This document shows, one piece after another, positions 1 to 47,046 of a stretch of 47,046 bases of DNA. Under the pieces are notes generated by a model, which was not told the origin of the DNA, did no database searches, and was given only the letters and a program-made list of their open reading frames with translations. This stretch comes from a virus, in IMG/VR virus record IMGVR_UViG_3300032294_002279, positions 1 through 47,046 of that record; one strand, 5' to 3'. The position numbers and the translations under genes were made by a program. Every line of letters starts with the position of its first letter. The first letter of the stretch is position 1.

Positions 1-1
1 C

Positions 2-223
2 AGAAAGAACAAGAGGGCACGCAGAGCAGCTCGCATTCAAAACGTGAGCGACCTGAAATGCTGGGCAGTCTGCTCCCGTCTCATGCGTCTCGTCTTAGAC
101 TACACTTCACACCCTCTGTTTATCTACCCCGAAGACAGCACCCGTGACGTGCTGATGCGCTACGCAGAACGCTGGGGTTTTGAGAGGGGGTCAGACAACG
201 TCTGGGTCCGCGTCTGCATCTAA
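2..223 (+). CDS. Hypothetical protein, 3' part only
   Basis: This open frame enters from the left edge and ends at a TAA at 221-223, leaving the last 73 residues of a longer protein. The visible part starts very basic (many Arg and Lys in the first 12 residues). It then becomes a mixed alpha/beta-like stretch containing LMRLVLDY and ending in VWVRVCI. I recognise no family. Its last 33 bases overlap the 3' end of the oppositely oriented NblA-like gene, so the two genes converge. The frame has no in-frame stop and reads naturally, which supports coding, but the function is unknown. Confidence 0.6.
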   Translation, partial: RKNKRARRAARIQNVSDLKCWAVCSRLMRLVLDYTSHPLFIYPEDSTRDVLMRYAERWGFERGSDNVWVRVCI

Positions 224-445
224 AAGAGGCGACTCTCCGCCATACAGTTCGGTTAACGGCGGAAGTTCCACGCCGGTCCGAGCGCACCAGTTGACGAGCC
301 TCGTAAACAACCCGCCCTTGATCAGGTATAGCCGATGTATATCCCCGAGGATCTTCACAAGCTCCTCTTTGGTTAGCTTGTCTGCGTCCCTGATGACCCG
401 CTGGTGAAGGAAACTTTGTTCAGCGGTGAGCTCGAAGAGACGCAT
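191..445 (-). CDS. nblA: NblA-like phycobilisome degradation adaptor
   Basis: NblA is a small helical adaptor that binds phycobilisomes and directs them to Clp protease. This 84-residue protein aligns without gaps, over about 49 residues (FELTAEQSF through LFTRLVN), with the Synechococcus NblA pattern as I remember it. Shared features are F-x-L-[ST]-x-E-Q-x-F, then a [TS]-[KR]-E-[ED]-L turn, then an R-x-x-x-x-[KH]-x-x-[IL]-F helix. NblA proteins are usually about 60 residues, and this one has an extra acidic C-terminal tail. I chose the ATG at 445; a TTG at 490 would add 15 residues with no better ribosome binding site. The gene is alone on the minus strand among plus-strand replication genes, as expected for an independently expressed host-takeover gene. 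An unrelated small helical protein is the main alternative. Confidence 0.6.
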   Translation of the reverse strand: MRLFELTAEQSFLHQRVIRDADKLTKEELVKILGDIHRLYLIKGGLFTRLVNWCARTGVELPPLTELYGGESPLLDADADPDVV

Positions 446-532
446 GAGACTCGGTGACCCTGCGTTAAGCCTAGGATCAAGGCACTGCAAACAGGATTAG
501 AATTCATCTTTTCCTAACGTAATCAAATCACC

Positions 533-1078
533 ATGAGCACCAACTTCTATCAAATCCCTCAAGGCATTGTTCATCAACTATCATCACGTCTCTCTTTGAC
601 TGGCAGGCTGTTGTTGCCCTGCGATCTAGAAGGACAACTGGCGGCTCAGTTCAACCAACAACAGTTGGACTCCGATAGCTACGAAAAAGGAGTCCATATC
701 TTCGATCCACTTTGGTGGACCGCAAAACAAGGTGTATACGATTGGGTAATCGCAAACACAACAGGATTAAAAGAAGAAACACACTACGTTCTAGACTACG
801 GCATAAAAATAGCAAACGAAGGTGTAATTGTATTAGACCGCTTAAGCTTTCTAGAGCCCGTAGCTAAACGGCGCAAGTTATTCCAAAACAGTAAGCTGTC
901 TGACTTGATGATCTTCTCGCCACGGCCACAGTTCAGCACTGTCAGCAAGTCGCGTGATTCTGTAACGTCCGCATGGTTTGTCTTCAGGCAACCGAAGAAC
1001 TGGATGGATGGCACGAACATCGAGTTTCTTGTAGATTGGCAGTCAGTTCCGCCCCTTCCCTTAAATCAAAGTGCATAA
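533..1078 (+). CDS. Methyltransferase-fold protein with degenerate catalytic motif
   Basis: The 181-residue protein has the outline of an N6-adenine DNA methyltransferase. Residues 69-78 (YDWVIANTTG) sit where active enzymes have D-x-V-[IV]-x-N-P-P-[FY]. The following helix and strand (VIVLDRLSFLE, about 98-108) and the segment MIFSPRPQFSTV...SAWFVF (about 126-151) match the usual post-catalytic region. The NPPF/Y tetrapeptide reads NTTG, and the N-terminal SAM-binding loop is reduced to a short LLLPCDLEG, so I infer it is not an active methylase. It could be a DNA- or protein-binding derivative. It starts at ATG 533 and overlaps the next gene by 8 bases. Confidence 0.55.
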   Translation: MSTNFYQIPQGIVHQLSSRLSLTGRLLLPCDLEGQLAAQFNQQQLDSDSYEKGVHIFDPLWWTAKQGVYDWVIANTTGLKEETHYVLDYGIKIANEGVIVLDRLSFLEPVAKRRKLFQNSKLSDLMIFSPRPQFSTVSKSRDSVTSAWFVFRQPKNWMDGTNIEFLVDWQSVPPLPLNQSA

Positions 1079-1397
1079 AATCGAAAAACTTCACCGGGAA
1101 CTGCTTGAAAAACTGACGGAGACAAACCGTGGTCTTGATCGGATCGCATCATTACTCGTTTCAACCCAGCTACTCCAGGAATGCGTTTCCCCCGACGGTG
1201 AAGCAAGAGATGCAGAGACATGCGCAGAAATTGTTACTGAGTCTTTTAACGCAGGCCAATGCCTCCACGAGCAAATGATTGATGCTCAACGGGACTTCAA
1301 GTATCAAGTAGATGAGTTCTATATCGGTGGGGACGACAGTGACGAGGAAGACGAAGATGATGACGGCCCCTCCCCACAAATAGCTTTAAGGTTTTAA
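1071..1397 (+). CDS. Small protein with acidic tail
   Basis: This 108-residue protein begins at a GTG inside the end of the preceding gene, an 8-base overlap that suggests translational coupling. The first 90 residues look helical (KLHRELLEKLTETNRGLDR...). They are followed by a strongly acidic run, DDSDEEDEDDD, near residues 88-98 and then a short neutral end. I recognise no family. Such acidic tails occur in DNA mimics and in proteins that bind basic partners, but nothing here shows which. Its position between the methyltransferase-like gene and the nuclease gene places it in the replication/recombination group. Confidence 0.6.
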   Translation: MHKIEKLHRELLEKLTETNRGLDRIASLLVSTQLLQECVSPDGEARDAETCAEIVTESFNAGQCLHEQMIDAQRDFKYQVDEFYIGGDDSDEEDEDDDGPSPQIALRF

Positions 1398-1432
1398 TTC
1401 AGCATCAACAGGTATAGAATACTCAAAGATTT

Positions 1433-1452
1433 AAGACGGAAATTCCCGTCTT
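1433..1452 (+). promoter_or_regulatory. Hairpin just upstream of the nuclease gene
   Basis: A perfect 7-bp stem, AAGACGG/CCGTCTT with a six-base loop, ends eight bases before the GTG start of the nuclease gene. There is no T-run directly after it, so a classic terminator is unlikely. It occupies the place where a ribosome binding site would lie and could limit translation or protect a processed mRNA end. This is inference from position only. Confidence 0.35.
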
Positions 1453-1459
1453 CCTTAAC

Positions 1460-2245
1460 GTGTCTAATAGTACCAGGCTCACGGTCAACGGTTTACGTCA
1501 CTACCGTTGCGAAGGTGTAGATGTGCCTTTGCCTTCGGTGACATCTGTTTTATCCGCCACGCAGAGCGCCGAGACACAGCGTAAGCTAGCGCATTGGAAT
1601 GCGTTAAATCCAGGCGTGGCTGACGCTGCAGCAGCTCGTGGAAGCTGGATCCATGAGGCGGTAGAGAACCACATCAGGGGGATTACAGTAAACCCCAGAG
1701 AAGATCTTAAGCCTTATTGGAAGGACGTTCCAGAGAAAGTTGATGAATTGATCGGCAGCGGACGCGTCCTATGGAGTGAAAAACCCTACAACCAACCTGG
1801 TTGGTCCCGCTACGTCGGGGACGACGGAGTCGGACGCATACACTACTACGATGCTCCAACAGGCCAGGGCTGGGCGGGCTGCTGCGACATCATTTATAAA
1901 GACAGCAACGGCGAAATCATCCTGGGCGACTTCAAAACGTCCGTAGGACCGTACAGCGCGAAGTTCCCTTCAAGCAAAGCTGATATCCCAGAGAACTTAA
2001 AGAAAGCCCTAATCAGTGGAGTCTTTAAATTTAAGAAAACGAAACTCCAGCTTGCTGCCTATACAATCGCAGCCGAAAAATGCTTGGGTATTAAAATATC
2101 GAAAACCCAGATAATTGTATCTACTCCTATACCTGAATATAGCGTTCAGGTATTTAGTTTCGGAGAAAAAGATATAGAAAAAGACAAAGAAAACTGGTGG
2201 CAAATAGTGCGAAAATACTACGACACTCACGACGTAACAGGGTGA
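1460..2245 (+). CDS. PD-(D/E)XK nuclease, RecB/Cas4-like exonuclease
   Basis: The 261-residue protein carries the elements of a RecB/Cas4-family nuclease. RGSWIHE near residues 60-66 supplies the metal-binding His. GCCDIIYKDSNGEIILGDFKTS near 133-154 supplies the D and the D-x-K pair of the PD-(D/E)XK core. KLQLAAYTIAAE near 196-207 is the Q-x-x-x-Y helix. Such enzymes trim DNA ends in phage replication or recombination, in the cytoplasm. It starts at GTG 1460 after a hairpin. It lies directly before the primase-helicase, which fits a role in phage DNA metabolism. The N-terminal PLPSVTSVLS also fits the family. Whether it acts as an exonuclease or an endonuclease cannot be told from sequence. 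Confidence 0.8.
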   Translation: MSNSTRLTVNGLRHYRCEGVDVPLPSVTSVLSATQSAETQRKLAHWNALNPGVADAAAARGSWIHEAVENHIRGITVNPREDLKPYWKDVPEKVDELIGSGRVLWSEKPYNQPGWSRYVGDDGVGRIHYYDAPTGQGWAGCCDIIYKDSNGEIILGDFKTSVGPYSAKFPSSKADIPENLKKALISGVFKFKKTKLQLAAYTIAAEKCLGIKISKTQIIVSTPIPEYSVQVFSFGEKDIEKDKENWWQIVRKYYDTHDVTG

Positions 2246-2257
2246 GTCTCATCTAAG

Positions 2258-2359
2258 ATGATCGAATCTAGAGAGATTCGGTTGTTACAGAGCAAACCAT
2301 GCGCGTTGCGCTTTTCTGTGCCAGAATGTCCGGGCCACAAGGGGTCTCATGGAATTTAG
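2258..2359 (+). CDS. Possible 33-residue micro-protein
   Basis: The 103-base gap between the nuclease and primase genes holds an ATG frame of 33 residues that ends 11 bases inside the primase gene. Its C-terminal half contains two Cys and two His (PCALRFSVPECPGHKGSH), which could form a small zinc-binding knuckle. The 5' part includes a 7-bp hairpin (CGAATCT/AGATTCG at 2263-2280). There is no obvious Shine-Dalgarno sequence. The overlap with the primase start would allow coupling. It may equally be a leader region with no protein product. Confidence 0.25.
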   Translation: MIESREIRLLQSKPCALRFSVPECPGHKGSHGI

Positions 2360-5114
2360 TTATTCGATCAACGACGAAGTTCGCGAATATCTAAATCCGA
2401 AGACCGGAAAGATAGCATCGGGCGGTAACTTTGCTGCCTTTAACGAAAACTGGAAAGCATCCAGCAACTCGACAGAAGTCATCGCGAATCGAATTGCGGC
2501 AGGTGCCGGTCTGTGTGCAGCACAGCTGATTGAAGGCAGACGCAAAAGCGGAGACACCGGATTCATAAAAGCCGGTTTGGTCATCATCGATATTGACAAT
2601 CAGGCAGACGGTAAAGACGAGAACGGAGAAAAGATAAAGGACATTCAGTTAACAGTTGAACAAGCACTTGAATTAGATATATGTAAGAAGTACCTCTCGT
2701 TTGCGTACTATTCCCCGAGCAACACACCCGATTGGCCCAGGTTCCGTCTTGTTTTTGGACTCGAACGAGACATCGTACAGCCGGACTTCTACCAGTGGTT
2801 TGTACGGCAAATCGCCGTACAGATTCCCGGCTCAGATAAGCGTGCGACACAGACCGTCAACCTGTTCTACGGCGGTCGTAGCCCGCAGGATCTGATCTGT
2901 ACAACGGACAAATTTATCCCTACCTGGCAGATCGATGAAGGAGCCCGAGTATTTTCCACGCTGCCGCAAGACGCTTCGCTTAAGCATGATGCTCACGAAG
3001 CACTGGATTGCCCCCTAGAGGCGGACGGATGCCAGCTTGATCTGTTGCTCAGCAAATCCGTTCAGAACATGCTGCACGGCGAGGCGGTCGAAGACCGGAG
3101 CCTAGCCATGGCAACGGGTCTCAAGGAAATCATTGGCTGGGCAAACTGGTGCAACGGCCATAACGTCCCCCTGACGGAGCTCCCCCTTGACGTTGCGCAC
3201 CGTCTGTTCTACTCTATCTACGAGTACGCCCCAGAGCTAGACGGCAAATTCAACCGCATCTTGAACTCGATCGCAGACGCGACGAGCCTCCGACCAGCAG
3301 CGGCCATCGTGGCAGAAGATGCCGAAGTGGCGTGCTGGAAAAAAGTTAAATACGCAAACCGTTCCGTATTCGCAGAGCAGTGTCCCGACTCCGTCAAGGA
3401 TCGGATCAAAGCAAAAAAAGCACAACCAAAAAACTCTGTGCTTTCAATCGACGACTTCGATCTGACTAGCGAGCCGTCGCCCAAAACAACATCAACATCC
3501 ACAAAAAAACCCGACGAAGAGCCCATGGTCGCCACGCCGCAGACTCCTGCACAACTGATCAACCTGCAAAACAACGACCGTGCGTTCAGCGAGAACGACA
3601 TTGCCGAAGTTATCTCCAGTAACTACGGCGATCAGTTCCTGTACGACTCCTCTCTCGACGAATTCTTTAGCTACGACGACGAGGAAGGGATCTGGTTCTT
3701 AAGCGACGAGCAGCATATCAAACGGCGCATCCTTAAAGCTCTAGATACGTTTGTGCAGACCGGCATTCTGCAACGCTACAACAGCGGAACCGTCAACAGC
3801 ATTTTCCTGTTGCTGAAAGCCCGTCTGCTTCGCTCCATCAAGGGCGGACGTAAGTCCATCTGGACTTCCAACCGAGGCAAGGTGGCATTCCGAAATGGCG
3901 TTCTGGACGTGGAGACCCTGGATTTTGCCGACGGTTTCCAGCGCGATCTGTACTTCCGCAGCCGCCTCGGTTTTGACTTCAGCGAAGACACCAACTGCCC
4001 GAAGTTCCTGAGCTGGCTTAGTTGGGCAGTAGGAAAAGATAACGTCGTCATTATCCAGGCATTCTGTCGGGCTGTCCTTGTCGGTTACGCAACGGGCGAG
4101 CGCTTCCTCCACCTGATCGGTGCCGGTGGCTCCGGTAAATCCACGCTGCAACAGGTTTTGATTGCGCTGGCGGGCTACACGGGCACGCATACGTCCGACC
4201 TGGAGACGATCGAAACCAACCGATTCGAAGGGCACAGCTTGATCGGAAAGCGGCTCTTGCTACTGACCGACGAAGCTTCGTTTAGCCGCCGTCTGGACAC
4301 TCTTAAAAAGCTGACGTCAGCAAGCGACACTCTGCGAGCGGAACGGAAGTACGGCAAAGAGGTGATCAACTTCAAGCCAGAGCTCTTGGTTTCTATCGCA
4401 TCGAACGAGCACATCAGCAGCTCGGACATCAGTAGTGGTCTGGAGCGCCGGCGCCTCACGATCGTGATGAACAACGTCATCAACCCTTCCAAGCGCAAGA
4501 ACTTGATCAGCGTGTACCCGGACCACATTGAGGGCGAGTTCGCTCCCGAACTGCCGAACATCGCCGCCTGGGCACTCAGCATGGGGCATGATCAGATGCG
4601 CGAGGTGCTGGCTAATCCGACTAAGTTCGCACCCACTCTGAACACGACAAACATCGAAGCTCTGATCTTCAACAACCCGATCGTGGCATGGCTGGCTGAG
4701 TGCACTATGTACGCACCTAATTCCTATACCGTGCTCGGTGCTGGCGCCCTTAAGCCAAACATCGACGAGCAGGAGAAAGGTCTATACGTTAAAAACGCTT
4801 TTACGGAAGTCTATGCAAGCTACTGTAATTTCGCGAAGTGCAACGGATTTAGAACGATCGCTAAACCGCGTTTCGTGGATCGTTTGCGTGAGACAACGAA
4901 CAACGTATTGAAAGTGCCCGGTGTGCAGTCTAAATTCATTAATGGCAAAGCTGTCATTCAAGGACTCGTAATCAAGCCCTATGATCCGGCCACCGATCCG
5001 CGTAACCGGGGTGATAATCGACTGCCATCCCCGGTAGACTTTGCTGCAAACCCCAACGTCTGGGACAAGGCGTTCGCTGAACACGACCCCAAACCATCAA
5101 ATGTCGATCAATAA
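2349..5114 (+). CDS. Primase-helicase: AEP-like primase plus SF3 (D5-type) helicase
   Basis: The protein (921 residues) has two parts. The N-terminus (about 1-200) resembles archaeo-eukaryotic-type primases or prim-pols, with the metal-binding D-x-D in VIIDIDNQ (D81, D83), RFRLVF at 131-136 and NLFYGG near 171-176. A long linker follows. A superfamily 3 helicase comes next, with Walker A GAGGSGKST (starting near residue 591) and Walker B LLLLTDE (D641, E642), preceded by a D5_N-like region. The C-terminus looks like a winged helix. It would unwind and prime DNA at the phage fork. It is the only replicative enzyme recognised in the window. The 14-base overlap with the next gene implies co-expression. 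Confidence 0.88.
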   Translation: MEFSYSINDEVREYLNPKTGKIASGGNFAAFNENWKASSNSTEVIANRIAAGAGLCAAQLIEGRRKSGDTGFIKAGLVIIDIDNQADGKDENGEKIKDIQLTVEQALELDICKKYLSFAYYSPSNTPDWPRFRLVFGLERDIVQPDFYQWFVRQIAVQIPGSDKRATQTVNLFYGGRSPQDLICTTDKFIPTWQIDEGARVFSTLPQDASLKHDAHEALDCPLEADGCQLDLLLSKSVQNMLHGEAVEDRSLAMATGLKEIIGWANWCNGHNVPLTELPLDVAHRLFYSIYEYAPELDGKFNRILNSIADATSLRPAAAIVAEDAEVACWKKVKYANRSVFAEQCPDSVKDRIKAKKAQPKNSVLSIDDFDLTSEPSPKTTSTSTKKPDEEPMVATPQTPAQLINLQNNDRAFSENDIAEVISSNYGDQFLYDSSLDEFFSYDDEEGIWFLSDEQHIKRRILKALDTFVQTGILQRYNSGTVNSIFLLLKARLLRSIKGGRKSIWTSNRGKVAFRNGVLDVETLDFADGFQRDLYFRSRLGFDFSEDTNCPKFLSWLSWAVGKDNVVIIQAFCRAVLVGYATGERFLHLIGAGGSGKSTLQQVLIALAGYTGTHTSDLETIETNRFEGHSLIGKRLLLLTDEASFSRRLDTLKKLTSASDTLRAERKYGKEVINFKPELLVSIASNEHISSSDISSGLERRRLTIVMNNVINPSKRKNLISVYPDHIEGEFAPELPNIAAWALSMGHDQMREVLANPTKFAPTLNTTNIEALIFNNPIVAWLAECTMYAPNSYTVLGAGALKPNIDEQEKGLYVKNAFTEVYASYCNFAKCNGFRTIAKPRFVDRLRETTNNVLKVPGVQSKFINGKAVIQGLVIKPYDPATDPRNRGDNRLPSPVDFAANPNVWDKAFAEHDPKPSNVDQ

Positions 5115-5718
5115 AACTCTGATTGCTACGTGCGCCGGATTCGGCCTAGCGTTCGGTTCAATCATCATGCAGCCCGGAACATTCCCTGTGTTCGGGGCTG
5201 CTGCAGGAGGCTCGCTCGTGACTGCCAGCCTAGTAAGCAGTAAAAAGGATAAAGAAAAAGAAGAAACCGAAAGAGCAACCAAGGTAGCTAAAGCACTTAG
5301 CTACTGCTACGAAAACTTTAAAGGGTTGGTGTCCCCGCAGCAATTAGCTTTCCACGCGGAGCTGGAGTTCCCTCAGGCTGAAAAATTGTTGGAAAGTCTG
5401 GTCACAACGCAAAACGGGGGTCAACGTGTGGATACCCCGATGGGTGTTATTTATTCGTTTGACCACCCAGAGCAGATTTTGACTCAGTTGACTTTAAATG
5501 CCAAGGCTTGGGCGGATAACCAAGCAGATGAAGTCATCAGGGAAAACGCCGTTCTTAAGCAACAGATCCAAATAATGAGTGGGCAAATACAAACTCTCAC
5601 CGCTGCAACACAAGCACGTAATTTTGTACCAAGAGCGACGGAGGTAGCTAGAGAATTATTCCAAAAAAACAATCAGCTTTCCGAAAACGTAGATGACCCT
5701 TGGAAAAACATGGTATAA
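5101..5718 (+). CDS. Membrane-anchored coiled-coil protein
   Basis: I take ATG 5101, which overlaps the primase-helicase stop by 14 bases; an upstream start in the same frame is less plausible. The 205-residue product begins with two short hydrophobic segments (about 5-24 and 28-45). They are followed by a Lys/Glu-rich patch, a winged-helix-like middle (LVSPQQLAFHAELEFPQAEKLLESL, about 77-101) and a heptad-like C-terminal region. That suggests a membrane-tethered protein with a DNA- or protein-binding domain, perhaps holding the replication machinery at the membrane. I do not recognise the family. The gene closes the rightward operon and is followed by a hairpin. Confidence 0.65.
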   Translation: MSINKTLIATCAGFGLAFGSIIMQPGTFPVFGAAAGGSLVTASLVSSKKDKEKEETERATKVAKALSYCYENFKGLVSPQQLAFHAELEFPQAEKLLESLVTTQNGGQRVDTPMGVIYSFDHPEQILTQLTLNAKAWADNQADEVIRENAVLKQQIQIMSGQIQTLTAATQARNFVPRATEVARELFQKNNQLSENVDDPWKNMV

Positions 5719-5734
5719 TTAAAAAACGCGCGAA

Positions 5735-5775
5735 GAAAGCCCCGGTCGTCCCCATGAAGGATTACTGGGGTTTTC
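5735..5775 (+). terminator. Terminator of the rightward replication operon
   Basis: GAAAGCCCC at 5735-5743 pairs with GGGGTTTTC at 5767-5775, with one G-T pair, and a T-rich stretch follows. It lies 17 bases after the stop of the last rightward gene and before the convergent fibre gene. The loop is long (23 bases), so the structure is weaker than a textbook terminator. Confidence 0.55.
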
Positions 5776-5802
5776 TATTAACTAAATATGTAATAACTTT
5801 TT

Positions 5803-5831
5803 AAGGGTTAACAAAAAAGTTGTCAACCCTT
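5803..5831 (-). terminator. Hairpin at the end of the leftward fibre operon
   Basis: AAGGGTT at 5803-5809 pairs with AACCCTT at 5825-5831, and an inner AAC/GTT extends the stem. It sits 14 bases past the fibre stop codon in the convergent intergenic region, so it could end leftward transcription. It lacks a clean U-run on either side. Confidence 0.4.
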
Positions 5832-5844
5832 TAAACAAGTAGGA

Positions 5845-7650
5845 TTAAGCGCTTTCAAGAACAGCAACTTTAGTTTCCAGGATTTCAATCCTCTCTAAAG
5901 CTTCTTGAAGCGCTTTTGTTAACGGTGCAATAAACTGATCGTACCGCAAGGCTTGCGTACTGTCCGGATCCTCTTTTTCACTTAAAATCCAACCGCCAAA
6001 ATCGACACCAGCCGAATCAATAGCAGCTTTGACTTCCTGGGCAATAAAACCCCAATGAGTACGGCTTCCAGGCACCGATTCATACAGCCAATTATTCTCA
6101 TCATCTAATTCGCCTGTAGGTTTTTTTCCGCCCTCAATCCACTTAAAAGAGACAGGACGAAGAGCTTTAATGAAGGACGTGCCTAAAGCAGAATCAGCAA
6201 TTTCGGTTTTGGCTCTTTCGTCCGAGGTCTGTATTGTGCCGTTAGCTGCCCACACGGAAGTCCACCGAGCTCCCGTCAAACCCAAACCCATTGCGTTATC
6301 TGTCTGTGGCTGAACGAAACTACCATTAACGAAAGAAGAGCTACCTGTTGTGCTTATCCGGAAACGTTCACTATTATTTACACCAAATAACATAGGATGG
6401 TTAGTAAATGTATTAAGATAACTGTATCCATTGTTAGCATCTAGATATACAGTAGTGCCGTCGTTACGCGCACGAATGACCGAACTACCTGTTCCAGCAA
6501 CGTAAGCATCAAAACGCGTACCGGGGCCGGCGGTACCTGCTCCGACATTTCCTGTCGTCCCTACCGTTTGAGAGCCGAAATTAGGGCTTATCTTCGTTCC
6601 TGCTATAGCAGCCGACGCATTGACATCAGCGTCGACAATCGAACCGGCAGCAATCGAAGTCGCAATGCTAGCGCCGGAAGTGAGATCACTGCTGACAGAA
6701 CCAGTGACATCTCCAGTCAAAGCGAATGTCCGTGCCGAACTCAGAGCACCAGCTGTCGTGGCTGTCGTAGCGGATGTAGCGGACGTAGCGGTATTGGCAT
6801 TACCAGCTAACGCAGCAGTAATAGTACCAGCACTAAAGTTACCAGACGCATCACGAGCCACGATGGCATTAGCCGTATTAGCGCTAGTTGCTGTAGTGGC
6901 ACTGTTAGCCACCTTACCTGCAGTACTAATAGTTGCAAGTTTTGTGTCTGCAATAGCTGCAGATGCGTTAATATCTGCATCAACAATCGATCCGGCTGCA
7001 ATAGCAGTCGAGATGCTGGCACCGGAGGTCAGGTCGCTACTAACAGAACCGGTGACATCTCCGGTTAGAGCGAATGTACGGGAGCTAGAGAGTTTAGTAG
7101 CAGTAGCCGAATTTCCAGTGCAGCTGGCAGCGGAGGCGGCTACACCGGATAAATTGGCCGTTACTACGGTTGCTGTAAACCCACCAGACGCGTCGCGAGC
7201 CACGATGGCGTTGGCTGTGTTGGCGCTAGTCGCTGTGGTAGCGCTGTTGGATACTTTACCTGCGGTACTTATCGTCTGTAGTTTTGTATCAGCAATAGGA
7301 GTACCTTGCCATACACCTGAATTTATTACTCCTACGTTTAAATAAGTGATAAAACCGCTAGTAGTTACTGTTAAATCGTTTAATGATAACGTGTCGCCTA
7401 CTAAAGCACCGCTTAGAGTTACAGAGTCTCCGAAGTAAACAGGGCCATAAAAAGAACCGGAGGAGTTTACAGTAAGAGCTCCTGATAAATAAGCAGTATT
7501 AGACCACTGGGCAGCAGTTCCTGCTGAATTAGTCTGTAAAATCTCAAAAGGACCGCCAGGGGAAATAGCAGAAGATGCGGGAAGAGTATCCCCCTCAGGA
7601 AGCTCTGTAAAAGAACCACTTATTAAAACGAGAGGAACCCTGACAGCCAT
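5845..7650 (-). CDS. Tail fibre with C-terminal S74 self-cleaving chaperone
   Basis: This 601-residue virion adhesin starts MAVRVPLVLISG, an opening shared in pattern with the fibre-like gene at 16148-16828. The centre holds repeated Ala/Ser/Thr-rich beta-modules (see the repeat entry). The last ~127 residues are a Peptidase_S74 intramolecular chaperone domain. TSDERAKTEI near 475 supplies the Ser476/Lys481 dyad that cuts the domain off after trimer folding. HWGFIAQEV and YDQFIAPLTKAL are family hallmarks, and a coiled coil ends the protein. It likely forms a trimeric host-recognition fibre. The gene is last in a leftward transcript. Fibre rather than spike is inferred from composition. Confidence 0.85.
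   Translation of the reverse strand: MAVRVPLVLISGSFTELPEGDTLPASSAISPGGPFEILQTNSAGTAAQWSNTAYLSGALTVNSSGSFYGPVYFGDSVTLSGALVGDTLSLNDLTVTTSGFITYLNVGVINSGVWQGTPIADTKLQTISTAGKVSNSATTATSANTANAIVARDASGGFTATVVTANLSGVAASAASCTGNSATATKLSSSRTFALTGDVTGSVSSDLTSGASISTAIAAGSIVDADINASAAIADTKLATISTAGKVANSATTATSANTANAIVARDASGNFSAGTITAALAGNANTATSATSATTATTAGALSSARTFALTGDVTGSVSSDLTSGASIATSIAAGSIVDADVNASAAIAGTKISPNFGSQTVGTTGNVGAGTAGPGTRFDAYVAGTGSSVIRARNDGTTVYLDANNGYSYLNTFTNHPMLFGVNNSERFRISTTGSSSFVNGSFVQPQTDNAMGLGLTGARWTSVWAANGTIQTSDERAKTEIADSALGTSFIKALRPVSFKWIEGGKKPTGELDDENNWLYESVPGSRTHWGFIAQEVKAAIDSAGVDFGGWILSEKEDPDSTQALRYDQFIAPLTKALQEALERIEILETKVAVLESA
6590..7290 (-). repeat. Tandem ~115-residue repeats inside the S74 fibre
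   Basis: Two long units, about 345 bases apart, each encode STAGKV, then ANAIVARDASG, then RTFALTGDVTGSVSSDL and a segment with AGSIVDAD. The STAGKV element recurs three times counting partial copies. The DNA copies differ mostly at third codon positions while the protein is nearly constant, so selection on the protein maintains the repeat. Repeats of this kind can expand or contract and change fibre length. Confidence 0.75.
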
Positions 7651-7745
7651 CGCTCGCGCTTTTACTATTTACTAATGCTAACAGGGACTAAAAGCTGTTC
7701 CGATTAGTAAAGAAATTTATTTAAGGTATCTATTAGAGAAGGTGA

Positions 7746-8105
7746 CTACTCGTTGTCGGGGATTTGTTCAAGGGCGCGGCGGATCAAGTCGGAATCTCCG
7801 CCAGATGTTTCAAACGATGCGGCGTAAGAGTCAAAGTGGATCAGCGCCTGTTCCTTCAAGCTCGGCGGCATGGGGCGGCGGACAAGACGAAGATCATGGG
7901 CATGAACAAGTTTGTTTTGAAAGGAGTTAATCCATTCACAGCACGCCTCTAGCTCCTGATCTGCGCCCCACTGGGCGGCGCGAGCAGCGACATAGGCAAG
8001 AAGATTGGCCGACCAGCCGATAACTGGTGCGTTTTGCTGCTCCCTCCATTCGCGGTCCCACTGCTGCACCAGCTCAGGGGGTGGGGTGATGGGGTGTTGT
8101 GTCAT
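7746..8105 (-). CDS. Cyanobacterial/cyanophage conserved hypothetical protein
   Basis: The 119-residue protein opens with MTQHPITPPPELVQQW and continues with AARAAQWGADQELEACCEWI and PPSLKEQALIHF, ending in LIRRALEQIPDNE. I recognise this as a family of small proteins of unknown function found in marine Synechococcus/Prochlorococcus and their phages. The order of the conserved blocks is the usual one, and the length is within the family range. It supports a picocyanobacterial host. It lies between the fibre gene and the tRNA-like element. No catalytic motif is visible. Confidence 0.75.
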   Translation of the reverse strand: MTQHPITPPPELVQQWDREWREQQNAPVIGWSANLLAYVAARAAQWGADQELEACCEWINSFQNKLVHAHDLRLVRRPMPPSLKEQALIHFDSYAASFETSGGDSDLIRRALEQIPDNE

Positions 8106-8160
8106 TACTTAAAAGTTTTTAAGTTAATTAGCTGACAGCTATAAAACACAGCTGTTGCAG

Positions 8161-8237
8161 CACCCAGGCGGGATTCGAACCCGCATCGTCCCTGCAGCGG
8201 CAGGTGACCGTACTTTCCTATTGTCTCGGACTGGGTG
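8161..8237 (-). tRNA. tRNA-like element with abnormal anticodon arm
   Basis: On the minus strand these 77 bases have a perfect 7-bp acceptor stem (CACCCAG/CTGGGTG). They also have a perfect T-arm, GCGGG-TTCGAAT-CCCGC, at the right distance from it. The middle does not form a normal cloverleaf. The D-arm is weak, and the anticodon region folds as GTC-a-CCTGC-CGCT-GCAGG-GAC, a long hairpin with a four-base loop, so no anticodon can be assigned. No CCA follows. It may be a decayed tRNA, a tRNA mimic or a processing signal. It stands in a 290-base gene-free stretch between the conserved hypothetical gene and thyX. Confidence 0.5.
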
Positions 8238-8290
8238 AATGACCCTCAGGTTTGAGCTTCCACGGAGAGGCTTAGGGGGTGTTGCTGATG

Positions 8291-8335
8291 GCCTGAGCGT
8301 GAGACGCTTCATAAGAACGAAACAGAGGCTCAGGC
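8291..8335. other. Inverted repeat in the thyX downstream gap
   Basis: GCCTGAGC at 8291-8298 and GCTCAGGC at 8328-8335 form a perfect 8-bp stem around a 29-base interval. It lies between the end of thyX and the tRNA-like element, about 55 bases upstream of the latter on the minus strand. It could be part of a structured leader or an RNA processing site. The rest of 8106-8395 shows no other gene. Confidence 0.35.
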
Positions 8336-8395
8336 TCTATCGAAAGCTAGTTTAAAGTCAAATTTGCTCCTAATTTGAAGTTAATTAGAAGTTCG

Positions 8396-9103
8396 TTAGG
8401 AGATCTCCAAATTCTCGATCACCCGCCAGCCGTCAACAGCGGGATTATCCGAAGCTAGGACAGCCTTGACTGTAGTAGGCACGTAAGCAGACAGAATGCG
8501 TCCAATGTCATGAGCGATGTATTTGTGTTCCTTTTGAGTTCCGTTAGCCCCACGCAGGCCGACATAAAAAATCCAATCCCTCAGCGTGCCCTGCATGTGT
8601 AAACGGGTAGGTGTGCACATCGGCAGGATGTTTCGGGCGCATTCCCGAGCAACACCGGACTCCAGCAGAGTGTGGTACAACTCCTCGATATCCGAAAAAA
8701 CCTCTTTGACGCGTTCTTTCAATACTTGCTTGACCGTCTCGTCCGCAAACTCCAAGCTGTTTTGCCGATCTTTAAAATCCTGAGCCCGCAGTTCGAAATC
8801 CCAACAGCCTTCCCAAGCGTCATCCAGAATCTTATCTGGAGTACAATAACGCTGCGACAGTTCTTGATAGTGAAAGGCCCTGTGACGTATAATTTGCGCT
8901 GAAATTGCGCGGCTCGTTATAATTTCAAACGAAGCACAGACCTGCTCAAAGACGCTAAAATGCCCCTGGTTAACACAGAAAGTAAGGAGTTTTTGAAACT
9001 CCTCCTTGTCCGGATTTTTGGTGCTGGCTCGGGCGTGCCTGGCGACAACCTTCTCAGGGTTGTCAGTAATCCAATCGAGCTTAGCGTTGTGCAAACGATT
9101 CAC
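8396..9103 (-). CDS. thyX: FAD-dependent thymidylate synthase ThyX
   Basis: ThyX makes dTMP from dUMP using methylenetetrahydrofolate, FAD and NADPH. The 235-residue protein has the family signature RHR-x7-S as RHRAFHYQELS (R73 to S83), followed by QRY. A C-terminal MQGTLRDWIFYVGLR block fits the dUMP-binding region. Its length is normal for the family. It starts at GTG 9103, inside the end of the upstream small gene (23-base overlap), so its translation is probably coupled. Phage ThyX supplies thymidylate for viral DNA. Its placement amid late-type genes rather than next to the primase is slightly unusual. Confidence 0.93.
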   Translation of the reverse strand: MNRLHNAKLDWITDNPEKVVARHARASTKNPDKEEFQKLLTFCVNQGHFSVFEQVCASFEIITSRAISAQIIRHRAFHYQELSQRYCTPDKILDDAWEGCWDFELRAQDFKDRQNSLEFADETVKQVLKERVKEVFSDIEELYHTLLESGVARECARNILPMCTPTRLHMQGTLRDWIFYVGLRGANGTQKEHKYIAHDIGRILSAYVPTTVKAVLASDNPAVDGWRVIENLEIS

Positions 9104-9260
9104 CGGCAGGCTGCTGGGTCGTAGGTACTATACCGATTGCGGACGCCACGCGTTCCACAATGCCGGGATTTTCCTTGATGACCTGGCCGGCCCAGCGATC
9201 TCCGTACTGAGGGATGGCTGAAGGATTGATATTGATCAGGGAGCCTGCGAGACGAGTCAT
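9081..9260 (-). CDS. Small hypothetical protein coupled to thyX
   Basis: This 59-residue frame starts at ATG 9260, whose ATGA overlaps the stop of the upstream 43-residue gene, and ends inside the thyX start region. The product (MTRLAGSLININPSAI... with RWAGQVIKENPGIVERVAS) is likely partly helical. I recognise no family. The back-to-back ATGA overlap and the overlap with thyX are the best evidence that it is translated. Confidence 0.55.
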   Translation of the reverse strand: MTRLAGSLININPSAIPQYGDRWAGQVIKENPGIVERVASAIGIVPTTQQPAGESFAQR

Positions 9261-9388
9261 GTGCGGGGGAAAGTTTGTTGATAACGGAGACGGGCTGTAA
9301 CTTCAGAGGGCGTCACAGCGGACATGCGTGCGGCGTCTAAACCAAATCGCTGCCCCGCCATGCGGATCGGAAAGTCGTTGTCCTTCAT
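9257..9388 (-). CDS. Small hypothetical protein
   Basis: This 43-residue frame begins at ATG 9388, overlapping the TGA of the upstream gene as ATGA, and ends with another ATGA overlap into the 59-residue gene. It contains IRMAGQRFGLDAARMSAVTP and a basic end. No family is recognised. Its existence is inferred from the chain of stop/start overlaps and from the lack of other coding in this interval. Confidence 0.5.
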   Translation of the reverse strand: MKDNDFPIRMAGQRFGLDAARMSAVTPSEVTARLRYQQTFPRT

Positions 9389-9876
9389 TTCCGCGAATCC
9401 TTCTTGAGCTTAGCTAACGCCAGCAAGTTGTTCATCGTGTTGCTGCTCTGATACGGATATTCGTCTGAAAATGAAGGTGTACTGAGCATCGTCTGCTTAG
9501 GTACAGAAGTAAGTTGTTGCATCATCATCCTATTTTTAGGGTTATTTTCGTTAAGCGACATCATGTACTCTGCCTGACTCATATCGTCCGGAGACTCAGG
9601 CAGCGGGATATTGCGCTGGTTATAACCTGCAGGTCCCACAAGAGCCGTGGATTTCTTGATATTACCTTCGCCGTACTCTACAGGACCTACAGGAGGACGA
9701 CTGTAGATGCCGCGATCGTGTGCGAACTGTGACGACACACGGTTCATGTCGTCGAGTTGCGCCACGCGGCGAACGCCGGGCATAGGCGGCTGATTTAACA
9801 TGCCGAACGTCGGCATCGCTAACCGAGGGGCAGCTTCAGGAGCTTTGCCTGCGTCGGAGCCGGGAACAATCGGCAT
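9385..9876 (-). CDS. Probable virion-associated protein, low complexity
   Basis: The 163-residue protein is rich in Met, Pro, Asn and Gln (MPTFGMLNQPPMPGVRR near residue 21, MMMQQLTSVPKQTM near 116). It shows no catalytic motif, signal peptide or membrane segment. Similar disordered proteins are common among cyanophage structural genes, so I infer a virion or assembly role. It starts one base inside the stop of the HNH-like gene (TAATG) and ends with an ATGA overlap into the next gene. Confidence 0.5.
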   Translation of the reverse strand: MPIVPGSDAGKAPEAAPRLAMPTFGMLNQPPMPGVRRVAQLDDMNRVSSQFAHDRGIYSRPPVGPVEYGEGNIKKSTALVGPAGYNQRNIPLPESPDDMSQAEYMMSLNENNPKNRMMMQQLTSVPKQTMLSTPSFSDEYPYQSSNTMNNLLALAKLKKDSRK

Positions 9877-10109
9877 TACTTGTTATCTCCGCGATTGGCG
9901 TGCTTTGACCTTATTCTAATGTTATCAGGGGAGTTGTTATGCGGGTTCCTGTCTTTATGGTCCACATCCCGGTCGTCTCCTTTATGAACCCGACCCTGCT
10001 GTTCAAGGTGGCGACGCGCTTTATTACGCGCCGCTCGCCTCTTCTTTTGTTCTTCAGTACCGTGGTATTCCTTATATTCTTTATCGTAGTCTCGGCTCAT
10101 AGCGCTCAC
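9876..10109 (-). CDS. Small HNH-motif protein
   Basis: The 77-residue protein has a basic N-terminal half (KKRRAARNKARRHLEQQGR) and then DVDHKDRNPHNNSPDNIRI, the D-H...N-N...N pattern of small HNH endonuclease-like proteins common in phages. The central His and the two Asn positions are present. Flanking Cys pairs that would bind a structural zinc are absent. It may nick or cut DNA, perhaps with packaging or as a free-standing homing nuclease. It overlaps the following gene by one base. Confidence 0.65.
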   Translation of the reverse strand: MSAMSRDYDKEYKEYHGTEEQKKRRAARNKARRHLEQQGRVHKGDDRDVDHKDRNPHNNSPDNIRIRSKHANRGDNK

Positions 10110-10113
10110 TAAT

Positions 10114-10356
10114 CTAGGACCATTTTAGCCTAGTTTTAAGAGTCTTAAACAGCTCAGGGTAGTTGTTATATAGGTCGTGAAGCAGCCCGTTAGCTAAGTC
10201 GTCAATAAACCGTTGGTACAACCCCGTATACAGGCCATCTGTACACTTATAAAACTCATAAAGCCAATCGAGAAAGTCAGCGCGATCTTGCTCGGCGTTT
10301 ACGTCCCAGTTGGCGAGAAGGTCTTCGTACTTGTCTGATGTGGCCACGCGGGTCAA
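10114..10356 (-). CDS. Hypothetical helical protein
   Basis: The frame is open from an ATG at 10443, but that start would overlap the upstream gene by 70 bases. I prefer the TTG at 10356, which has a GAGAGG eight bases ahead of it and gives 80 residues. The sequence (YEDLLANWDVNAEQDRADFLDWLYEFYK...) is acidic and helical with many aromatic residues. I recognise no family. It lies in a leftward pair with the gene at 10373-10642. Confidence 0.55.
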   Translation of the reverse strand: MTRVATSDKYEDLLANWDVNAEQDRADFLDWLYEFYKCTDGLYTGLYQRFIDDLANGLLHDLYNNYPELFKTLKTRLKWS

Positions 10357-10372
10357 AACTCGGCCTCTCAGT

Positions 10373-10642
10373 TTAATCGGTAAGGACGCGAACCTCGATG
10401 CCCGTAACTGTTTTTGATTCAAGCTCGTCCAGAAGGTCTTCATTAAAGGCTCGGGCTAGCTCAACCGTGATCTCCATGTAGACCGACGCCAGGAGAGTTT
10501 CACGATAAGCCTGCGCCTTAGCCATCTCGCGGGTTTCCAGGTCACCCAGAATGTTGTTTTCTTCGTCGTCAAACGAGAAAGTCTTGGCCATCACGCGCTC
10601 ATTGGCGCATCTAGCAATATTGTCCCAGTCTTCGCTATACAT
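10373..10642 (-). CDS. Hypothetical acidic helical protein
   Basis: The 89-residue acidic protein starts MYSEDWDNIARCANERVMAK and continues with a long predicted helix (YRETLLASVYMEITVELARAF). No family is recognised. It follows the endolysin gene by 12 bases on the same strand and precedes the next small gene. It may be an accessory of the lysis or virion operon, but nothing in the sequence proves a role. Confidence 0.55.
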   Translation of the reverse strand: MYSEDWDNIARCANERVMAKTFSFDDEENNILGDLETREMAKAQAYRETLLASVYMEITVELARAFNEDLLDELESKTVTGIEVRVLTD

Positions 10643-10654
10643 TTGAACTCGTTC

Positions 10655-11887
10655 TTATCGTGCCAGGATAGCCCACCCAGACCCCTTACCTTCAACTTCC
10701 CAGCGAGGGCTCAGATTTTTTTTAGAATATAACTTGTACTCACCGTTTGTGTTTATATAACCCCCTTGTACGAGATCCATCTCGCCGAACGGATCGTGCA
10801 CCCAAAGCTTAGTTTTGTCCGCAGTCACGCCGACGACAACAAGCCAATGGCCGCCGCCGACCGGATTGGAAACAGGACCTTTGTGCAATACACCAATAGG
10901 AACCGGGATACCTTTTTTCAGCTGAGCTTCGATAGCATTCCAATCCGCGTTTTGCACAAACTTAGCGTCGATATTAAAATGCTTCAGGGCTTGCAGCTGT
11001 GCCGTAGCTTCTGTAGTATCGCCGAATTTATAGACTTCGTTAATATATTCCCCGTCGTCTTCAATAACGTCCGGATCAAGAGCTGCCAATAACATTGCGC
11101 AGCTGCTGCTAAAGCACGTACGCAGAGGATCTTTATCGTTGTCCCGCTGACTGAAGTACGGAACGACGAGCTTGATCTCCCCTTCGAGCTTTGGCGGCTC
11201 CTCTTGGGGTGCGATGTCGTTAATTAGTTTCCAGTGTTCCGGGAACATCCACCACGCCGGATCGGGCTTGGCGGCCAGCTTCACCTCTTTATGGTTTTCA
11301 CCCGGATACTCAGTGATGCTGATCCACTCGTGCGCCGCACCCTTCGGCACAAACAGCTTCTCCTCGGCAGCCAGCTCCGAACTTTGAATCGGCTTGCGCT
11401 TCAGCCAAGTGTCTTGCTTGGCGACGATCGAAGCGGCGAGCATGGGGTTCTTGACTTTGGCTAAGAATAAGTCTCTTTCCGCTTTGCGCCGCCGTGTTAA
11501 CCCTTCGATAGGTTTGTCGCCGACTTTGTTCCAACGGAGAAACTCAGATGCGACAACCGTGCGATCCGCCCCGTCATTTAAAAGACGCAACAGAGTGCTT
11601 GACTGCAAAGCACTCAATCCGACGTTATAACTAAACGAAACTAGGGCGTCAAACTCGTTCTGATTTATCGCAACCTTGACTAGATCCGAGACGCCGCGTT
11701 CGAACACTGCCACGTCAACACGCAGGAGCTCCTCAGCTTTGACCTCGGTAATGGTCATGCCGAGTTTGATATCAGGGCCGGTCGTGCCATACCCGATCGT
11801 GGGTACCCCGCCAATATCAAGGTACGCTTTAAGGCGCAGACCCTCAAAACTTTTAATCAGGTCGATACCGTTTTGTGAGAGCTTCAT
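10655..11887 (-). CDS. Endolysin: GH24 muramidase plus C39-like peptidase domain
   Basis: The 410-residue protein starts with a T4-type lysozyme domain (about 1-145) whose catalytic triad has the exact family spacing: E15, eight residues, D24, five residues, T30. A middle region (about 157-220, DTWLKRKPIQSSEL...EWISITEY...WWMFPEHW) resembles an SH3-like wall-binding module of cyanobacterial hydrolases. The C-terminus (about 241-400) looks like a papain-fold C39_2 peptidase, with C258 in RTCFSSSC, H347 in GGHW and D365 in VHDPF. No signal peptide is visible, so release would need a holin, and holin-like genes lie at 14.6-15.1 kb. It would cut both glycan and peptide bonds. The peptidase activity is inferred. 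Confidence 0.85.
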   Translation of the reverse strand: MKLSQNGIDLIKSFEGLRLKAYLDIGGVPTIGYGTTGPDIKLGMTITEVKAEELLRVDVAVFERGVSDLVKVAINQNEFDALVSFSYNVGLSALQSSTLLRLLNDGADRTVVASEFLRWNKVGDKPIEGLTRRRKAERDLFLAKVKNPMLAASIVAKQDTWLKRKPIQSSELAAEEKLFVPKGAAHEWISITEYPGENHKEVKLAAKPDPAWWMFPEHWKLINDIAPQEEPPKLEGEIKLVVPYFSQRDNDKDPLRTCFSSSCAMLLAALDPDVIEDDGEYINEVYKFGDTTEATAQLQALKHFNIDAKFVQNADWNAIEAQLKKGIPVPIGVLHKGPVSNPVGGGHWLVVVGVTADKTKLWVHDPFGEMDLVQGGYINTNGEYKLYSKKNLSPRWEVEGKGSGWAILAR

Positions 11888-11893
11888 GCTCTA

Positions 11894-12292
11894 TCAGGCA
11901 ACAGAAGCCTGAACACGGTATTCAGTCTCACTCCGACCCTTTCGATACACATAAACAGTTGCGGTATCGCTAGAACTAACGTTGTAAGAAAAACTGGCGC
12001 TAATTCGCCGGCTAATCTTAGGTGCATCAAGCTCGCCGGCGAGAGTGCCGTCGGCTTTGTAGACCGCCACGCCGGAAACGCCGAAAGCTTCGGCGTCCAA
12101 GGTAATAGTGGCTGTGCCCGTCGAGCCGTAGGTCAAATCGTACACGTCGGCCAGATTAAGACTGCCGTCACCGGCGAAAGATCGAAAGCTGTCCACGGTG
12201 ACGTTTGACCCGTTATCCGTGCGAAACTGGCCGAAGCGAGTAATACCGGCGGGAGCCGCGCCGAGTTCGCGGTTAAACGTAGCTTCGGCCAT
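11894..12292 (-). CDS. Virion protein, beta-rich
   Basis: The 132-residue protein is rich in Ser, Thr, Ala and Gly and appears all-beta (ATITLDAEAFGVSGVAVYKADGTL, ATVYVYRKGRSETEYRV). It lies between the tailspike and the endolysin genes on the same strand, with only 6 bases to the endolysin. I infer a small structural or tail-tip component. No enzymatic motif is seen and I do not recognise a named family. Confidence 0.55.
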   Translation of the reverse strand: MAEATFNRELGAAPAGITRFGQFRTDNGSNVTVDSFRSFAGDGSLNLADVYDLTYGSTGTATITLDAEAFGVSGVAVYKADGTLAGELDAPKISRRISASFSYNVSSSDTATVYVYRKGRSETEYRVQASVA

Positions 12293-12339
12293 TACTAATT
12301 AATAGTTCTGTCTATATAGACTTTAGCAGATAGAAAAAA

Positions 12340-14220
12340 TTACGTAGTAGTATCAGTGATTAACCCGTAGTTTGAAAGCGCAGTTATTAAATTAGTCAGA
12401 GCAACGTTGCCTCCCTTAGCCCCACTGACTGTCGGCTTAGCGACAGCAGCGGTGCCATGGAACCCGAGAACGCCGGAACCGGCGATTAAAGCTGCTCCAC
12501 CGGTGCTGCTCTGCAGTACCACAGCGCCAGTGCCTTTACTTCCTAAACGAAGGTTGACATTGGCGGATGAACCTTCAGAGAACATCACGACATTGGCGTC
12601 ACTGGCGGAGCGTAGAACAGGATAGTTTACAGCGCTAGGAGTAGACTGGAACACCGTAGAAACATTGCCTGCGGCGGCAGCGGCTAAGACACCCGAAGAT
12701 GCGCTGTAAAAACCACTCTGGCTGTCCCCTATAAAGGAATAACTAGGTGTGGTGCTAGAGCCAGCCAACGAAAGATTGACAGGCTGCGAACCAGGGAAAC
12801 CGTTAAAGATGTTACCGGTGCCGACTAAAATTTTATCTGCCGTCTTATTACCCCCTAAGTTATTAGCTGAGTAGTAGTTGTTATTTGAGGTCCCCTGCTC
12901 AAGAACACCGTAATTTTGAGTCTTAGGTGTCTGCAGATCAAAACAAGTATTGGAAATAACATGAGTCGAACTTGTTGAACTTAAACGAATGCCGCTGCTA
13001 TCAGCACTTGCGCCAGAACGATTATTGTTTACACATGTATTATTTACGATCTGCACCCAAAGGCACGATAGTGCGTAAATACCTGAGCCATTGTTAGCGG
13101 TACATTTGTTTCCACTAACCGTCAGGTTAGATACTGCATCTAAGAAAATACCATCGAAGGTGGCAAAGTCAATAATGTTGTTATTTATGTTAGAAAATAC
13201 ACTGGAGTTAGCTACACTAATTCCATATTGCCCGCAGTCTCGTACGGTATTGCTTTCAACTGTACTGTAGGACGCATTATCTAAACGAATACCGGAAATA
13301 CTCTGACTAACACAGGTATTACCTACAACAGTACAGAAATTAGCACCAGTTTGTAGAAGAATACCGAGCTTACCGTTAGTGCAGGTGTTACCTACAAAGC
13401 TAACATAATCAGCATTGTAAGCAAACAGGCAGGCGTTAGTTCCTCCTAAATCTAATTGATTAATAGTGTTGCCGGTTACAGAAACAGAGTAGCTGTCTAT
13501 ATCAATTAGAATACCGTAAATATCGTTACTGAGCAGAACGTTGCCTGTATAAGCAACATTCCGCTGTACACCGCCGGCCACTCCGACTTCGTTGCCGATG
13601 AACGTACAACCGGTGACAGTGAGTCCGTCCACGCCGGGCAAGATATTTGCCGGTTGAACCGGTCCGCTGCCAGCCATCAAACCCACATAAGCGTTGCTTA
13701 CAAACTGACAGTTTTCAACGCGAACACTGTTTAAAGTCTTTCCAGCAACTGCCCCGACATACAAACCGTTGTAATAGCGGTAGCTGATATCTGTTCCAGG
13801 GGGACTTACAGTGCCCTTATTACCTTTAAAAGTAAGACCTCGGATGAGATATTGCTCACCGGAAACTAGTTCGGCAACGTTTTTGTCCGTAACACCATTT
13901 GCCAGCTGGATAACAGCCGAATCGGATACGAAGCTCAGTCGGGTTTTATTTTGAGAACTACCCGAGAGATAGATACCCGTCGTAAGGTAGGTACCATCAG
14001 GGAAATATAGAGAATCACCAGCCGACAGGCTATCGATAGCTGCCTGAATTTCCGCAGTGTCGTCGGTTACGCCGTCTCCCACGGCGCCGAAATCTTTTAC
14101 GCTGACAGTATCTTGAAGTTTATCTTCTAGCTGACGATTTACAGCCCCAGTTCCAGGAGGAACGTAAATAATAGAGTCGGTATCAATGCCAGGAACCGCC
14201 TTAAAATTGCGAGCGACCAT
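12340..14220 (-). CDS. Tailspike with right-handed beta-helix
   Basis: The 626-residue protein has a pectate-lyase-3-type head, VKDFGAVGDGVTDDTAEIQ, at about residues 41-59. Many short beta-helix rungs follow (VTGNTI, FVGNTC, VVGNTC, VESNTV, VSGNKC, IVNNTC), spaced about 22 residues apart. Such spikes bind or cleave surface polysaccharide. Active-site residues cannot be assigned by eye, so enzymatic action is open. The C-terminus (about 485-626) ends GAKGGNVALTNLITAL, a block I associate with cyanophage fibre tips. The gene starts 80 bases from a divergent plus-strand gene. Confidence 0.82.
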   Translation of the reverse strand: MVARNFKAVPGIDTDSIIYVPPGTGAVNRQLEDKLQDTVSVKDFGAVGDGVTDDTAEIQAAIDSLSAGDSLYFPDGTYLTTGIYLSGSSQNKTRLSFVSDSAVIQLANGVTDKNVAELVSGEQYLIRGLTFKGNKGTVSPPGTDISYRYYNGLYVGAVAGKTLNSVRVENCQFVSNAYVGLMAGSGPVQPANILPGVDGLTVTGCTFIGNEVGVAGGVQRNVAYTGNVLLSNDIYGILIDIDSYSVSVTGNTINQLDLGGTNACLFAYNADYVSFVGNTCTNGKLGILLQTGANFCTVVGNTCVSQSISGIRLDNASYSTVESNTVRDCGQYGISVANSSVFSNINNNIIDFATFDGIFLDAVSNLTVSGNKCTANNGSGIYALSCLWVQIVNNTCVNNNRSGASADSSGIRLSSTSSTHVISNTCFDLQTPKTQNYGVLEQGTSNNNYYSANNLGGNKTADKILVGTGNIFNGFPGSQPVNLSLAGSSTTPSYSFIGDSQSGFYSASSGVLAAAAAGNVSTVFQSTPSAVNYPVLRSASDANVVMFSEGSSANVNLRLGSKGTGAVVLQSSTGGAALIAGSGVLGFHGTAAVAKPTVSGAKGGNVALTNLITALSNYGLITDTTT

Positions 14221-14300
14221 AACTAACTGACGGCGTGTTTAAATTATACCCGAGACACATCAAGGGCGCTTTAGACTGAAGCAAACAACGAACACGACAA

Positions 14301-14609
14301 ATGAGAAAATATACTGTGTTTAATGCGGTAATTTACGAACTTCTAACGGAACTCATAGAGGTTTGGCCGAAATTAAAGCTATACCCTTGGGTTCGTGCGG
14401 CACTAAATTGGTGTCGAACGGATTGGGTCGAATGGCGCACAGAAAAAACACTAAAAGACGTTGACGAACAAGCAAAAATAATCGCAGACGAATGGGCACA
14501 GCAAGAAAAAACGAAGTACGAGTTAATTGAACATCCGCCGGACGGATCAAAAGCTCAAGAGTTACTCGGCGGTGCAATGGAAATAAAGTCCACGTGGGGC
14601 AGGGATTAA
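14301..14609 (+). CDS. Hypothetical protein in a plus-strand island
   Basis: The 102-residue protein starts at ATG 14301. It has an amphipathic, Trp-rich N-terminal half (LLTELIEVWPKLKLYPWVRAALNWCRTDWVEW) and a charged helical second half. No clear membrane segment or family is recognised. It is transcribed opposite to the surrounding late genes, together with the holin-like gene 26 bases downstream, so a lysis-related or regulatory role is possible but unproven. Confidence 0.5.
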   Translation: MRKYTVFNAVIYELLTELIEVWPKLKLYPWVRAALNWCRTDWVEWRTEKTLKDVDEQAKIIADEWAQQEKTKYELIEHPPDGSKAQELLGGAMEIKSTWGRD

Positions 14610-14635
14610 ACTATAGATACCCCGCTGAGACTCCG

Positions 14636-14824
14636 ATGTCCAACACTATTCAACTGCTAGTTAATCACTGGGCAGATATTATCGCCGTCGGTGCCGCTGT
14701 GCACGGTTTAGCTCTTGTTATCGTTAATCTCACTCCTTCTGAGACCGATAACAAAGTCTATAACAAAGTATATAAAGTAATCGAAATAGCTGCTGGTCTA
14801 GTTACCAAAATAGCCAAGAAATGA
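14636..14824 (+). CDS. Holin-like membrane protein
   Basis: I take ATG 14636, giving 62 residues; an upstream start at 14594 would overlap the previous gene. The protein has one strong transmembrane segment (about residues 11-32, ADIIAVGAAVHGLALVIVNLT). A polar middle follows, then a Lys-containing amphipathic end. Size and layout fit class-III-like holins, which form membrane lesions that release endolysin. No sequence family is recognised, so the call rests on topology and its place in the lysis region. Confidence 0.5.
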   Translation: MSNTIQLLVNHWADIIAVGAAVHGLALVIVNLTPSETDNKVYNKVYKVIEIAAGLVTKIAKK

Positions 14825-14835
14825 ATCAGTGAGAG

Positions 14836-15114
14836 TCAGCTAGATTCTTCGATCTGGCTGACTTTCTGAACAAAGCCTTCGCGCAAAGTGCGCAATTCAG
14901 ACATTACGAGAGCATCTAACTTATTTTCAAATCTACACAGCGACTGATCGACCTTGTCGAACGCTGTATTCATATCATCTTTAGTCGCATAATCTTCAGC
15001 CAGACGGATCTCAAGGCGGTCCACGCGGTCATTCACGTCCGAAAAACGCTTCCAGGTCAGACCTGCGCCACTTAACAAGGTGGAGACGATTAACGTCAAT
15101 AGCCATTCGGGCAT
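14836..15114 (-). CDS. Membrane-anchored coiled-coil protein, possible lysis accessory
   Basis: The 92-residue protein has an N-terminal hydrophobic segment (MPEWLLTLIVSTLLSGAGL, residues 1-19). A long heptad-containing helix follows (DVNDRVDRLEIRLAEDYATKD... to the end). This N-terminal anchor plus coiled coil resembles holin partners or spanin inner-membrane subunits. It converges with the holin-like gene, with 11 bases between their ends. The role is inferred from topology and neighbourhood; no family is recognised. Confidence 0.5.
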   Translation of the reverse strand: MPEWLLTLIVSTLLSGAGLTWKRFSDVNDRVDRLEIRLAEDYATKDDMNTAFDKVDQSLCRFENKLDALVMSELRTLREGFVQKVSQIEESS

Positions 15115-15156
15115 TGTTCATTGGCGCCTCCAATTCTATTTTATAAGTTTCTGGAC

Positions 15157-15546
15157 TTAGTCGCTAGTTAAAATCGGCAGTAGTAAGGGTTGTTTACAAA
15201 GTTCTTCGTAATGTTTTGCGGATTCAGATTCATGGTGTTTACGATTAACCCACTCTAAAATCCTAAGCTCTTTTTCGTGCGTCCAGAAAGCTTGCGATCT
15301 GTACCACAGGTCCCAGCGTTCGTTTGATTTACTCAGGTTGCAATCACCGCAGGAAGGAATCAAATTTGAACGCACGGTCATGCCTCCCTTGGATTTAGGA
15401 ACAACATGATCGAGAGTTCTAGGGTCTGCTTTATCGCAGTAAGCACAAGTGTGCTTCCAGGCGGCAAAAATATCTTTTCGAAACCGTTTACGCGCAGTAG
15501 ATCTAGATAAGCACTGTAGCTCAAAAAGAAGATCAAGTTCCGTCAC
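15157..15546 (-). CDS. HNH endonuclease
   Basis: The 129-residue protein is a standard HNH nuclease. CAYC and later CGDCN form the zinc ribbon, LDHVVPKSKGG holds the catalytic His, and SNLIPSC supplies the Asn. The motif spans residues 34 to about 70. Free-standing HNH nucleases in phages act as homing endonucleases or in DNA packaging. Here it sits between a lysis gene and adhesin genes, far from the terminase, which favours a mobile homing-type gene. It starts at 15546 and the frame is intact. Confidence 0.85.
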   Translation of the reverse strand: MTELDLLFELQCLSRSTARKRFRKDIFAAWKHTCAYCDKADPRTLDHVVPKSKGGMTVRSNLIPSCGDCNLSKSNERWDLWYRSQAFWTHEKELRILEWVNRKHHESESAKHYEELCKQPLLLPILTSD

Positions 15547-15605
15547 AAACTATGTGAGGTTGAACTTATTCTAAGGGATAAAGATAAAGCAGTATTAATT
15601 AAAAA

Positions 15606-16118
15606 TTAATTAACAAGGAGAATTGGAGGCTGAATTTCGACTTCCAGCTCCGATACGCTAATCGCGCGTCCCACGCGGACAGAAGCGCCGTACTGGTTTA
15701 GCCCTGATGCAAGAATCACACCAGATCCTGTAGCGTACAGAGTAACCTGACCTTTGTACTTAGACAAGAAGTAATCCTGGCCCGGTATCAGTTGCGAACC
15801 GGCAGTAATGTTCGAACCGTCAACAACAACGACGCCATCCAAGTTAACTTGAACTTCAGTGCCAGCCGAAGCAGAGGTGGCCGCGACACCGATGGGATAA
15901 TAGAAATTCGAATCGACGCCGCTCAGGGCTGTGGCCTTTACAGCAACTCCAGCGCCGCTGGCGTAAACAACATCGCCTTGTATAAGATTTTCGCCTGCAA
16001 ATAAAACATAAGGTGCTGTGTAATTAGATGTGATTCCGCCGCCGTTAACTAACCAGACTTCACTACCGCTCGAATCGAAGCTGGTATATGACCTGTTGAA
16101 AATGTTCCGGTCGGTCAC
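15606..16118 (-). CDS. Virion decoration-like protein
   Basis: The 170-residue protein starts at GTG 16118. It is beta-rich and low in charge, with the pattern VLFAGENLIQGDVVYASGAGVAVKATA followed by PIGVAATSASAGTEVQV. This 'added/valid value' type of repeat resembles capsid decoration or DUF2190-like proteins, and the same style recurs in the gene at 18013-18489. I infer a structural protein exposed on the virion. The assignment is by pattern only. Confidence 0.55.
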   Translation of the reverse strand: MTDRNIFNRSYTSFDSSGSEVWLVNGGGITSNYTAPYVLFAGENLIQGDVVYASGAGVAVKATALSGVDSNFYYPIGVAATSASAGTEVQVNLDGVVVVDGSNITAGSQLIPGQDYFLSKYKGQVTLYATGSGVILASGLNQYGASVRVGRAISVSELEVEIQPPILLVN

Positions 16119-16147
16119 GCTGTTAAAAATCTAGTAATTCCAGTTTA

Positions 16148-16828
16148 TCAAGGAAAAGTGTTCAAATCGGAGCGTTTCCAGGTATTAGTCGCGACACAGA
16201 CATACAAATAGTTAGAGTCCCATGCTATCTGACCTGGAGTACCAGTATCACTAGATGAAATGGGAGTCCTAGAAGTTTGAATTTGGAAGTTATTGCCTTC
16301 CACGCGGACAAAATCAGGCGTGACCGCCAGTCTTCCTACGCCGCTAACCGCGACGCCGATAAAGTACTGACCAGAACCATAAATACCTCCAACACCAAGG
16401 CGAATACCGGGCGCCGCAGATGTGCCGCCGCTGACAACGATAGTTCCTTGCATCGTCCCGCCGGCCAACGGCAACGAAGCGGTGCCCACGCTCAAGGCCG
16501 CGTTACCTGACGCAAGGGCGGTAGTCCCTAGGGCGAGAGCGGCGTTACCCGAACTAAGCGCTACGGAGGCAAAGGCGATACCTGCGTTGCCTGATGCCTG
16601 AGCGCGACCGTCAATGCCTAGCTTACTGTCGGCGGAAAAATATAAACCGCTTGGATTTAGGACTAAAGCTACGTCTAATCTAGGATTACTACCAAAAGTA
16701 CCTCCCCCGACTAAACCGCTACCCGCGACGATCTGCTGGCTCTGATATAGCGCACCATCGATATTATCGCTTAGGGGAAGCTCTGAAGAAACTCCACTAA
16801 GATAAACAAGAGGCCGACGAGTAGCCAT
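16148..16828 (-). CDS. Fibre-like virion protein
   Basis: The 226-residue protein opens MATRRPLVYLSGVSSELP, parallel to MAVRVPLVLISGSFTELP of the S74 fibre, so the two probably share a virion-attachment segment. The centre has collagen-like or beta repeats built on ASGNAALALGTT/ALSVGTA (about 78-115). The end, GTPGQIAWDSNYLYVCVATNTWKRSDL, is a block I know from cyanophage fibre genes. It is likely a tail fibre or baseplate appendage. No protease or lyase motif is present. Confidence 0.65.
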   Translation of the reverse strand: MATRRPLVYLSGVSSELPLSDNIDGALYQSQQIVAGSGLVGGGTFGSNPRLDVALVLNPSGLYFSADSKLGIDGRAQASGNAGIAFASVALSSGNAALALGTTALASGNAALSVGTASLPLAGGTMQGTIVVSGGTSAAPGIRLGVGGIYGSGQYFIGVAVSGVGRLAVTPDFVRVEGNNFQIQTSRTPISSSDTGTPGQIAWDSNYLYVCVATNTWKRSDLNTFP

Positions 16829-16953
16829 TTACGACCTGATACCTAATGTAATTCTATCAAACAAAATTTAGCTAATTACGCAAATGGACGCCGAACCAAA
16901 AAACAAACTATACTAAGTAATTAAAAACACAACAACGCAAATAACGGAAACAA

Positions 16954-17469
16954 TCAGCCTCTACTAAGCACTAAAAGACCATTATTATGCTCGAAGTGCT
17001 TTAAAACCTGCCAGTGTGAATTAGAATTTAAAAATTGATTTATAGCTGGCAAAAGCTGGGAAGCGTACGAAACAGTATCGTGAAAAATTAAATATTTAGA
17101 GGGTTTATTGCCATGTAAAGCAAGTTCTCGGCTAAGACAGTCATAGGTGTGATCAGTATCAATAAAAAGCATATCTATGCCATCATCTAAAGTAACATCA
17201 AAAGAAGAACTCTGGATTAGCTGACAATTTACCCCGTCTTTTTCGCCGTCTTTGAAGATTCGAAGGGCTTCGGGCGAGAGTTCAATGTCATAACTTTTCA
17301 AACTATCGGGCCGAGCAGCGATCAGAGCCGTGCTACTAAGCGCATAACGAACTCCCAGCTCAACCACGGAGTGACAGCGCCCGGCAAGAGAATATAAAGC
17401 GACAAGATGCTCATTAATATCGGAGGGAGTTTCAATAGCATCCAAAAAGTTGGTTACTGTTTTTGACAT
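16954..17469 (-). CDS. Class I SAM-dependent methyltransferase
   Basis: The 171-residue protein has motif I VVELGVRYALSS (about 36-47), an acidic second motif (KSYDIELSPE) and DMLFIDTDHTYD (about 99-110). Then comes KYLIFHDTVSY. This is the Methyltransf_24-type arrangement found beside sugar or surface-modification genes in cyanophages. The substrate is unknown; a small molecule or glycan is more likely than DNA, since no NPPY motif is present. It lies between adhesin genes. The 125-base gap downstream of it (16829-16953) shows nothing recognisable. Confidence 0.75.
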   Translation of the reverse strand: MSKTVTNFLDAIETPSDINEHLVALYSLAGRCHSVVELGVRYALSSTALIAARPDSLKSYDIELSPEALRIFKDGEKDGVNCQLIQSSSFDVTLDDGIDMLFIDTDHTYDCLSRELALHGNKPSKYLIFHDTVSYASQLLPAINQFLNSNSHWQVLKHFEHNNGLLVLSRG

Positions 17470-17529
17470 ACCCGAAAAAAATCTATCCCTATACTAACAT
17501 AGGCATTCGCTTAGCTTGATTATTCGCGT

Positions 17530-18009
17530 TTAGGCGAACGTATCGCCGTAACGAACGACGGTGTACCGGGTCGACGCACTGCTGTTAGAGAACGTCTGAA
17601 GAACGCCGCTGTTGTTGGCAAAAGTGCCGCTGTACGTACACAGAACGCCGCTGGTGTAAAGAACGGCATACTCTGTAATAGTTGTAGCGGCCCCGTTCTG
17701 AACTAAATGCACTTCGCTTGTTTGAATTTCCCGGCCACGCTTGGCTTTGATGTGATACCGAGCCGAGTCTAAAAGACCGCTTCCGAAAGCATCAAGAGTT
17801 GTACCGGCCGTCGTTGTCGTAGTGACCGGGCCTAAATATGCGGTTTGAAAATACGGGTAGCCCGTATAGCGAGCATCCAAACCACTGATTGTTACCCGCT
17901 TGTTACGAGCGGTGGTAACCGGCTCGACGGGGTCTACGACAGGCAGATAAATATATCCGCTGGGAGAAGGACCAATGTCCGAAAAAGCCGAAATTTTACG
18001 GTTGGTCAC
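17530..18009 (-). CDS. Virion protein with one fibre beta-module
   Basis: The 159-residue protein starts MTNRKISAFSDIGPSPSGYIYLPVVDP...RNKRVTISGLDARY, a cyanophage structural N-terminus of the form 'D-x-LPVVD...K-x-TI-x-L'. Residues about 65-157 are one copy of the beta-module that appears three times in the large protein at 18641-20281. The shared pattern is D-x-[FY]...[AK]-Y-x-[IV]-x-x-x-R-G-x-E-[IV]-Q-x-S-[DE], then SEHS/TEYAVLYTSG, then F-S-G. It probably builds the same appendage. Confidence 0.6.
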   Translation of the reverse strand: MTNRKISAFSDIGPSPSGYIYLPVVDPVEPVTTARNKRVTISGLDARYTGYPYFQTAYLGPVTTTTTAGTTLDAFGSGLLDSARYHIKAKRGREIQTSEVHLVQNGAATTITEYAVLYTSGVLCTYSGTFANNSGVLQTFSNSSASTRYTVVRYGDTFA

Positions 18010-18012
18010 AAC

Positions 18013-18489
18013 TCAAGCATTCTCTAAAAGTATTTTAGAGCCGTCTTCGGCTACTAAGTATTCTATCAGAGGAGATTGATTTTCCGTCAGGATCGTTGAC
18101 TCGGTACTTGCCGTCAAAACACCTTCCTCTATTTCAATTTTTAAAACACCGGCACCTAGTGCTGTTCCTACCTGAGTAACATAAAAAGGATCAAAAAAAT
18201 TTACATATCCAGAAGCAACATTATTAAAATCAGTTGTTACTATACCTGAGCCATGAATAGAAAGATAAACAGGCTTGTTTATGCTCATGCCTGCCGTGCT
18301 GACCGAAGCATAATCAGTCAGAACAATTCGAACCCGAGCTCCGGCCTCAACAGCACCATCAGATATACCTATAACCCGAGACCGATCAGCAGAAAAAGGA
18401 TTAGCGGTAACGGCGTACCCACTGCTGTTGATTGCGACAGCTACACCATTACCAATATATTCACCCGCAACTACAGTACTGAAAGACAC
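18013..18489 (-). CDS. Virion decoration-like protein
   Basis: The 158-residue beta-rich protein (GEYIGNGVAVAINSSGYAV, RVIGISDGAVEAGARVRIV) resembles in style the protein at 15606-16118 and DUF2190-like capsid or decoration proteins. The C-terminal end carries two LTENQSPLIEYLVAEDGSKILLENA-type segments. It lies directly between two genes sharing an adhesin module. I infer a structural role. No enzyme motif is seen. Confidence 0.5.
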   Translation of the reverse strand: MSFSTVVAGEYIGNGVAVAINSSGYAVTANPFSADRSRVIGISDGAVEAGARVRIVLTDYASVSTAGMSINKPVYLSIHGSGIVTTDFNNVASGYVNFFDPFYVTQVGTALGAGVLKIEIEEGVLTASTESTILTENQSPLIEYLVAEDGSKILLENA

Positions 18490-18515
18490 ACTACTAAACG
18501 ATAGCTAAGTGTAGT

Positions 18516-18641
18516 TTAGCCCTTTCCCTGCCCGCGATAACGTTTTTTACCGCGCCGTTTCGGGCGAGACAGAACACTATGACCGATAGAGGTTGTTTTT
18601 GGTTTTGATTCGATCAGTTGAGTGCTTTTGGGTTTAGCCAT
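18516..18641 (-). CDS. Small basic protein with KRYRGQG end
   Basis: This 41-residue gene starts at ATG 18641, overlapping the stop of the upstream adhesin by one base (TAATG). The product is strongly basic and ends RPKRRGKKRYRGQGKG. I recall short proteins with an RGQG tail in many cyanophages, which supports a real gene. It may bind nucleic acid; the function is unknown. Confidence 0.6.
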   Translation of the reverse strand: MAKPKSTQLIESKPKTTSIGHSVLSRPKRRGKKRYRGQGKG

Positions 18642-20281
18642 TACGGAGTTACACGGTAAGGACGGAAGGTAGTCGGTGCAGAGGAGTTGCTGTAAGCGAC
18701 GATAGAGACGAAATCGTCGATAACAAGACCGCTGAACGATGCCAGTGTACCTGAACTGTAAACAGCAGAGTGTTCCGACAGATACACGTCAGAAGGCGTG
18801 TGTACAACGGTGAGATCAGATGTCTGGACTTCGCCTCCACGGTTGACATTAATCGTAATTGTTTTCGTGCCGGAGGCTTGGACGGGATACTGATCGATAA
18901 GAGCTCCGGACACAGACGCGGATGTGAGAGGTATTCCGGGAGGATTGCCCCACACAACAGGTCTATAGACGGTAGGAGACGTAGAAGCACTGTAAGCAAC
19001 GATATTGACGTTGCCGCCGTAGACCTCGCCACTGAACGCGGCAAGAGAACCGCTGGAGTAAACAACGGAATGTTCGGAAACAATTCCAGTAGTAGCCGTA
19101 TTTATGACGGTAAGGTCCGAATTCTGAACGTCACTTCCCCGAGCAACATTGACGGAGTATGTCTTAGTGCCAGAGAAAGTTACAGGGTAAGAATCGATAA
19201 CTAACCCGGAAGTAGCTGTCGTAATAGAAGGTGTTACGTCAGTGCCGGTCCATATAACAGGACGGAATACGGTCTGATCGATGCTATTGCTGTAGCCGAC
19301 GAGCTGAACATAACCATCGACTAAACGTCCGCTAAACGCAGCGAGGGTCCCGCTGGAGTAAACGATGGAATGCTGCGATGTATAAGCATTGGACGAATTG
19401 TGGACGAGAGTTATATCGGAGTTCTGAACCTCGGTGCCGCGACTAATAGCTATCGAGTAAGTTTTCGGACCAACAGATGTAGCTAAATAACTATCTAGAA
19501 CAACAGCGCTCGTCGAAACGGTAGTTTTCGTAGAAGATGGCGGATCAAGAAGGGAGGTCCACTGCGTCCCGTTCCAAATCTTGATAATACTTGTCGAGGT
19601 GTCGTACCAAACTTCGCCTCCAACCACGGCGGTCGGCGGGGTATCTCTGTATGCGACGGCTCTACGGGCAGCCGGCTCATACCATCCGCTGGAAACAGCA
19701 TCGTAAACAAGAATATTGCCGAGCAGCGAATTGAACCAGAGGAAGCCGTCCCGAAGCGGGGCATTATGGCCTGTACCTGAGGGAGGAACCTCAGATTTAT
19801 AAATTATCGGTTCAGCGTTAGTCTGATACCAGCTGGCTGCGGGGGCACTGTTTCCGCTGGCGTAAACAAGGAGACGTCCTTGATCCTGTTTATACCAAAG
19901 AGAGCCGTAATCAGGAGAAGAAGGTAGACCAGAACCTACGAAAGGTCCAGAGACACTAGAAATTACGTAATAGGAGCCGGATACGGTTACAGAAGTTCCA
20001 CCTTTTCCAACGATATTTAATGCGCCGCCCCCGCCGCCGCCCTGAATGCCGCTTATTGACGCGTTTAAGTCCTCAAGAGCTCTAACTAAGCCATTGAAAT
20101 TAGCTTCGTAACCGTAAGGACACCGAGTGTAAGTAGTTGTGCCCACTCCGCTTACCGTTGTTAAAAGTTGTTCAAGAACTTCGACTGCGCCCTGGAAACT
20201 TTCCTCGTGTAAAGCTCTGGGAAAAGCGCCATGAACAGGGCATGGCGGGTTGTTGACTTCTGCAGGCATCAGGTACAGCAA
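18641..20281 (-). CDS. Large modular adhesin with three tandem beta-domains
   Basis: The 546-residue protein has four parts. The first ~100 residues, with paired Cys (PPCPVHG, RCPYGY) and an AVEVLEQLL helix, lead to a Gly-rich hinge (SGIQGGGGGGALN). Three short Trp-rich motifs then follow (GSLWYKQDQGRLLVYA, GFLWFNSLLGNILVYD, GEVWYDTSTSIIKIWN). The rest is three copies of a ~90-residue beta-module (about 262-352, 354-444 and 446-540), each with R-G-x-E-V-Q-x-S-D-[IL]-T-[VL]. It likely forms a long appendage near the host-binding end. A shorter relative with one module lies at 17530-18009. Confidence 0.7.
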   Translation of the reverse strand: MLYLMPAEVNNPPCPVHGAFPRALHEESFQGAVEVLEQLLTTVSGVGTTTYTRCPYGYEANFNGLVRALEDLNASISGIQGGGGGGALNIVGKGGTSVTVSGSYYVISSVSGPFVGSGLPSSPDYGSLWYKQDQGRLLVYASGNSAPAASWYQTNAEPIIYKSEVPPSGTGHNAPLRDGFLWFNSLLGNILVYDAVSSGWYEPAARRAVAYRDTPPTAVVGGEVWYDTSTSIIKIWNGTQWTSLLDPPSSTKTTVSTSAVVLDSYLATSVGPKTYSIAISRGTEVQNSDITLVHNSSNAYTSQHSIVYSSGTLAAFSGRLVDGYVQLVGYSNSIDQTVFRPVIWTGTDVTPSITTATSGLVIDSYPVTFSGTKTYSVNVARGSDVQNSDLTVINTATTGIVSEHSVVYSSGSLAAFSGEVYGGNVNIVAYSASTSPTVYRPVVWGNPPGIPLTSASVSGALIDQYPVQASGTKTITINVNRGGEVQTSDLTVVHTPSDVYLSEHSAVYSSGTLASFSGLVIDDFVSIVAYSNSSAPTTFRPYRVTP

Positions 20282-20300
20282 CCCCTCCTAACTTAGTATT

Positions 20301-20684
20301 CTACCGGATCTCTGCGCACTTAGTCTTTCGATATTGAGCACTAACGCGTTTAACGATATTAACCGAAATACCTAAAAGAGCTGCAATTTTTGAGCAGCTT
20401 AACCCTTGCGCAAGTTGATACTCAATCTCCTTGGTCCTCCAAGTATTGCGCTCCAACATATCAGCTCTCTTTTTAACCGCCAATAGTTCCGGTTCGTTGG
20501 ATTCCTTTAAAAGAATCTGGTGTACCCGTTGTTTAGAAATTCCGAACTGATCCGCGATTTGCTGAAGAGAAAACCCTTCCTGAATATATAAAGTGTAAAT
20601 ACGCTCAAAGCGCTCTTTACGAGCTTCCTTGCTGGCGTACTGGCCCCAGTACGTTTGTACGTCTTCTTTTGATTTGGTTTGCAT
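20301..20684 (-). CDS. Transcription regulator with two helix-turn-helix motifs
   Basis: The 127-residue protein contains a sigma-70-region-4-like HTH at about residues 29-60 (YIQEGFSLQQIADQFGISKQRVHQIL). A second similar HTH lies near 94-118 (QLAQGLSCSKIAALLGISVNIVKRV). No other sigma domain is present, so it is more likely a small DNA-binding regulator than a full sigma factor. It lies next to the divergent control region at 20945-21409, which suggests it regulates the switch between gene clusters. Confidence 0.7.
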   Translation of the reverse strand: MQTKSKEDVQTYWGQYASKEARKERFERIYTLYIQEGFSLQQIADQFGISKQRVHQILLKESNEPELLAVKKRADMLERNTWRTKEIEYQLAQGLSCSKIAALLGISVNIVKRVSAQYRKTKCAEIR

Positions 20685-20737
20685 GAGGGATTAAGAGCCC
20701 GTCAAAGGCTAAACCCCTCGGAGCAAACTGTCAATCC

Positions 20738-20944
20738 CTAAGCAGGGCCGGATTGAGCTTTCCGTAACGCCCGCTGCTCATGACGAAAACCTTCCTCAGC
20801 AAGCATCCAGGCTGGTATGCCGAGTTCCGAACTCCTCTGACGACACAGTTGCCAAAATTCTGTATCAGGTGATTCAGAGATCTTATTCCGGGCAGAGAGC
20901 GTACAGTCCATAATCGGAATTAAGTTACACCAAGTATAAGACAC
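20738..20944 (-). CDS. Small hypothetical protein beside the control region
   Basis: The 68-residue protein starts at ATG 20944 or possibly at the internal Met12. It contains ARNKISESPDTEFWQLCRQR and a helical, Arg-rich end. No family is recognised. It is the first leftward gene from the divergent intergenic region and so is likely under early control together with the two-HTH regulator. Confidence 0.45.
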   Translation of the reverse strand: MSYTWCNLIPIMDCTLSARNKISESPDTEFWQLCRQRSSELGIPAWMLAEEGFRHEQRALRKAQSGPA

Positions 20945-21409
20945 ATAAAACCCCGTGTGTCAACCCGATAAATTGACGCATTTCCACGGCGCTTCTGCAA
21001 AACAAAGCTTGAAACAAACCCTTCGGAGCTCTGTTCGCTTAACGTAAATTGCACGCACACTGAGTTAGTTACGTATTTAAATAAGTAAGTGGTACTTTAT
21101 AACAATTAAGACGCTCCTTAAAGTGCGTTTTAATGCGCGCCTTTAAATGCGCACCTAAAATACGCTTAGTTAAAGCCGGCAGTAGCTAGCAAAACCCGTT
21201 AAGTCGGTCTTTAATAGAAAATCCTTTTTACTTACCTCTCTAAACGGACCCATCACTCCAAAGCACTCTGTGCGCTAAAAAACCTCCTATGCACCCGTCT
21301 CACCCGTCTCGTATGGGGTTCAGGGCGGTACCGATAGGGGAGAAAATCCGCTGTTGGGCAGCCAGTACGTGCTATGCGCTACACTGAGCATGTTGAGGCA
21401 CTGTGACTC
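20945..21409. promoter_or_regulatory. Divergent intergenic control region
   Basis: This 465-base stretch separates leftward genes (ending at 20944) from rightward genes (starting at 21410) and holds no convincing gene. It contains an AT-rich stretch (about 21071-21110), the iteron-like cluster at 21106-21165 and a doubled CACCCGTCTC at about 21294-21315. Promoters in both directions are expected by layout. I cannot place a strong -35/-10 pair, and the known early promoters of such phages vary. It is also the best candidate here for a replication origin. Confidence 0.5.
21106..21165. repeat. Iteron-like cluster of five short direct repeats
   Basis: Five AT-then-GC units with consensus TTTAA(N)TGCGC lie in one orientation: TTAAGACGC (21106), TTAAAGTGCG (21118), TTTTAATGCGC (21128), TTTAAATGCGC (21142) and CTAAAATACGC (21155). 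The GC-rich cores start at 21111, 21124, 21134, 21148 and 21161, spaced 13, 10, 14 and 13 bases. Spacing near one helical turn suggests sites for a protein binding one face of the DNA. It could be an origin iteron array or a regulator operator. Confidence 0.55.
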
Positions 21410-22093
21410 ATGTGTAACTCAGTACTACTACTTATGTTCGGCCTGCTGGATGCCGAATCCCAGCCGCTCCCTGACGATCCGCCGAATCACACCGAACAAC
21501 TCGACTACCTGCGCATCGAGCACCACGGCGGCGTGGTTGTTGCGACCTGCCAGTGCCGCCGGACGCCTCCGATAGCCCTTCTGGCAAAGGACTTCGACCA
21601 TCGCTGCCGACTAGCCAGCTCGTTCGCTTGCCCGGTCTGCACCGCCGAACTCAAGAACGCTTCGACGAGCTCAGCTTCGGACCGGTTCCAAGCCTGGATG
21701 CTCCAACATAAATACGTCATCGACCCGGCGGAACACCTGTATGCCTCAGTTCTGCCTAAACGGCTTGTCGACTCGACTGACGGCACCTTGATGCGTCCAC
21801 GCCGCTTTATCTACGCCAGATTTTTCGGGGTGGATCTGGAAACCAAGGACAAAGTACTGATGAAATGCGGGGACGCAAATTGTTTGAACCCGCACCACAT
21901 GCACCTTGCGACGAGTCCTGCTAAAAAGGTAAGCTCTGACATGCACCTTGACGTTCTGCGATGGGCCAAGCGCAAAATGACCAACAGAGCAATCCAGGAA
22001 CTTATCGAGATGACTCACGGCCAAAATATTTCAGTGAGAACTATCTCCGCATTAAGAAACAAACCTCTGCAATCCGAAGCTATCGCGATCTAG
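21410..22093 (+). CDS. HNH-like zinc-binding nuclease
   Basis: The 227-residue protein contains CGDANCLNPHHMHLATS (about 158-174). This matches the C-x4-C-x-NP-x-H-[LM] core of a phage HNH subfamily in which the zinc-binding Cys precede the NPxH step. An earlier CQCRR...CPVC pair may bind another zinc. The C-terminus (KRKMTNRAIQELIEMTHGQNISVRTISALRNK) looks like an HTH DNA-binding tail. I start at ATG 21410; Met at 21434 is an alternative. It is the first gene of the rightward cluster and overlaps no other gene. Confidence 0.6.
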   Translation: MCNSVLLLMFGLLDAESQPLPDDPPNHTEQLDYLRIEHHGGVVVATCQCRRTPPIALLAKDFDHRCRLASSFACPVCTAELKNASTSSASDRFQAWMLQHKYVIDPAEHLYASVLPKRLVDSTDGTLMRPRRFIYARFFGVDLETKDKVLMKCGDANCLNPHHMHLATSPAKKVSSDMHLDVLRWAKRKMTNRAIQELIEMTHGQNISVRTISALRNKPLQSEAIAI

Positions 22094-22098
22094 TTGAG

Positions 22099-22293
22099 GT
22101 GTTAAAATCCGAGCAGCCGTTATCCGCTACAGAAATAGCCGAGGCTCTAGGTATGTCCAAAGTGGCAGCCCTTAGTCAGCTCAAACGATTGATGAATTTA
22201 AATTTGATTTGTCAAATAAAGTTTGAGCATCACGTTTATTACTGTACAAACGGCAATTTCACCAATCTTATTGATACCTCACTCTTAGAATGA
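22099..22293 (+). CDS. Winged-helix DNA-binding protein
   Basis: The protein reads VLKSEQPLSATEIAEALGMSKVAALSQLKRLMNLNLICQIKF...HVYYCT. That is a MarR/ArsR-like winged helix, with recognition helix MSKVAALSQLKRL followed by a two-stranded wing. I use GTG 22099, just after the stop of the upstream gene, giving 64 residues. The frame is open further upstream to 21961, but that part only shadows the previous gene. It ends with an ATGA overlap into the next gene. A transcription regulator of this early cluster is the likely role. Confidence 0.6.
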   Translation: MLKSEQPLSATEIAEALGMSKVAALSQLKRLMNLNLICQIKFEHHVYYCTNGNFTNLIDTSLLE

Positions 22294-22706
22294 GTTTTTC
22301 TGATACCCAGCAGAAGCCTTTTCTGTGGCGTTCTGAGTACATCGTAGAAAATTTGCCGAGTTGGATTTATACGGATAACGAAGAACCACGCTCTGAACCG
22401 GAGTGCAAGGCCAAAATCAGTTCTTTAGAGTACACAATCAAGGATATTGATCTTCAAATTGAGATCCGAGATCTAGAACTTAAAACAGGTAGCTCCCGCC
22501 ACGGCAGCGCTTTTGATCACGACAAATGGAAGACACAGGCATTGCGTGCAAAACAAACGCATATGTATCTTCTAAATGCTTACACATACTGGTTACTAAT
22601 TAATGAACGAAAAGAAGCTGTAAATATCTTTAAGCTAGATTCTGTTATCAAGCTTTTGATTGAAGAACCTAAAGACTTTGTAGCGCAACTAGAAAAGCTT
22701 CTGTAA
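22290..22706 (+). CDS. Hypothetical helical protein
   Basis: The 138-residue protein starts at ATG 22290 inside the stop of the winged-helix gene. Its N-terminus is rich in Trp and aromatic residues (FLWRSEYIVENLPSWIY). The middle is a long charged helix (AKISSLEYTIKDIDLQIEIRDLELK) and the end a second helix pair. I do not recognise a family. Its coupling to the winged-helix gene suggests a shared operon in early infection. Confidence 0.55.
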   Translation: MSFSDTQQKPFLWRSEYIVENLPSWIYTDNEEPRSEPECKAKISSLEYTIKDIDLQIEIRDLELKTGSSRHGSAFDHDKWKTQALRAKQTHMYLLNAYTYWLLINERKEAVNIFKLDSVIKLLIEEPKDFVAQLEKLL

Positions 22707-22759
22707 AATAAAGTCTGCAGTAACGACAAGAAGGGTTCGTTTCTGCTACCGTCGGGGGT

Positions 22760-22818
22760 AGCGCTCGTTTTCACCCTTTCCGAGCGCTGGTAAGTGAAGG
22801 TCCCTGCCGAGCGCTCGG
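22760..22818. promoter_or_regulatory. Triple AGCGCTCG/CGAGCGCT palindrome cluster
   Basis: The 136-base gap between two early genes contains AGCGCTCG (22760-22767), its inverted copy CGAGCGCT (22781-22788) and a 12-base perfect palindrome CCGAGCGCTCGG (22807-22818). The first two can form a hairpin, and the third is a two-fold symmetric site typical of dimeric repressor operators. The downstream gene starts at 22843. This is probably an operator or attenuator for the genes to the right. Confidence 0.5.
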
Positions 22819-22842
22819 TGCGGACCCAGCCCCCTTCTACCT

Positions 22843-23175
22843 ATGTCCCAGAGTCACCTCGTTGTTTCAGATTTAAACAAAATTCTCCGCAGCATTGACA
22901 CTTCACTTCAAATCCTGGCCAATGCAAAATCTGGATCTGTAACCACGGCGTTCATAGCTAAACGAGCTCTCGCCGAAAGACTTGGGGTAGCTTCAATTAA
23001 AATTGACAAACTCATTCATCAAGGTATTGTTTCTGGCGGGAAATCCGGACTGGTCGAAGGACGGCATTACTGTAAGCTAGATCCAGACGAAAATAACCCA
23101 AGTAACTATCTTTACGATAGCGCTAGAGTGCTAGCGGACGCTTGGAACAACTTCACGGGGTATACCGATGCCTGA
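22843..23175 (+). CDS. Probable DNA-binding protein (helix-turn-helix)
   Basis: The 110-residue protein contains KRALAERLGVASIKIDKLIHQGIVSGG (about 45-71), an HTH-like unit similar to excisionase/MerR folds. A GRHYCKLDP...YLYDSARVLADAW segment follows, of the kind that forms the wing and helix in such proteins. It lies just after the palindrome cluster, which could be its own operator. It ends with an eight-base overlap with the next gene. The function as a regulator is inferred. Confidence 0.5.
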   Translation: MSQSHLVVSDLNKILRSIDTSLQILANAKSGSVTTAFIAKRALAERLGVASIKIDKLIHQGIVSGGKSGLVEGRHYCKLDPDENNPSNYLYDSARVLADAWNNFTGYTDA

Positions 23176-23578
23176 TCTTAGTCAAGTCGCACAGCGTCTC
23201 AAGTACAATCTTTTTTCAGGGTCTGAAACAAAGAAGCGGATGGCGGCTAACGTCGCCCGAATGATTATCGGAGACATCGTTACCCTCCACGACGAGTTCA
23301 AAACCTATAAAGGAGAGGGCGCTCTCTTTTTTAACACTAGCAATGCCGAAGCTTCTCAATTTCTGACCGTCAAAGATATCCAGACCGATATGGCTTTGGC
23401 GGAAGAAATGCTTAACAACGACCTGGCTAAATTTTTCAAAAAGTTGATCAAGGTAATTGAGAAAGAAAAAGATGATCCTATTGTGGTTATGCTTGACATA
23501 AACGGAATGAGCATACATGTGCTAGATAAAAATAAAATTGATGAAGTGCTTGAAGAGCAAGTAACAAGTGCCGATTAA
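23168..23578 (+). CDS. Hypothetical early protein
   Basis: The 136-residue protein begins at ATG 23168, overlapping the previous gene by eight bases. It is a mix of helices (LAEEMLNNDLAKFFKKLIKVIEKEKDD) and a small beta part (IVVMLDINGMSIHVLD). No catalytic motif or family is recognised. Its 3' end overlaps the methyltransferase-like gene by 11 bases. Confidence 0.55.
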   Translation: MPDLSQVAQRLKYNLFSGSETKKRMAANVARMIIGDIVTLHDEFKTYKGEGALFFNTSNAEASQFLTVKDIQTDMALAEEMLNNDLAKFFKKLIKVIEKEKDDPIVVMLDINGMSIHVLDKNKIDEVLEEQVTSAD

Positions 23579-24146
23579 TGCTGTTGATTTTGTTTCTCCT
23601 GTAGAGCTAATAGCGACCGTTACTGCGTTCTTTGACGGTGAGATTGATTTAGATCCAGCAAGTAGTCATAACGCAAACAAATTAATACACGCAAATCGTT
23701 ATTTTTGTCCAGAACATCAGGGATTGCGACAAATCTGGAAAGCAAAATCTGTGTATTTATATCCTCCACGGGATATTTTGACTGGGGCAGAACAACCGCC
23801 TGACAGGAACCTATGGACAAAAAAGAAGCGGTTTGTTAAATCCGCCCAGAGAGTTTGGATGGAGGAAATGTTCAGAAAATACACCTTGGGAGAATTTGAA
23901 GAAGGTATCTTGTTTTTGACGTCTACAGATGTCGCTTTGCTGGCCGCTCAGAAAATAGGATTGGATCTACCCATGTGTATCTTGAAAGAGCACCCTAAAC
24001 TCAGAAACGATGATAAAGAGTTTACTAAAGTAAACACCAACAAAATTTATGGGTTTGTGTATTATTTTCCTTCGCCTTATAAAGCGGACAGAAAGATCTT
24101 AGAGTTTAGCGCGTTATTCAGTATTCTCGGGCGTGTGTATATTTGA
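23568..24146 (+). CDS. Dam-like N6-adenine methyltransferase lacking its catalytic motif
   Basis: The 192-residue protein (GTG start 23568) has the phage Dam layout. FVSPVELIATVTAFF corresponds to the TP-E start. IDLDPASSHNAN (residues 26-37) is the SAM-side motif. YFCPEHQGLRQIWKAK precedes the catalytic strand. Where active enzymes have (W)-N-P-P-[YF], this protein has VYLYPPRD (residues 62-69), so the Asn and the aromatic residue are changed to Tyr65 and Arg68. The later LFLTSTDVALLAAQ and FGFVYY-like strands are preserved. It is probably not an active methylase but could still bind DNA or compete with a host enzyme. Its end overlaps the convergent next gene by 29 bases. Confidence 0.65.
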   Translation: MPINAVDFVSPVELIATVTAFFDGEIDLDPASSHNANKLIHANRYFCPEHQGLRQIWKAKSVYLYPPRDILTGAEQPPDRNLWTKKKRFVKSAQRVWMEEMFRKYTLGEFEEGILFLTSTDVALLAAQKIGLDLPMCILKEHPKLRNDDKEFTKVNTNKIYGFVYYFPSPYKADRKILEFSALFSILGRVYI

Positions 24147-24411
24147 TCGGTTGACGGGTGTCGTAAGAATTATCAGGTCCGAATTTATCGTTCTCTCCGA
24201 AACCTAATCCGACAGGCACACCGCGCATTTTCTTGCGTAAGTATTCGCGCGACAGACGTTGACCTCGTTCCTGCGAACTTTCGCTCCAAACAGTCCCGGC
24301 CATACGAATGTCGCCACGCTGTCGGTAGCGATAATCATGTTTAGCGAAAGGAGCTTCCGCGTGGAAAGCTACCTTCCGCTCGTGCTTCCCGATAGGGATT
24401 TGATCAGACAT
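24118..24411 (-). CDS. Small virion-associated protein
   Basis: The 97-residue protein is basic and rich in Arg, Tyr and Gly (DYRYRQRGDIRMAG, REYLRKKMRGVPVGLGFGENDKFG). No family is recognised. It is the last gene of the leftward virion operon and overlaps the gene upstream of it by eight bases. Its end overlaps the convergent methyltransferase-like gene. A structural or ejection role is inferred from position. Confidence 0.45.
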   Translation of the reverse strand: MSDQIPIGKHERKVAFHAEAPFAKHDYRYRQRGDIRMAGTVWSESSQERGQRLSREYLRKKMRGVPVGLGFGENDKFGPDNSYDTRQPIKYTHAREY

Positions 24412-24901
24412 TCCAAGTGGTCAGACGCTTGACTTGATCTTGGTTGATGTTTCCTTGCGCTAAATCCATAGATCTCTTATCTAGCTGCAGATTGAATGCG
24501 GGATCGTTAGCAATAGCAGCAAATCGAGGCTGAACTTCGTCTAATCCACGCTTGATGTACTGGTCGTACATGTTGGCGCTTTTGACCAGCGTATCTTCAA
24601 AACGCTGATGAGAGGGGCTCCCAAGGACAGGATAATCTCCTTGATTTAGTTGAGTCTGGAATCGCTCTTGTTCTCCGGTCATAAACGGACCGAATTGATT
24701 TTGGATACGGCTGTAATAAGACGCCGGGTCTTGTCCCTCACCTAAGAATGCAAGCATATCGCCTTGAGTATCTCCTGCCCACTCACGGTACTTACCGCCT
24801 CTTTTCTCTAAATTTTTGGCGATCCGTTCGCCTGTACGCGCGGCTTTTTCAACCGATTCATTGGCTCTTGCAAGTGCTTCTGCGTTAGGATTAGCGCCCA
24901 T
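24404..24901 (-). CDS. Helical virion-associated protein
   Basis: The 165-residue protein is strongly helical with Ala/Glu/Arg-rich stretches (NAEALARANESVEKAARTGERIAKNLEKRGG) and Gln/Phe-rich segments later (FMTGEQERFQTQLNQGDYPVL). There is no membrane segment or signal peptide. It lies between the virion lysin gene and the small Arg/Tyr-rich protein, with 32 bases to the lysin, so an internal virion or neck role is likely. No family is recognised. Confidence 0.5.
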   Translation of the reverse strand: MGANPNAEALARANESVEKAARTGERIAKNLEKRGGKYREWAGDTQGDMLAFLGEGQDPASYYSRIQNQFGPFMTGEQERFQTQLNQGDYPVLGSPSHQRFEDTLVKSANMYDQYIKRGLDEVQPRFAAIANDPAFNLQLDKRSMDLAQGNINQDQVKRLTTWNV

Positions 24902-24933
24902 AGTCTTAAAAACCCTTTCTCAAGTATACCAAA

Positions 24934-26157
24934 TTAACCGATCAGCTTTAAGAGTTCCGGAGTTACTGGAATTCTTCCTTCCGGTAAACCTAAATGAATA
25001 TGTTCATGATGACCGCCGACAGGATCGTATTTAGGGTGGAAAATTTGAGCACCAGGCAGAGCTTGCCTTAGTTGTTCGCCGAGCTGAACGGTTCTATTTT
25101 TCCAATCTCCCTCGCCCCAATCAGTAATATCTAAAGCACGACCTTGGTAATGAAGAGAACCAGGGCTGTGCTTGCCCACGCGGCCAAAAGCTGGGTGCTC
25201 GCCAATGCGCAATCCACCAGGACCGTACTTGCGCTGCAATGCTTTACCTAATTCAACCGTGCTAATAAACTGAGCATTTGGGTCCACTGCGGAAGTAGCC
25301 GAAGGACCAGCCGAAGCCAGCTGAGAATTAATTAAACTTTCTTGAGCTGCTTGACTCTTATCGTAAGCTTTCTGACTCATCTTAGCGCCTAAAATATCCA
25401 TGACTAACTTAGAAGGATCATTGCCTCCTGGTGCTCCTCCTAAAAACATAACTTCATTTGCTTTATACTGATACTGCTCGGCAAGTGCTCTACCTTCTTC
25501 TCCATACTTATCGGGGTCTGCTTTTATAGCCTCCGCCGCTTGTAAATAAACTTGCGCTTTTTGAGTATCTCCTCCTGTTGATTGTGCCGCTCCGGATAAA
25601 GCATATTGAGTAACAATATTTTTTAAAGCGCCTTGAAAATCATATCTAGGCAAACTTACCGGAGTAACTCCGGCGGCTTGATTTACCTGATAAGGCACGC
25701 CACCACTGGGTTTCTGTAAAAAACCCTGCAACTCACCCAGAGATTTAACGGGTTGACCGTAAAAACTTTTACCCTGCAGCGTGGGCAAACTAGCCCATTC
25801 GGGAGCAAGCTTAGCGATCGTTTGCGGAGTAATCGGATCTTTCGTAGGGTCGACCCCACGTTGCTTCATCAAATAAATCGCTGCAAGATCTTGCTCTTGC
25901 GGACCAAATCCCTGTAACCCTAGGGCTTTTTGCGCTCCAGCATAAGTACCGGGCATAAATTGATAACGACCCGCCGCAGCGCTACCTCTCGGAAAACCCT
26001 TAGTGCTTACAACAACATCAGGATGTCTAGAAAAATCTTGAAAGCGACCTCCGCCAAACATGACGTCATACCCGCCACCGCGACGAGCACTGTCCGTACC
26101 TTCGGCGTACGCGATCAGATCAAGCCACTGTCGGGTCAGCGGGTTATCTAACGCCAT
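24934..26157 (-). CDS. Virion-associated lysin: muramidase plus M15-like peptidase
   Basis: The 407-residue protein begins with a GH104-type muramidase domain: LIAYAEGTD (E19), GGYDVMFGGGRF and AAAGRYQFMPGTY, about residues 10-72. A Pro/Gln-rich linker follows. The C-terminus (about 295-400) has SLHYQGRALDI (H336, D343) and EHIHL (H386, H388), which match the S-x-H-x-x-G-x-A-x-D and H-x-H zinc ligands of M15-type DD-peptidases. It would cut glycan strands and peptide bridges during DNA entry. Its place among virion genes and away from the lysis genes supports a structural lysin rather than an endolysin. No signal peptide is present. Confidence 0.8.
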   Translation of the reverse strand: MALDNPLTRQWLDLIAYAEGTDSARRGGGYDVMFGGGRFQDFSRHPDVVVSTKGFPRGSAAAGRYQFMPGTYAGAQKALGLQGFGPQEQDLAAIYLMKQRGVDPTKDPITPQTIAKLAPEWASLPTLQGKSFYGQPVKSLGELQGFLQKPSGGVPYQVNQAAGVTPVSLPRYDFQGALKNIVTQYALSGAAQSTGGDTQKAQVYLQAAEAIKADPDKYGEEGRALAEQYQYKANEVMFLGGAPGGNDPSKLVMDILGAKMSQKAYDKSQAAQESLINSQLASAGPSATSAVDPNAQFISTVELGKALQRKYGPGGLRIGEHPAFGRVGKHSPGSLHYQGRALDITDWGEGDWKNRTVQLGEQLRQALPGAQIFHPKYDPVGGHHEHIHLGLPEGRIPVTPELLKLIG

Positions 26158-26175
26158 CTGTCTGCTATTTATTCA

Positions 26176-26472
26176 TCATTCTACCGAATCTTCAGAATCA
26201 TCGAACATCTGTACATTAGTTTCTACAGTGACTCCTATTTGATTCATAACTGTTTTATACGCTCTTTCTTTACACATTAATTTTAAAATCATGACCCAAA
26301 AAAACTGATCTCGGTCGCTTCGATTATTTAAAGATTTCGCTTTGGCTCGGATCCTGGTTAGCACAAATTCATCTTCCAGCGTCAGTCCGCAATGAAGATT
26401 TTGCATTCCTCCATCGAAATTTGCGGTAGCCACGGGCGGAACCCACTCTCTGCTTATCCTACACCGAATCAT
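26176..26472 (-). CDS. Small protein with distant NblA-like region
   Basis: The 98-residue product (ATG 26472; alternative start 26406) contains LTLEDEFVLTRIRAKAKS and then NRSDRDQFFWVMILKLMCKERAYKTVM. The L-T-L-E-x-E-F start, the charged turn and the K-L-M-x-K-E helix follow the NblA pattern. However, the loop between them is four residues longer than in the classic protein. The tail is acidic (MFDDSEDSVE). A phycobilisome-related role is possible, but an unrelated helical virion protein is equally possible. It lies 18 bases from the virion lysin, its downstream neighbour on the same strand. Confidence 0.35.
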   Translation of the reverse strand: MIRCRISREWVPPVATANFDGGMQNLHCGLTLEDEFVLTRIRAKAKSLNNRSDRDQFFWVMILKLMCKERAYKTVMNQIGVTVETNVQMFDDSEDSVE

Positions 26473-26490
26473 TAACGTACGTCTCAAGGG

Positions 26491-26518
26491 ATTAAGTGCT
26501 TTCTGTAATCATTATAAA
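26491..26518 (+). promoter_or_regulatory. Possible promoter of the HTH-Dps island
   Basis: TATAAA at 26513-26518 lies 16 bases after ATTAAG at 26491-26496, in the 114 bases upstream of the excisionase-like gene. The -10 box is good and the -35 box poor. TATAAAAT also resembles a T4-type late promoter. It is the only visible promoter-like element before this plus-strand island. Confidence 0.3.
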
Positions 26519-26601
26519 ATCAAGGTTAAGGCCGGCTCCCGACCTTTACAAAGCGCAAGAACCTCGTTATCATTACTGAGCCATCCTCATTCACACGGCA
26601 G

Positions 26602-26871
26602 ATGTTTGAAGGTAAGACTCTCCTGACGATTGCTGAGACTGCAGAGTTCCTCAACTGTTCCAGCGGCTTCGTGCGCAAGCGCATCGCACTGACCGAATCC
26701 AATAACCCCGGCGGCTGGCCCAAGGACATCTATGTAAACCTGCAGCCTTCCGGTGCTAAGTCTCTGTATCGGATCAACAAAGATGCGCTTCAGAGCTATC
26801 TGAACGGTGCTGATTCGTCGGCTATAGTAGAAGACGACGCAATGGAAACCGCAGTAGCAGCGGCTTTTTGA
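26602..26871 (+). CDS. Excisionase-like HTH DNA-binding protein
   Basis: The 89-residue protein has LTIAETAEFLNCSSGFVRKRIA (about 8-29), an HTH_17/excisionase-type motif. YRINKDALQSYL follows near 57-68 as the second helix element. Its length and arrangement are those of small phage regulators or Xis-like proteins. The protein could regulate its own island. It ends directly before the Dps-like gene, with a possible TTG start overlap, so the two genes are in one transcript. No integrase is in the window. Confidence 0.6.
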   Translation: MFEGKTLLTIAETAEFLNCSSGFVRKRIALTESNNPGGWPKDIYVNLQPSGAKSLYRINKDALQSYLNGADSSAIVEDDAMETAVAAAF

Positions 26872-26873
26872 AC

Positions 26874-27407
26874 ATGACGGACACCGAGACTTTCGCTTCG
26901 ACTCCTACGTCAGCTTTGATGCCCACGCAAATCGAAGAGCGGATTATCTCGGTGGAACCAGAGCCCCAGCTTCAGGTCCTTCTCTTGAATCTGGTGGCTC
27001 TGTCGTCATACGCTCATCAGCTATACACACAAGCACATCTAATTCACTTAAACGTCGAGGGGCCTTTATTTCTCCCTATCCACGAGTTTTTAAAAGGTCA
27101 GTACGATTTACACGTAGGACACTTTGATAAACTGGCCGAGTTTGTCCGTACTATGGACACTCTTATGCCGATGTGTCAGAAAGGATTGTTAGGGGCGTAT
27201 AGGGGTTTCAAAAACTGCAAGTCTTATGAAACTCGCGATATGTTAGTGACTTATCTAAAAAACTTAGAAGATTTTGGTATGCAGTCCAAAGATTTGGGTG
27301 AATTAGCGCGCACAGTTAAAGCTCCTGATGTGGAGAATTATGCAGCTCAATTAGTAGATGACTCTTTTAAAGCAGCGTGGTTTTTAAAGAGCACTCTTCG
27401 CGCTTAA
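26874..27407 (+). CDS. Dps-like mini-ferritin
   Basis: Dps proteins store iron and detoxify peroxide in a 12-subunit shell. This 177-residue protein has the family's core, H-L-N-V-E-G-P-L-F-x-x-I-H-E-F-x-x-x-Q-Y (residues 58-77). The ferroxidase ligands have the exact Listeria Dps spacing: H58, H70 (12 apart), D85 (15 apart) and E89 (4 apart). The Trp next to the first His is Leu here. The N-terminal tail is acidic/polar without the Lys cluster that binds DNA in E. coli Dps, so DNA binding is uncertain. I chose ATG 26874 over TTG 26868. It is transcribed rightward against the virion genes, with an HTH gene upstream. Confidence 0.78.
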   Translation: MTDTETFASTPTSALMPTQIEERIISVEPEPQLQVLLLNLVALSSYAHQLYTQAHLIHLNVEGPLFLPIHEFLKGQYDLHVGHFDKLAEFVRTMDTLMPMCQKGLLGAYRGFKNCKSYETRDMLVTYLKNLEDFGMQSKDLGELARTVKAPDVENYAAQLVDDSFKAAWFLKSTLRA

Positions 27408-27991
27408 GTTTGAACCCATTGGCCGCCCACATAGATATAAAGACCTGAGGGAGCCGCTGCCTGGTACATTAAAGTTCCCTCGGCGGCTATAAGAGGTAGT
27501 CCGGAAGTAACAGCTAAACCGGAGGCTTGGATACACCCAGAAGAGACAATGGCGGAATAGGCGCCTGAAGCGGCGATAGCGCCAGAAGCATTTACCGCTC
27601 CAGAAGCCAGAATACATCCAGACGCTAAAACGCATCCAGAAGCCATAACGGCTCCGGAGGCAGAAACAGCAAAATCCGCGTACGCTGAACCAATAACCTG
27701 CCACGCGGAACCGGTCCAGACCTTCATATAATACGCAGATGTACTACTGTCGACCCATGTTTCTCCGGCTGAATTACCCGCAATTCCTGCAGGGGAAGAA
27801 TTAGGAGCTGTAGTTGAATAGTGGTTAGGGCCTATCTTTCGAATATTTCCGCCTGAATCTTGAAAATAAAGACCTGGATCACTACTTCCGAAGGACAAAG
27901 CCAGTCGGCCGACCTGGGCGGCTGTTGTATTAGGTCTGTCGGATGATTGTGGAGATCTGTTACTTAGAAGAATATACGGAGTGGACGTCAT
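27404..27991 (-). CDS. Fibre-like virion protein with ASG repeats
   Basis: The 195-residue protein has a middle run of 'x-ASG' repeats (VMASGCVLASGCILASGAVNASGAI, about 113-137), a Trp motif near residues 75-95 (TWVDSSTSAYYMKVWTGSAW) and an end VGGQWVQT. The Trp motif resembles those in the adhesin at 18641-20281. It likely belongs to the tail appendages. It converges with the Dps-like gene with a four-base overlap, so the two genes' ends interleave. Confidence 0.6.
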   Translation of the reverse strand: MTSTPYILLSNRSPQSSDRPNTTAAQVGRLALSFGSSDPGLYFQDSGGNIRKIGPNHYSTTAPNSSPAGIAGNSAGETWVDSSTSAYYMKVWTGSAWQVIGSAYADFAVSASGAVMASGCVLASGCILASGAVNASGAIAASGAYSAIVSSGCIQASGLAVTSGLPLIAAEGTLMYQAAAPSGLYIYVGGQWVQT

Positions 27992-29511
27992 CAGTAGGTA
28001 CCTCCATTTAAAGTAAGTCCGACAGGGGGAACTAAAGCGCCGTTTAGATACGTGCCCCCGTCGATAGTGTTTACGGGTTGAAGAACAGGAGTTCCGTTGA
28101 GATAAGTTCCGCCGTCATAGGTTTCCGAGAGTACCGGAGCGTAGGGATCATACTCCGAGACCGGGGCTAAAGAGATATTATTCGGATCTAAAGAGACAAA
28201 AGAACCGAGTTCTCCTATATTTAAAGTCTTGCTTACAACATTGTAAGTGTCGGGGTATAGCATTTGTTTTGGCATCTCTTTCGGAGAGGGGCCATACCTG
28301 TTCCACCAAATAAGATTTCGTTCTCTTTGAAAAAAATCGGTTTGTTTTTTTAGATCTCTGTCAAATTTTTCTCTGTACCACTCATTCATAGGCTCGTCGT
28401 TAGGTTGAGGGAGCCATATCGTTGTGGCAGCGTCTTGTTGATATTTATTTTTCAGATCCCACATAGCGGCATAAATATGTTTACACCATCTGGGTTGGTA
28501 ATAAAAAAGATTAGGGTCTGAATAGGACTCTTGGTTATAAGAAGGAATATTATAAATTTGATTTAGGTAAATAAAACCAAAAGATCGGGCATATCCTGGG
28601 TTGTCTTGTGCCGGCACAACCCGAGGAGTTTGTTCAGGGCCAGCATCATAAAAGCCTGGCGACATATTAAAAACGCCTGTATACGGATATTTCATTCTCA
28701 GAGATTTTTGATACAGATCAAACGACTCTCTACCTAAGAAATCTGGACAACTACACTGACTCCGCATTTCTGTAGTTAAAAATTCACCAGGAGCAGGAGG
28801 TCCGGACGCGGGGACTGTCATCTTTGTTGCGTCGACCACGCTCCAACTTTTACCTGGATCGTGAGATAAAAACAGCGTATTAAATTTAGGTGTGCTGTCT
28901 GGATCGACAGGAACTCCATCTATCCCTACTGCAGTAACAGTATAGTTATTAAAACCGTATAGCTTATCTGCTCCTTGCGGCGTAAAACGATTGGATAAAA
29001 CTTCTCCTTTGAAGAAAGATATGGGTGCGCCAAAACTAGAAGTTAATCTTACAGCATATGTCTGGGGATCATAGTTTGTTACGGATTCTATAGCGTATCC
29101 AAAATCTTTGAAATTAAACGAATCTCTAGGTCGTATACCGACCATCCACATTTTTGAGTCAGTCCTAGTTGTCGGATATAAAAATGAAAGAGCGGGTATA
29201 TACACACCAGACTCGTTATTTCCTCCCAAGTAGTACTTAAAACCGTAGGCTAAAGCGTCGTACGCCTGTTGAGCGTACATTGATAACTCATAACCACGGC
29301 GCCACCTAATCCATAACGAAGCATAGTCGTAATCGCTTAAGACACTAAAATCCTTAGTGCCGACGGCGGGTCTGAATCTTCGATTAAAAGGTTGCGGTCG
29401 ACTTAATTCGGAGGGTTTTTCAGCGCCGGAAATATCAGGAACAGATCGGATACCTGAGTTCGCGTTGAACTGACGAAACCCAAAGTTATCCGATCCTTTC
29501 CGACGTGACAT
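27991..29511 (-). CDS. Large virion protein with split SWIM-like zinc motif
   Basis: The 506-residue protein carries CSCPDF at 253-258 and WCKHIYAAMW at 342-351. Together they form the C-x-C...C-x-H zinc-ligand set of a SWIM domain, but with an 87-residue insertion between the halves. The rest is rich in Tyr, Trp, Pro and Asn, typical of structural proteins. Three GGTY motifs, two of them continuing as GGTYLNG, end the protein. It probably sits at the head-tail joint or tail; the SWIM pair could bind DNA or protein. Its start overlaps no gene, and its stop touches the next gene. Its virion role is inferred from context. Confidence 0.6.
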   Translation of the reverse strand: MSRRKGSDNFGFRQFNANSGIRSVPDISGAEKPSELSRPQPFNRRFRPAVGTKDFSVLSDYDYASLWIRWRRGYELSMYAQQAYDALAYGFKYYLGGNNESGVYIPALSFLYPTTRTDSKMWMVGIRPRDSFNFKDFGYAIESVTNYDPQTYAVRLTSSFGAPISFFKGEVLSNRFTPQGADKLYGFNNYTVTAVGIDGVPVDPDSTPKFNTLFLSHDPGKSWSVVDATKMTVPASGPPAPGEFLTTEMRSQCSCPDFLGRESFDLYQKSLRMKYPYTGVFNMSPGFYDAGPEQTPRVVPAQDNPGYARSFGFIYLNQIYNIPSYNQESYSDPNLFYYQPRWCKHIYAAMWDLKNKYQQDAATTIWLPQPNDEPMNEWYREKFDRDLKKQTDFFQRERNLIWWNRYGPSPKEMPKQMLYPDTYNVVSKTLNIGELGSFVSLDPNNISLAPVSEYDPYAPVLSETYDGGTYLNGTPVLQPVNTIDGGTYLNGALVPPVGLTLNGGTY

Positions 29512-29517
29512 AGCAGA

Positions 29518-30087
29518 TCAATAGAATCCGCCTTGAGCCAAGATAGTGATGCCCGAAGGACTGAGACCGCCAGAAGCGCGGACGCCAGAAGCACCTGCAG
29601 GACCCACGCCGATGTAACCGGCACACAGGATGTAGCCCTTTTCGAGGTATAAACCCTCGTTTTTACCGATTTGAACAGGCGCGATTAAGCTTGTATCACC
29701 CGTGCGAGGAACTGGCGCCATCACAGCGGGCAGTTGGACACCCAGCGGGTAACCAAAAGTAGAACCACTCAATCCGACTTCAAAACGTCCGACCATCAGA
29801 GCAGCTGACGTGGAAGGAGCCGACTGATTAGGCATGTAGACGTACAGACCAATATCAGCCGTACGAATACCACTGTTGTCAGGGTAATCTTCGTTGCTGA
29901 CAATAGTGATGTCCTCGACCAGAGCACCGTCTTCAGACGGAAGATCGCCTACGCGGACTAACTGGATCAAGTCCCCCAAAGCGGGGTTAGTGGGATCACA
30001 CGTAGTAGTAGCGTTTGTAATACGCGCGCCCCGTAAAAAAGGACGATCTACAAGACAAGGTTGCTTGTTGGTGCTAGTAGAGGCCAT
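29518..30087 (-). CDS. Virion structural protein, beta-rich
   Basis: The 189-residue protein is rich in Gly, Ala, Pro and Val, with little charge (LSGSTFGYPLGVQLPAVMAPVPR, GYIGVGPAGASGVRASGGLSPSG). No family or motif is recognised. It is located between the SWIM-motif protein and several internal virion proteins on the same strand, with short spacers. A tail or decoration component is the most likely role. Confidence 0.5.
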   Translation of the reverse strand: MASTSTNKQPCLVDRPFLRGARITNATTTCDPTNPALGDLIQLVRVGDLPSEDGALVEDITIVSNEDYPDNSGIRTADIGLYVYMPNQSAPSTSAALMVGRFEVGLSGSTFGYPLGVQLPAVMAPVPRTGDTSLIAPVQIGKNEGLYLEKGYILCAGYIGVGPAGASGVRASGGLSPSGITILAQGGFY

Positions 30088-30108
30088 TGTGTGCGCTAGA
30101 TGGGGTTA

Positions 30109-30549
30109 TCAGGCTAAACCCCGTAAAGGGTTGTCGGTTTTAAGGGGCGCAGGCTTGACTAATGCCGACGCCAATAATGCAGACGAATCTTCTTTAGACC
30201 CGCCAATACGCTCAAGAATCTTATTAAGCCGATCTTCGTCTTGCTGCTTAGCGATGTAGTCAGAGATCATGCGGGTAGCCATGCCTTGAGGAGCTGGCTC
30301 CATGCCTCGGATTCCTCGGATCATGTTTCCGAGTCCTTCAAGCAAAATACTGCCGCCGATCCACGCGTTGTTAAAGGGGCTGTCCGATCCGCCAGGTTTA
30401 GCGGGGCTGGGACTGGTGGAAGGTGCCAACCCCTCAGCTACGGAAGAGAAGTCATCAATGCTATACGCCGGCGACTCAAATCCGCCGGCAATAGAGGTAC
30501 CAAAGTCATACCCGCGTAGGGGTACAGAATTAGAAAAATAGTCCGCCAT
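30109..30549 (-). CDS. Virion-associated protein with helical C-terminus
   Basis: The 146-residue protein has a Ser/Pro-rich first half and a charged helical second half (DYIAKQQDEDRLNKILERIGGSKEDSSALLAS). A central hydrophobic patch (WIGGSILLEGLGNMIRGI) may be a peripheral membrane segment. No family is recognised. It abuts the large Pro-rich gene (11 bases), consistent with a set of internal or ejected virion proteins. Confidence 0.45.
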   Translation of the reverse strand: MADYFSNSVPLRGYDFGTSIAGGFESPAYSIDDFSSVAEGLAPSTSPSPAKPGGSDSPFNNAWIGGSILLEGLGNMIRGIRGMEPAPQGMATRMISDYIAKQQDEDRLNKILERIGGSKEDSSALLASALVKPAPLKTDNPLRGLA

Positions 30550-30559
30550 GGATCAATCC

Positions 30560-32425
30560 TCAGAACAGGGGCATTTTTTCAAGGGTTTGGTACGCCTGCG
30601 GAGCAAGCGTGGCGTTTAAATCTGCCGCTCCTTGAGTACTAAAAGCAGCATTCATCGCTGCAGCACGCGCCTGCCCGGCTGCGTTATTGGGGGTGTTAGT
30701 TCCCATGGAAGTACCCAGAACAGCGCCTTGCGCCACGGGCATCTGTTGACTAGGACCGCGACGCTGCATTTGAAGTTGCAGACGGTAGGCAAGATCGGGG
30801 TTAGCTTTTGCCCAAGTTTCTAAAGCTGCCTCGGTTTCAATGCCGACGGAAGCAGGTGCGCCCATTCCTTTAAGTGCGCCGATAATTTGTTCCGACCGGC
30901 CAGGAGCACCAGCGTAAGCCGCTTGAACACGGTAAAAATCACCAATGTTCTGGTACTGAGAAGCATCTTGACGGAGGCCCTGGGCTGCGTTTTGGATTGC
31001 TTGACGATACTCGGATTCTCGCGAATCCATAAGTTGCGGTACCGACCCAGCCCCCATGGAGCTACCGACGGGAGCTGCCGGAGCTTGCCCGCCAATCGGA
31101 GCCGACGGACCAGGAGCAAAAGGCGCTGCAGGAGCGCTAAGTGAACTGGGGTTGACGGTACCTGGGATTGCGTTGGTGCTACCAGCAATAGGTTGAGGGG
31201 CAGCCGTTAGAGGAGCACCAGTAACAGAGGGAGTATTGGCACCAGATTCAGGAGTCGCCGTGGGCACACCCAGCTGCGTTTCACCGGGCGAAGGGTATGG
31301 AGGTTGCAGCCCAGACATGTCCACGCCTGATCTCCGGAGTGCAATTCCGAGGGGTTCATGAGCAATAGGCTGTTCGGGTTGTTCTTGACGACCGGACATA
31401 TAAGCAGCAAGACCAAGACCTCCTAAAATCCCGCCGCCGACGAAAGGTGCAACAGGCATCCGTCGGGCAGCGGCAGTTCCGCCGGCCGCAGCGGCTTGGG
31501 CGGAAGAACCGGTCGCAAGACGTTCTAACGTAGGACCGACGTTGCGGAGAAATTCAGGTGTTGCCAGAGCTTGACGAAGATCTACCATGTTGACACCGCC
31601 AAGCGCGTCGGACATCAATCGAAAGGCATCTCCTTCAGGGAGAACTCGTTGAGTTGGTGAAACTTCATAGACAGTGACAGGTTCGACAGATGGTCGAAGA
31701 CCTGCCTGAGTAGTCGGAACTAATCCTGTAGGCGGAATTGCTTCTGCAGTAAGAGATCGACCGGCGGGAGGAACCATCCCGCCACCGGCGGAAGGAACAA
31801 TCTCGCCGCCCCGATTCAGGTATTGAGTGGGAGTTGTTTCCAGCTGCCGGATCAGAGGAGAGTCAAATCCCTCGGTGCTCAACAGTGCTTCCATGACATC
31901 GTCAGCATTGACGCCACGCTCTGCAGCCGTGGTCTCGACGACGGAACGAATACGGTTATACCCTTCAGGGTCTCGACGCATCAGTTCTTTACCGTAAGCA
32001 AAGGCAGGTTCAGGAGCTTGCGGGGAACTTAAAATCGGATAGGGGCGGACAGTAGTGCTCGCGGGAATATCTTGAACTATAGGTAAAGAACGTTGGCCAG
32101 GAGCAACACCAGGAGTACGAGCGGGAAGAGTTTCGCGAGGAACATCGTCTTGGGGATACCCAGCGCGACGAGGAATTTGTTCTGCAGGAACTTCGCGGGG
32201 GCCGGGAAGTTGCCGCTGAAATCTCCCAGTGGATCGATCAGGAGGAACGTTTAGACGCGGTTGAACAGCAGGACCAGTAGGCGCAGAAGGAGTAACGGAA
32301 GAGCTAGGTTGGATCGTTTGCCGAATTTGCCGAGGGCTCGGCGCATCCGGAATCATGTTATTGATCATCCGGAGCCCGCCTTCGACAAGCGCTCGGATGG
32401 TTTTTTCGTATGCGCTGTACGACAT
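30560..32425 (-). CDS. Large Pro/Ala-rich internal virion protein
   Basis: The 621-residue protein is strongly Pro/Ala/Gly/Gln-rich, with long low-complexity stretches. A hydrophobic segment, VGGGILGGLGLAAYM, near residue 330, could cross a membrane. A few ordered helices appear (N-terminal AYEKTIRALVEGGLRMI; C-terminal AALETWAKANPDLAYRLQLQMQRR). No enzyme motif is found. Such composition and a single membrane-like segment suggest an internal protein ejected with DNA. This is an inference; no family is recognised. Confidence 0.5.
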   Translation of the reverse strand: MSYSAYEKTIRALVEGGLRMINNMIPDAPSPRQIRQTIQPSSSVTPSAPTGPAVQPRLNVPPDRSTGRFQRQLPGPREVPAEQIPRRAGYPQDDVPRETLPARTPGVAPGQRSLPIVQDIPASTTVRPYPILSSPQAPEPAFAYGKELMRRDPEGYNRIRSVVETTAAERGVNADDVMEALLSTEGFDSPLIRQLETTPTQYLNRGGEIVPSAGGGMVPPAGRSLTAEAIPPTGLVPTTQAGLRPSVEPVTVYEVSPTQRVLPEGDAFRLMSDALGGVNMVDLRQALATPEFLRNVGPTLERLATGSSAQAAAAGGTAAARRMPVAPFVGGGILGGLGLAAYMSGRQEQPEQPIAHEPLGIALRRSGVDMSGLQPPYPSPGETQLGVPTATPESGANTPSVTGAPLTAAPQPIAGSTNAIPGTVNPSSLSAPAAPFAPGPSAPIGGQAPAAPVGSSMGAGSVPQLMDSRESEYRQAIQNAAQGLRQDASQYQNIGDFYRVQAAYAGAPGRSEQIIGALKGMGAPASVGIETEAALETWAKANPDLAYRLQLQMQRRGPSQQMPVAQGAVLGTSMGTNTPNNAAGQARAAAMNAAFSTQGAADLNATLAPQAYQTLEKMPLF

Positions 32426-32450
32426 CCTAAAGACCTAGCCTGAGTTTATA

Positions 32451-33071
32451 TTAGCGCCAATCTGCGTAGAAATACAGACGATCAGCACGAGATACATCAG
32501 GTGGGCCAGGAATAGCCTGAATAAATTCTGCGCCACTACGTTCAAATCTGTAACGAGATGCCACGGGGTCTTTGTAGTTGGCTACATACAGCATTTCTGC
32601 GAGCCTATTTGTCTCGTATAGATAGTTCTGCCGCCAGACTTTGGCTACTTCTGTTTTATCTTGAATATTAATCGAACGGTTTACATCGCCAAGAATTGTT
32701 TCTTGCCGGTTGGTAGCGCGACCAGCTGCAAGTTCTGTTAAGCGCTCAGCTTCCTCACAGCGCTCTACTTGCTGGATTATTTTGTCGTAGTAAAATTCGC
32801 TTGGAATACTGTTGCAAGCTTCTAATAATCTAGAGTAATCACCCGCAGGTACAGTAGCTATATTATAACCTAGGTGATAAGTTACACGACTAAAGTTAAA
32901 GTCATCAAGTCTATAACCAAAAACCTGAGCAGGATTACGCGTTAACTGATTAACAGCAGCATAAACTACTTCTCTTTTAGTGGCATCGGTAGTGTCAGGC
33001 TGAAAAACAACGCCTTGTTGTGCTAAATAACTTTGAAGTTGTTCTAGCTCTTGTTGTGTAAACTGGGCCAC
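32451..33071 (-). CDS. Virion protein, possible head-tail connector
   Basis: The 206-residue protein is largely helical (QQELEQLQSYLAQQG at the start, VERCEEAERLTELAAGR near 122-138) and contains no low-complexity part. It shows no enzyme motif. Its position between the HhH-protein gene and the large Pro-rich gene, together with its size, fits a connector or neck protein. That is only a positional inference. Confidence 0.45.
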   Translation of the reverse strand: MAQFTQQELEQLQSYLAQQGVVFQPDTTDATKREVVYAAVNQLTRNPAQVFGYRLDDFNFSRVTYHLGYNIATVPAGDYSRLLEACNSIPSEFYYDKIIQQVERCEEAERLTELAAGRATNRQETILGDVNRSINIQDKTEVAKVWRQNYLYETNRLAEMLYVANYKDPVASRYRFERSGAEFIQAIPGPPDVSRADRLYFYADWR

Positions 33072-33126
33072 AACTACCGACGCCTACAGTACACCTATTG
33101 TACTCTTTATTTATTTAATCCAAGGA

Positions 33127-33567
33127 TTATTCAACGTAGATCGCATCACTGAGGATTTCATCCCAGTTAATGTGTTTAATTTGACGGAGCTGCTCCAGTT
33201 TTGAAAAGCGCTCACCTGGCAGGGACATGCGCAACTCGATGATCTCGTTGGCGGTCTTAAGGCCCACGCCGGGAAGAATCTGCGTCAGCAGCTCGGGGGT
33301 AGCGCCGTTCAGATTGAAACGACTTGGCGCAGGCACTTGGGGCTTAACAATCTGACGACCCCGTCGCGACTTAACGGGTTTTGCGCCCTGTTCTGAATCT
33401 GTATCTCCTTCTTTTTGGTCAATTTGATTTTTATGCGCAAAAAAGACTTTACCCGTGGTTTTAGACTTTACCATAAAGTACTCACCGTCATCATGAGTAC
33501 TGAGAATATCTACTTTAACACCACTAGGTGTATAGGTGACGTCTTGAGGAACAGTGGCAGTCATCAT
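33127..33567 (-). CDS. Helix-hairpin-helix DNA-binding protein
   Basis: The 146-residue protein ends in a ComEA-like helix-hairpin-helix: FNLNGATPELLTQILPGVG and KTANEIIELR, residues about 84-113, with hairpin LPGVGLKTA at 98-106. The HhH binds DNA backbone non-specifically. The N-terminal part is small and beta-like (VTYTPSGVKVDILSTHDD), and a basic linker (KSRRGRQIVKP) joins them. It may bind packaged or incoming DNA. It is the first leftward gene after the lone plus-strand gene at 33627-34106. Confidence 0.7.
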   Translation of the reverse strand: MMTATVPQDVTYTPSGVKVDILSTHDDGEYFMVKSKTTGKVFFAHKNQIDQKEGDTDSEQGAKPVKSRRGRQIVKPQVPAPSRFNLNGATPELLTQILPGVGLKTANEIIELRMSLPGERFSKLEQLRQIKHINWDEILSDAIYVE

Positions 33568-33626
33568 AAAGATACGACTTTCGCAGAGTATAGGACAAAG
33601 TTAGAATAGAGGAAAGGTAACGAACC

Positions 33627-34106
33627 ATGCCCAACCCTTTTAACTTACTTAGATTTGCAAATCAAGTACCTGGCGTAGGTAAAGCTTTAAGAGCTGTATA
33701 CGCAGTTGCTCCGGATGTAGGCATTGGGTTGCCCCTTGAACTCCTAATGTCTACAAAAAAATCCCCAAAAAAAGAAAAAACAGCTGCACTAAACACAGCA
33801 GCAGAAGTTGCCACGTCGCTTGTACTAGGCGGAGCCGAAACAATTCCCCAGTTGACTCAATTAGCTACGGACCCAGGGATCCTGAAAGCGCTCGGGCAAG
33901 AAGGGCTCAGCAAAAACGAAATAATTCGAAATTTAAATGCGCGAGCTCGCACGATCAACCCCAGCATGTATACCGAGCAGCTGGTAGAACAAATTGTTGA
34001 AGGTCAAATCGACGCGGAAAAAGAACGGCTGATGCAGGAAGCCCGCAATCGCCTGCGTGGAATCGAAGTACCTTTGCCGACCTCAAGCATGATGCAGATG
34101 CGTTAA
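33627..34106 (+). CDS. Lone plus-strand hypothetical protein
   Basis: The 159-residue protein is helical, with an Ala/Lys-rich middle (KSPKKEKTAALNTAAEVATSLVLGG) and an end of charged helices. A purine-rich sequence ahead of the ATG (GAGGAAAGG) provides a ribosome binding site, unlike most neighbours. No family or motif is recognised. It runs against the surrounding virion genes and converges on the capsid operon terminator, so it is an independently transcribed gene. Confidence 0.55.
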   Translation: MPNPFNLLRFANQVPGVGKALRAVYAVAPDVGIGLPLELLMSTKKSPKKEKTAALNTAAEVATSLVLGGAETIPQLTQLATDPGILKALGQEGLSKNEIIRNLNARARTINPSMYTEQLVEQIVEGQIDAEKERLMQEARNRLRGIEVPLPTSSMMQMR

Positions 34107-34117
34107 GGCAATAAAAA

Positions 34118-34137
34118 ACCCCTCCCGGAGGAGGGGT
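34118..34137 (-). terminator. Terminator of the leftward head operon
   Basis: ACCCCTCC (34118-34125) pairs with GGAGGGGT (34130-34137) around a four-base loop. In the leftward direction it is followed by T6 and a T-rich tail. It ends the transcript carrying the capsid genes and also limits the convergent plus-strand gene. Confidence 0.85.
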
Positions 34138-34159
34138 CCCCTTTGCCAACCTGAGTATA

Positions 34160-35038
34160 TCAGGAAGGAACGGTCGAAGTGTAGATGGTGGATTCCACCA
34201 CGCCGCCGGGCTGGAGGGCCAGATCATCACGCTTAGGCGCGGTGTCGGGCACGATCCAACAGACTTCGCAGATAGCGAGAGCCTTATCCTTACCGGCGAG
34301 TCGACCGGATCGAGCACGAGGATCGAAAGTGCCGGAAGCTAGAGCCAGACCGGAAGCGACAACGCCGCCCAAGTTGCGAGTAGCAAACAGCCTCCAGGTG
34401 GTCTCCGCAGTAAGCGCAGACATCCTGCTGGCGTCGATGATGTTCACCGAAGCGTTGCTACCGTTCTCAATGCGGCTGTTAGCGCCGGTTACAGACACGC
34501 CAAACTGACCGGACACAACAGTGCCGTCGCTGCGAAGACCTTGGCTCACTGCGGGAACCAGGCTGAGCTGAGGGGTGGCGCTCCCGCCGCCCACGCCGCT
34601 GCTGATTACGTCGCCGCCATCAACACGCAGAGAAGCGCGGTACACAAAAGAACCTGAAGGCACCGAAATGCCGTCAGCGATGTCGGCGCGGACATCTTTG
34701 TGATAATCCGGGGAAGGGATGATCACAGTGGCACTGCTGAAGGGTTGGTTAGACCCGTTCAGACCAGAACCGTAGGGTTGAGCATAGGACTCAAGCTGGT
34801 TAACGGAACCGTTGGCCTGATAAGACAGATCAACATAACCGATTGCCTGTTGAGCAATCCAGCCGGGACGGAACACCACACCGACAGGACCACCAATAGG
34901 CTGGTTGGTCAGAGTTTCGGAGGTTCCGTTTTCGTTGTTGAAAACAACGGACTTTTCGTCGTGCCAGTAACGCAGGACGTTGGTGTAGTTACCAGGATAA
35001 ATCTTGGCAACTTGCACTTGATTAGGGTTAATCGCCAT
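34160..35038 (-). CDS. Capsid-associated structural protein
   Basis: The 292-residue protein is beta-rich (GVVFRPGWIAQQAIGYVDLSYQANG, SGSFVYRASLRVDGGDVISSG), with Ser/Gly repeats and little charge. It is the last gene of the head operon, 15 bases after the major capsid gene, the usual place for a capsid decoration or minor head protein. No family is recognised beyond this. Confidence 0.55.
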   Translation of the reverse strand: MAINPNQVQVAKIYPGNYTNVLRYWHDEKSVVFNNENGTSETLTNQPIGGPVGVVFRPGWIAQQAIGYVDLSYQANGSVNQLESYAQPYGSGLNGSNQPFSSATVIIPSPDYHKDVRADIADGISVPSGSFVYRASLRVDGGDVISSGVGGGSATPQLSLVPAVSQGLRSDGTVVSGQFGVSVTGANSRIENGSNASVNIIDASRMSALTAETTWRLFATRNLGGVVASGLALASGTFDPRARSGRLAGKDKALAICEVCWIVPDTAPKRDDLALQPGGVVESTIYTSTVPS

Positions 35039-35053
35039 CGTTAGTACCTCCTA

Positions 35054-36169
35054 TCAAGCGTTAAAGGAGTAAGCAACGGTGGCGAAATCAGCGTTCAGAA
35101 GTTCGAAACCTGCGTACAGGCTCCAAATCATCATGATAAAACGGCTGAAGTCGTCGTTGTTATTCAGAAGCACCTGAGCGTTGTTGCCGCCGATGCCGAC
35201 GCCCACGCTCTGGGGACCGAAGAACATACCGATTGCACTCTCGTAAGACTTTGATGTGCCGCCGATGGTGGCAGTCTGACTCTGAGAGGGCATGTTGGTC
35301 GATTCGAAGAAGCGAACGCCTTCGAACACGAAACCGGTGGGCATGATGGGCTCACCAGCCACGAAGCTGGCTTGACCAAAGCCTTGACCCATGTAGATAG
35401 CAGCGTTGGGCTGCATACCGGACATGAGGGGGTTGATCTGACCGTTGCCAGGATAACGAGCCACTTCACGGAAGTCGCTGTTCTGACGCAGGTGCATCAG
35501 GAAGGTAGGATCGCAAACACAGCGATAGAAACCGTCCTGATAAGTAGGAACGTTACGCTTACGCAGGCTCTTCACCACGCGCAACAGGTCGTCCTTAACG
35601 TCGAACTTGGCTTGTTCGGCGTTGGCGTAGGTCAGAGCGCCGACGGCAAGATCGCCAGGGTAGTAGTAACCACCTTGGGTGTCGGAAGCTTGGCCTTTAG
35701 AAACTGCTTTCAGGAGTTCGTTAATGAACACCCGGTCACGCCAACGACGATAGTCGTCGAGCAGAGTCAGCGAACCGATGGACTGGTGGAAAGCGGTGAG
35801 GTTACCGGTATCCAGCAGCAGGCGCTGTGCAGTGATCAGGGTTTCCCGAGCAATCTTAAAGGTGCTCGGCTGAGTGGGATCGGACGGATCAGCAGGACCG
35901 GTGTACTCCTTAAGAGTCACCAGCACTTTGTCCTTCACGATGTTGCGGCTGTTAGCAGTACCGATGGTCTGCTCTGCAGTACGCTCACGTGACTCTTTGC
36001 TTCCCGGATTGCCCCAGAACCTGTAGCGGTCTAACTGCACAGTCTGGCCTGGCTGCTTACTGAAGTCGTGAACGACCACAGGTTCCGCTGCCATTTCCAC
36101 AACGTACGCGGGGTGCGGACGGTAGAGTTCGGCGCCGAGAAGCTTCGGGAAATCATTATCGACAAACAC
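35054..36169 (-). CDS. Major capsid protein, N4-gp56/HK97-like
   Basis: The 371-residue protein starts at GTG 36169 with GGAG nine bases ahead. Its composition and blocks are those of an HK97-fold capsid protein, likely of the N4-gp56 family: VQLDRYRFWGNP near residue 44 for the N-arm, YRCVCDPTFLMHLRQNSDFREVARYPG near 215-241, and VFEGVRFFESTNMP near 280-293. I assign it from this pattern and from its size. It follows the putative scaffold and portal genes on the same strand, and a capsid-associated gene comes next. Family assignment needs a profile search, but the major-capsid call is fairly safe. Confidence 0.75.
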   Translation of the reverse strand: MFVDNDFPKLLGAELYRPHPAYVVEMAAEPVVVHDFSKQPGQTVQLDRYRFWGNPGSKESRERTAEQTIGTANSRNIVKDKVLVTLKEYTGPADPSDPTQPSTFKIARETLITAQRLLLDTGNLTAFHQSIGSLTLLDDYRRWRDRVFINELLKAVSKGQASDTQGGYYYPGDLAVGALTYANAEQAKFDVKDDLLRVVKSLRKRNVPTYQDGFYRCVCDPTFLMHLRQNSDFREVARYPGNGQINPLMSGMQPNAAIYMGQGFGQASFVAGEPIMPTGFVFEGVRFFESTNMPSQSQTATIGGTSKSYESAIGMFFGPQSVGVGIGGNNAQVLLNNNDDFSRFIMMIWSLYAGFELLNADFATVAYSFNA

Positions 36170-36249
36170 TGTCGATATCTCCAGAAACTACAAAGTAAGT
36201 TTAATAGATAAAGAAGCTAAGAGCACATAAAGTTGTCTCGTTTTTAGCG

Positions 36250-36963
36250 TTAACCCAACTTTCGATACATATTGCGTACGCTCTCTGACAGTTGGTAGTA
36301 AATGGAGCCATAATTCGAAACATATCTGGCCGCACCGCCGCGATACATGAATCTAAAAGGAACGGACATAAGCCCAGGTTCTTCCGTACGAACTGTCTGC
36401 GTATACGTCTTGCAGTACACCGGCGGGTTATAAACCCACTCAGATCGATTAGAACTTCCCAGCGGACCTAGCGAATTGGTAAGGATGCCTCCTTCATATC
36501 GCCCGTGGGTGACGCCGCCGCCGGTTATACCTTGCTGCCCTGTGTTACCAGTTGGCGTATTGTACGGATCATATACTTGAGAGTCGGGTGCAGAGCCTCC
36601 GAAGTACGTAAATTTTCCTGCGTCCCGGACGCCATAATCCGGTCCGGTAAAAGTCTGAACTTTACGACCGGCAATCGTATTAACAGTGACGGGCCGGTAA
36701 CCCTGGTACGAGCTTAGAACACCGCTCGGTGCGTAATCGATGTTTTCGTAGTCAGTCCAATACCCAGAGATCGCCGCAGGAACTTGCCGCCACGCGGTCG
36801 AATACGTACCGCTGTAGCTAGGTGAGCCAGCGACAATCCTGCCTACGTCTGCTCCGGTATCTTGAATACCAGAACTGACTACGACATAACCTTGATGAGA
36901 GGGTCCGGTCTGTACCTGATGAGGCCCAGAATCATAGTTGTAATTTCGATACGATATATACAT
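36250..36963 (-). CDS. Tyr/Gly-rich virion protein
   Basis: The 237-residue protein is unusually rich in Tyr, Gly, Ser and Pro (MYISYRNYNYDSGPHQVQTGPSH at the start; many YG/YS pairs). No catalytic motif, membrane segment or family is seen. It lies between the small coiled-coil gene and the major capsid gene. A minor capsid or head-tail joining component is plausible, but not shown. Confidence 0.5.
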   Translation of the reverse strand: MYISYRNYNYDSGPHQVQTGPSHQGYVVVSSGIQDTGADVGRIVAGSPSYSGTYSTAWRQVPAAISGYWTDYENIDYAPSGVLSSYQGYRPVTVNTIAGRKVQTFTGPDYGVRDAGKFTYFGGSAPDSQVYDPYNTPTGNTGQQGITGGGVTHGRYEGGILTNSLGPLGSSNRSEWVYNPPVYCKTYTQTVRTEEPGLMSVPFRFMYRGGAARYVSNYGSIYYQLSESVRNMYRKLG

Positions 36964-36989
36964 TTAAAGCAGCCAGAGCTGCCTTAATT

Positions 36990-37199
36990 CTAAGCGGCAG
37001 GGGTGTTATCAGTCGGAGCTTCGACAGCGGTGTTATCGGTCGGAGCTTCGGTAGGGATTCGACTGTCAAGAGCACGAATATCGCTGCCGATTAAGGTTAT
37101 ATCCCGAGCGTAATTAGCTTTAAGCTCTTCGAGTTCTTTTTTAAGCTGCTCGACTTCGGTATTCTCTCCGCCACGGCGGCGACCAATGGAGTTGGGCAC
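36990..37199 (-). CDS. Short coiled-coil protein with EAPTDNT repeats
   Basis: The 69-residue protein has a basic start (MPNSIGRRRGGENTEVEQ) and a coiled-coil helix (about 15-45). It ends with two copies of EAPTDNT and a partial third. It has no known family. It lies three bases after the basic Lys-rich gene. A small assembly or scaffold accessory is possible. Confidence 0.5.
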   Translation of the reverse strand: MPNSIGRRRGGENTEVEQLKKELEELKANYARDITLIGSDIRALDSRIPTEAPTDNTAVEAPTDNTPAA

Positions 37200-37202
37200 G
37201 GA

Positions 37203-37385
37203 TTACTTACCTTTGTTCTTTTTGTATTTTACAGCTTTTTTCTTTGCTTCCTCGCGGTTTTTTACACGCTCAGGAAGATCACCTTTGGTCTTCTTTTCGT
37301 ACTCATCTACCTTAGATTTAGAAATTTCACCGCGCTCCTGCATGGCATAGAATTTACGCCTTTGAGCCTCTGATTTAAAAGGCAT
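37203..37385 (-). CDS. Small Lys-rich phage protein (SEAQRRKFYAM family)
   Basis: The 60-residue basic protein opens MPFKSEAQRRKFYAMQERGE and continues ISKSKVDEYEKKTKGDLPERV. I recognise this block from many marine phage and bacterial genomes, where the function is unknown. It is very rich in Lys and helical. It follows the terminator and the tRNA-like element and precedes the coiled-coil gene. Confidence 0.7.
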   Translation of the reverse strand: MPFKSEAQRRKFYAMQERGEISKSKVDEYEKKTKGDLPERVKNREEAKKKAVKYKKNKGK

Positions 37386-37449
37386 CGTAATAAATGGTTT
37401 TTAACAGTCTACTTAATAAATAGTTTTTAACAATGCACTCAATAAAAAA

Positions 37450-37470
37450 CCCCCGTTGTCCAGACGGGGG
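37450..37470 (-). terminator. Rho-independent terminator between scaffold and capsid genes
   Basis: CCCCCGT (37450-37456) pairs with ACGGGGG (37464-37470) with a seven-base loop, and T6 follows in the leftward direction. It lies 56 bases after the stop of the putative scaffold gene. It probably sets how much transcription continues into the capsid genes. Confidence 0.85.
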
Positions 37471-37526
37471 TAAAAAGATTCGTCCACCATGCGAACGGTG
37501 TTTTACACCGTTGAACTAACTCTACC
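37469..37526 (-). other. Possible tRNA-derived relic
   Basis: Immediately after the scaffold stop, the minus strand reads GGTAGAGTTAGTTCAACGG and then CACCGTTCGCATGGTG. These resemble the 5' acceptor, D-arm and anticodon arm of a tRNA. The last bases (TTTTACC) can pair with the first seven with two G-T pairs, but there is no T-arm and the anticodon loop is six bases. It is either a decayed tRNA or a chance fold, and it overlaps the terminator by two bases. Confidence 0.3.
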
Positions 37527-38480
37527 TCAGGCTTGATCCAAGAACAACAGTTTGGCTCGCAGAGACTCAGGAGACATGTTGTTCAGGTAACGCCAAGCTT
37601 GATCAGGAGCTTGGTTCATAACCTGGCCAAACTGTTCCCACTGCGCGTTGGGGTCTTGAGTACGCTGACCGCCGGTAGCAGCGGCAGGTACAGCAGGCAC
37701 CTGATCGTAGTTGGGCGTATAGGACTGCTGTTGGAGAGCAGTGCGAGCGTTATCGGCAGCGATCTGTTCGTCAGTGCGAAGATCGGTGGGATACACCTCG
37801 GTGAAGAACCGGTTGGTGTAGTCAGCCAGATGATCAGGATCAGTCAGAATCTGCTCCATAGCCATGCCACGGGTGGCGATTTGCTCCAGAGTCTGATGCT
37901 GTTGAATCAGCGCATCCTCCAGGGTGGTGGAGTACTGATTCAAGATCGCAGGCGCTTCGAGGCCGAAGTGATTAACTACGGCGGCGCTTGCTTGGCTTAA
38001 CTGCGGCTCCTGCGCCGTAGAAGTCGGCGAGGAAATTGGGGTCGTATAGACGCTGTTGGATAAGGTCGGCTGAACCGTAGGGGGTTGGTAAGCCCAGGGC
38101 TGTTGGGCCTGTAAAGCCAGATTGCTCTGTTGAATATCCGGCGCCGCTACCTGGGGCTGCGCTAACGATGCTGTCTGGCCGAGGGACGGGGAGAGCCGGG
38201 AAACGATCCGGTCCAGGCTGCCCAGCGCTGCCTCCCATGGGTTGCTCGGGGAGGAGGCTGACGGAAACTGGCTGGACTGGCTGTTGATAGAAGGGACCGT
38301 AGCCAGTTGTGCCGGCGACGGCGCTTGGGCTGTAGTTGCCGAAGCTACCGCCGGGGTAGGGGTTTGCGCCACCCACTGAGGGTAGACGGTTGAGCCCATA
38401 TCCGGGGAGAAGGCCGCCTGGGGCGCCGCTACTGCCGGGGAGACCGGGCTCGGGGTCGAAGCTGGGATCGCTTGGCTCAT
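37527..38480 (-). CDS. Putative scaffold or portal-associated protein, overlapping portal
   Basis: The 317-residue protein has a long Pro/Ala/Gln/Ser-rich N-terminus (1-170) and a charged helical C-terminal part (about 175-317, e.g. ILNQYSTTLEDALIQQHQTLEQIA). The N-terminal 508 bases overlap the portal gene in the +1 frame relative to it. The only in-frame ATGs before the portal stop are in the overlapped N-terminal half, so the overlap is real unless a non-canonical start is used. Helical, low-complexity proteins next to portal and capsid genes are typical scaffolds. The role is inferred. Confidence 0.5.
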   Translation of the reverse strand: MSQAIPASTPSPVSPAVAAPQAAFSPDMGSTVYPQWVAQTPTPAVASATTAQAPSPAQLATVPSINSQSSQFPSASSPSNPWEAALGSLDRIVSRLSPSLGQTASLAQPQVAAPDIQQSNLALQAQQPWAYQPPTVQPTLSNSVYTTPISSPTSTAQEPQLSQASAAVVNHFGLEAPAILNQYSTTLEDALIQQHQTLEQIATRGMAMEQILTDPDHLADYTNRFFTEVYPTDLRTDEQIAADNARTALQQQSYTPNYDQVPAVPAAATGGQRTQDPNAQWEQFGQVMNQAPDQAWRYLNNMSPESLRAKLLFLDQA

Positions 38481-40212
38481 AGCTGCCCGAGTAGGTTAGT
38501 TCTTGCGCGAGGTGATCGAATGTGCGGTAGAGGAGAGGCGTTATATTTAACCTCGGATCTGCCGCTAAGGGCTGGGTCGGCGCAAGAGGGTGCGGCGACT
38601 GCATCAGCTGATTTAATGTTAGCAGGAAATTTTGTAGTGCGGCTTGCGTTTGTTGAATCATTCTGAAGGGGAAACCCTTCAACATTTCCGCTCGTTCTAA
38701 ATCACTTTTATCCGGGAACAAGTAACGCAGCGCTTCCACGCTGTCAACACCTAGCTCCTGAAGATTTCGAACAACGATCGATTTCTGGTTGATGTCGTAA
38801 GCGGTGTCTTCATAAACATCGCCTTGGAATCGATACGTTACTTCTCTATCTCCGTCTGGCGGAAGACCAAAAACTCCACCAGGTACTTTGTTTTCAGAGA
38901 GGGCCGTTTGAATAGCAAGATCTACGTCCTGCTCGTACTTAGCCAGCTTCTTTTGATAACGTTCCGCTGCTTCCGGAGTTTCTTCTTTTGGCTCCTTGGG
39001 AGGAGTCAAACCCATGACAGAAATAAAACTCTCGCGGAAAACCTGCTCCTGGTGGTAAACAATCATTTCCAGCAGTCGGCAGAAGCCGTAGCTCAAAAAA
39101 CTCTTATTTTTACGAAGAGCAGTCGCTTGAGCACGACCCATAAGGCCCTTAATTTCCGTCGCAGTGGCACCGGCGCTAATCGATATTTCGTCAACGCCGC
39201 CGAGTGCGGTTCGAATTTCTTCTCGTAGTAACAACGCATATCGATTCATGTCCCCGTTTACGGGGTCAGGGGTCATGTAACCAACCCGATCCGACGGCTC
39301 TACGTTGGCAATAATTCGAGGAACTCGAAGACCCCCGATACCAGACTGCGATCCGAACGGATCTGAGACCCTCGTGGAGGGAGAATCTAAACCGCCAAAT
39401 CCGCTTTGACTGCTGATCGTCGGACGGAAGTTACGATCGGTATCACTCGCCTCCACCAGATCACTACGCGGACGCGAACTGATCAGAGTCGGATTACCAA
39501 AGAACTCAATGTTCTTGGCAATATTCTGCATCATTTGATCATGCAGAACGATCTGCTGCATGAACGGCTCGAATTCACCTTCGCCTTCGGTACCGCTGGC
39601 GTTCGGCTTGTTTAAAACCTCCACGGCGGGGATAAACCCCAGCGTATTTGGCCGACTATTGCGCGGAGTAATGACAGAGCCTGGCTCTAAGTCAAAACTC
39701 AGCTCCGTGTCGGCTTCGTACTCTGTGATCGTCTCGGCCGTAATTGAGATACGGACGTACCTCTTGTTCTGCCCGTAAGTATTTGAAGGCAGTCCTAAAT
39801 TGCCGTTTTTAACTTTGTACGAATAAAGGATTACGACTTCTTCAATCTCTCCGTTTAGATCGTGGTAAACACGATACTGGTTTTTGTTAAAAAAGTAAAT
39901 TTGGTACTTCAGCTTGGGATCGGGCCTGAAATAGAAAAGACCCGAACCGTCAATCAAAAAATTCCGAACGATAGCCGGGAAGCGGATATCGAGTTTATTA
40001 AGTTTTATCAGATCATCTAGAAATTTACTACGAGCTTTATACGTATCTTGCTCACAATAGAAAAACAGACCCTTCTTGATCATGAGAAGGGTCATCTGCT
40101 GCACATGACTCAGTACCACCATCGTGGCGGACTGCTTTGAGCGGTCCTGAGTCCGAGCTGCCTCCAGAATCTCACTGAATCGTCCCCGGACGCTTAAAAG
40201 ATCTGCAGGCAT
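37972..40212 (-). CDS. Portal protein
   Basis: The 746-residue protein shows portal features. It has an N-terminal helical clip/stem region (IVRNFLIDGSGLFYFRPDPKLKYQIYFF, about 80-107), a large alpha/beta wing, and RTALGGVDEISISAGATATEIKGLMGRAQA near 338-367 as a stem-like helix. It lies between the terminase/GT segment and the scaffold/capsid genes, which is the typical portal position. The last ~130 residues are low-complexity Gly/Pro/Tyr-rich, and they are the part overlapped by the putative scaffold gene. It forms the DNA entry ring of the head. Family identity is inferred. Confidence 0.78.
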   Translation of the reverse strand: MPADLLSVRGRFSEILEAARTQDRSKQSATMVVLSHVQQMTLLMIKKGLFFYCEQDTYKARSKFLDDLIKLNKLDIRFPAIVRNFLIDGSGLFYFRPDPKLKYQIYFFNKNQYRVYHDLNGEIEEVVILYSYKVKNGNLGLPSNTYGQNKRYVRISITAETITEYEADTELSFDLEPGSVITPRNSRPNTLGFIPAVEVLNKPNASGTEGEGEFEPFMQQIVLHDQMMQNIAKNIEFFGNPTLISSRPRSDLVEASDTDRNFRPTISSQSGFGGLDSPSTRVSDPFGSQSGIGGLRVPRIIANVEPSDRVGYMTPDPVNGDMNRYALLLREEIRTALGGVDEISISAGATATEIKGLMGRAQATALRKNKSFLSYGFCRLLEMIVYHQEQVFRESFISVMGLTPPKEPKEETPEAAERYQKKLAKYEQDVDLAIQTALSENKVPGGVFGLPPDGDREVTYRFQGDVYEDTAYDINQKSIVVRNLQELGVDSVEALRYLFPDKSDLERAEMLKGFPFRMIQQTQAALQNFLLTLNQLMQSPHPLAPTQPLAADPRLNITPLLYRTFDHLAQELTYSGSYEPSDPSFDPEPGLPGSSGAPGGLLPGYGLNRLPSVGGANPYPGGSFGNYSPSAVAGTTGYGPFYQQPVQPVSVSLLPEQPMGGSAGQPGPDRFPALPVPRPDSIVSAAPGSGAGYSTEQSGFTGPTALGLPTPYGSADLIQQRLYDPNFLADFYGAGAAVKPSKRRRS

Positions 40213-40230
40213 TTTACAAAAACGACGTTA

Positions 40231-41073
40231 TCAGGAGTCCGGAAGAAGGTACTCCTTCACTCGTTCTAGTTTAAACAATTCTGGCGGTAAAAGATCATGA
40301 GGATACGAGGTCAGCAGATGATCTTTGCGACCGAGCGGATCTGTGCCGCCCGCCTCCGCTTTGTAATTATCTAAATAGCTCAGCATCTCCTCGCTGTATG
40401 CAGGAGCATGAGCATTTGGAATGTCGTCATAACAGTGCGAGAAAGACGTCAGTTTGCGCTTAAGGCGATCAGGCCCTCCCATCCAACTAAAATGCCATCC
40501 TGCATCACAGTCTCCTACCACAAGATCGTTGGGGTTCTGGCGAATCTCCGAAAGAGTTTGATCTAGATGATCGTGAAGAACGACGGTCCCGCAGGTCCAG
40601 TTGGTCGGGGGTTTCGTCTTATCCCCGTCCGGGCTCATAACACGAAGATCTGCCCGCCCGTACATCATCGGCATAGAAAGACGCACACAACGTGCAGGAT
40701 CTTCTTTAGCGAGCTCTACAGCTTCTAAAAGAGCAGACGGCTTAGGAATCTCGTCGACATCAGAGAAGAAGAAGACCGAATCCGGCGGCGTCATCCGCAT
40801 ACCCACGGCAAGAGCGTCGCGCTGAGCGTATTCGCGGACCCAAGGGTTAGGAGCGATATCCGGCGGCGGCAGTTCGACGTGCAGCACCTGAAGTTTATCT
40901 TCAGGCAGACCGAGTTTTCGAATCGTCTCTAAACAAGTGAACGGTTTTTCGTCGCCCTTAAAAGTCCGGTTGGCGTCGGTAATGATGAAGCCGTCAACAA
41001 TATCTTTAAGAATTTCTACGCGAAGTTCGAGCAGCTCAGCTTCGTTGAAATAGAGAAAACAATCAAAGAGCAT
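40231..41073 (-). CDS. Glycosyltransferase family 17-like
   Basis: I take ATG 41073, giving 280 residues; an upstream start at 41106 is possible. MLFDCFLYFNEAELLELRVEIL, then VDGFIITDANRTFKGDEKP, then VFFFSDVDEIPKP match GT17 enzymes, which transfer N-acetylglucosamine or related sugars and are GT-A like with a D-x-D motif (DVD). It would modify a glycan in the host cytoplasm or on phage proteins. It lies next to the portal gene and three genes from a DUF5872-like gene; a phage glycosylation role is inferred. Confidence 0.8.
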   Translation of the reverse strand: MLFDCFLYFNEAELLELRVEILKDIVDGFIITDANRTFKGDEKPFTCLETIRKLGLPEDKLQVLHVELPPPDIAPNPWVREYAQRDALAVGMRMTPPDSVFFFSDVDEIPKPSALLEAVELAKEDPARCVRLSMPMMYGRADLRVMSPDGDKTKPPTNWTCGTVVLHDHLDQTLSEIRQNPNDLVVGDCDAGWHFSWMGGPDRLKRKLTSFSHCYDDIPNAHAPAYSEEMLSYLDNYKAEAGGTDPLGRKDHLLTSYPHDLLPPELFKLERVKEYLLPDS

Positions 41074-41125
41074 GGAAGGCCGAAACGGGCCTGCACAGCT
41101 TAGCAAGATTTGCTATAAAAAGCAC

Positions 41126-41377
41126 TCACCAGCTCCGACACGCCCAGTAGCGAGCTTTTAATTTGCTTCCGGGATTGTCGCAGTTATGTCTGGCCCGGAA
41201 GTTAGCGCGTCGCTCAGGAATATGTTTTTTGATCGTCATGTTCGGGTCACCAAAACGTACTAAACGTACCTGATCCCCTTCTTTAGCAGCGACCGCAAAT
41301 TTCTTACCGCCGCCAGAATCGCGACGAGGTTTGTTGTACCCGTCAAACACTTCTCCGGCAATACGAATCTTGGCCAT
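41126..41377 (-). CDS. Small conserved basic phage protein (MAKIRIAGEVFDGYNKP family)
   Basis: The 83-residue protein starts MAKIRIAGEVFDGYNKPRR and continues with KEGDQVRLVRFGDPN and a basic end (KLKARYWACRSW). I recognise the block from marine phage genomes; its function is unknown. The basic charge and VRLVRFG strand suggest a small nucleic-acid or capsid-binding protein. It overlaps the start of the next gene by one base. Confidence 0.65.
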   Translation of the reverse strand: MAKIRIAGEVFDGYNKPRRDSGGGKKFAVAAKEGDQVRLVRFGDPNMTIKKHIPERRANFRARHNCDNPGSKLKARYWACRSW

Positions 41378-41595
41378 CAGCTTTTGTTCTTTTTCTTAAT
41401 GTACTCGGAAGCACGACGACGAGCTTCTTTAGCTTTTTCAGTATTGGGCACTTGAGTATTCACAGGTTTGTTACCAGCCGTGGCACGTTTCTTTTTTTCA
41501 TCCGTGGCGCGGCGCTCTTCATCGCTCATTGAAGCCCACGCGGACTTAGGCAGATATCGCTCGGTTCGACCTTTTTCTCGCGCTAAATCAGCCAT
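41377..41595 (-). CDS. Small Lys/Arg-rich conserved phage protein
   Basis: The 72-residue protein reads MADLAREKGRTERYLPKSAWASMSDEERRATDEKKKR and ends in a highly basic helix (KAKEARRRASEYIKKKNKS). Similar RYLPKSAWASMS blocks occur in marine phages, without known function. It probably binds DNA or packs with it, by charge only. Confidence 0.6.
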   Translation of the reverse strand: MADLAREKGRTERYLPKSAWASMSDEERRATDEKKKRATAGNKPVNTQVPNTEKAKEARRRASEYIKKKNKS

Positions 41596-41597
41596 AA

Positions 41598-41828
41598 CTA
41601 GGACTTTTTGCTTTTTTCGTATTCTTCACGCGTCTGCCAATCTTCTTTGCCCCAGCGACTTAGCTTGTTTTCACTAGATTTTTTACCTTCGTATTTGCCG
41701 CCCGCTTCCTTGTAGTACTTAACAGCCAACTGCATAGCCCGCGCTGAATGCCCACCTAAGCGCTTGCGAGCTTTAGCTTTTGCGGCGGCCCATTTTGCAG
41801 GGTCTTTTTTCTTTGCGACTTCAGACAC
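41598..41828 (-). CDS. DUF5872-like small basic protein
   Basis: The 76-residue protein (GTG start) carries KRLGGHSARAMQLAVKYYKEAGGKYEGKKSS and then NKLSRWGKEDWQTREEY. This is the GG-H-SARAMQLA...YK-GG...K-x-G-K pattern of the DUF5872 family, as I remember it. The family is common in phages and giant viruses and has no known function. It overlaps its upstream neighbour by eight bases. Confidence 0.7.
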   Translation of the reverse strand: MSEVAKKKDPAKWAAAKAKARKRLGGHSARAMQLAVKYYKEAGGKYEGKKSSENKLSRWGKEDWQTREEYEKSKKS

Positions 41829-42144
41829 TAGCTACTGGGGTTCCGTTACCCGGAGAAACAGGAATGCCGGTTTGAGGGCCACGCTTCGATGCGGCCTTTC
41901 GAAGCAGTTCGGCCTTCATGGACTCGGTAGGGTCTTCAGTCGGCGAAAACTCATCTTCGTAAGTGCCGTACGGACCATACTGAGGGGGAATAGGCGCATT
42001 AGGTGCTTCTTCGCTCACTTGATTTTCATAGTCGTCACTTCGCATTGCTGCTCGTTGAGCAGTGCGTTGACGACGCGACGCTAACTCCTGGGCGTTAAAT
42101 GCCTTGGTGAAAAAGTCGCCGGCTTCGAGAAAAGGGTCTGCCAT
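41821..42144 (-). CDS. Hypothetical protein in the small-protein cluster
   Basis: The 107-residue protein starts with a helical segment (DPFLEAGDFFTKAFNAQELASRRQRTAQRAAM), continues with Pro/Tyr-rich linker sequence and ends with another short helix. No family is recognised. It overlaps the DUF5872-like gene by eight bases. A small head or assembly accessory is possible. Confidence 0.5.
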   Translation of the reverse strand: MADPFLEAGDFFTKAFNAQELASRRQRTAQRAAMRSDDYENQVSEEAPNAPIPPQYGPYGTYEDEFSPTEDPTESMKAELLRKAASKRGPQTGIPVSPGNGTPVASV

Positions 42145-42156
42145 ATTTACAGTTTA

Positions 42157-42351
42157 CTACATGCTTCCAATTTGCTGTGCCACGAGTGCTTTAGCTAATA
42201 GATCAGATTTTAAAGCAGACATAAAATCAGATGAAACAGCACCTTTCTTTTGCAAGGAACTAAGAATATCATCCGCATCTAAACCTGCGCTTTCGCGAAG
42301 ATTTTTGCCTCCGCCAAGCAAAGAGATTAAGCTGGAGTAATCAGTGGCCAT
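42157..42351 (-). CDS. Small hypothetical helical protein
   Basis: The 64-residue protein is short, helical and low in charge (MATDYSSLISLLGGGKNLRESAGLDADDILSSLQKKG). No family is recognised. It overlaps the next gene's end by one base and so is part of the tight leftward cluster. Confidence 0.5.
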   Translation of the reverse strand: MATDYSSLISLLGGGKNLRESAGLDADDILSSLQKKGAVSSDFMSALKSDLLAKALVAQQIGSM

Positions 42352-42635
42352 CAGTAGAGCACAAAAACACCAGGGGCGTTACCGCTGATAATAGCTGTAC
42401 AAGAAATAGGAATAAGCTGATTCCCTGAAAGATTACTAGCCGTAGCTTTTTGACCGGGAGCGTCAGCAAGCTCGACAGTCAAGTAAGTTTTAGCGGCGGC
42501 AGCATCTGCTTCGATAAAAACAGCACGGCATGAAGGAAAATTAATTAGGCCACTGCTAGGAACATGTCCAAATCCACTGGAATACGGCAGAGCTGCCGTT
42601 TGACCGTAAACAGAACCGAAAGCCCTTACGTCCAC
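42351..42635 (-). CDS. Small beta-rich protein
   Basis: The 94-residue protein (GTG start) is beta-rich and hydrophobic (GSVYGQTAALPYSSGFGHVPSSGLINFPS, VFIEADAAAAKTYLTVELADAPGQ), with a small fold like those of minor virion or decoration proteins. No motif is recognised. It lies between the DUF3310-like gene and another small gene. Confidence 0.5.
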   Translation of the reverse strand: MDVRAFGSVYGQTAALPYSSGFGHVPSSGLINFPSCRAVFIEADAAAAKTYLTVELADAPGQKATASNLSGNQLIPISCTAIISGNAPGVFVLY

Positions 42636-42638
42636 TAC

Positions 42639-42866
42639 TTAATGATTCTCTTTGTTTGATTCTAACTCACCGATCAAGCACTGAAGATACCAAGCCGCTT
42701 TTTTCAGGTCCTCCACGCCGTTTTTAAACTTGTACCGCCAGACGTATTTAGCGATATTGCCGTGGCAGTAGTCCCTAAACCCTTCAGGACCTAGTTGAGC
42801 CTTCAAAGCATCGATGCACTCAATAGCACCTGACGTATAGTGCGTAGGATGATTGACGTTGTCCAT
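42639..42866 (-). CDS. DUF3310-like nucleotide-metabolism protein
   Basis: The 75-residue protein matches DUF3310/SaV-like proteins: NHPTHYTSGAIECIDALKAQL, then GNIAKYVWRYKFKNGVEDLKKAAWYLQCLI. These are common in phages and are often placed with nucleotide pyrophosphatase-type genes. The exact function is unknown. It lies upstream of the small-protein cluster and downstream of a glycosyltransferase-like gene. Confidence 0.85.
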   Translation of the reverse strand: MDNVNHPTHYTSGAIECIDALKAQLGPEGFRDYCHGNIAKYVWRYKFKNGVEDLKKAAWYLQCLIGELESNKENH

Positions 42867-42872
42867 AAAAAA

Positions 42873-43754
42873 TCAGATCTGAAGCATTTTATCGCAGGTT
42901 ATGAGCTCTGGCTGCGTTTTAGCCAGCTCTATTGAGTACTTGGTGTCGTCGTGGGCTAACAAACAACAAGGATGCGGTTTATAAACACCGTTTTCTTCAA
43001 TCACCGGGATACAACGACGGTGTTCATAGCCAAAAGGGACGTCCTCGAACGCTAAACCCATAGAACTCCGGTCGGCAAGGGGCCAATTTCGAAAACCCAC
43101 GATTTCGACGCTCTTCGCCGGGTCCATACTGCCGCTTTTCACGTATTTGACTGCGTCAAAACTATCCAAAATCATCGCAGCGTAATAAGGACTTGCAATT
43201 TGGGCAAAAAACTTGATTTTTTGGTCGATAACGAGCAATTTCTTTACGTCAAAACCTCGTTCTGACCAAACATTGGGAGTTCGCTTGGTTAAAAAGTACC
43301 GATAGTGGTTATCAAACGGTATTTTCTCTCCTTCGAAGACTTCATACCGAATAAATCCTGGTTCCAACCCGTATTCAGCCAGTCGAGGCTTCCAACGCAT
43401 CCAATACTTAAAGTGTTCCCAAGTAATCAACATGTCATTTTCTTGATAAAGGTAATAATCGTACTTGTGGTTCATACAAGCCAACACAAGATCATTTTTA
43501 TGCGCCCATGTCAAGCCCCAACCCTCATAGCCAGAGTTGGCGATAACAATATTTAACTCCAATTTCTCCCGGAAAGGCCGCAATAAGTTGGCTAATTGAT
43601 TCGCATCATCCTGAGCTTCATTATTTATGTAGATAAACACAGAAACTTTAAGGTCGTACTCTGTATAAAGCTTCAAAACCTTGAGTAGCTTCTCGACCCG
43701 AGCCAGCGGATTGTGCGCCGCAATCGCGACCCAAAGAGTTTTATCAGAAGTCAT
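42873..43754 (-). CDS. Glycosyltransferase-like protein
   Basis: I take ATG 43754, directly after the terminase stop (a TTG 12 bases upstream is possible). The 293-residue product has an N-terminal Rossmann-like half (LWVAIAAHNPLARVEKLLKVLKLY) and YDYYLYQENDMLITWEHF, whose EN-D motif resembles the D-x-D of GT-A transferases. The C-terminus has CIPVIEENGVYKPHPCC. It probably transfers a sugar, in the cytoplasm, within the same set as the GT17 and GT4 genes. The exact family is uncertain. Confidence 0.6.
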   Translation of the reverse strand: MTSDKTLWVAIAAHNPLARVEKLLKVLKLYTEYDLKVSVFIYINNEAQDDANQLANLLRPFREKLELNIVIANSGYEGWGLTWAHKNDLVLACMNHKYDYYLYQENDMLITWEHFKYWMRWKPRLAEYGLEPGFIRYEVFEGEKIPFDNHYRYFLTKRTPNVWSERGFDVKKLLVIDQKIKFFAQIASPYYAAMILDSFDAVKYVKSGSMDPAKSVEIVGFRNWPLADRSSMGLAFEDVPFGYEHRRCIPVIEENGVYKPHPCCLLAHDDTKYSIELAKTQPELITCDKMLQI

Positions 43755-43755
43755 G

Positions 43756-45279
43756 TCAATACTCAACAGAAAAACTGCCTCTACGTTGCAAGAAAGTGAT
43801 TAACCAAGTGTATGCGTCCAATAAATCGTCATGGGCTGTAGCACCTACATTAATCAACTGATCGAAGAGCGCATCGAACTTGCGATATTTGTTAAAGACG
43901 ACTTTCTGGTTCTCCAAAAGACCAAGCGTGCCTCTAAAACGAGCAATCTTATCGCCCCTGAACCCTTTAACTTCGTGAATATGAAGGTTACTGAGGCCCC
44001 TTTCGTTCAGAAGAACTCGCCGGAGATCCGCAGCAAGGCTTGCCTGATATGCCACGGATTCGACAACGAGCGTCACGGTGGAATACGTCGGCTGATACTC
44101 ACCGTTGTACTTAGTTAGGATGCCCCACTCAAGCAACATGTCGCATAGAAGGTCTATTTTTTCAAGGTTTCCTATAGAACGACACTGATGCGCATCAACG
44201 ATATAATACTTATCTTTTAATCGGCCCCCCAGAACAAAAGCTGTGTAGTCCGAAGTCTCATTTTTGCTTGCTGAAAGGTCGATGCCGAGGGCCAAACTGT
44301 CAAATTCGGTCGCCACGTCACCTTTAATCAACAGATCCGGGGAAACGACAAGGTCACTCGTGGCCACAGGTTGCTGCTGATACTGGAAACAGAAAGCAAC
44401 GGGATCAAGTTCTTTCTGCTGCAATAGGTAGTCAACAGACCATTGAGTCTGCCAGTAACTCTTGGGCTGACCCTTATCGTCGTACGTCAGTGCCTCTTGA
44501 GTTACTTGCTTCCACCCTTTCTCCGGAACGAACATTGTCTTGTGGATGTCGAGCGGATGAAATCGCGTACCCAAGCAAATAGATCGACCGCCCTCAAACA
44601 CAATAGGAGCAATAACACTACTCCAGTTATTATTCATCTCCTCACGAATCGTAGGATTCTTGATATCAGCTGAACTTTTTACAGGGTCATCGATTAACAC
44701 TAAATGAGCTCGTTTAGACGTAATACTACCGCGTAGTCCTGCTGCCCTTAGAGTAAATTCTTCATCACCTAATCGAGGAATACCGGCGTAGTCGTAATCA
44801 ATCGACCAGCCGATATCCGATTGCATTCCTGGCTTGAGTCGACATGTCGGAAAAATTTTACGAAATTCTGATGAGTCAACGATCTGTCGAATAATCCGTG
44901 ATTTAGGGATAGCTGTAGCAATGTTATAACTCACGTAGATAATCTGCAAAGGTCTTTTTGCAGCAGTATGACGTCCTATACACCATGCCGTAAACATATT
45001 GAGAACGGTCGACTTAGCCGAACCTCTCGGTGCTAAAATATCAAGATTAAGACCAGCAATATCTAGTAAGTACTTGTTGCTTTCGTTTGTTACCAAGTGC
45101 TCGTGCCATTCGAGCATGTGAGGCGCGGGGGGCTTGTCTAAAAGCGTACAGAAAGTATGAAAGTCATTAGACGCTTTAGTATAAATAGTTTCTATTACGT
45201 TACTATCGCCGGCTTCGATCGCTTTAAGTGCACGTAGTTGGGCGCCACGGCGGTAGGCAAAACTCTCCCTACTAGGCAT
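43756..45279 (-). CDS. Terminase large subunit
   Basis: The 507-residue protein is a packaging ATPase-nuclease. Walker A is APRGSAKST (83-91) and Walker B is LVLIDD (D197, D198). A C-terminal RNase-H-like nuclease follows, with D334 in GIDLSASKN, E407 in VVE and D484/D485 with D488 in HDDLLDAY. It cuts and packs concatemeric DNA through the portal. The order terminase, GT, small proteins, GT17, portal, capsid is unusual only in the inserted genes. No separate small terminase is recognised. The divergent gene starts 54 bases away, so a promoter must lie in that short gap. Confidence 0.9.
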   Translation of the reverse strand: MPSRESFAYRRGAQLRALKAIEAGDSNVIETIYTKASNDFHTFCTLLDKPPAPHMLEWHEHLVTNESNKYLLDIAGLNLDILAPRGSAKSTVLNMFTAWCIGRHTAAKRPLQIIYVSYNIATAIPKSRIIRQIVDSSEFRKIFPTCRLKPGMQSDIGWSIDYDYAGIPRLGDEEFTLRAAGLRGSITSKRAHLVLIDDPVKSSADIKNPTIREEMNNNWSSVIAPIVFEGGRSICLGTRFHPLDIHKTMFVPEKGWKQVTQEALTYDDKGQPKSYWQTQWSVDYLLQQKELDPVAFCFQYQQQPVATSDLVVSPDLLIKGDVATEFDSLALGIDLSASKNETSDYTAFVLGGRLKDKYYIVDAHQCRSIGNLEKIDLLCDMLLEWGILTKYNGEYQPTYSTVTLVVESVAYQASLAADLRRVLLNERGLSNLHIHEVKGFRGDKIARFRGTLGLLENQKVVFNKYRKFDALFDQLINVGATAHDDLLDAYTWLITFLQRRGSFSVEY

Positions 45280-45333
45280 GTTGATAAACTGATAGCGCTG
45301 TTATAGTGATTGTACTCGATTCGCCGAGTTTGC

Positions 45334-46506
45334 ATGTCGAAAATCCTTTGGTATGGCGATGCTTGTAGTAATACAGGCTTTGCAAGAGTAACACACAGCG
45401 TACTAGATGTTCTTAAGAACGAACATGAAGTCGTGGTGATGGGGATCAACCACACGGGCGATCCACACGATAAACCATACAAGGTATATCCAGCCTGCCC
45501 TGCAGGCTCAGGCGATCGATTCGGTATCGGCAGAATTCCGGAGATCATAGAAAAAGAAAAACCAGACGTAATTATCTGCCTGAACGACATCTGGGTTGTA
45601 AATCAGTTTTGGGAACGCTGTCAGTTCTTGAAAGATCAGATCGGCTTTAAGTTCATCGCGTACTTCCCGGTGGATAGCGAGAGCTACTTCCCCGACATGC
45701 TGCGTCATATCAAGCACTGGGATCTAGCAGTCACCTTCACTGTTCCCTCTGCCGAGCGTGTCATGAAGTGCGGCGCAGATGCTCCGAGACTGGCTGTGCT
45801 CCCCCACGGGGTTGACACAGGTCGGTTCTATCCGATGGACAAAGCTGAAGCCCGCAAGCGGATCGGTATCCCCGAAGATAAATTCGTCGTTCTTAACGCA
45901 AACAGGAACCAACCGCGTAAACGCATTGACCTGACGATCAAGACGTTCGCCGAGTTTGCGGTCAACAAACCAGACACCATGCTGTACCTGCACATGAGTA
46001 CGAAAGACATGGGCTGGGATATTCTGCCTCTCTTTAAACATGAGATGCAGCGCCGTGGTCTGGATGACGCCAACCGATTGATCTTGACCTCGGCAAACAT
46101 CAACTACCTGAGCGCACCGCCGGACGAATTGCTCAATACAATTTATAACGCCTGCGACGTCGGTATTAATACATCCGATGGAGAAGGGTGGGGTCTTGTT
46201 AGTTTCGAACATGCGGGCTGTAAAAAACCGCAGGTTGTTCCGCACCACACAGCGTGCCAAGACATCTGGAAGGATGCGGCCGAACTTATCCCCATTTCCA
46301 CATGGGTTGTGGATAAAGATCTTGGTGTCGAACGCGGTCTGATCAACGTGACGCAGGCGGCTCGGATCCTGGACGATTTGTACCACGATTTACATACATA
46401 CAACGAAGTGGCTGAGGCGTGCTACAACGTCACTCAGCGTCCGGAGTATCGCTGGGAATCTATTGGTGCTGGGTTCAGCGCCGCCATCAAAGATCTGGGG
46501 GTTTGA
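45334..46506 (+). CDS. Family 4-type glycosyltransferase
   Basis: I start at ATG 45334 (390 residues). The N-terminal half (ILWYGDACSNTGFARVTHSVLDVLKNEHEVVVMG) and the C-terminal block (NTSDGEGWGLVSFEHAGCKKPQVVPHHTACQDIW) fit GT-B retaining transferases: E-G-x-x-x-x-x-E, the nucleotide-sugar diphosphate site, is visible as GEGWGLVSFE. It would add a hexose to a glycan acceptor, in the cytoplasm. It begins a rightward operon. A TTGATA at 45281 and TATAGT at 45302 (15-base spacer) might be its promoter, weakly supported. Confidence 0.85.
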   Translation: MSKILWYGDACSNTGFARVTHSVLDVLKNEHEVVVMGINHTGDPHDKPYKVYPACPAGSGDRFGIGRIPEIIEKEKPDVIICLNDIWVVNQFWERCQFLKDQIGFKFIAYFPVDSESYFPDMLRHIKHWDLAVTFTVPSAERVMKCGADAPRLAVLPHGVDTGRFYPMDKAEARKRIGIPEDKFVVLNANRNQPRKRIDLTIKTFAEFAVNKPDTMLYLHMSTKDMGWDILPLFKHEMQRRGLDDANRLILTSANINYLSAPPDELLNTIYNACDVGINTSDGEGWGLVSFEHAGCKKPQVVPHHTACQDIWKDAAELIPISTWVVDKDLGVERGLINVTQAARILDDLYHDLHTYNEVAEACYNVTQRPEYRWESIGAGFSAAIKDLGV

Positions 46507-46508
46507 TC

Positions 46509-47046
46509 ATGCAGTCTCAAACTCGGTATTACCATTTGTATAGCGACGTAGTCCATCCGACTAAGTCAACGGGTGACGGCATTCCGACGGTCTACGAGCA
46601 GGCAGAAGCTCTCGGCGGAAAATTCACTCGAATTGTTAAAGGTTTGCCGAAAGATCACGTCGCTAATTTCAGCCCGTCAATCGTCCGATTCAACGATTCG
46701 CTGTACATCGCGTGGCGATCTCAGCCCGAAGCTTTTGGTTTTAGGTACGACAACAAGTACTTTTATTTGAACGGGCAACCCAACGAGCTGTATTTCGGGA
46801 TGTTGGGGCCGGATGATGCCTCGATCATTGGCACCAAAAAACTCCGCCCCAAAAAACACCGGCTTAGTTACGAAGATCCGCGTCTATTTGTGGGTCCCGA
46901 CGAAAATCTGTACGTACAATTCGTAGCTTCGACGTACGCCAGTAAGTACGATTCCAATCCGAAAAAACTGTTCTCGCAGCCAAAAGTCATCGTCTGCTGG
47001 TTAAATGAACAATTCGACGCAGTCAGCGCTTCAATACCTCCGATCG
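46509..47046 (+). CDS. Beta-propeller glycoside-active protein, GH130-like, 5' part
   Basis: This 179-residue N-terminal part runs off the right edge. NFSPSIVRFNDSLYIAWRS and later YEDPRLFVGPDENLYVQF are blade motifs of five-bladed beta-propeller glycosidases/phosphorylases such as GH130, where E-D-P-R belongs to the active site region. It follows the GT4 gene after two bases. It may trim or rearrange the sugar added by the neighbours. Family membership is inferred, and the catalytic acid lies outside the window. Confidence 0.6.
   Translation, partial: MQSQTRYYHLYSDVVHPTKSTGDGIPTVYEQAEALGGKFTRIVKGLPKDHVANFSPSIVRFNDSLYIAWRSQPEAFGFRYDNKYFYLNGQPNELYFGMLGPDDASIIGTKKLRPKKHRLSYEDPRLFVGPDENLYVQFVASTYASKYDSNPKKLFSQPKVIVCWLNEQFDAVSASIPPI

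Follow-up and report, generated by a model that had tools for sequence, protein, structure and literature searches.

A predicted Dps-type mini-ferritin of an S-EIV1-like cyanophage, with four of the five canonical ferroxidase ligands and an HTH partner gene

The canonical ferroxidase centre of Dps proteins is formed by five ligands, two His and one Asp from one subunit and one Asp and one Glu from the other (PMC6675082); the ligand residues of E. coli Dps are listed in PMC9140674. In the His-type centre of NpDps4 and TeDpsA, a His is found at position 78, and the cyanobacterial NpDps4 has no acid at position 67 (PMC6675082). Dps proteins encoded by phages are already known as such. Those of gut and Lactobacillus phages are discussed in the literature (PMC8008677, PMC6669764), and the cyanophage S-EIV1 has an annotated "DNA-binding ferritin-like protein" (AHV82153, KJ410740), while our search of the literature on cyanophage Dps found nothing specific. 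A Dps query matched 60 GenBank phage records at E ≤ 1e-3, some of them short unannotated contigs, and thus the view of the first-pass annotation that few Dps occur in phages was too strong.

The whole stretch of DNA analysed here (47,046 nucleotides, referred to as the window) was assigned, from its predicted genes, to an S-EIV1-like cyanophage, a virus of cyanobacteria. It shares with Synechococcus phage S-EIV1 the major capsid protein (69% identical), portal (42%), terminase (52%), primase (28%) and a glycosyltransferase (42%). Among 18 records retrieved through the capsid gene, all of which are possible fragments, 13 carried dps, including 6 of the 8 that were longer than 60 kb; Dps has been kept by most of the sampled long contigs of this widespread cyanophage group.

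The dps gene of the window (26874-27407, plus strand, ATG to TAA) encodes 177 amino acids, and its close relatives use the same ATG start. The first-pass annotation had placed a Dps-type mini-ferritin at exactly these coordinates; a search against PF00210, which it had proposed as a check, and a monomer structure prediction bore it out. The protein matched PF00210 (Ferritin/Dps superfamily) with 50.7 bits (E 2.4e-13), above the curated cut-off of 24.5, and PHROG 3636 with E 2e-23, and its best solved relatives by sequence were Dps proteins, with 3kwo from C. jejuni ranking first. An AlphaFold2 monomer model, for which an alignment of 48 sequences (the window and viral ones) was the input, had a pLDDT of 79.6 and helices at residues 33-60, 66-92, 102-108, 120-147 and 151-175. 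The predicted helix order, A-B-BC-C-D, is that of Dps: a four-helix bundle with a BC helix and without a fifth C-terminal helix. The top Foldseek matches of the model were all Dps (e.g., 8ff9, 2c41 from T. elongatus and 3kwo), and for many of them the TM-score by target was 0.82-0.90 at an rmsd of about 2 Å. The cut-off of the NCBIfam equivalog of cyanobacterial DpsA (NF052461) was not reached (21.4 vs 300 bits). For the window dps and its nearest relatives, dN/dS was 0.03-0.06, indicating strong purifying selection, with many dS values near saturation. We conclude, from sequence and model, that the gene encodes a Dps-type mini-ferritin with a predicted Dps fold.

The inter-subunit Dps ligands His51 and His63, and Asp78 and Glu82, are matched in the window sequence by H58 (27045-27047, plus strand like all codons given here), H70 (27081-27083), D85 (27126-27128) and E89 (27138-27140), respectively, which are invariant among relatives showing 43-94% identity to the window Dps; H55 (27036-27038) was listed with them. 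The spacing of 12, 15 and 4 residues and the HLNVEGPLF and HEFLKGQY blocks are present as had been described. However, the position of the fifth canonical ligand (Asp67 in E. coli) is taken by Lys74 (27093-27095), neither Asp nor Glu. The predicted ferroxidase site has four of the five canonical ligands, and as canonical Dps has five (PMC6675082), the earlier description of the ligands as complete cannot be kept.

The same change runs through the lineage, for which we collected 149 distinct proteins, namely the window protein and 148 others drawn from 267 loci. H55, H58, H70, D85 and E89 are all kept in 139 of them, and the fifth position of these 139 is K in 119, G in 12, R in 3, N in 2, Q in 2 and T in 1, with no D or E in any. 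By comparison, 12 of 14 Dps examined from outside the lineage have D or E there, the exceptions being those of cyanophage S-SRM01 (G) and H. cinaedi CAIP (Q). Since the fifth ligand is absent from every ligand-bearing member, the activity may be diminished or different in kind. Furthermore, the HWN motif of Dps has become HLN in nearly all lineage members.

With canonical Dps/NapA (C. jejuni 3kwo, P. aeruginosa 8ff9, T. elongatus 2c41), the window protein has the fold, the HxxH...H...D...E ligands and the size in common, but it is only about 21-24% identical to them, has HLN for HWN and has Lys in place of the acid that lies four residues beyond the second His; H80 and D95 are specific to the viral family. 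It resembles NpDps4 in the absence of an acid at position 67, although it keeps an Asp (D85) where the His-type centre has His78. The S-EIV1 homologue, from the same phage lineage, is 44-50% identical and has the same four ligands, but it differs in its basic, Lys-containing N-terminal tail, in the lack of an HTH partner and in its gene neighbourhood. Other phage-encoded Dps, namely those of Gratiaviridae, of Lactobacillus, Proteus, Cronobacter and Streptomyces phages and of S-SRM01, fall outside the S-EIV1-type clade in the tree, several of them on long, uncertain branches; in the ones compared, the first His is part of HW, and most have an acid at the fifth position. Three BFVD matches (A0A6J7WPK9, A0A6J7XDU5 and A0A6J7WIS1) are predictions for "prohead protease" proteins of uncultured phages with a Dps-like fold; these may be Dps-protease fusions, hinting at a link to the capsid.

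From the family, fold, ligands, tail, cassette, selection and single virus-only clade computed for the window Dps, we infer a cage, iron oxidation, control of peroxide and iron during infection and regulation by an HTH protein. Taken as a whole, the explanation that we favour, and consider probable, is a virus-specific Dps-type mini-ferritin which acts as an iron-binding and iron-oxidising cage, does not coat DNA and is made together with its HTH partner. During infection the protein, modelled here as a monomer, would assemble into a hollow dodecamer. Fe2+ would bind at the dimer interface, to H58 and H70 of one subunit and D85 and E89 of the other, and would be oxidised by O2 or H2O2, site B probably being weaker or rearranged because Lys74 takes the place of the acid. 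Iron would then be held inside the cage, and free iron and peroxide would fall in the infected photosynthetic cell. A role in a host whose photosystem is being dismantled can only be suggested, the context being one NblA-like ORF. This small ORF (191-490, minus strand) scored 18.9 bits against PF04485, under the cut-off of 25, and is a possible phycobilisome-degradation gene.

Not all members of the lineage have kept the site. H55N, H58S, H70S, D85N and W169G are all present in ten distinct proteins (loci L216-L224, L295 and L296; e.g., L216:3001-3531), which group together as a single clade (support 100/100; stem 0.28) inside the HTH-partnered group. Their dps genes lie at the same locus where inspected, with the HTH partner present and intact ORFs, and natural ligand-bearing and ligand-less versions of Dps occupy the same locus. 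In the first nine found (eight distinct), pairwise dN/dS was 0.03-0.08 where dS was measurable, with many dS values near saturation; pseudogenisation as the cause of the ligand loss was rejected on account of these values and the intact ORFs. The model of one ligand-less protein was Dps-like (pLDDT 80.0; Foldseek), its alignment having included ligand-bearing relatives. Sixteen aligned positions, including E62, Y77, H80, E89, R92, D95 and C101, are invariant in all 149 proteins. H55, H58, H70, D85 and W169 are the only nearly fixed residues that were swapped for one identical residue in all ten. Loss of the ligands, compared with other positions invariant in the ligand-bearing forms, was not significant (hypergeometric p 0.12), because F66, N155, K166 and W169, also otherwise invariant, had changed too. 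We found no literature report of joint ligand loss with fold, HTH partner and selection retained. The closest analogues are the Listeria innocua Dps laboratory mutants H31G and H31G-H43G (2bk6, 2bjy), from which the metal-site His were removed; those were engineered, whereas the viral clade lost the site in evolution and kept the gene.

As the ligand-less clade is under similar selection, the function of the protein may lie not only, or not mainly, in iron oxidation, and the sequences and the model suggest an iron-independent role in this clade. Either the shell would have a conserved role for which the metal site is dispensable, or the ligand-less clade would have acquired a new one. The first of these could be extended to the whole lineage, so that the conserved job of the viral cage would be iron-independent. 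It would serve a protein, the HTH partner or DNA as a scaffold or binding shell, and iron chemistry would be an inherited addition given up in the ligand-less clade. The well-supported clade, with its intact genes, predicted fold, HTH partner and low dN/dS, speaks for this, as do the positions that are invariant with or without ligands (H80, R92, D95 and C101 among them). We nevertheless regard it as unlikely, since every ligand is retained in 139 of the 149 proteins, which speaks for selection on iron chemistry across most of the lineage, and since the role in the ligand-less clade may be newly gained instead of old. A weaker form is somewhat easier to accept, and we put it forward tentatively: the Dps cage of S-EIV1-type phages may be selected at least partly independently of iron, the ligand-less clade being a natural separation of function in which the site was lost on one branch and the shell kept, and in the window's clade the cage may work with the HTH protein, in regulation or DNA tethering, which may replace the basic tail of the sister clade. 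With the ligand-less clade, the question of which functions a Dps cage has apart from iron oxidation becomes testable.

Returning to the iron-oxidising cage that we prefer for the window, its N-terminal tail (residues 1-28) is an acidic, low-confidence and probably disordered segment with 1 basic and 6 acidic residues, and a C-terminal tail is absent. The basic flexible tail of DNA-coating Dps was thus not found, in line with the Lys cluster having been reported missing in the first-pass annotation, and because of its absence the window Dps probably does not coat DNA. The gene directly upstream (26602-26871, plus strand) encodes an 89-aa excisionase/HTH_17-type DNA-binding protein and ends 2 nt before the dps ATG; its Pfam HTH_17 match (E 6.5e-5) is under the cut-off, but the gene is strongly conserved in the same place, so that the plus-strand pair noted earlier stands. 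Of the acidic-tail members, the window among them, all 93 with sufficient sequence had an HTH gene within 120 nt upstream of dps. Over 58 loci the HTH protein was more conserved than Dps (mean identity 71% vs 58%). A net basic tail was found in 50 members, including S-EIV1, all without the HTH gene; one further tail was neutral and five members were cut by contig ends. Every HTH-partnered Dps has a net acidic N-terminal tail, and in the sister clade the tail is net basic and the HTH gene absent, a pattern of which we found no report in the literature. Repeated co-evolution of tail charge and HTH partner was considered and rejected, as the association corresponds to one split in the tree and counts as one event, a single correlation.

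These tails also bear on the reading of the protein as a classic DNA-condensing Dps, which would protect phage or host DNA by coating it. Membership of the Dps family and the net basic, Lys-containing tails of the sister clade (e.g., QPKPRSPAKSK) would agree with it, but the composition of the window tail, the missing C-terminal tail and the net acidic tails of all 93 HTH-partnered members make it very improbable for the window.

In the window's subclade the dps cassette is a fixed HTH-dps pair sited among structural genes. A promoter-like element, TTTACA-N17-TATCAT (26545-26573, plus strand), lies 28 nt before the HTH start and is a candidate by sequence; all nine nearest relatives have retained it, one of them with TATTAT, whereas the bases around it vary. 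Beyond this intergenic promoter region there is a divergent small conserved gene (26176-26487, minus strand). Downstream, a convergent minor-tail-like gene (PHROG 356; 27404-27991, minus strand) follows, and the stops of the two genes overlap by 4 nt (27404-27407). Expression of dps would probably be controlled by the HTH protein, from the pair's own promoter, and not through the opposite-strand late operon, timing and regulation being read from gene order and the promoter-like match. In an 82-kb relative (G008; L213:2480-2743, minus strand), the HTH gene is at the same locus without dps, and the minor-tail gene is directly next to it.

The lineage Dps formed a single group (support 100/100), with a stem length of 5.9 changes per site, in a tree that also contained six other phage Dps and cellular Dps from sources other than host cyanobacterial chromosomes; some outside branches were long and their order unsure. 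The best cellular matches, from a plasmid collection, were at most about 30% identical. A pattern scan of 84,980 prokaryote genomes gave one relative, on a 3-kb contig of a metagenome-assembled genome. This relative (L030, WTIG01000115.1; Puniceicoccaceae-binned) encodes the C-terminal part of this viral Dps and is possibly a phage fragment in the bin. The neighbour genes are the same across the lineage. On these sequences, the 149 proteins make up a virus-only Dps clade, and HTH-dps appears to be a conserved locus of the phage lineage and, as far as testable, not a recent pick-up from a host. The first-pass annotation had likened the gene to a moron, and the two-gene island against the late, structural-gene strand with its own promoter-like element fits that description, but a recently acquired host dps is scarcely credible given the distant cellular matches, the single contig among the scanned genomes, the long and fully supported stem and the unchanged neighbours. 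The Dps would not be a stray host gene but would belong to an old virus-only lineage whose iron site has changed.

Two minor observations concern S-EIV1 itself. An intein (PF14890, E 1e-11) was detected inside its large terminase (L112:14080-16620), while the shorter, 507-aa terminase of the window is apparently without one. The gene after dps in S-EIV1 (L001:12408-13874) is annotated as a sulfate adenylyltransferase; no Pfam or NCBIfam model matched it, and the annotation looks unsupported.
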